Shown here: positions 1 through 29,910 of the stretch, piece after piece | Layout: each line of letters opens with the position of its first letter | How positions within the stretch are numbered: position 1 is the stretch's first letter | From: a virus | Direction: 5' to 3' (one strand) | DNA length: 29,910 nucleotides | IMG/VR virus record: IMGVR_UViG_3300034374_010241 | Span: 1 to 29,910 of that record | Notes under the pieces: generated by a model | Told to the model about the DNA's origin: nothing | The model's database searches: none | What the model saw: the letters and a program-made list of their open reading frames with translations, nothing else | Translations under genes and position numbers: made by a program

Positions 1-3000
1 ACCAAACTGTTTAGTGACCCTGGCTCACCAATCTCAGGCTTATCTGAAGTCCTTTCGTTCAGATCATTACCTTCTTTAACAATATCTTCTTCGGTAACCT
101 CTTGGTCAAATCTATTGATGTCATCAACACTAGCAAAAGTGTTCATTATTACGTCTACAAGATTTTGCTTATAGACGGCCTCCTTAACAGCATCTGCATC
201 GATCTCTCCGTAAGTACGCTCTAAATTCCCAGCAATCTCATCAACAAGTGATCTAAAAACAGCAACCATTTGTAGTTCGACATCAGACCCAAGAATCTCT
301 TCCTTAGCCTCAAAAGCCTTGTCGTGAAGTTCCGTTAGCTTTTTAATAGCCTCGGAAACATCTTTAGTTGAGTTTTCAGTAAGTAAGTCGGTAAGTGCCT
401 TTAGGTTTGGAATCTCGCGTTGATCTGCCTGATTAGTTATTGACTTAATCAAATCAAGCTTTTCAGAAGGACTCAATGAGTTTACTGGAAGTGCTTCTAC
501 TTGACGAGCAATTTCTTGGACAAATGGTTTTAAAGCATCGTCCAACTTTGTAAAGTCTTTTTCTAACTTTTCGGATACCTCAGAGATTTTTTCGAAGAAA
601 TCATTAAGCGCTCCGTCAGTATTTCCGCTAAGCGATTTAAGATTTTCTCTGAATTTTTCGATCAGCTCGTTAAACTGGTCTTCAAAGTCAATAATGTTGG
701 TGGTGGCTTTCTGAGACTTAAGTTGCTTTAGATACGCTTTAAATCCTTTAACCATTGTCTCAAGAGCACCCTGAGCAATATTCTTACGACTAATACTAGA
801 AACCTCTTCAGCAGTACGAGTCACAGAAATACCGTGACCTTTTAAGTCTTTGACCCCGGAAAAAGATACTGTTCCAGAAGAAAGTCTTTCCTGGAGCTCA
901 GCTAAGAATGCCTCAAGACCCTTACGCTTAGCCACCATCTGAGGAGACTTCTTATCGCCGATATTATCTAACTCTTGCTTAACAAGATCTACACTCTCTT
1001 GAGATATATCGTATGTCCTAACGGCCTCTTGGTAATTTCTAATAGCGGCATCAGTACGTAAATTTCTAATTGTCTCAACCTTTTCTGCCATCTTAGTAGA
1101 CGTCTCACCCTTTACATGAGTGATCACCGGTTGTCCATTCTCAAACCTTAGTTCATATTCGTTGTGTGGAGAAACCAGTCTAAGAGGTTTATCTTTTTTG
1201 TCACCTTGTTTAGATGGTGCAGGTGGCATCAACCTTAGATTGGTGTCTACAACATTACCGTCTTTGTCGGTAAGCTCAAACTCCGAAGTAGACATATGGA
1301 TGTTTGGCTTAGTAGGATCACTACTACCATAAACATCTATCTGGTGATTAGAGTCCCAAAAAGCTTTACCATCCTCGGTAAGATTACCGGTAGGTGATGT
1401 ACCATCTGCTTCAGCTATTGCTGCAGCAGCAACCTCGTAACGCTCATAACGAGTCCGTCTATTTTCCTTCCAACGCTTGTATAGATTGTTGTAAGTAGAA
1501 CGGTTCATGTTCTCAAAAAGCTCTTTGTTGTGTTCAAGCTTCTCGAGATCTTCTTGAAGTTTTTGTTCAGACTCAGCACTTTCAGCTGCAGCGATCTCTT
1601 GTTTCTTGTTGCGAATCTGAGCTGTAATATCCAAGTAAGGATCAAATATTACCTCTTCAGCAAACTCCTGCGGCAATGCCTGAGTCTCTTTGTTCTCAGA
1701 CTGAAGATCTGCCTTAGCCTCACTTGAGAACATGTACATGTCTGCAACAGACTGCATGGCCTTACGATCGCTGCGCATTTGACGACCTATATCACGAATC
1801 TCATCAAGAGATAGAATGTATTCAAGATCCGGATGAGCCGCTCTTACAGCTTTCAACTCTGTCTCGAGATCTTCTTCAAGCATCTCAAGAGTTTCATCAA
1901 ATCGTACATAAGACTTAATAAGCTGAGGTACAATCTGTTCCTTGATGTACTTTTTAAATGCTTCGGGATCTTCTTGAGCAAGTGCTTGTAGCTGAAGAGC
2001 TGTCATTTGCATGTGCAAATGTTGATCTGCATCCTTAAGAATGTTTGCAACTCTTAGTATTGGATTGCCGTCTTTGTCGTACTTTCTTTCGCCGGTCTTT
2101 TCATCACGCTCATAAATGTCACCGGACAAAGGTTTTAGATAAGCGTTGATCATGTTGTTACGAGACTCTTCAAGTAACTCGTAAACCTCCTTAGCACGCT
2201 TTATCTCACCACGCTTTTCAAGAGCACTTGGTCCAGCACCAAGTAGGGATCCAATGAATATTGACTTTTGACCCTCGTTGGTAACAACCATCTTTTCATA
2301 GTTACCAAGGAATCCAGTAAGCAAATCAAATGCTGTAGGATCTTGACCTTGAAGCATCTTAGCCTTTGCAGCCATTTCACCAGCAGTCTGCATACCTTCC
2401 TCCCAAAAGCCTTCAGAAAGAACACCTTTGGATACTGCAGAAGAAAACTTTCCAAGCCGGTCAAACGCCTTACGATACTTACTTGCAGAAAGAGCTTTCT
2501 CTGCTCTCATTGCATCACTAAGCTCGGCTCCTTTCAGTGCACGAGCACCAAAGAGCATGTTGTTCATGATAGTATTGGATACACCAAGAACAGCTAGGTT
2601 GTACCAATAGATAGCATCATCCATTCCTGTAAGAGCACCGCCACTTACGGCATCCTCAACATCTTGGGTAGTCCAAGGTTGTCCAGTATTAGGATTGATT
2701 TCGCCGTTTTGCTTTTTCTGCATCAAGGCATTGTACGCTTCTTCTTTAGCAAAGCTTGCTTCGGCAGACGCTTCAATAAACGTTTGATATGCAGTATAGC
2801 TATGAAGAGATGCTTTGTCTGCAACCTCCTCAGTCATCATCCAGCGATTCCTCTGAGTACCTCTGGTAGCCTCCATGGTCTTACGCCAGAAATCACTTTT
2901 ACGAGCAGCGTTGATCGTTGCGTAGTTTGCTTTTCTAAGACCTCGTGACAGTGCTTTAAAACCACCAAGTGCTTTAATAGCTCCGCCAGGAATTGCCATA

Positions 3001-3527
3001 CCGGCAAAGAAACCAGCACCCTGTGCCAGCTCATCACCTACAAACTCTGATGATGAGATCTGCTGAAGAAAGCTTTTTTGGTCGTAGTCACTACGATACA
3101 GTATTGGAAAGAAAGCTTCTTTTACGTGCTCTTCAGTGTCTCTAAGACCCTTGGAAATGTTTCCAAGATTTTGATCCTTACTGTAGGGATCGTTATTAAA
3201 GAACCTCCCAAGAACAAAATCCAATGGTGTTGCAACCATCTGACCAACCTCAAATAAGGCAGTAGTGGTCATCCTTGGAAGAAAGGATAGGTTCCTACGA
3301 AGGTTTCCTTGATAGTTTGCACCTATGTCCTGGATGTAATCCGGATCTGCGTATGTAGGTACATTTTTATTAGGAGCAAACCGTGTGTACTTCTCTACAT
3401 CAATTTGTAGAGGGGCACGAAGGTTAGCTTGAGGAACGTTGGTTAATCGGTTAAGTACATTTTCTGGACCGGGGTTCTTAGGATTCAATACCTGAGATAC
3501 ACCCGAAAGAATACTTTTTTTAGCCAT
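1..3527 (-). CDS. Large crAss-like cargo/ejection-type virion protein (partial, C-terminus off window)
   Basis: Reading back from ATG at 3527 the frame stays open to the left edge, giving at least 1175 residues; the protein is incomplete. The N-terminus reads MAKKSILSGVSQVLNP. Around residues 160-200 there is a Gly/Ala-rich weakly hydrophobic stretch (GAGFFAGMAIPGGAIKALGG). An Ala/Glu-rich helix (IEASAEASFAKEEAYNAL) follows near residue 250 and a YWYNLAVLGVSN segment near 305. This order recalls the large proteins after the muzzle gene of crAss-like phages, packaged in the virion and thought to enter the host with DNA. From about residue 400 it is highly charged and helical, with likely coiled coils. 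The start overlaps the upstream TAA by one base (TAATG), suggesting coupled translation. I saw no RNA polymerase DxDGD motif, but the missing C-terminus could hold more domains. Family assignment is from memory. Confidence 0.6.
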   Translation of the reverse strand, partial: MAKKSILSGVSQVLNPKNPGPENVLNRLTNVPQANLRAPLQIDVEKYTRFAPNKNVPTYADPDYIQDIGANYQGNLRRNLSFLPRMTTTALFEVGQMVATPLDFVLGRFFNNDPYSKDQNLGNISKGLRDTEEHVKEAFFPILYRSDYDQKSFLQQISSSEFVGDELAQGAGFFAGMAIPGGAIKALGGFKALSRGLRKANYATINAARKSDFWRKTMEATRGTQRNRWMMTEEVADKASLHSYTAYQTFIEASAEASFAKEEAYNALMQKKQNGEINPNTGQPWTTQDVEDAVSGGALTGMDDAIYWYNLAVLGVSNTIMNNMLFGARALKGAELSDAMRAEKALSASKYRKAFDRLGKFSSAVSKGVLSEGFWEEGMQTAGEMAAKAKMLQGQDPTAFDLLTGFLGNYEKMVVTNEGQKSIFIGSLLGAGPSALEKRGEIKRAKEVYELLEESRNNMINAYLKPLSGDIYERDEKTGERKYDKDGNPILRVANILKDADQHLHMQMTALQLQALAQEDPEAFKKYIKEQIVPQLIKSYVRFDETLEMLEEDLETELKAVRAAHPDLEYILSLDEIRDIGRQMRSDRKAMQSVADMYMFSSEAKADLQSENKETQALPQEFAEEVIFDPYLDITAQIRNKKQEIAAAESAESEQKLQEDLEKLEHNKELFENMNRSTYNNLYKRWKENRRTRYERYEVAAAAIAEADGTSPTGNLTEDGKAFWDSNHQIDVYGSSDPTKPNIHMSTSEFELTDKDGNVVDTNLRLMPPAPSKQGDKKDKPLRLVSPHNEYELRFENGQPVITHVKGETSTKMAEKVETIRNLRTDAAIRNYQEAVRTYDISQESVDLVKQELDNIGDKKSPQMVAKRKGLEAFLAELQERLSSGTVSFSGVKDLKGHGISVTRTAEEVSSISRKNIAQGALETMVKGFKAYLKQLKSQKATTNIIDFEDQFNELIEKFRENLKSLSGNTDGALNDFFEKISEVSEKLEKDFTKLDDALKPFVQEIARQVEALPVNSLSPSEKLDLIKSITNQADQREIPNLKALTDLLTENSTKDVSEAIKKLTELHDKAFEAKEEILGSDVELQMVAVFRSLVDEIAGNLERTYGEIDADAVKEAVYKQNLVDVIMNTFASVDDINRFDQEVTEEDIVKEGNDLNERTSDKPEIGEPGSLNSL

Positions 3528-6385
3528 TATAAGAAGATCTGGTTGTAAAGGTGTTCGCCAATTAACTCTTCAACTGCAGCCAGTTTTGCGGAAGGACTTT
3601 CTCCAACGACTCCAAAAGCACCACCGGCCATGAGTCGCCACTCCCAGACTCCATTAGAAGTCTGAAATGTTTTTAGTTTAATTGGATCTAATGCAGTTAA
3701 TCCCAGCAAACCTTCGCCAGTTTTAAGCTGAATGTCCATCTCGGTTTGTTTCTGAGGAACTCTTTCAAAAGCATCTCTTAAAACTCCAGAGTTTTGAATA
3801 AGGTCCTGACCAACTATTTGATTCATTGTAGAAGCAAGCATTGCTTGTTCAGGACTACCTTTTTGATTGTTAGAAGTCATCCAAAGAAGAGCATCTAAAC
3901 TCTCGCGATGCTGTTCTAAGTTAGGGAATACATCAAGACTTACATGAACAGGACTCATTGGTCCTTTTACTCGCTTATCTTCATTGTCGTTATAGTACTC
4001 AACGTCTCCGCTTAGTATAAGACTAGGTATTTGATTACCAGTTATCGGATCAGTAAATGAACCAAGATCCAATTTAGTGCTTGGTGTAAATGTAATAGGT
4101 TCATCAGGATCAATATTCGCAAGATTTGGATCTTCCCTAAGAACAACATCTAAGTTCTGACCAGATGATGTTTTAAGATACTGGGCGCCGGAACTATTAA
4201 AATGAGTCATAGCATCTTCAGTAAACCCATTCCAAAAATCTTTAAACTCATTACTACCAGGTGCATCCTGCATAGTAATTGTAAGCTTTTGAATAGATGC
4301 TTGATCAGTAACCATGTCTGCAACATCGGTATTTCTAGAAACCATACCTTGAAGCTGACTCATAGCTCTCATAAGATTGTTATATATAGTAGAACTACCT
4401 GGCTGAGTAAACCCAGAAACAAGTTGGTTAGTATATAAACCTTTTTCATCAGTAGCTTCAAGAAAACCTGTTGCTATTGATCCATAAGGAGCTGCTATAT
4501 CTTCAAAAAAAGTTCCAAGAGAGGATCGATAAACCTGAGAAAGCAAGGTTTGAGGTGCATCAATATTTAGAATTGAAAGCTTTTTATCTATTTCCTTAAG
4601 TTGAGCAATAGCGCTTGGTTTACCTTCAGAATAATCAGCAGTCATTAGTGAGGACTTTAAGAATTGCTCGAGTACCTCAAACTCTTTTTCAAGTTCTTGC
4701 TCGTTAATTCTAGCACCTTCTTTAAATATACCGTCAGTTACACTTCTAGGCGCACTACCGTCTTGATTTATTGCAGCGGTTGCTCCATTTTTTAACTGAC
4801 CTATAACATCATCTACAACACCCTCCCATATTCCTTGAGCATCTGAAAAAGAAGATACTGTAGGATTTCCTTGATTATAAACTGCCAGGTCACTAGAAAC
4901 AAGTTCATTTGTTTGCCAAGCAGCATTGTATTGTGCAACTTTTTGTTCTATAACACCATTAAGTTGATCCCTTCTGATCTTAGTATCATGAAATCCTTTA
5001 AGCATTTCTCGGTATTGCACAAAAGTCGGATCATCAATCAACTTTCTTGCAAGCACATCAGCTTCAAACTCAGTTCCAACGTACTTTGTTAAGGCTCTCC
5101 TGACCGCAATTTGTTGTTGATTTGGGGTTTCAAACTTTTGATCAAGAGCATTTGACACTTCCTGCAACATAATTCTCTGACCGCGTACATTTTCTGCGGG
5201 AGGTAGATTTACTCCTACATTAGATAACTTATCAAAAATTATATTAGTTGCTTGATTTACTTCGGCATCTATAGCTGAAACTGCATTGTTGGCATCAGCT
5301 AAATTGTTTTGCATTAATTGATAAGTGTTTACGTTAGATATTGCACCGTCAGTTACAGAAGTAACTATACCTTTAGGCATGGCACTCATGTCAACAAGAC
5401 TACCACCTATCCCAAGGCCAGCTGCAGATGTAGATCCGCCCTTTATATTCAGATCATAGCTTACACCAAACTTTGCTTTAATTGCTGCATCCATAGCAGA
5501 TCCAAGAGCAGTGTTTGTATCAAAGCCCAAGAACTTACCGTTCTCATCAGTAAGCATGAATGTATTAGCAATTCTACTCTCACCAGTTTCTTTATCGGTA
5601 ACTAACTCTATACCAGAGGCATTACCATAAAGCTCATTCATTTTCATGAAGTAGTTGCGAACCTCTGGGTCTCGTACGTAACTATTCGCAATTGAAAATC
5701 CTGCCTCAAGAAGTCTTGCCTTACGATCGCCATAGGCATAGGTAAGATTCTGAGCGTTTCCACCAATTAAATCTGATAGTGAAGCACCCATTTGTCCCGC
5801 ACTCATAAGACTATTTAGAACATCAGCCTCTTCCATAAGGTCCATGATCTCTTGTAGGTGATCACGGTGATCTACGTATTGTGCAGACGGTAAGCCTTGC
5901 ACAGAACCTTCTTCATTCTTAAAGGGTGTGGTAGATGCTGATTGTTGATAATCAGCTCTCTGCTTTTCAATCCAAGTACGCTCACCTGGTTCGTCAGCTT
6001 TAGAAAGAAGATCATCAAACTTTTTCATCTCATCATCATACTGACTACGACGATAATTGATACCAGCAATGTCATTCTTCTGAAGATTGGTATACCTTGA
6101 AACCAAATCAGTCATACGCTGGGAAACCCCGGGATCAGTAAACCCGGTTCTCATAAATTGCTCAGTATCTTCTTTAAGAGCTTTGTCCCAATCACTAGCA
6201 ATCTGCTGAGATCTTTCAAGATCCATTGGTGCCGGAGTCATATTAAGATTACTCAGCACACCTTTTAAACTCTCACGTTCTTGGTAAAGTTTACCGTAAA
6301 AACTAGGTACTACGGACATCTTTTCTAAAGACTCCGGAGTAAACTTTGCAAAAGTTCTTTGCTTACTAAATCTGTTAATAGCCAT
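3527..6385 (-). CDS. Large virion/cargo-type protein, 952 aa
   Basis: I do not recognise a catalytic domain. The N-terminal 200 residues are charged and helical (many E, K, Q, R), followed by a long Asn/Gln/Ser-rich body; there is no signal peptide and no clear membrane helix. Basic start MAINRFSKQRTF. The ATG lies two bases after the TAA of the 1231-residue gene and the stop overlaps the next ATG by one base, so it is the middle gene of a three-gene unit. Size and place after the muzzle-like gene match the internal/ejected (cargo) proteins of crAss-like and other podoviruses; that role is inferred from context. The codons are more AT-rich than in the capsid gene. Confidence 0.6.
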   Translation of the reverse strand: MAINRFSKQRTFAKFTPESLEKMSVVPSFYGKLYQERESLKGVLSNLNMTPAPMDLERSQQIASDWDKALKEDTEQFMRTGFTDPGVSQRMTDLVSRYTNLQKNDIAGINYRRSQYDDEMKKFDDLLSKADEPGERTWIEKQRADYQQSASTTPFKNEEGSVQGLPSAQYVDHRDHLQEIMDLMEEADVLNSLMSAGQMGASLSDLIGGNAQNLTYAYGDRKARLLEAGFSIANSYVRDPEVRNYFMKMNELYGNASGIELVTDKETGESRIANTFMLTDENGKFLGFDTNTALGSAMDAAIKAKFGVSYDLNIKGGSTSAAGLGIGGSLVDMSAMPKGIVTSVTDGAISNVNTYQLMQNNLADANNAVSAIDAEVNQATNIIFDKLSNVGVNLPPAENVRGQRIMLQEVSNALDQKFETPNQQQIAVRRALTKYVGTEFEADVLARKLIDDPTFVQYREMLKGFHDTKIRRDQLNGVIEQKVAQYNAAWQTNELVSSDLAVYNQGNPTVSSFSDAQGIWEGVVDDVIGQLKNGATAAINQDGSAPRSVTDGIFKEGARINEQELEKEFEVLEQFLKSSLMTADYSEGKPSAIAQLKEIDKKLSILNIDAPQTLLSQVYRSSLGTFFEDIAAPYGSIATGFLEATDEKGLYTNQLVSGFTQPGSSTIYNNLMRAMSQLQGMVSRNTDVADMVTDQASIQKLTITMQDAPGSNEFKDFWNGFTEDAMTHFNSSGAQYLKTSSGQNLDVVLREDPNLANIDPDEPITFTPSTKLDLGSFTDPITGNQIPSLILSGDVEYYNDNEDKRVKGPMSPVHVSLDVFPNLEQHRESLDALLWMTSNNQKGSPEQAMLASTMNQIVGQDLIQNSGVLRDAFERVPQKQTEMDIQLKTGEGLLGLTALDPIKLKTFQTSNGVWEWRLMAGGAFGVVGESPSAKLAAVEELIGEHLYNQIFL

Positions 6386-6387
6386 TT

Positions 6388-9300
6388 TTAGTCTTCAGGG
6401 TTTGTGAGTTTTAAACCAAGCAGTCCAGCAATCTGATTAAGCTGCGATGCATATCCTAACTTTCCAGGTATTGGTCTACCCTGTTCGTCAAAAGGACTTA
6501 TGAGTTTGATAATTTCTCTATTACGTTGTTCTTCACCAAGACCTGCAAGATTCTCAGAGAATGCTGAAAACGCTTGATTGAGATTATCAGTATAAGCAGC
6601 TCGGTCCGCTTGGTTTGCAAACGCAGTCTGCATCCTTGATTGTTGATTTGCACTGTCTGCAGCAAGTTGCGATTTGGCAAGCTGATCTTCTTGTGTTGTA
6701 TCAAACACTTGCTTTTGCATGGCAATGTCTGATTTCTGCTTACCAAGGTTAGATGCAAGAGTTGTAAGTGCAGCCATGGCTTGACCGGGGTCACTAAGAC
6801 TTGACATAAGTGCTTGACGTGCAGTAGCGCCAGCCTCTTCGGCTTTTGCAATCAACGGATCTACATTCAGCGTTTCAGCCTTGTCGGTAGTTTTAATATC
6901 AAACTTACCAATTGGTGTAGGTGTAGGTCTATCTGCAGCAGCGGCCAATGCTTGGGCCCCTGACGTAATGATAGGCATCATCCTAAGGAAGTTCCCGGTC
7001 TTCATGGTAGAATCCAAACCACCATCCAAAACAGGTTCTTGTTTACCGGGTACAGGAGGTAACGCTCCAACACTTCTGAAAGCTCCGGTAAGCGCCTCTC
7101 GGTCTTTATCGGTTAGCTTATAAGGTTCTGTAAAATCTACCTTTACTGCCCTATTGGGTACATTCTCCATTGTCGGAGAATCAATAAGACTCTGGAAAGT
7201 TCTTAGGTCTTCACTAGGATCACCAGTACTGGCTTCCTCTTCAGCCGTTCGTCCAGCAATAATAGATCGAGACTGCTTGTATGGAACACCTCCTTCATAG
7301 CTGGGTCCTGGGACAGAAAGGTTCCCCATAGCTCTGACAGCTTTGGCCCTGTCTGTTGCTAAAGGATCTTCCCCGGTTGCCTCTGGTGATAGTTGATTGG
7401 CTATTATAGAGCGATCTGGAGTATCTGGTTGAACAACTTGACCACTAAGCCTATTCTCAAGAATGCTACGAATCTCTTTAGCTCTTTCGCTCTGTAAAGC
7501 ATTTGGCTCCTCAGGACTTAATTGATTAATTACCGGAGAAGTAGTTGCATCAACTGCATCTTCAGGCTCTTGAGTTGGGTCAAAACCTTCTTGGTTTATT
7601 CTATTCAGCTCATCTATCGTAGCCTGCTCTTCCGGAGTAAGTTCTTTCTGCTTGGGTAACTCATCTACAACCCCAGGTATCTTAGGATCTTTCTGTGGAA
7701 GATCAATACCGGGAACACCTGGTGGTACAGCATCAGGTTGATTGATAAGATTAAGTTCATCTATTAATGCACGATCCTCTGCGGTAAGAGGTGTAAGTGG
7801 CTCTTGAGTTACATCAAAACCTAACTGATTTATCTTGTTCAGATAATCTATTGTCTCTAACTCAGCAGCTCTATTTAAAGGTTCGCCTGTATCACTATAC
7901 TCAGGGGTCTGACCCGCAGGTGCTGGCTCAGGTGTAGTAGGTGTAGGTTGAGTAGGTGTAGTAGGTTGACCAGAAACCGCAGAAATGTAATCAATGTAAT
8001 CAGAAGTTTTACGGTAATTAGCTATAGACATAGGAGTCAGACCAGCCTCTTTAACACCAATGTTAGCCAAAGCAATACCTCTATCAATTACATCCTGAGT
8101 ATAACCAAAGTAATCTCCATTTTCTACCCGAATTATCTCTGGAACAAGTCTCCTAAGGTCTTGAGCAGTAAGGGCTTTATTAGGATCTATACCAGTTCTT
8201 TGAGAAAGAGCATTGATGTAAGCGGTTGTATTGTTTTCGCTAGGTGGTGCGTACTCATTTATTAATTTATTTAGAGTATCATTACCATCCTTAAATACAT
8301 CTCCATAAATATCAATCCACATTGCGCGAACTCCAAACTCTGGAGTTTCGAATGTATCAAATGATTTATCTGGTTGATCGGAAGTCAAACCTTGCCAAGG
8401 TTGACCGTGCCTTAAATTACCAGGGTTATTATTTCGGATACCTCTAGGAACATCTTTATTCAAAAAGTTCTTAGGGTTTAGGTCACCACCAAGCTCAAAC
8501 GTCCGATACATTGGCTCACCTTCTTTATCAAGAGCTGGCTTATCAGTAAACGGAATTGGTGATTTTTCCATAGGTAATATACCCTGACCTATGTTGGTAC
8601 TTGTAGCATCTGATGGCGTAGCTGCCTGACCCATCATTTTTTGTACAAGTGCAGGGTCTTGCTGAGAAATAACTGAAGGAGTTGGCTCTGGATCTTTAAT
8701 CCCTAAGTAATTTTTGTAGAAAGAAGACTTTTTATAGTCGTCTAACGACATAGGCTTTAGACCAGCGTCCTCAACACCCATATTCGCAATACTAATACCA
8801 CGATCAACTACGTCCTGTGTAAATCCAAAATAGTCTCCATTCTCTACACGAATCATTTCGGGAAGAAGACGTCTAAGATCTTCAGCGGTAAGATTTTTAT
8901 TCGGATCAATACCTGTAGCTTGCGATATAGTTCTAATATAAGACTCGGTATTATTTTCAGAAGGGGGTGCATATTCGTTCATCAACTTGTTTAAGTTGTT
9001 CAAACCGTCTGTAAATACGTCCCCATATATATCAGTCCACATAGCACGCACACCAAACTCAGGTGTTTGAAAAGTATCAAAGGCAGCATCAGGTTGCTCA
9101 GAAGAAAGTCCTTCCCAGCTTTGACCATGCCGTAAATTACCCGGATTGTTGTTGCGAATGCCTCGAGGTACAGATTTGTTTAGATAGTTTAAAGGATTTA
9201 AAACACCTCCAGTCTCAAATAAATTCATAGATGGAAGTTCGCCACCTTTAGCGTAAGCTAAGACTTTGTAATCACCGCCAAACTTAAATGAAGCTGCACC

Positions 9301-10083
9301 TTGTACTGCATTGTTTATAGCAGCGGGAGCTTGGTTCTCAGGACGTGACTCAGGAACAGTAGCCATGTGCAACTCCTCCAAACGACCCATCATTTGTTCA
9401 AATGACTTCTTGGAGTTTGCATTATTGATGTTCATGTTATAGTCCTCGGCAAGCTTTTTACTTGCGTCGGCAAACGTCAAACCTTCAATAAACTTAGGAA
9501 GCTTGTATTGTTTTGCAGAACCCTTCTCTACGTTCCTGCTGTTAGTGTATACAAAGTCATTGAATACAGTCTCACCACCTTCAACAAGAGTTTGAATATC
9601 CGAACCAGGTTCGGTCATATCGATACCACCAGAGGCCTCATCATGAGAGTCTCCGTTAAGTTCAAGCAAACCGGTCTTTGAATAGGTACCTCTTATGTGT
9701 CCACCGTTCTCGGCAAAAAGACTCATGAATTGACCACCCATAGCTGTAGCTCCGCCAACACCTTCTAAAATACCTTTACCCAATGCAGCAGGATCTTCGC
9801 TGTCTGAGTTAAAGAACTTACCTACAGCAGAGCCAACCCCGGGAATACCAGCGGCAGCTCCTGCAGCTGTACCTAACATACTAAGTGCAGATCCCCAAGC
9901 AGCTTGTCTACTTTGTCTATCTGCTTCACGCTCTTCAGCATTTAGTTGCCTACGATCAGACTCTATTTCAGCCATAGGATCAACCATACCGCCGGTAAGC
10001 AGATAGTTTACAGTAACGTTTGGAAAACCGTATGTACCGTCTTTATCAAAAGTCAGATCTTTAAAGGATGGCTTTTTCTTCAT
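6388..10083 (-). CDS. Virion protein with crAss-type N-terminal region and duplicated NNNPGNLR (putative peptidoglycan-active) domain
   Basis: 1231 residues. Residues about 60-90 are Ala/Gly-rich. Residues 124-200 contain a GGxx...LELNGDSHDEASGGID...LVEGGETVFNDFVYTN block, a pattern recurring in structural proteins of crAss-like and other Bacteroidota phages. Two homologous domains follow at about 290-458 and 532-700, each opening RGIRNNNPGNLRHGQ and containing EFGVRAMW, YAPPSENNT and IRVENGDYFG. This domain is common in phage virion proteins and lysins and is generally taken to be lysozyme/transglycosylase-like. A Pro/Thr linker (705-725) leads to a disordered region with repeated IDELNxINQ and NQLSPE motifs (745-905) and an Ala/Gln-rich helical C-terminus. 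Likely role: cell-wall opening at DNA entry. It is first gene after the promoter at 10116-10123. Confidence 0.7.
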   Translation of the reverse strand: MKKKPSFKDLTFDKDGTYGFPNVTVNYLLTGGMVDPMAEIESDRRQLNAEEREADRQSRQAAWGSALSMLGTAAGAAAGIPGVGSAVGKFFNSDSEDPAALGKGILEGVGGATAMGGQFMSLFAENGGHIRGTYSKTGLLELNGDSHDEASGGIDMTEPGSDIQTLVEGGETVFNDFVYTNSRNVEKGSAKQYKLPKFIEGLTFADASKKLAEDYNMNINNANSKKSFEQMMGRLEELHMATVPESRPENQAPAAINNAVQGAASFKFGGDYKVLAYAKGGELPSMNLFETGGVLNPLNYLNKSVPRGIRNNNPGNLRHGQSWEGLSSEQPDAAFDTFQTPEFGVRAMWTDIYGDVFTDGLNNLNKLMNEYAPPSENNTESYIRTISQATGIDPNKNLTAEDLRRLLPEMIRVENGDYFGFTQDVVDRGISIANMGVEDAGLKPMSLDDYKKSSFYKNYLGIKDPEPTPSVISQQDPALVQKMMGQAATPSDATSTNIGQGILPMEKSPIPFTDKPALDKEGEPMYRTFELGGDLNPKNFLNKDVPRGIRNNNPGNLRHGQPWQGLTSDQPDKSFDTFETPEFGVRAMWIDIYGDVFKDGNDTLNKLINEYAPPSENNTTAYINALSQRTGIDPNKALTAQDLRRLVPEIIRVENGDYFGYTQDVIDRGIALANIGVKEAGLTPMSIANYRKTSDYIDYISAVSGQPTTPTQPTPTTPEPAPAGQTPEYSDTGEPLNRAAELETIDYLNKINQLGFDVTQEPLTPLTAEDRALIDELNLINQPDAVPPGVPGIDLPQKDPKIPGVVDELPKQKELTPEEQATIDELNRINQEGFDPTQEPEDAVDATTSPVINQLSPEEPNALQSERAKEIRSILENRLSGQVVQPDTPDRSIIANQLSPEATGEDPLATDRAKAVRAMGNLSVPGPSYEGGVPYKQSRSIIAGRTAEEEASTGDPSEDLRTFQSLIDSPTMENVPNRAVKVDFTEPYKLTDKDREALTGAFRSVGALPPVPGKQEPVLDGGLDSTMKTGNFLRMMPIITSGAQALAAAADRPTPTPIGKFDIKTTDKAETLNVDPLIAKAEEAGATARQALMSSLSDPGQAMAALTTLASNLGKQKSDIAMQKQVFDTTQEDQLAKSQLAADSANQQSRMQTAFANQADRAAYTDNLNQAFSAFSENLAGLGEEQRNREIIKLISPFDEQGRPIPGKLGYASQLNQIAGLLGLKLTNPED
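7984..9216 (-). repeat. Intragenic tandem duplication of an about 165-residue domain
   Basis: Two copies lie at about 8710-9216 and 7984-8490, separated by a linker of about 73 codons. The 15-residue block RGIRNNNPGNLRHGQ is identical in both, yet I count 10 differences in those 45 bases, all at third codon positions. The duplication is therefore old and kept by selection on the protein, not an assembly artefact. Flanking residues (GG-LNP-N-LNK before, SSFYKNYL/TSDYIDYI after) are also shared, so the repeat unit is larger than the core domain. Confidence 0.85.
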
Positions 10084-10115
10084 TACGTTTTTTGTAATAG
10101 GAACCTACTATATAC

Positions 10116-10123
10116 CAAAGATA
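10116..10123 (-). promoter_or_regulatory. -7 box TATCTTTG for the cargo-protein unit
   Basis: Exact TAnnTTTG in the 80-base gap before the 1231-residue gene, 32 bases ahead of its ATG. A TTTG at 10149-10152 could be the -33 element, though the 25-base spacing is longer than usual. An imperfect dyad (10104-10139) surrounds the box. Confidence 0.6.
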
Positions 10124-10163
10124 TGCCTTTTAGTATAGGTCAGTCTAACAAAAAAAGTAACGA

Positions 10164-13100
10164 TTACATGAACGGAATAGGGTGAGGCCTATACCTATAT
10201 TTTAAACTCTGTAAGATGAGTTTTAGATTCTCTGCGTTGTCAGTGTATAGCTGAACAAAGAAATACTGACTCTGGAATCTCTCAAGTCTACCAGCGTCTG
10301 GTACAACATAACGCCACTGCCTTAGCAACCTTACAAGATCAGGATGACCAAGGTCAATTAACCCAGAGTCTTGGTGATCATTATAAATACGTATCTTATT
10401 GACAGTCTTGTCGGCCTGCTCTATACCAGCTGAATTGTAACACTCAGAGTTCCAGAAAAGGTTATCGAGAAACTTAACAACTCCGGTTGGCTCTGCAAGA
10501 ATTACAGTTACTGAAGATGGGTAGACTGTTCCAAACATTGACCCCTGGTCACCATCACCAAATCTATAAATCTCCCTGCCTCCAGCCTTAGGTAGTATTG
10601 CAAGTCCATGGTAGTCAATATGCATGCTTGGTTGACCATCTACAAAATGAGACCAGGCTTTCTTCGTGTGGTTGAATACAACACCTTCACCGGTAGTAGT
10701 TGATTCGTTAAAGAACAAAGAGGTTTCATTGGTCTCGCTGTTAAATACGCCAACAACACCAGACCCTAAGACAGGATTGGTTCCAAAGGTACCAAGGTTA
10801 TTAATGTAGCTATTGATACCCATAAGGTCTAGCTCAGCTCGATCTGTTCCTATAGACTGTACAGCCTTTCTTGCAGCATCATACCAAATAAATCCGTAAG
10901 GGCTGGACGCAATTCCACGAGTATGTTGGAGACCGCTTGTCCTTGATACGTAAGCAAACTTCTGAAGAACTTCACCAGTTCCCATAAATACAGCATTACC
11001 TGCAGTATCTGATTGTATTACCGATGGGTTGATTGCATACGCACCAAAACCATGTTCTTGCCAAATCCAAAGATCATCTTTTGGTCCGGTATGGATGGCT
11101 GTGATTTCCCCAAGACTGCCATCCAAGTATCCTACATTACCCTCGGCGTAATTAAGCCAAGAGTCAACAGACTCACCAGGAATTTTTGCATCGGAATACT
11201 TGACCTCATTGAACTTATCTGTAGTATCAATAACTGTCAAAGGCTCTGCAAAAAATACTCGGGCGTCGTGTTTTCTATCGTAGGCAGAATTATATAACTC
11301 TGAATCTGAAAAACCTATGGCTGGTTTTCTTGTAAAAGTACCTTCATAAATCCGCAAAGGTTCTGCAGCTTGGCTTTCACTATAGAATTGATAAAGGTCT
11401 CTAATGCCTGATTTGTCTGTAGTCTGTGGATCAGATGGATAGCTTCTTTGATAATGCTGTACAGCTGTAAAAGAATCACCGAAAGTGAGATCCTTGGTAA
11501 ATTCTAAAAGTGATGAATCAGGGTTATCAATATCAAAGTATCTACTTGAAACTACATACTGATTACGAGACCTATCTGCATAAGTCTGACCTCCATACTG
11601 ATTAGGTAAGTATCTTTTGTAATCAGTCATCATTAAAAAGCCATGTCGATTGCTTGTATAGTCTGACCAGTTTACTACTCTGTTACCTATCTGAGACTTT
11701 ATTGCAGCTCCTGTATGGCAAACAAGTACGTCGTTTGTAAAACTGTCTGCTTGTTTACCAGGAAATGTTGAATAAACATTTCTAGAACTAATACTAATTT
11801 GACCAGCACTCGGGCTTGAGGCAAATCCTTCGTGTACTATAATTCCAACAGCTGTCTCTTCAGCTTGAAAATTTAAAATGTTGCTGTTAGCTTCAATTAC
11901 AACATTACCATATTGTATATCGGCATTATTAATTAAAGGAGTAATTAAAGGCTCTAGTTGAAAATGAGTATTATTACCCGTTTGAATTTTTGGCGCAACA
12001 CCTACAGAACTAGTCCAATCAAAAACATCAGATGTGCCCGCCTCTCTCTTAAACACAGTAGTTGAGCCTACTGCTTGAGCATTGTTTATTTTAAAATAAC
12101 CGCTTGTAGGCGTACCTTCATCTAACTCGTTGGATCTAAATTCCAATATGGTGTCTTCCCATTCAGAATCATAAAGCCCTAACAAATCATAATGATTAAA
12201 AGCGGTTTGAGGAACACCGCTAACTGTTACATTATAAGGCTCTTGTACAAAATTAGGACCAATACCTTGAGTGTGCTCTCCAAACAAAGTCATGTATGGA
12301 GGTAGTGTTGTACTCAAACCATTATAAAACTTAGATTGTGAGGCACTAGTAGTTGATCGAGCCGCAATACCAAGAACGCCAGAAGCCATAATGGTTTTAT
12401 TGGCATTATTTCTAGCAACTTTTACAAACTGATAGCCAACAACACCCTGAGCTTTAAGTCCAGATACAGAATTACTTTTAAACTTTATTGAAAGAAAAAC
12501 CTCGTTAATGTAGTCATTGTTATTAGTTAGTGGATTTGCAGAAGCGTCTCCGATTCTGTAATCACAGATCCAACTAACAAAACTTCTTTGACCAAATGCA
12601 TTGTAAAAAACAACACCTAATCGATAGATTTCATCTCTTTTGAAACCTTGTAAATTAAAATGATCATTTCCAAAATACCTTTTACCAGAAGGTTCTCTTA
12701 CAAAACCATTTGTCTGACCACCAACAGAAGTTAAATAGTAGTCTGGATTAATAGAAGTACTTATCTCAGATATAATAACATTGGGACCCTCAGCACCTCT
12801 TATGCCATCTGTTCTATAAGAGTAAGTATCATAGTACGAAGTATCTTGACCAACATCTAATACCGAGTTAAGCTCATTAGCTGCTTGCTCTGCTCGAGTT
12901 GATTTGTTTATTGCATCGTGCTTTTCCGGAACAGAGTTCCAGTTGGTAGAAGATACATTTAAAGAAACTCCGTCTTTATCAAATATCTCAGCAAGGGTAC
13001 CAGAAGAATTGAATCGATACGCCCTTGTGTCAAAGTCTACAAGAAATCGATTTTCCTCAATACCCGCAGGAAACAATCGATTGTCTTTGGATGCAGCAGC

Positions 13101-14123
13101 ATTTGCTTTAAATGGTTCGGAGCCTAAAAGCAAATACTCAGTTAAACCTACTGAAGAAATAAAACTAGACCCGTCATCTATATAAGAGTACGTAGTTGTT
13201 GATAACTCATCTTCAATAATTAAAGTAATTACTGGAGCAGCTATCGCATCTGTATAATGAATTCTGTAAACACGAATTAAATCAAAATCGGGTCTTAGAT
13301 TACTAACACTTAATTCAAAACTAATCGCTACTTCTTCATTGTAAGCTACCCCATTGTCAACTTTAGTAATTGCAATCAGCGGTGACTCGGGAGATATCTG
13401 TGTCTCGGCACCGTTACGATTTACATAACTGTATGCCCAGCAAACAGAACCTGATTTAAAAGTACCTGTGCCATGTATTTTACGATCGATCTGAATGTTG
13501 TTGGGTGTTGCGTTTGGAGTAACATCCAAGAAGTCCAGCGGTTGATTTGCTAGGTCAGTACGACGTACATTGATGTGCCTCAGGTAATTCAGATCTCCCC
13601 ACCAATAAAGCTTTTCAACATCGGTGTTCTCATAGTTGTGCAGCATCTCAACAGGGTGTGCCTGTGAGATATTCATCGCATCAAAGTAGAGAAGTCTTAG
13701 AGTGCTGGTCACACGATTGTACTCCCAGATCGAACCCATGGATGTCGCAGTAGGAGTCTCACTTGTCTCAGCGGTTGCTATGACAAATACAGAATCCCTA
13801 CCAGCAACTCCACCAATAGGTTTAATATTAACAAATTGCTCTGGAGGAGCCGCACTAACTCTGGTTAGATGGTCGCCAGTTAAAACAATTGCACCAGCTA
13901 AACCACCAGTACCTACAATAAATTCGTCAAGACCTCCGCTTACTGTACAGTTTGGTATGGTAAAATCAAGGCTTGTACCAGAGATAGTTTCCATAGCACC
14001 GCTTGACTGATCTTTGTGTGCCATGTTGCGCATGTTACGCGCATCGTAGTACACATCTTTTGTGTGAAGCTCTTTCGAGATATCACGATCAAGCTTTCCG
14101 TATATCTTGGCACCTAGCTTCAT
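10164..14123 (-). CDS. Muzzle / tail stabilization protein, crAss-like
   Basis: 1319 residues, a typical size for the crAss-like muzzle (tail stabilization) protein, which forms the distal tail tube that closes the podovirus tail. The N-terminus (KIYGKLDRDI...YYDARNMRNMAHKDQSSGAMETISGTSL) fits the pattern D-ARN-R....G....I.GT typical of these proteins and of T7 gp12-like tubes. The body is beta-rich with Trp/Tyr/Gly blocks. Around residues 1070-1220 are segments (SSPYGFIWYDAARKAVQSIG, SLFFNE, VFNHTKKAWSHFVDGQPSMHI) that look like propeller-type repeats. The start overlaps the TGA of the upstream ring-type gene by one base (TGATG). No signal peptide or transmembrane helix. The function rests on family recollection plus context between ring-type and cargo-type genes. 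Confidence 0.65.
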   Translation of the reverse strand: MKLGAKIYGKLDRDISKELHTKDVYYDARNMRNMAHKDQSSGAMETISGTSLDFTIPNCTVSGGLDEFIVGTGGLAGAIVLTGDHLTRVSAAPPEQFVNIKPIGGVAGRDSVFVIATAETSETPTATSMGSIWEYNRVTSTLRLLYFDAMNISQAHPVEMLHNYENTDVEKLYWWGDLNYLRHINVRRTDLANQPLDFLDVTPNATPNNIQIDRKIHGTGTFKSGSVCWAYSYVNRNGAETQISPESPLIAITKVDNGVAYNEEVAISFELSVSNLRPDFDLIRVYRIHYTDAIAAPVITLIIEDELSTTTYSYIDDGSSFISSVGLTEYLLLGSEPFKANAAASKDNRLFPAGIEENRFLVDFDTRAYRFNSSGTLAEIFDKDGVSLNVSSTNWNSVPEKHDAINKSTRAEQAANELNSVLDVGQDTSYYDTYSYRTDGIRGAEGPNVIISEISTSINPDYYLTSVGGQTNGFVREPSGKRYFGNDHFNLQGFKRDEIYRLGVVFYNAFGQRSFVSWICDYRIGDASANPLTNNNDYINEVFLSIKFKSNSVSGLKAQGVVGYQFVKVARNNANKTIMASGVLGIAARSTTSASQSKFYNGLSTTLPPYMTLFGEHTQGIGPNFVQEPYNVTVSGVPQTAFNHYDLLGLYDSEWEDTILEFRSNELDEGTPTSGYFKINNAQAVGSTTVFKREAGTSDVFDWTSSVGVAPKIQTGNNTHFQLEPLITPLINNADIQYGNVVIEANSNILNFQAEETAVGIIVHEGFASSPSAGQISISSRNVYSTFPGKQADSFTNDVLVCHTGAAIKSQIGNRVVNWSDYTSNRHGFLMMTDYKRYLPNQYGGQTYADRSRNQYVVSSRYFDIDNPDSSLLEFTKDLTFGDSFTAVQHYQRSYPSDPQTTDKSGIRDLYQFYSESQAAEPLRIYEGTFTRKPAIGFSDSELYNSAYDRKHDARVFFAEPLTVIDTTDKFNEVKYSDAKIPGESVDSWLNYAEGNVGYLDGSLGEITAIHTGPKDDLWIWQEHGFGAYAINPSVIQSDTAGNAVFMGTGEVLQKFAYVSRTSGLQHTRGIASSPYGFIWYDAARKAVQSIGTDRAELDLMGINSYINNLGTFGTNPVLGSGVVGVFNSETNETSLFFNESTTTGEGVVFNHTKKAWSHFVDGQPSMHIDYHGLAILPKAGGREIYRFGDGDQGSMFGTVYPSSVTVILAEPTGVVKFLDNLFWNSECYNSAGIEQADKTVNKIRIYNDHQDSGLIDLGHPDLVRLLRQWRYVVPDAGRLERFQSQYFFVQLYTDNAENLKLILQSLKYRYRPHPIPFM

Positions 14124-14887
14124 CAGTGGATCCGTTCAGCCATGTCACGGCCCATAGATATGTAAGCAGTACGAAATTCGTTGTTGCCTCGTTTGGGGCG
14201 GGTGAATGTATTGACTATGCTGTGTACCATACCATCAGTAGGTGTATCAGCGTGACTCTGGGCACGACCTCTTGCAAAGATAGCTTGACCCTGAGTGTCT
14301 TTGTACACGGCTCTTGAAATCTCACCGGTACGGAACAAGAAGTAATCGATCTTTTCTTGGATGTGCCAGGTCAATGCGTCAAGCACTACACGATCAGCAG
14401 GAACCAAGAACTCTCCGTTCTCGTCACGGGGCCAAGCTAAGTAAGCCAGCATGATGTGACCATCCTTGTAGTCTGTGTAGATATAGCCTTGACGGATCTG
14501 ATACTGATCAGGAGTCATGCCTCGTTTGTTGGGCAGCTCTGTCTTCTGCAGATCTCCAAAGTTTACGTTACCAGAAAAGTTGACCTGATGTAATGCCGAC
14601 TGGGTTTCCCTCAGCTGCATCATGGTCTCAAGCTCAAATACGTGGAGTACCTCAACAATGTCGCAGGGTAGCTCTGCACGATAGTCTTGTACTGTAATTG
14701 GCTGAGGGCTACCTGTAACAGGGTTACCGTCAGTGACCACAGTAGTGAGCATCTCATACGGAGCAACAACAGACATCAGATCGGCAATCCATTCTGCAGC
14801 GTCAGCCTCGTTAATGTCGAGGTTGGCTTGCATCTTTAGCCTATCGAGTACTGATGAAATAGGTACGTATTTGCCGCTAAGTGCCAT
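14123..14887 (-). CDS. Ring/neck-type structural protein, crAss-like
   Basis: 254 residues. It opens MALSGKYVPISSVLDRLKMQ and then has INEADAAEWIADLMSVVAPYEML, a helix pattern I associate with the crAss-like ring proteins that connect portal to tail (adaptor-like, comparable in role to P22 gp4). A central LPCDIVEVLHV strand and a second strand-rich part (GYIYTDYKDGHIMLAYLAWPRDENG) precede the helical C-terminus (DALTWHIQEKIDYFLFRTG). It directly precedes the muzzle-like gene with a TGATG overlap, the expected place for a protein at the ring-muzzle junction. The exact ring position cannot be settled from sequence alone. Confidence 0.6.
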   Translation of the reverse strand: MALSGKYVPISSVLDRLKMQANLDINEADAAEWIADLMSVVAPYEMLTTVVTDGNPVTGSPQPITVQDYRAELPCDIVEVLHVFELETMMQLRETQSALHQVNFSGNVNFGDLQKTELPNKRGMTPDQYQIRQGYIYTDYKDGHIMLAYLAWPRDENGEFLVPADRVVLDALTWHIQEKIDYFLFRTGEISRAVYKDTQGQAIFARGRAQSHADTPTDGMVHSIVNTFTRPKRGNNEFRTAYISMGRDMAERIH

Positions 14888-14889
14888 GT

Positions 14890-15132
14890 CTAGGAATTAG
14901 GAAAGATTCCTGCCAAAGCCTGAAGAGTTTCGGGACCAAACGAATCACCGTCAGGTACCTTACCCTCCATAGGATTTTTCTTTGAGATGTACGTCTTAAC
15001 CTCAAAACCATTTTCCTCGCAGTAGCATTCTACATCAACAACGTAACCGTTCTCAACCTCTCTAACGCGAATGGTTTTATCCTTGCCTTCTTTAGACTTA
15101 TGGCTGTATGAATAAGATTCGTGTTTACTCAT
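14890..15132 (-). CDS. Small hypothetical protein, 80 aa
   Basis: Not recognised. I choose ATG at 15132 over an upstream TTG at 15138 because the upstream gene ends at 15135, leaving a tight TGATCATG junction. The peptide is hydrophilic, opening MSKHESYSYSHKSKEGKDK. A likely beta strand pair follows (RVREVENGYVVDVECYCEENGFEVKTY) with one CYC motif, then a short C-terminal helix. No membrane segment. It sits between two conserved tail-neck genes with two-base gaps on both sides, so it is surely co-translated with them; a virion or assembly role is possible but not shown. Ends in TAG. Confidence 0.6.
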   Translation of the reverse strand: MSKHESYSYSHKSKEGKDKTIRVREVENGYVVDVECYCEENGFEVKTYISKKNPMEGKVPDGDSFGPETLQALAGIFPNS

Positions 15133-15134
15133 GA

Positions 15135-15686
15135 TCAATTAATATCTCCAGTATTGTGCACTGACTCAAAGATAAAATAATTATCAATGACCCTCCTATC
15201 AGGATCTGTAAGAGCCTTGTACAAACTATAGCGAAACGGTTTACAAGTAGCAAACGCGTATTCCGATATTCCGCGTATAGACTTTTTGTTCTTGATCCAG
15301 GTAATTCTACACCGCCAACCTCCAGTATGCGGATTAGTAAAATACACCGGTGGTGCATTCGGATCTTCTCTGCGACGTGCGGCAGTCTTCCGTTGATTAA
15401 TAGGTAAGTTAAATGTACCGTCCTCGGCACGCTCGATCTTACGCTTGTATTTGTAGACCGCCATGGTACCAAGGTTATACGGTAGGTCCCACTCAAAGCC
15501 TTCTTCGATCATCATCTCTCTAAGGATACGATTGACCGTGTCGTTGAACTTGTTGAAGACCTTGCGCTTTACTGGCTTGTACTTACCACTTACCATGGTG
15601 CTGTAAGCATCATAGTATTCTGGCATTCCATTAAAGCCTTTATCCCTGGTTTTAGGATGCCCCGGTCCTCCGTGGAACTTGCTCAT
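15135..15686 (-). CDS. Conserved basic protein of the ring-gene cluster
   Basis: 183 residues, rich in Lys/Arg. After a disordered N-terminus (MSKFHGGPGHPKTRDKG) comes a helix (FNDTVNRILREMMIEEGFEW) followed by LPYNLGTMAVYKYKR and then a basic segment with RKTAARRRED. The combination of helix, 'DLPYNLGT-like' turn and basic strands resembles a small conserved protein that crAss-like phages encode between ring proteins; its function is unknown to me. Its first 35 bases overlap the end of the upstream gene in another frame, so translation is coupled. The basic surface would suit contact with packaged DNA or RNA, which is inference. Confidence 0.55.
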   Translation of the reverse strand: MSKFHGGPGHPKTRDKGFNGMPEYYDAYSTMVSGKYKPVKRKVFNKFNDTVNRILREMMIEEGFEWDLPYNLGTMAVYKYKRKIERAEDGTFNLPINQRKTAARRREDPNAPPVYFTNPHTGGWRCRITWIKNKKSIRGISEYAFATCKPFRYSLYKALTDPDRRVIDNYFIFESVHNTGDIN

Positions 15687-16398
15687 TGGATGACTTTGTG
15701 GATTTCTTAGCAGCTTTAGGTGTAGGTACCATAACTACATCAGCTTCAGCATCATTGACCCTATCTTCAGGCAACCTCTTAGAAAGCTTTTGTGCAACCA
15801 TTTGTATCACATAAGAATGATACTGGGCTTTCATCGGGTAGTCGTTACAGTCACCTACACATACGCCAGCATCAACCACGTCATCTGGGAACTCAAAGAT
15901 CGCAGTCATTGCCATGTCCTTCAACACAGAAAGAACTGGATTCTCATAACCATATACGTAGACATAGTTGTTGAGAATAAATGCGTTGATGCTATTGTTG
16001 ATGATCCGAGTACGATTGGTCAAATGCTTTACCCTGCCGTAATCCACAAGATTAAAGTCCTTACCTGTAATGTCCATTGGACCAATGTGACTTACAAGCT
16101 GACCCCTATGGGTGTAGATAATACTGCTTGGTAGCTGATTGGTACTGCGAAGAATCTTACATCCCACAGGTACATCAGAGCATGCAGAACGATCTACCAT
16201 ACTCATACCCAACTTGATGGTCTGAGTTAGATCAGTGTCATCGTATCGACCGCCCTTAGAATACAGCTGCTCAAGATATGTAGCACGTGCGTTTGCGTAC
16301 TCAAACATGATGAGTTCGTCAGGAATATACAAAGACCTGTCGTCGGTGTTTATACCGAGTATCTCACGAATGCTGTATAGTATCTTATCGCGATTCAT
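15652..16398 (-). CDS. Ring/neck-type structural protein, crAss-like
   Basis: 248 residues. The N-terminal helices (RDKILYSIREILGINTDDRSLYIPDELIMFEYANARATYLEQLYSKGGRYDDTDLTQ) follow the pattern I know from crAss-like ring proteins: a helix, 'DD', an acidic turn, then a long helix with A-R...L.Q. The middle is strand-rich (VGCKILRST, PSSIIYTHRG, FILNNYVYVYGYENP). The C-terminal 25 residues are Lys/Ser/Thr-rich and likely disordered. The start overlaps the TAA of the fibre gene by one base (TAATG) and the end overlaps the next gene by 35 bases. Probable part of the neck between portal and muzzle; exact ring number unresolved. Confidence 0.6.
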   Translation of the reverse strand: MNRDKILYSIREILGINTDDRSLYIPDELIMFEYANARATYLEQLYSKGGRYDDTDLTQTIKLGMSMVDRSACSDVPVGCKILRSTNQLPSSIIYTHRGQLVSHIGPMDITGKDFNLVDYGRVKHLTNRTRIINNSINAFILNNYVYVYGYENPVLSVLKDMAMTAIFEFPDDVVDAGVCVGDCNDYPMKAQYHSYVIQMVAQKLSKRLPEDRVNDAEADVVMVPTPKAAKKSTKSSNEQVPRRTGAS

Positions 16399-17696
16399 TA
16401 GATTTGATAATCTGCAAACTCTTGAATGAAGTATTTATTTAAGCCACTAGAGTAAACCATGCGGAAAAGATGATAACGACTAGTGTGAGCAGAAATATTT
16501 AAGTTAAGAGTGGTGTCTTCTGCACCACCCTGAACAAAAAACGATGGGGAACCTGTGGTAGATCCTATATTACAAGAAAACGTTGAGGCAGTTCCATTTT
16601 GGATAATAATCGTAAACTCATCACCATCCTCTACTACACTCTGATTAATCTCAATTGTAGTGTTTTCAGTTAACTGAGTACGAATTTTATAAGAACTAGA
16701 TGAAGGGTTCCAGCTAATAAGTCCTCCATTACTTTCAAGTTGTGAAATTCTTTTGTTTGTAGTCAAAGTACTTGTAGATGCATTGTAATTCAACAACCCA
16801 TCTGTAACATTCAAAGTACCTCCAGGATTAACAAACTCTCTTGCAAAATAATGCTGTGAACTAAACTCGCCTAAGTATGTAAGCCTAATTAAGTTTAGAC
16901 TGCTTGCAATATAAAATCCCTCAGTAACCGATATCGTACAAGATGTTCCTGTAATAGTAGGTTGTACCGTGTGCTGGTGCCAGATATATGCCGTAGCTCC
17001 TGCAATAGCTGAGCCTGGCTCAAGAGTTAAACTTGTTGTATTAGACGGAGCCGATGGATTGTAGTAAGTATTACCATGACCATTTGAAGTAAATTCAATA
17101 GTGGTTGAACTAAGGTTTACAGACCTTACTGCTGAAATATCCAGCTTATCGTTTAACAAACCATTGACCTGAGATTGGCTATACTTGTCAAGAGTGGGAA
17201 TATCTGCCTCTGTATGTTGATGACTTAATAGTGCAAATCTTGCATCTGCATCTGTTTTTTGGTAATACAGAGTATCATGATTATGACTACTTGCGGCTTT
17301 ACCAGCAAGAAGATCGTTAACCTCAGATTCTAGGTAATACCGATCATCGTGGTAGTGTGCAGGTGCTTTAAAAGGATAGAAGTTAAAACTCAATCCAGCA
17401 TAAGTAGAGTCAAATGGACCACCAGCCCCGGGATACGTGGCATTGGATGTAAGTAGATTTTCATCGTCATCTATGTTAGCATTACTGCCTGCTTCAGTTG
17501 TTGAGCACCAAACGTAATGCTGATTGGTATCTCCAACATAAACAATCATTCCGTTATACCAACCATAGTGCTCAAAATTATTGACTGCTGTGGTTAGTTC
17601 ATTAACGGTATCCCAAGTAAGACGATCGTCCAAAGGTTCCTGAGAACCAACTTTACGACCTGCAACAACAGCTAAAGAGTTTGTGTACTTTTTCAT
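16398..17696 (-). CDS. Tail fibre with repeated HxH metal-binding motifs
   Basis: 432 residues. The N-terminal 110 residues would be the virion-attachment part. From residue 113 the chain has HYH-DDRYYLESEVNDLL, HNH-DTLYYQKTDADARF and HQH-TEADI at residues 114-116, 138-140 and 159-161, and another HQH at 240-242. Such evenly spaced HxH sites line the trimer axis of fibres such as T4 gp37, where they bind iron. The remainder is Ser/Thr/Asn-rich beta structure, typical of a trimeric shaft and tip that touches the receptor. It is joined by TAATG overlaps to both neighbours. Fibre genes evolve fast, so the tip cannot be matched to a receptor. Confidence 0.75.
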   Translation of the reverse strand: MKKYTNSLAVVAGRKVGSQEPLDDRLTWDTVNELTTAVNNFEHYGWYNGMIVYVGDTNQHYVWCSTTEAGSNANIDDDENLLTSNATYPGAGGPFDSTYAGLSFNFYPFKAPAHYHDDRYYLESEVNDLLAGKAASSHNHDTLYYQKTDADARFALLSHQHTEADIPTLDKYSQSQVNGLLNDKLDISAVRSVNLSSTTIEFTSNGHGNTYYNPSAPSNTTSLTLEPGSAIAGATAYIWHQHTVQPTITGTSCTISVTEGFYIASSLNLIRLTYLGEFSSQHYFAREFVNPGGTLNVTDGLLNYNASTSTLTTNKRISQLESNGGLISWNPSSSSYKIRTQLTENTTIEINQSVVEDGDEFTIIIQNGTASTFSCNIGSTTGSPSFFVQGGAEDTTLNLNISAHTSRYHLFRMVYSSGLNKYFIQEFADYQI

Positions 17697-18319
17697 TAGA
17701 ACATTGAGTATGAGTATGTACCAGGGGTAATGATACGGTTAATCAAGTAGATATCCCAGGTAGTTATGCTTTCAAGCCCAGATATCGTCATAGAAACATT
17801 TGTAAATGTCTGAGTAATAGCAGTAAGCTCAGTTCCAGTAACATCTTTAACACCGGAAATAAGACCCGCAGCTACCATGAACACGTGACATGCAATCTGA
17901 CCATTTGCCGTATGAGCTATCTCAATTCCACCAGGTTCTACAGCTTTTGCTCGACCACCTGCAATCTGCGAGTAGTTATTTGCATTTGTAGTAACTATAT
18001 CAGTAACCAGGTCTGATGCAGTTGTAGGAATTGCTCTACTACTAAGACTATAATATCCAGCTCTATACATAGTTGCGTCATCTTCTATTGTTTGGACATC
18101 AAACTCATAAATGTCATCAATAGTAAACTGTCGAGAACAAGTTCTGAGAGGAATGTCCAACGCGGTATTACACAAATCATTTTGGGTCACGTTGTACTTT
18201 AACGCAAAGTCGCACATCTCAGCTTCATCGGATCGCTTTACCAGCCCGATGTTTGCTGCGTCTATTACTGCAAAGCCAGCATCTAACGCAGATTCTAAAA
18301 TGTCTTTACGCTCAGCCAT
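17696..18319 (-). CDS. Hypothetical virion-associated protein, 207 aa
   Basis: Not recognised. A helical N-terminus (MAERKDILESALDAGFAVIDAANIG) is followed by a region with four Cys (MCDFALKYN, DLCNTALD, RTCSRQF and later ACHVF) and a Thr/Ser/Ile-rich beta C-terminal half. It is first gene of the unit with the tail fibre, to which it is joined by a TAATG overlap, so it may be a fibre adaptor or attachment protein; that is inference. Its ATG lies four bases beyond a perfect TATATTTG -7 box, so the mRNA probably begins at or next to the start codon. Confidence 0.6.
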   Translation of the reverse strand: MAERKDILESALDAGFAVIDAANIGLVKRSDEAEMCDFALKYNVTQNDLCNTALDIPLRTCSRQFTIDDIYEFDVQTIEDDATMYRAGYYSLSSRAIPTTASDLVTDIVTTNANNYSQIAGGRAKAVEPGGIEIAHTANGQIACHVFMVAAGLISGVKDVTGTELTAITQTFTNVSMTISGLESITTWDIYLINRIITPGTYSYSMF

Positions 18320-18323
18320 ACGG

Positions 18324-18331
18324 CAAATATA
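18324..18331 (-). promoter_or_regulatory. Bacteroidota -7 box TATATTTG, near-leaderless, for the fibre unit
   Basis: A perfect match to TAnnTTTG on the minus strand, four bases (CCGT) before the ATG at 18319. With the usual few bases between box and transcript start, the message would have almost no leader. I see no convincing -33 TTG. Confidence 0.6.
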
Positions 18332-18363
18332 GCTAAAATGTAGAAGGAATCGCTGAGGATCAT

Positions 18364-18371
18364 TATATTAG
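18364..18371 (+). promoter_or_regulatory. Probable -7 box TATATTAG for the basic-protein cassette
   Basis: One mismatch to TAnnTTTG, four bases (CTAG) before the ATG at 18376. The geometry is the same as that of the divergent promoter on the other strand of this 56-base intergenic region. No clear -33 element. Confidence 0.45.
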
Positions 18372-18375
18372 CTAG

Positions 18376-18525
18376 ATGAAAAAGTCTCGCTCTAAGAAGA
18401 AGTCAGGAACTAAGAAAGACGCTTGCTATCAAAAAGTTAAGCGTACTTACAAAGTATTCCCTTCGGCTTATGCTAGCGGAGCTATTGCTAAGTGTAGAAA
18501 GAAACGTGCCGGTAAGAAAAAGTAA
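18376..18525 (+). CDS. Very small Lys/Arg-rich protein, 49 aa
   Basis: A 49-residue frame starting MKKSRSKKKSGTKKDACYQK and ending CRKKRAGKKK. Nearly half of the residues are Lys or Arg. The core DACYQKVKRTYKVFPSAYASGAIAKC, with two Cys 23 residues apart, matches a short motif I recall from many marine phages and large viruses (K-CY-KVK-RYKV-PSAYASGA--KCRK). The stop overlaps the ATG of the next gene by one base (TAATG). Likely a DNA- or RNA-binding peptide; whether it is packaged, condenses DNA or acts in the host cell is unknown. Confidence 0.75.
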   Translation: MKKSRSKKKSGTKKDACYQKVKRTYKVFPSAYASGAIAKCRKKRAGKKK

Positions 18526-18791
18526 TGGCTGTTAGGAAGACAAAGAAAGGTGCTGCTCTTAAACGTTGGTTCAAGGAAAAGTGGACAGACGAAAAAGGTA
18601 ATCCTTGTGGATCATCTAAAAACAAGGGTACCAAGAAATGCAGACCTTCTAAAAGAGTTTCTTCCAAAACGCCACGAACCTGGGGATCCATGTCAGCTTC
18701 TCAAAAAAGAAAAGCTGTTGCTGAAAAGAAACGTGTAGGTATGGGTCGTAGAACCAGCGCGATCAGAAAACGAAAAAAGTCTAAAAAGTAA
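18525..18791 (+). CDS. Basic protein resembling DUF5872-type phage proteins, 88 aa
   Basis: 88 residues, about a third Lys/Arg. After a basic start (MAVRKTKKGAALKRW) comes the core FKEKWTDEKGNPCGSSKNKGTKKCRPSKRVSSKTPRTWGSMS, then KRKAVAEKKRVGMGRRTSAIRKRKKSKK. The W-D--G-PCG----K--KCRP pattern followed by a 'K---V--K' helix is what I remember of DUF5872, a short domain found in marine phages and giant viruses; no search was run. The two Cys lie 11 residues apart. The start codon overlaps the stop of the 49-residue gene, so the two are translated together. Confidence 0.75.
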   Translation: MAVRKTKKGAALKRWFKEKWTDEKGNPCGSSKNKGTKKCRPSKRVSSKTPRTWGSMSASQKRKAVAEKKRVGMGRRTSAIRKRKKSKK

Positions 18792-18811
18792 ACCCAAAAA
18801 CCCAAAGTGTC

Positions 18812-19012
18812 ATGCCCGGAATGATGAAAAAGTCCATGTCTTACAAGAAAGGTGGAGCTATGAAAAAGAAAGCTGCTGCCAAGAAAAAGAAGGTTGCTTC
18901 TAAAATGAAGCCTAAAGCCAAAGGTGCAGGTGCTGCAGCTATGATGATGAAGAAAGGCGGTAAAATGCCAGCTGCTGTTCTGAAAATGATGAAGGCTAAG
19001 AAAAAGAAGTAA
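18812..19012 (+). CDS. Lysine/methionine/alanine-rich low-complexity protein, 66 aa
   Basis: 66 residues built from very few amino-acid types: I count 24 Lys and 12 Met, the rest mostly Ala and Gly. There are no acidic residues, Cys or Trp. It contains SYKKGGAMKKK and MMMKKGGKM; the SYKKGG motif recurs at the start of the 190-residue protein further on. The Ala/Lys pattern is like the C-terminal tails of histone H1 and bacterial H1-like proteins, which condense DNA. Acid-free composition argues for nucleic-acid binding, but the role is inferred. The start follows a 20-base gap and the stop overlaps the next ATG (TAATG). Confidence 0.7.
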   Translation: MPGMMKKSMSYKKGGAMKKKAAAKKKKVASKMKPKAKGAGAAAMMMKKGGKMPAAVLKMMKAKKKK

Positions 19013-19278
19013 TGCCCGTTAAGAAAGACTCACGTTTAAAAAGGGCTGGTGTCTCCGGGTACAACAAACCTAAGAGAACCCCAAGTCACCCTACCAAGTC
19101 GCATATCGTTGTGGCTAAGGAAGGTAGCAAGATCAAAACAATTCGCTTTGGTCAGCAAGGTAAAAAGGGTGACAAAAAACCTACCAAGCGTGCTAAATCT
19201 TTTAAAGCTCGTCATGCTAAAAATATCAAGAAAGGTAAGATGAGCGCTGCTTACTGGGCTAATCGCGTAAAATGGTAA
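19012..19278 (+). CDS. Basic conserved protein resembling DUF6321, 88 aa
   Basis: 88 residues: MPVKKDSRLKRAGVSGYNKPKRTP, then HPTKSHIVVAKEGSKIKTIRFGQQG, and finally KSFKARHAKNIKKGKMSAAYWANRVKW. I recall almost the same sequence order (GV-G-NKPKRTP-HP-KSH-V-AKEG--IKTIRFG-QG ... FKARH--NI-KGKMSAAYWA--VKW) from marine myo- and podoviruses, where it is listed as a domain of unknown function (DUF6321 as I remember). It has a clear folded core, unlike the low-complexity neighbour, so a specific function is likely. It starts one base inside the previous stop and ends three bases before the next gene. Confidence 0.75.
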   Translation: MPVKKDSRLKRAGVSGYNKPKRTPSHPTKSHIVVAKEGSKIKTIRFGQQGKKGDKKPTKRAKSFKARHAKNIKKGKMSAAYWANRVKW

Positions 19279-19281
19279 ATC

Positions 19282-19854
19282 ATGTCTAAGAAAAAAGTAA
19301 AATCATACAAGAAAGGTGGATTCTCCGATCCCGTTGGTCGAATGAAGAAATTCAAAACTAATGGTGGCGGTTTAGTTGATGCACTAAAAACTGGACTTAG
19401 TAACATAACCAAAGGAGCAAGCTCAGTATTGCCTATGGCATCGCCAGGCTTATATGCTTTAGATAAGGTTATCAATAGACCTCAAAGTAGGGTTAGTGAA
19501 ACAACACCTCCTGTGTATAACATGAATAGGACAAAAGAGCCTATGCCTGGAACTCGTCCGCAAAAAAATGATAGACAACTGGAGCGAGAGCAGTTCGGAA
19601 CAAATAACCCTACTGATCAGCAACTAAGGGATTACTTTGATAGCGATGAGTTTAAATCAAAGCTACCAAAAGCACCAGTAGAATCCGATAACACTAGACG
19701 GTTTGTATCTCCAGGTAAGCCTTCATCAGGTACACCAGGTGTTTACATGAATCCTCGACTTGAGGAAGGAGTAAATATTCCTAAAAAGTCTATTAAGATT
19801 ACTACCAAAAAGAAAGGCGGTAAGCTTAAGAAAGCTAAGAAGCGAAAGTACTGA
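19282..19854 (+). CDS. Basic-ended hypothetical protein with KKGG motifs, 190 aa
   Basis: 190 residues. The N-terminus MSKKKVKSYKKGGFSDPVGRM and C-terminus KKSIKITTKKKGGKLKKAKKRKY are very basic, while the middle is polar and probably disordered (Pro, Asn, Arg, Glu; GTRPQKNDRQLEREQFGT). The segment VDALKTGLSNITKGASSVLPMASPGLYALDKVI is the only amphipathic/hydrophobic part. KGG-type motifs are common in virion-associated proteins of Bacteroidota and marine phages. Last gene of the plus-strand cassette, followed by a strong terminator after 15 bases. Function unknown; basic ends suggest contact with DNA or a capsid surface. Confidence 0.65.
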   Translation: MSKKKVKSYKKGGFSDPVGRMKKFKTNGGGLVDALKTGLSNITKGASSVLPMASPGLYALDKVINRPQSRVSETTPPVYNMNRTKEPMPGTRPQKNDRQLEREQFGTNNPTDQQLRDYFDSDEFKSKLPKAPVESDNTRRFVSPGKPSSGTPGVYMNPRLEEGVNIPKKSIKITTKKKGGKLKKAKKRKY

Positions 19855-19868
19855 TCGTTCTAAATATC

Positions 19869-19899
19869 AAACGCCGGCTTACTCAGTCGGCGTTTTTTT
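19869..19899 (+). terminator. Rho-independent terminator of the basic-protein cassette
   Basis: A stem of AAACGCCGGC with GTCGGCGTTT (one G-U pair on the plus-strand RNA) and a seven-base loop, followed by a run of T to 19899. It lies 15 bases after the last plus-strand gene. The stem also forms in minus-strand RNA, so it may slow transcription coming from the fibre/spike unit, although the T-run there is poor. Confidence 0.85.
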
Positions 19900-20007
19900 A
19901 TGCTTGTGGTTTAGCCACAGCATGTAAGTCAGCAGTATGAACAGGAGCGTTCTACAAGAATGCTCGTGACTTATGAAATCAAAAACAAGATCTTCAAAAT
20001 GCTCCAT
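19879..20007 (-). CDS. Candidate 42-aa single-span membrane protein
   Basis: A 42-codon frame from ATG at 20007 to TAA at 19879-19881. It reads MEHFEDLVFDFISHEHSC, then a hydrophobic run RTLLFILLTYMLWL, then NHKHKKTPTE. The acidic start, one short membrane helix and basic tail fit a small inner-membrane protein such as a holin-like, spanin-like or exclusion peptide; no family is recognised. The support for expression is that a perfect -7 box TAAATTTG lies exactly four bases before the ATG, the same geometry as at 18319 and 18376. The box overlaps the TAA of the SGNH gene and the stop codon falls in the loop of the convergent terminator. Confidence 0.5.
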   Translation of the reverse strand: MEHFEDLVFDFISHEHSCRTLLFILLTYMLWLNHKHKKTPTE

Positions 20008-20011
20008 AGTG

Positions 20012-20019
20012 CAAATTTA
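20012..20019 (-). promoter_or_regulatory. Bacteroidota -7 box TAAATTTG before the 42-aa ORF
   Basis: Exact TAnnTTTG on the minus strand, overlapping the stop codon of the SGNH gene and four bases (CACT) upstream of the ATG at 20007. No -33 element was identified, and the overlap with a stop codon means chance cannot be ruled out. Confidence 0.45.
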
Positions 20020-22758
20020 CGAAGGAATCGTAAAGCTACTTGCACCGATAACTTGATTTAGTCTTTCGAATAAAAGCTCATGTCCTTTAGGAGACCTGTG
20101 TAGTCTTCTACCCATAACCCTTTCGTTAACCCCAGAATTACCCGTACCCTTAAATACAGGATCTTCTATAAGATCGTTAACCAATAAGGTAGTATCAGCC
20201 AAACCACTTGTAGGCTCTTTATAATTATCAGAACCATAGATAAGTCTACCGCCAGTAGTTTCAACTGTATTTTTTAAATCACTGATTTGATAAAGATCAA
20301 CAAGGTGTACTTTATCAGCTACCAAAGCCGGTAGCTGCACAGTATCTGTTATTACCTTACGAACAATCTTTAATCTAGTAAGACCAGATTCGTTTGTATT
20401 TAGATTTTCTGCCCAAAAGTTAGATAACGAAGAAGCACCCACAACCTTGCCCACATTAGTAATATTCCCAGAAGCAATTTCATTCATATAGATAACGTTA
20501 CCTTGTTGATAGACGCTAAAGCAAATACCTCGACCAGGAGTAAGATTGAATGGTTGTGATGTATTAGTCAACTGAACCTCAATAGTGTATCCGTCATAGG
20601 TATTACTACCATGCTCAAAATAATTATAGTTTGTTCCGGTGTTGTAGGAAGAACCTTCAAACTGAGCAATATATGATCGAGTACCTATGGCTTCAACTTC
20701 TTCATTTCCGTTAGAAGAAAAGTTTGTAGCTCCGGTAGATGGTTCTGTAAAAAACCTAGTGCTGCTATTTCTAGAATCAAGATTTATTTGAATCTGTGTT
20801 ACAACTTCTACACCTGAAACTACAGAAGTAGAATAGTCAATCACTTTATAAAAGCCATTAACATTTCTCCAGCTTTCTTTAGCAGGATCATGAACAGCCT
20901 CACTTGAACTGTCAAAACCCTTTAGTTTAATCCAAACATCATTCTGATCTACAACACTTGCAGGAGGCCAGTTCAATTCTGGTAACGGTAATCCAGAGTC
21001 AGCACCCAACTGAATTTGAGTAAGACCTCGGCTAGGGAACATATTATCTATCCCTGTTACAACTGGATCTGGATTAGTTATTCCTGAAATAAGTGGACCT
21101 TCAATCTTAGTTGGTGATGAAGGAACTCCGGTAATAAAGTGATTAGCGGCTCCATCCAAAGCATCAAACTTAGTATCTGTTCCGGCCATTGTCTTCCCAA
21201 CCAAAGAAGCTCTATCGATTTCTTCAAACTGATCTCCTGAAACAATACACTTTAGAAACACAGTTGAACTTTCTGGAAATTCTATAAAACCTTCAAACAA
21301 ATCTGAATCCCCAGGATCAATCAAGGAATCCAAAGTTCTAATCCAAGAGTATGCTGATCTTGTAGTACCTGTTACTAAATCGGTATCCGTTATAAAATCA
21401 ATTCTATAAACCTCTCCAGGTGTACCGCCATCCAAAGTTATATTGTCTCTACCGTCACCTTCAATCTTAATCCAACGATCTCCAGACAAAGTAACATCTA
21501 CAACTTGAGGAACATCACTTATAGCAATTCGATTAGTATCGTCTCCTGAATAAGCCGGAGTAAGTGTCCAGTTACTAACCCCTCCATTGGTTTGTATACT
21601 GTAAGTATCTCCATCAAGAATAACTTCAAAAGTAGCTAAACCTGTAGTAGTGTTAACGGTACTACCTCCAGTTACAGCGTCATATTGCACAGCATTAGTA
21701 GAACCAGTAGTTACTTCTAAACGAGTAGCAAAATTAGTTTTAGCTGTAAATGATTCAGGAGATAGAGTATATGCTTCAGATGTTCCTTGAATAGGTGGAC
21801 GTTGGTCTAAGCAAACCCTTGATGATAGACCATCGTATTTATCGTCAACTGATGGTGGTGTACAAAATACCATAGGATAATTTTTACGACCATCATTATT
21901 ACGCTTGGTCACCATATCCTGTATTCTCTGAGCCATAGTCAGTTGACGCAATGGTGTTTGCACATCAGTAGCATCATTCACCCCTGCCTGCATCACCATT
22001 AAATTCCAAGGAAGAGTATACAGTCCAGACCTTGATGCAAACCACTGGTCGGTAGCAAGCTTAGAACCACCAAAACCTTTGTTCACGAGACGTATGCTCT
22101 CAGGAGTAGGTTTACTTCTTAAGGCATTTACTAAACGAAAAGATGCCAACTCATCTCCAAAATAATCCGGAAATGGGCTGGTGGATTCCTTGCGGTTACC
22201 AGAGTAATTATAACCCATGTCCTGTGGTCTCCAGTTGCCTACAAGACTCCAAGAAATAGAGTCTCCGCAGTAAAGAAGTCTTTTGGTTGCATTAAAATTA
22301 AAGTCAGCAGTGAACTCAATTCCGTTAATGTGCATTCCAATATCCGGATCTGTCTGACCTGTTTGAGGATATGGTGTAAACCTTAAGGATACTCCGGCGC
22401 CAGGGCCCAATATAAATCCGTTAAAATTCAATGTACTTGAACCACCATCACTGACAGCTAGTGAAAACTCATCTTGGTTGGACAGTCCGATCCAATCGCC
22501 AATAGCGTTCTGAGCAATAACTCCGGATACTCTACCCTTGGCATTTGACGTAATTGTAATAGAATTTACAAGTATTGCTCTACCTACATCTATGTCAAGT
22601 GTGCTTGATACGACATCACCATAAACAGGCGGAGTGCCTCCGTCATTAGTCAGTGCAGTGCCGTCCCCCTCTAAAGCAACGCTGAGGTTTACGGGTCTGC
22701 CCTCAAGCTGAATCTTTTCTTTGATCGATTGTGTAGATACGTCTAGTAATCTTGCCAT
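20017..22758 (-). CDS. SGNH-hydrolase fibre/spike with a very large internal insertion
   Basis: 913 residues. Residues 1-155 are beta-rich and probably anchor the protein to the virion. SGNH/GDSL blocks follow: CGDSIS with Ser167 (block I), NKGFGGS with Gly228-Gly231 (block II) and QAGVNDA with Asn261 (block III). About 490 Ser/Thr/Asn-rich residues (roughly 320-810), carbohydrate-module-like, interrupt the fold. The fold resumes with KVHLVDLYQ and a block V-like RRLHRSPKGHELLFERL at the extreme C-terminus (His887). The usual D-x-x-H Asp position appears to be Arg884. Likely role: removing O-acetyl or other ester groups from surface glycans during adsorption, as in other SGNH-bearing phage fibres. 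It ends a unit of small structural genes. Enzyme family is fairly sure, substrate unknown. Confidence 0.75.
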   Translation of the reverse strand: MARLLDVSTQSIKEKIQLEGRPVNLSVALEGDGTALTNDGGTPPVYGDVVSSTLDIDVGRAILVNSITITSNAKGRVSGVIAQNAIGDWIGLSNQDEFSLAVSDGGSSTLNFNGFILGPGAGVSLRFTPYPQTGQTDPDIGMHINGIEFTADFNFNATKRLLYCGDSISWSLVGNWRPQDMGYNYSGNRKESTSPFPDYFGDELASFRLVNALRSKPTPESIRLVNKGFGGSKLATDQWFASRSGLYTLPWNLMVMQAGVNDATDVQTPLRQLTMAQRIQDMVTKRNNDGRKNYPMVFCTPPSVDDKYDGLSSRVCLDQRPPIQGTSEAYTLSPESFTAKTNFATRLEVTTGSTNAVQYDAVTGGSTVNTTTGLATFEVILDGDTYSIQTNGGVSNWTLTPAYSGDDTNRIAISDVPQVVDVTLSGDRWIKIEGDGRDNITLDGGTPGEVYRIDFITDTDLVTGTTRSAYSWIRTLDSLIDPGDSDLFEGFIEFPESSTVFLKCIVSGDQFEEIDRASLVGKTMAGTDTKFDALDGAANHFITGVPSSPTKIEGPLISGITNPDPVVTGIDNMFPSRGLTQIQLGADSGLPLPELNWPPASVVDQNDVWIKLKGFDSSSEAVHDPAKESWRNVNGFYKVIDYSTSVVSGVEVVTQIQINLDSRNSSTRFFTEPSTGATNFSSNGNEEVEAIGTRSYIAQFEGSSYNTGTNYNYFEHGSNTYDGYTIEVQLTNTSQPFNLTPGRGICFSVYQQGNVIYMNEIASGNITNVGKVVGASSLSNFWAENLNTNESGLTRLKIVRKVITDTVQLPALVADKVHLVDLYQISDLKNTVETTGGRLIYGSDNYKEPTSGLADTTLLVNDLIEDPVFKGTGNSGVNERVMGRRLHRSPKGHELLFERLNQVIGASSFTIPS

Positions 22759-22763
22759 GAGTT

Positions 22764-23081
22764 CTAAGTAATAATTATTGCCACGTTGTAGTGGATATCG
22801 GTACCATCAAAGAATCCGTTTGCTGGACCAAAGCCATCATCGTCATCAACGATCCAACCAAAACGATAACTGCTACCGCTCAAATTACTTATGTATACTC
22901 TGAGTGCAGCCGTTGAAGCAAAGTAAAGTGTTTTTGTTTGACCTCCTACGCTGGGCCGAAGTTCGTCATCGGTACCAGCTGTTGGTGCAGAAACAATGGT
23001 TATCTGACCAGCTTCTGCAATAACTATCTCAACGTGTGGATCAACCCCACGGTTAGCTATTTGGATATCAAACTCAGTCAT
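22764..23081 (-). CDS. Small beta-rich structural protein, 105 aa
   Basis: Not recognised by family. MTEFDIQIANRGVDPHVEIVIAEAGQITIV is followed by alternating hydrophobic strands and an Asp/Gly-rich turn (IVDDDDGFGPANGFFDGTDIHYNVAIIIT), suggesting a compact beta-sandwich. Its N-terminal 20 residues are clearly similar to the 25-codon mini-gene just upstream (shared EFD-[IL]-[QE]-I, R, DP and [VI]-[EQ]-I). Located between an Ig-like adaptor-type gene and the SGNH fibre with a five-base gap to the latter, so a fibre-attachment or head-decoration role is plausible. Ends in TAG. Confidence 0.65.
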   Translation of the reverse strand: MTEFDIQIANRGVDPHVEIVIAEAGQITIVSAPTAGTDDELRPSVGGQTKTLYFASTAALRVYISNLSGSSYRFGWIVDDDDGFGPANGFFDGTDIHYNVAIIIT

Positions 23082-23097
23082 TGTAGTATGAAACTAC

Positions 23098-23175
23098 TTA
23101 TGATGAGTACGCGCTGATCTGAATTTCAGGATCAAATGTGCGTACAACTATTTCAAGATCAAACTCTTCAATCAT
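23098..23175 (-). CDS. 25-codon mini-gene similar to the N-terminus of the next protein
   Basis: A frame MIEEFDLEIVVRTFDPEIQI followed by SAYSS and TAA. Its ATG lies within the last codons of the upstream gene (eight-base overlap), typical of coupled translation. Aligned with the next protein it shares EFD, a hydrophobic/acidic/I triplet, R, DP and an alternating [VI]-[EQ]-I end. It may be a tiny structural peptide or the leftover 5' end of a duplicated copy of the 105-residue gene. Without it the 86 bases between genes would be unusually empty for this genome. Confidence 0.5.
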   Translation of the reverse strand: MIEEFDLEIVVRTFDPEIQISAYSS

Positions 23176-23545
23176 TTACTGCGTCTTTAACGATCATCTT
23201 ACCGGCCATAATTCTTGAGCTTGTTCCGTCAGATGTCTTAGTAGCCCGCAGCTCATATACATATGTAGCCGGACTGATCAGATTTGTAACAGCGGCTTCT
23301 TTACGGAGAAACAACTCACCGTTTGAATTTTTTGTAATCTCGTCGGTAGCAAAACTCCAAGCTGCACTTTCATCGTAGCTTGAAAACTTACACTTCAGCT
23401 CAAATGTGTACTGAGTTAGATCGTAATACTCAACTGGATCAGTGTTCTTCTTAGAAAGGCGTAGGTAAACATCAAAGGTATACCCCTTTGTAAATGTGAT
23501 ATTTACATCCTTAGTTGCATCCAGGTTTAGATTCGTAACACTCAT
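23168..23545 (-). CDS. Ig-like/BppU-N-like virion protein, 125 aa
   Basis: I choose ATG at 23545, which overlaps the upstream TGA as ATGA, over a TTG four codons earlier. The pattern FTKGYTFDVYLRLSKKN...YYDLTQYTFELKCKFSSYDE...NGELFLRKEAAVTNLISPATYVYELRATKTSDGTSSRIMAGKMIVKDAV is the common phage Ig-like domain (comparable with BppU N-terminal domains): a 'G-tF-v-l' strand, 'dLtgytf-a-i', 'G-l-l-l-a--t--l-pg-YvYel', and a final 'l-G-i-V---v'. Such domains sit at fibre or baseplate joints. It is followed by the mini-gene in the same operon, suggesting assembly of the fibre attachment site. Confidence 0.65.
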   Translation of the reverse strand: MSVTNLNLDATKDVNITFTKGYTFDVYLRLSKKNTDPVEYYDLTQYTFELKCKFSSYDESAAWSFATDEITKNSNGELFLRKEAAVTNLISPATYVYELRATKTSDGTSSRIMAGKMIVKDAVND

Positions 23546-24054
23546 GATGCAGTACAATCACAGTTATATGGATCAGCGTATCCCTTGGCTATGCTGTATG
23601 AGCTGTAAGCCTTCTCAAACTCTTTAACCCTTGTGGCACCCTCAGCAACAACCATATATGCATGGATCTTATTTACGATGTTAACGTCAGCAGTAGAGTC
23701 ACAGTCGCCATTCAGCATCTTAGCAAGTGCACACCAAAGGCATTTCATCTTGGGATCACCAGCTACTAATTCACTACTACCGTTGAAAACAACATGCCAG
23801 ATTCCATCACTGAATGCAGACGCTCCGATCATTGTAGGAGTAATCGTAAATACATATCGACCTCCAAAAGTAGTTTGTACATAACTCATTGCCAGAGTTG
23901 TAGAGTATGTACCATTTACTGCAGGATCTGCAAAAGAACCCTGTAATTTATCGTTGTAATACAACTCCAGAGGGCCTTCAGGACTTAAATCTATATCGGA
24001 GATAACGTGGAGTTCAGAGTAATCTTTCTCGAACTCGACATAAATGGATGCCAT
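23542..24054 (-). CDS. Structural protein with Cys-rich C-terminal half, 170 aa
   Basis: I place the start at ATG 24054 (MASIYVEFEKDYSEL) because the upstream TTG at 24072 lies inside the -7 promoter box and would not be transcribed. The N-terminal 95 residues are a predicted beta-sandwich (LELYYNDKLQGSF, YVFTITPTMIG, WHVVFNGSSE). The C-terminal half is helical with Cys105-x-x-Cys108, Cys118 and a terminal Cys165-Asp-Cys167, a set that could hold a metal ion. Proteins ending in a CxC after paired helices recur near fibre genes in Bacteroidota phages, from memory. First gene of its unit; stop overlaps the next ATG as ATGA. Confidence 0.6.
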   Translation of the reverse strand: MASIYVEFEKDYSELHVISDIDLSPEGPLELYYNDKLQGSFADPAVNGTYSTTLAMSYVQTTFGGRYVFTITPTMIGASAFSDGIWHVVFNGSSELVAGDPKMKCLWCALAKMLNGDCDSTADVNIVNKIHAYMVVAEGATRVKEFEKAYSSYSIAKGYADPYNCDCTAS

Positions 24055-24069
24055 GGACTTCGCTTTTAT

Positions 24070-24077
24070 CAAAGATA
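24070..24077 (-). promoter_or_regulatory. -7 box TATCTTTG fused to the preceding terminator
   Basis: Exact TAnnTTTG on the minus strand, 15 bases before ATG 24054 and starting one base beyond the T-run of the terminator for the 408-residue gene. The same octamer TATCTTTG is used at 10116-10123. Any -33 region falls in the terminator stem. Confidence 0.6.
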
Positions 24078-24078
24078 T

Positions 24079-24106
24079 AAAAAAAGCCCCAGCGGTTGCT
24101 GAGGCT
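24079..24106 (-). terminator. Rho-independent terminator after the 408-residue gene
   Basis: On the minus strand: stem AGCCUCAGC, loop AACC, GCUGGGGCU (one U-G pair), then seven U. The pair is a wobble only in minus-strand RNA; read on the plus strand it would be a C-A mismatch, which fixes the direction. It ends the capsid unit 24 bases after the stop codon. Confidence 0.88.
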
Positions 24107-24129
24107 CTTTGTTACAAAAGGCGTAACGA

Positions 24130-25356
24130 TTAGTCGTTAGCCTGGATGTCTGTCAACAGATCAGCGGCTGTGTTTCCAGAACCAGCATCCCGAGGGATGA
24201 ATACTGTGATCTCAGCTTCGCTGTTTACAACAGATCCTGGATACTGTGCGGTATTCTTACGCAGAGTAAAGCTGAACTGATCGTACTGCTTAGTTGAAAC
24301 AGTCTCCAACCGGCGAGTACGCATCCGACGATACTCAGTCCACATCAGACCAGAGAACTGAGCAAGGCTCAACTCTTCGATAACTGCAACGTGAGGACCG
24401 TAACCGTTTCCGATGTCAGCCTGCTGAGTATCAACAGTAACCAAACTAGTGGCTTCCTCACCATCTACTGTCATAGTAGTATCGAAATCGATTGGGCGGA
24501 ACGGATGGTTAAAGTCGATCTTAGACTGAATGTCTCCGATCAGGTAGATAGTATCTGCTTCAGCATCGGTAACATTAGAAGAGATGTCTACCTGAGCAGC
24601 ATCAGATCCTTCGTATGGACGATCAAGAGTGATGGTTGAAGAACCAGCAGTCATAGCAACGTTGTAAGGAACACCGTCAATGATAGCTACAACAGTAAGA
24701 GTAGCAGTTGCAGTCTCCAGAGTTGTTCCGTTAGTTTCATACACTGTAGCGGTTTTAGAACCGGTTACGAATGTGATCTTATCGGCAGCAGCCCAGTTAC
24801 CTACAAATCCAGTAGCTCCCATGTAAGCAGTAGCACTGTCTACTTTACGCTTGTCGTTGGTTTTGTTCCACTGAGTAACCAAACCTGCACCTACAGCGGC
24901 AGCAGTAGTTGTGGAAACAGTATGATCAGCCCACACGTCAAAGAAACGGCCATCAGATACAGCTCCTACGTTGCGGTAGCGAACGTTCATCATAACAACT
25001 TCACCAGCAGTAAAGGTCATACCTCCGAGATCAAGCTCTTGGATGTGTGCCTTAGGCTGAGCGAAAGCAGTTTTATCAGTTGGGTACTTAACAACGTCAG
25101 CTGCTGAGAATACTGGAGTCAAGATATCAGAAGAAAGGCTGGCACCTACTTCTTGATTATCTGTAACCAGACGGAGGGCAATGCCTTCTCCATCAGAATT
25201 TCCTGAAGAACTGTCAAAACCGCTACCGTCTTTGTTCAAGAGGGTAATGTCACCGGCAGTTCCAGCCGCATCGGCATCGACTACGGTTACTGATTGGTCT
25301 TCATACTGTGTCCCTACAAGGACGAAGCGCGAGGGTGCGCCTTCAAGATAACTCAT
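24130..25356 (-). CDS. Major structural protein candidate (tail-tube, collar or capsid-decoration type), 408 aa
   Basis: 408 residues opening MSYLEGAPSRFVLVGTQ. Rich in Ala, Thr, Val, Asp and Gly, with alternating beta segments and a likely Ig-like part (KITFVTGSKTATVYETNGTTLETATATLTVVAI). The C-terminus has EYRRMRTRRLETVSTKQYDQFSFTLRKN. No family is certain. The gene uses more C-ending codons than the large cargo genes, as the capsid gene does. It is followed at once by a strong terminator, consistent with an abundant virion protein. It could be a decoration, collar or tube protein; position after a ring-type gene does not settle this. Confidence 0.6.
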   Translation of the reverse strand: MSYLEGAPSRFVLVGTQYEDQSVTVVDADAAGTAGDITLLNKDGSGFDSSSGNSDGEGIALRLVTDNQEVGASLSSDILTPVFSAADVVKYPTDKTAFAQPKAHIQELDLGGMTFTAGEVVMMNVRYRNVGAVSDGRFFDVWADHTVSTTTAAAVGAGLVTQWNKTNDKRKVDSATAYMGATGFVGNWAAADKITFVTGSKTATVYETNGTTLETATATLTVVAIIDGVPYNVAMTAGSSTITLDRPYEGSDAAQVDISSNVTDAEADTIYLIGDIQSKIDFNHPFRPIDFDTTMTVDGEEATSLVTVDTQQADIGNGYGPHVAVIEELSLAQFSGLMWTEYRRMRTRRLETVSTKQYDQFSFTLRKNTAQYPGSVVNSEAEITVFIPRDAGSGNTAADLLTDIQAND

Positions 25357-25381
25357 GATTTTAGTTTTAGAGTTGGGTTAG

Positions 25382-26137
25382 TTATTCAATCCTGTTGTCT
25401 TTCGCTATAAAGTGCGTTTGGAACCTCGGGTCGCCAACAGCTTCAAGGGCGTTTTGCACCGCTCTGGTGACGATTTCGGGATGGAACCCTTCAATAAGTT
25501 CTGAAGTTTGAACCGACGTCTCGCCATCAATTGAGTACGCAACACCGCCAAGATTACTGAGATCGGCGACTATGATGGGTCTTGGACGACGAATATATCG
25601 TAAGACATAGCGAATATAAGGAACATTTGTAATAAGTTCCAAACTATTATTGATATCATCAAATACCCCAGTATCCAAACGCAACGCATGATCCTTGTTG
25701 GGTTTACGAAAAGGATCCCCTACGTAGCTAGAATACTCATCATGAGTTATTGCATATACAGGTAACTGCTTTTTACCACAAACTGCTGGGTCCACATCAA
25801 TGTGTTCAGATACAATACGCAGTACTTTATTCAGATCAAGGTTATTAAAGATCTGAGAGTCTGGGCTAATGTTGAAGTTTACATTGTAAGGAACCGCTTG
25901 ACCAGGCAAGATGATCTCTTGCTTGACTAAGTTAGAGAGTTGACGACGACGTGTCTCACTTGCTTCAAAACCTTCGAGCCTTGTGTTGGATCTCTGTCTG
26001 TAAGCATCTTTTACCAACTCTTCCTGCGCACGCGAGAGGAACAAACTCCTCGCATAAGCATTAAATCCGGGAGCTGAATTGCCCCCGGCATATTGGTAGT
26101 TCAATAGAAATTCGTCATCAAACTCAGTAGCAGTCAT
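25382..26137 (-). CDS. Conserved crAss-like neck/ring-type structural protein
   Basis: 251 residues. The N-terminal part (FDDEFLLNYQYAGGNSAPGFNAYARSLFLSRAQEELVKDAY, then FEASETRRRQLSNLV) closely follows a crAss-like structural protein I remember as F---YN---SNQAPGLDEYEKS-FLTKAQEE-V, with FDDSEKRR--LS. The C-terminal block YIRRPRPIIVADL...SELIEGFHPEIVTRAVQNALEA matches its second half (Y---P-PI-L-DL...C-L-E-LH-EI--RAVELA). This is among the strongest signs that the phage is crAss-like. The start overlaps the previous TAA by one base. Role: neck ring between portal and tail, by analogy with characterised crAss-like virions. Confidence 0.7.
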   Translation of the reverse strand: MTATEFDDEFLLNYQYAGGNSAPGFNAYARSLFLSRAQEELVKDAYRQRSNTRLEGFEASETRRRQLSNLVKQEIILPGQAVPYNVNFNISPDSQIFNNLDLNKVLRIVSEHIDVDPAVCGKKQLPVYAITHDEYSSYVGDPFRKPNKDHALRLDTGVFDDINNSLELITNVPYIRYVLRYIRRPRPIIVADLSNLGGVAYSIDGETSVQTSELIEGFHPEIVTRAVQNALEAVGDPRFQTHFIAKDNRIE

Positions 26138-27066
26138 TATTCACGGGCTTTTTCTACCTGACTTTGAAGAGTGAGAAACAACTCGTTGTTGTTATCATCG
26201 ATCAAAAAGTCTACGGCACCACGAAGATCGGAACTTCCTCCCGCAAGTGCAAGTGGCTTACCGTCTTTGGTATAGTACAGACCGTTCATTCTTTCCAGAA
26301 CCTGCAGCTGTACTGCGTCGTGAATAAATGCTCGTACCTCCAAATTAGGATCACCGGCAATCTCCAGAAACTTAGTAGGCTCTGCATCAACCAGCTTGTC
26401 AATCTCTTTGATCAACCAGCTGTGGTTATTTGCATTAGTTGGAAGTCTTGAGCCACCCATGCTTTCGATCAAGATGTGACGCAGCATAGTTGCGTTGTTT
26501 TTGAGCTTGTTGAAATGCACGTATGCCTCAGACTTAGTAGTAATGCTCTCAGCCTCTCTGCGATCACGGAGACTTTGATCAACGATCATAAACTTGTAAG
26601 TCGCCTTCGGATTGTTACGGTACTCGTCCTCACTTGGGGCAACAAGATCTTTTTGAGCTCTGGCCACCAAATAAAACAAGTAATCCTCTGGTTGATTGAG
26701 CTTAAGGACACGACCTAGTTTACCCAGACCAATCCGGTAATCTTTCCAGAAAGTACTGTTACGATTACGAACATCAAGCCAACCCTTCTCATGATACAGT
26801 CTTTCCTCAAGGTACTCACGCTCCTCAACACTGTTAAACGGATTCACCCTACCTCCTGCACTAGACTTAGGAAGATCATATTCAATAGCGGTCTTATCAC
26901 CAAGACCTTTAGTGAATGGATTAAAACGAGTTCGTTGTTCTCTGATGAACATTGGTGCCTTCTCAACCAGTTCGATCTTTACGGTTTTGTCAGGCAATAA
27001 AAAAGTCGGCGTAGCCTCAGCAACTGCTGTTTGACTAGCCGACTTGGATTTTCTCTGTTGAGCCAT
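26137..27066 (-). CDS. Conserved capsid-adjacent protein of unknown function, 309 aa
   Basis: 309 residues. The N-terminal 30 residues are basic and low-complexity, then VKIELVEKAPMFIREQRTRFNPFTKGLGDKTAIEYDLP, a charged helical region (EEREYLEERLYHEKG) and W-containing FWKDYRIGLGK. NNPKATYKFMIVDQSLRDRREAESITTKSEAY is a block I recall beside capsid genes of Bacteroidota phages. The helical C-terminus ends QVEKARE. No catalytic motif. Located between the major capsid gene and a ring-type gene, so a head-completion or internal capsid role is likely but unproven. Its ATG adjoins a 38-base dyad that could affect its translation. Confidence 0.6.
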   Translation of the reverse strand: MAQQRKSKSASQTAVAEATPTFLLPDKTVKIELVEKAPMFIREQRTRFNPFTKGLGDKTAIEYDLPKSSAGGRVNPFNSVEEREYLEERLYHEKGWLDVRNRNSTFWKDYRIGLGKLGRVLKLNQPEDYLFYLVARAQKDLVAPSEDEYRNNPKATYKFMIVDQSLRDRREAESITTKSEAYVHFNKLKNNATMLRHILIESMGGSRLPTNANNHSWLIKEIDKLVDAEPTKFLEIAGDPNLEVRAFIHDAVQLQVLERMNGLYYTKDGKPLALAGGSSDLRGAVDFLIDDNNNELFLTLQSQVEKARE

Positions 27067-27103
27067 TGTTGTTTATTATAACGTCGTTACAATAATACAA
27101 CAA
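27066..27103. repeat. Imperfect dyad between capsid gene and the next gene
   Basis: Arms UUGUUGUAUUAUUGUAA and UUAUAAUAAACAACAA (one bulged base, one G-U pair on the minus-strand RNA) enclose CGACG. The hairpin ends on the A of the downstream AUG. It has no T-run, so it is not a classical terminator; an mRNA-stabilising stem, translational operator or protein-binding site is possible. Confidence 0.6.
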
Positions 27104-27122
27104 TTTCCGTAACACTCTCTAC

Positions 27123-28628
27123 TTACGCAGACAGGATGTTAGGAATGAGACTCATAGTACGCTCTGGATCGCGAAGGATCACACCGAACTGACAGAACAA
27201 GGTAACAGTCCAGGCATCCTTGCGGTTTGCCATCTTGTTATAGTTTGTTCCAGAGTCAGCAGAGAATGGTGATCTCAGACCTTCTTCGATACCACGAATG
27301 TACTCAGCTCCCTTGACGTATGCCTTCTGCATGTTAGGAAGACCTTGTACAGTTCCGATATCAAAGATGTCGTAACGATAAGACTCGGCCTTACCACCGT
27401 CAGGGTGATTGATCTTGTGACGTACCTGATCACTGTAGTTGTGGTCAACCTCAACGATCACACGGATGCTGTTGGCGAACAACCACTCAGTGAACTGGAA
27501 TCCACCCTGATATGCCTGAGAGTGCAGAGGGCTGCTTGTTGGACGGTAAGAAGCACCAGCGTTAGTGTCGCGAACGACGCTGCTACCAGTTTGAGTCCAA
27601 GCTGTAGCCTCAGCCTTGGCAGCTTCGTGGAATTGCTTAGCACCACGCTCACCAGTACGGAGCATGAATACACGCTCGTCCATTCCGAGCTTACCTTCAG
27701 ACAGAGTCAAGAGCGCATTCTCGAGAGTGCTCAGCTGGAAGTCAGTGTAGTAGTACACGTTAGAAACCTCCATCATCTCACGAAGACCAGCTCCGATCAA
27801 GATCTCATTCTGAGAAGGACCAGTCATGTAAGAACGACCTTCCGCATCGCGGTTGCTGCGTCCATAGTACATGGCCTTAACTTTTTCCTCCATGAACTCA
27901 TACTCAAGAATGAAGTCTTCGTACTCAATCCAAGAGACGATAGCCTTGTCATTCCGAGGATCAGGGAAAGCAGTAGCCAGCTTCCGAGACTTCATGTTAC
28001 CAGGAATGGAGTTCTCCTTACGAACAGTTGTGAAACCGTTGCGGAATTCGATAGGAGTTACCCGGCGGATACCAGTACCACGAATGGACATTGTGCTCTC
28101 TACTGGAGAGAATTCAATGCTGAACAACTTACCAGCAGTCAGTTCAGAACCTGGGATTCCATCAGGGCTAGACAGTGCAGATACACAAGTGTAGATCCAC
28201 TCTTCAGCGGCACCACGACGAACAGACTCGATGTAGATCGGATAGATTTCGTTCTTCTCACCAACGATTACGTGACCTTCGTCGAACCACTTCTCGGGGA
28301 AAGTCAGCTCAAAAGGCATGTGGTTTGCACCAACACGGGTGGTTGAACTAGTGATCGTAGAACCTTTCCAGCTACCACTGACCAGTTCGATGTTCCGGTT
28401 GTGATCACCCTGGAGCTTCCAGAAATAATCATCATCGGTTTCGAACGTCTCAGATGGCAAACCATCGAGGTACGTTTCAATGTTGCTGCCGTACTTGTTG
28501 GACAGCATCTTGTTCATCACTTTACCAGCGTACTGAGGGGCAACCTCATACAGCGAGTGGAAGTGGTTGTTACGAACGAGGCCTGCCATTGCTTTGGCCT
28601 CCGTAACCTGAAAGGGACTAACTTGCAT
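27123..28628 (-). CDS. Major capsid protein, crAss-like
   Basis: 501 residues, close to the usual size of crAss-like major capsid proteins (HK97 fold). From memory of the family: VKAMYYGRSNRDAEG, GAGLREMMEVSNVYYY, LSTLENALLTLSEGKLGMDERVFMLRTGERGAKQFHEA, YRYDIFDIGTVQGLPNMQKAYVKGAEYIRGIEEGLRSPF and a C-terminus ending FGVILRDPERTMSLIP, all in the expected order. It follows a scaffold-like gene and has the most C-rich, host-optimised looking codons in the window (AAC, ATC, GTC), as expected for the most abundant virion protein. The upstream leader has TCTAAAAC, also seen before the 408-residue gene. Confidence 0.82.
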   Translation of the reverse strand: MQVSPFQVTEAKAMAGLVRNNHFHSLYEVAPQYAGKVMNKMLSNKYGSNIETYLDGLPSETFETDDDYFWKLQGDHNRNIELVSGSWKGSTITSSTTRVGANHMPFELTFPEKWFDEGHVIVGEKNEIYPIYIESVRRGAAEEWIYTCVSALSSPDGIPGSELTAGKLFSIEFSPVESTMSIRGTGIRRVTPIEFRNGFTTVRKENSIPGNMKSRKLATAFPDPRNDKAIVSWIEYEDFILEYEFMEEKVKAMYYGRSNRDAEGRSYMTGPSQNEILIGAGLREMMEVSNVYYYTDFQLSTLENALLTLSEGKLGMDERVFMLRTGERGAKQFHEAAKAEATAWTQTGSSVVRDTNAGASYRPTSSPLHSQAYQGGFQFTEWLFANSIRVIVEVDHNYSDQVRHKINHPDGGKAESYRYDIFDIGTVQGLPNMQKAYVKGAEYIRGIEEGLRSPFSADSGTNYNKMANRKDAWTVTLFCQFGVILRDPERTMSLIPNILSA

Positions 28629-28660
28629 AGATCGGGTTTTAGATTAGTCGGGGTTTATAT

Positions 28661-29818
28661 TTACTTGTCAAACAATAACTCCAAAGCACCTTCGATACCT
28701 TGGAATGCGTTATCAGGGTTATTCGAACTACCTGACTGAGGTGCAGTTGCACGTCCGCCGGTAGCGCTGCCTCGGCTACCTTGACTGATAATCTGGTCAA
28801 GTGCTTTGGTAGCATTACTCGCCGATTTACTAAGCAATGGTGTCAGATCAGTAAGGCCTTTGGTCATTGCCAAGATCCAGTTGATCTTAACCGTTGTATC
28901 TACAGGCTCTTTTTCAAGCTGTGCCTGCAGATAGTTCATCGGCTTGTTTTCGGTACCGTAGTTCTTCGTGGCATATTCCATAATGCTATCACGAAGCTGA
29001 TCGGTAACCTTGAGTCCGAAGAGCTTATCAGCTTTTTCAACCTTTGTCTTTACTTCATCAGCAGTCTTCTTGGTATTTTCAACCTCAGTTGCTTTATTCT
29101 GAATTTCTTCATCAATCTGAGATTGAATCTGATTATCGTACCAACCCTTCATGGCATCTCTAGCTTCCTTGGAAGCCTGAGCTAAATCTTCCTTAGATAT
29201 AGCCCGAGCCAGAGTATCTGCATCTTTTTCAGAATAGTTCTTGACTTTGATCATTTGTTGAGCAATCAGCCTGCGCTTTGGAATCTCATACTGATCTTCG
29301 CTGCTTTCAAGTATTGCATCACTAATCTTGTCAAGAACTTCACGCTCTCTGCGATTGTCTTGGAAGACCTGAACATCAACACCTGCTTCAAAGGCTTTAA
29401 CTGCTTGCTGCTGTAGTGGGGTCAAACGATTCATAGCACCATCCTGGCGCTTTGCTTCAATCCGGTCGTACAACTCTGAAAGGTCACTTACGTCTTTAGT
29501 GACTTCTTTCAGGTCATCTGGACTAAGGGCCCCCTTATCAACATACATTTGAGCGACGACTTCAAACGGTGATTCTGTTGAATCAGAAGCCCCCGGCTCA
29601 GTACTGTTGGATTGTCCAGAAGTTTGCCCACCAAAGTCGTCAAGCTTTGATAAGTCATCGGGGAGTTCAATAAGATCACTTGGTTCTGATGGAGGGTCTG
29701 CTGGTGCGGGTGTTCCTGAATCAGGGGTTGGATCCCCTCCGCCAGTATTGTCCTCAGTTCCAAGAAGTTCTGCGAGGTCGAATGTCACTTCGGTGTCGCT
29801 GGTATTACTTTGAGCCAT
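28661..29818 (-). CDS. Scaffold-like capsid assembly protein, 385 aa
   Basis: 385 residues just upstream of the capsid gene. Residues 1-85 are acidic, Pro/Ser/Thr-rich and surely disordered (TEDNTGGGDPTPDSGTP). From residue 90 it is almost entirely helical and charged, with a coiled-coil-like stretch (IDEEIQNKATEVENTKKTADEVKTKVEKADKLFG), and a C-terminal part ending FQGIEGALELLFDK after a Gly/Ser/Ala linker. An acidic tail, helical rods and a short C-terminal helix, in this gene place, are the marks of scaffolding proteins. A structural head protein cannot be excluded. First gene of its unit; 21 bases separate its ATG from a -7 box. Confidence 0.65.
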   Translation of the reverse strand: MAQSNTSDTEVTFDLAELLGTEDNTGGGDPTPDSGTPAPADPPSEPSDLIELPDDLSKLDDFGGQTSGQSNSTEPGASDSTESPFEVVAQMYVDKGALSPDDLKEVTKDVSDLSELYDRIEAKRQDGAMNRLTPLQQQAVKAFEAGVDVQVFQDNRREREVLDKISDAILESSEDQYEIPKRRLIAQQMIKVKNYSEKDADTLARAISKEDLAQASKEARDAMKGWYDNQIQSQIDEEIQNKATEVENTKKTADEVKTKVEKADKLFGLKVTDQLRDSIMEYATKNYGTENKPMNYLQAQLEKEPVDTTVKINWILAMTKGLTDLTPLLSKSASNATKALDQIISQGSRGSATGGRATAPQSGSSNNPDNAFQGIEGALELLFDK

Positions 29819-29839
29819 AATTATAAATTTTCGTCAAAA

Positions 29840-29847
29840 CAAAAATA
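29840..29847 (-). promoter_or_regulatory. -7 box TATTTTTG inside the terminator tail
   Basis: Exact TAnnTTTG on the minus strand made from the last stem bases and T-run of the terminator. Distance to ATG 29818 is 21 bases of A/T-rich leader, as usual for Bacteroidota genes lacking a Shine-Dalgarno site. Confidence 0.5.
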
Positions 29848-29868
29848 CCCCGGTGTAAACCAGGGTAT
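29840..29868 (-). terminator. Rho-independent terminator of the gene to the right
   Basis: On the minus strand: stem AUACCCUGGU, loop UUAC, ACCGGGGUAU (one U-G pair), then UUUUUG. As with the terminator at 24079-24106 the odd pair is a wobble only on the minus strand. It would end the gene just off the right edge (in crAss-like order, perhaps portal, which is inference). Confidence 0.85.
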
Positions 29869-29910
29869 TAGTATATAGACGTAACGAAATGCTACAGTTT
29901 TGGAGGGGCT

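Follow-up and report, generated by a model that had tools for sequence, protein, structure and literature searches.

A cassette of five small, basic, plus-strand genes lies within the minus-strand virion region of a crAss-like phage, and on balance we lean, at a little better than an even chance, toward its products being accessory proteins that are taken into the prohead and there bind or condense DNA. The window analyzed is a 29,910-nucleotide stretch of virus DNA (IMG/VR record IMGVR_UViG_3300034374_010241, positions 1–29,910), taken at its full length. Judged by its major head protein, a match to phrog_11589 (E 4e-100) with 41% identity to the counterpart in Cellulophaga phage phi14:2, the phage is a member of the crAss-like group (Crassvirales). 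The cassette (18376–19854) comprises five closely spaced ORFs with ATG starts, called P1 to P5 here, that encode 49, 88, 66, 88, and 190 aa. An earlier note made from the sequence had listed these genes with their sizes, coordinates, and two TAATG overlaps as well as a strong terminator, all of which are borne out by an ORF check and by inspection of the region. The features are as follows.

18320..18375, no strand assigned, 56-bp divergent spacer between P1 (plus strand) and a 207-aa gene (minus strand)
18324-18331, minus strand, TATATTTG box in the 56-bp divergent spacer, ahead of the divergent 207-aa gene
18376..18525, plus strand, P1, 49 aa, pI 10.7, N-terminal half of DUF5872
18525..18791, plus strand, P2, 88 aa, pI 11.8, C-terminal half of DUF5872, TAATG overlap with P1
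18812..19012, plus strand, P3, 66 aa, Lys/Ala-rich, fast-evolving
19012..19278, plus strand, P4, 88 aa, pI 11.5, phrog_7595, TAATG overlap with P3
19282..19854, plus strand, P5, 190 aa, basic ends, strain-variable add-on
19869..19895, plus strand, intrinsic terminator closing the cassette, 11-bp stem and T run

The five proteins are as basic as had been described (pI 10.3–11.8, with P3 at 11.1 and P5 at 10.3), P5 being the least so with a net charge per residue of 0.13, and among the non-cassette window proteins that were checked only two lie above pI 7 (7.8 and 9.7). The statement that the other genes are on the minus strand holds for the large genes, among them a 1,174-codon open frame that spans bases 1–3526 of that strand. 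A 333-aa plus-strand ORF with a TTG start (27345–28346), antisense to the major head protein gene, is probably a frame artefact. P3 has no family match in Pfam and PHROG profile searches, and P5 has no family or phage match in Pfam, PHROG, and phage searches. We also note a short YKKGG-like motif common to P3, P5, and several small ORFs of the basic islands described below (loci L083, L085, and L111). Rfam and tRNA scans of the window gave no matches.

L081 (the same contig as L164) is a sister strain with an MCP 99% identical to that of the window, and it carries P1 to P4 at the same place and in the same orientation. Codon changes between the two are mainly synonymous in three of these genes (synonymous to amino-acid-changing 2:0 in P1, 4:1 in P2, and 18:1 in P4), so P1, P2, and P4 are coding and are under purifying selection. 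P3 has 9 synonymous and 17 amino-acid-changing codons and is 74% identical. P5 is missing from L081 between P4 and the terminator and is therefore not a fixed part of the cassette, and an extra 54-aa ORF lies between P2 and P3 in that strain. The terminator sequence is retained, and the 56-bp divergent spacer has two mismatches. A 42-aa minus-strand ORF that overlaps the terminator region (19879–20007) is probably a real gene, since it is 100% conserved in L081 with two synonymous changes.

The 913-aa gene that adjoins the cassette (20017–22758, minus strand; 2290–4983, minus strand, in L081) is only 54% identical between the sister strains, so the cassette site borders a variable gene, and this divergence suggests a receptor-binding (tail-spike) swap there. 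The genes at 20017–22758 and 24130–25356 (both minus strand) have a paralogous stretch of about 77 aa, with 48% identity in the sister strains. The cassette was not found in L166, a relative with 78% MCP identity whose contig is a fragment. The closely related isolate phi14:2 has no match to P1, P2, or P4, and the function of these genes is therefore not essential to crassviruses.

The earlier note had also given the cassette its own promoter-like box, and here the searches went against it: a sigma-70 scan of 17500–20500 returned 0 sites, and the single match in 17700–18400 to TAnnTTTG, the Bacteroidetes-type −7 pattern, is on the minus strand ahead of the divergent gene. A plus-strand Bacteroidetes −7 box before P1 was rejected because the pattern search found none, and a cassette promoter is thus far presumptive. 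TAnnTTTG boxes stand directly upstream of three minus-strand gene starts (18324–18331, 20012–20019, and 29840–29847), the total across the window not being above chance. In other genomes both neighbors usually run in the same direction as the module gene (57/80 P2 loci and 60/80 P4 loci), so the reverse orientation here is best explained if a mobile block was inserted together with a terminator of its own. The opposite strand had been read as a sign of expression at a different time from the virion genes; elsewhere the genes are mostly co-directional with their neighbors and in isolates they belong to late modules, which does not favor that reading.

P1 and P2 together supply the two halves of DUF5872 (PF19197, curated cut-off 27.5 bits). 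P2 is above the cut-off (E 1e-14, 55.5 bits, profile positions 48–112) and P1 is sub-threshold (18.1 bits, positions 7–40). P1 also matches phrog_727 (E 8e-12) and carries the motif KDACYxKVKxxYKVFPSAYASGAIAKCRK. The two occur as one fused ORF of about 114 aa at 79 other viral loci, including L055 and relatives, and because a single DUF5872 protein is found in those viruses, P1 and P2 would be expected to act as one functional unit. P1 is also close to P2 in most of 80 further P2 loci, with an identical 3-base spacing in 37 of them, and P2 relatives occur at at least 577 loci in IMG/VR. An AF2 model of the fused P1 and P2 was set aside as too poor (pTM 0.32). The resemblance to DUF5872 and DUF6321 that had been proposed for two members of the cassette therefore stands, for DUF5872, with P2 and reaches P1 only below the cut-off; for DUF6321 it fails, as no window protein matches that family and none of the five does so at E up to 1 (PF19846).

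P4 matches phrog_7595 over its full length (E 8e-35, profile positions 3–96 of 96), a family that like DUF5872 is known and uncharacterised. Its relatives are present in 51 isolate records, mostly of roseophages and cyanophages, with up to 83% identity, and at at least 599 loci in IMG/VR. The C-terminal Trp is invariant in the P4 alignment, and distant members have either both residues of a Cys pair (7 sequences) or neither of them (76), never just one, a count that kinship inflates. AF2 predicts a beta hairpin and two helices (mean pLDDT 81.5), with disagreement among the five models. PDB matches of P2 and P4 by sequence or fold (RNase, ribosomal S17, and SH2) were judged to be chance hits; no PDB entry did better than an E of 0.97 in Foldseek.

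The P4 HMM also matches residues 189–261 of ICP1 gp125 (hmmsearch E 8.8e-9 with a search space of one million), and in the control none of the shuffled copies was reported. ICP1 gp125 matches the XkdF protease family (Peptidase_S78_2) and is predicted to mature the procapsid (PMC7567579, PMC9040626), so P4 has its domain in common with the C-terminus of a predicted prohead protease, and this domain is a candidate for targeting proteins to the prohead. Among viral models, Foldseek of P4 also finds proteins that bear the names XkdF and ChaB, and a search with ICP1 gp125 for further P4-tailed proteases gave only one more relative.

Other small basic ORFs occur at 0.605/kb within 1 kb of P2 vs. 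0.054 elsewhere on that strand, an 11-fold enrichment (p 5e-17, 27 independent loci). The commonest companion is a DUF6321-type protein, which matches in 57/80 P2 loci (three examples are Pfam-confirmed), and there are further recurrent island modules, labeled E, F, and G. P4-type genes match in 42 of the 79 loci with fused DUF5872, P2-type genes match in 32 of the 80 loci found via a Cys-bearing P4 relative, and neighboring module pairs are on the same strand in every case (409/409). The order P1-P2-P3-P4 recurs in L155 and L156, a P3-like ORF included. The earlier note had asked whether the five genes occur together in relatives: P1-P2 is a conserved unit, P4 is often and P3 sometimes present with it, and P5 is dispensable. 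The broader idea, a basic-protein module found again in other phages, has strong support from co-occurrence, gene fusion, mobility, and head-gene linkage.

Among 21 carrier contigs checked, which may be fragments, 16 have no crAss-type head protein, three have a distant match, and two a weak one. A search of 84,980 species genomes gave only eight P2 relatives, all on MAG contigs, and one of 14 control genomes gave none, and a cellular origin is accordingly disfavored. Since the carriers are diverse and such relatives are few, the module set, as far as these matches tell, is essentially viral and mobile between unrelated phages. For the crassviruses it shows that a mobile cassette of late type has been acquired, here lying inverted among the virion genes. 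In the incomplete part of the literature that was searched we found no description of the split DUF5872, the recurrent island, the relationship of P4 to a protease tail, or the inverted crassvirus insertion.

In unrelated isolates the modules lie in the head or late gene region. P1/P2 are located between scaffold and coat in P-SCSP2 and before the adjoining terminase in CRP-7. S-TIP37, Eistla, and S-SBP1 have a DUF6321 relative between scaffold and coat, and MEP402 has one a short way ahead of terminase. P4 relatives immediately precede scaffold and coat in S-H1, lie close to the coat gene in S-CBS2 and CRP-810, and close the late arm in ICBM2. Some isolates have P4 beside lysis genes or where the late cluster ends. 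In a PHROG census, terminase, portal, head, and adaptor families dominate the P4 neighborhoods, and the P2 neighborhoods give GroEL, endolysin, and ribonucleotide reductase plus terminase and portal. Of 112 ORFs sampled no farther than 5 kb from P2 at 27 independent loci (L081–L160), 9 match the GroEL family. The window cassette is likewise inside a virion region, but inverted.

In the literature searched, none of these small proteins is directly reported from a virion, and the ICBM2 and P-SCSP1u/P-SCSP2 papers have no relevant passage on their detection by mass spectrometry. A larger protein, T4-GC119 of T4-like cyanophages (S-RIM8 gp114 and S-SM2 ORF109; 495–708 aa), is encoded near the terminase genes and combines DUF6321 with the P1 motif (E about 1e-16). 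It has no significant HMM match to P2 or P4; a P2-like module inside it that looked similar by eye was dropped, as the HMM gives it no support. In the S-SM2 GenBank record T4-GC119 bears the note "similar to Synechococcus phage S-SM1 protein," which is also found on gp3, gp4, gp14, gp15, gp18–21, gp23, and gp53 and on T4-GC15, T4-GC190, and T4-GC1038, and is absent from terminases and replication genes in the stretches of the record that were read. The S-SM1 study names gp4, gp14, gp21, gp53, T4-GC15, and T4-GC190 among the proteins detected in its virion (PMC3037559). We infer that the note marks orthologs of virion-detected proteins, and because it is so read, T4-GC119 was probably detected in cyanophage virions.

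Taken into the prohead, the cassette proteins would be small, strongly cationic accessory core proteins that are made late, enter during assembly, and stay around the packaged genome, where they may neutralise or condense the DNA and might be ejected with it. Entry into the prohead is suggested by synteny and domain sharing, and DNA binding by charge and composition; of the readings, a putative DNA-condensing role has the best support, and no support was found for host-chromatin remodelling, which had also been proposed earlier. P4 would be a separate module that attaches either to DNA or to part of the prohead (coat, scaffold, or portal) and helps with incorporation, as suggested by the presence of its domain at the end of the predicted prohead protease. 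In this phage the mobile set would have been inserted in reverse, with its own terminator, beside the variable and probable tail-spike gene.

Much of the same evidence could be read as pointing to head-assembly or packaging accessory factors, whose modules would have scaffold, coat, portal, or terminase as binding partners and assist assembly or the packaging motor, then leave the mature particle or stay as minor cement, their charge serving protein contacts and not genome condensation. The modules between scaffold and coat or beside terminase in isolates, the P4 domain on a prohead protease, and GroEL near P2 in many loci all agree with this; yet the very high Lys/Arg content, the low-complexity tails, and the several parallel basic proteins per island fit nucleic-acid binding better, and T4-GC119 probably stays in the virion, so that we regard it as unlikely, if a serious contender. 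Nucleic-acid binding could also be exercised in the cell, by late proteins that are never packaged and that cover the replicating DNA or RNA of the phage, compact the nucleoid of the host (the host-chromatin reading is a version of this), or shield phage DNA from nucleases. Protein composition suits such a role, relatives are not always beside head genes, and P4 is found by lysis genes or at the late-cluster end in some isolates; repeated head-gene linkage, the domain shared with the prohead protease, and the probable virion detection of T4-GC119 run the other way and make it less probable still.

A moron-like or selfish insertion of little benefit to this phage, kept temporarily, would account for the reverse insertion with its own terminator beside a variable gene, for the presence or absence of P5 and the 54-aa ORF between strains, and for the fast change of P3. 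It is very improbable in view of the mainly synonymous change in P1, P2, and P4 and of how strongly P2 and P4 are conserved from one unrelated phage to another.

The DNA of tailed phages is usually pictured as neutralised by small cations. We put forward, tentatively and at somewhat short of an even chance, that a mobile kit of small basic modules common to many tailed phages builds an intracapsid protein-DNA core, a "phage chromatin." The kit would consist of the DUF5872 halves, DUF6321, phrog_7595/DUF5754-like proteins, and others, swapped, fused, and split between unrelated phages, with one of them also serving as the tail domain of a prohead protease. If the proteins are packaged, many phages would, like adenoviruses, bring along cationic core proteins of their own, and a testable role would open up for several families of unknown function.

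Among known families, P2 is a member of DUF5872 and P1 covers its other half, natural fusions spanning both, but here the domain is split into two overlapping genes and DUF6321, the commonest neighbor elsewhere, is absent. Two P4 relatives (L129 and L155) match DUF5754 (PF19058) below its cut-off, and excerpts of a giant-virus genome paper list DUF5872 and DUF5754 proteins by name only (PMC12085832). P4, a phrog_7595 protein, differs from ICP1 gp125 in being free-standing at 88 aa, far more basic, and without a protease domain, and T4-GC119, which has the P1 motif and DUF6321 in common with the modules, differs as one protein of 495–708 aa. Adenovirus VII, V, and mu (adenovirus core, PMC4246237) and the internal head proteins of phage T4 are small basic proteins packaged with the genome. 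The likeness of the cassette proteins, as putative core proteins, to both groups is one of proposed role only and not of known sequence kinship. Crassvirus virions are known to carry protein cargo in head and tail, namely gp45, gp46, gp47, gp49, and gp50 of crAss001 (PMC10172136), but that cargo is of 60–277 kDa and broadly conserved in crassviruses, whereas the cassette proteins are of 5–21 kDa and lineage-specific.
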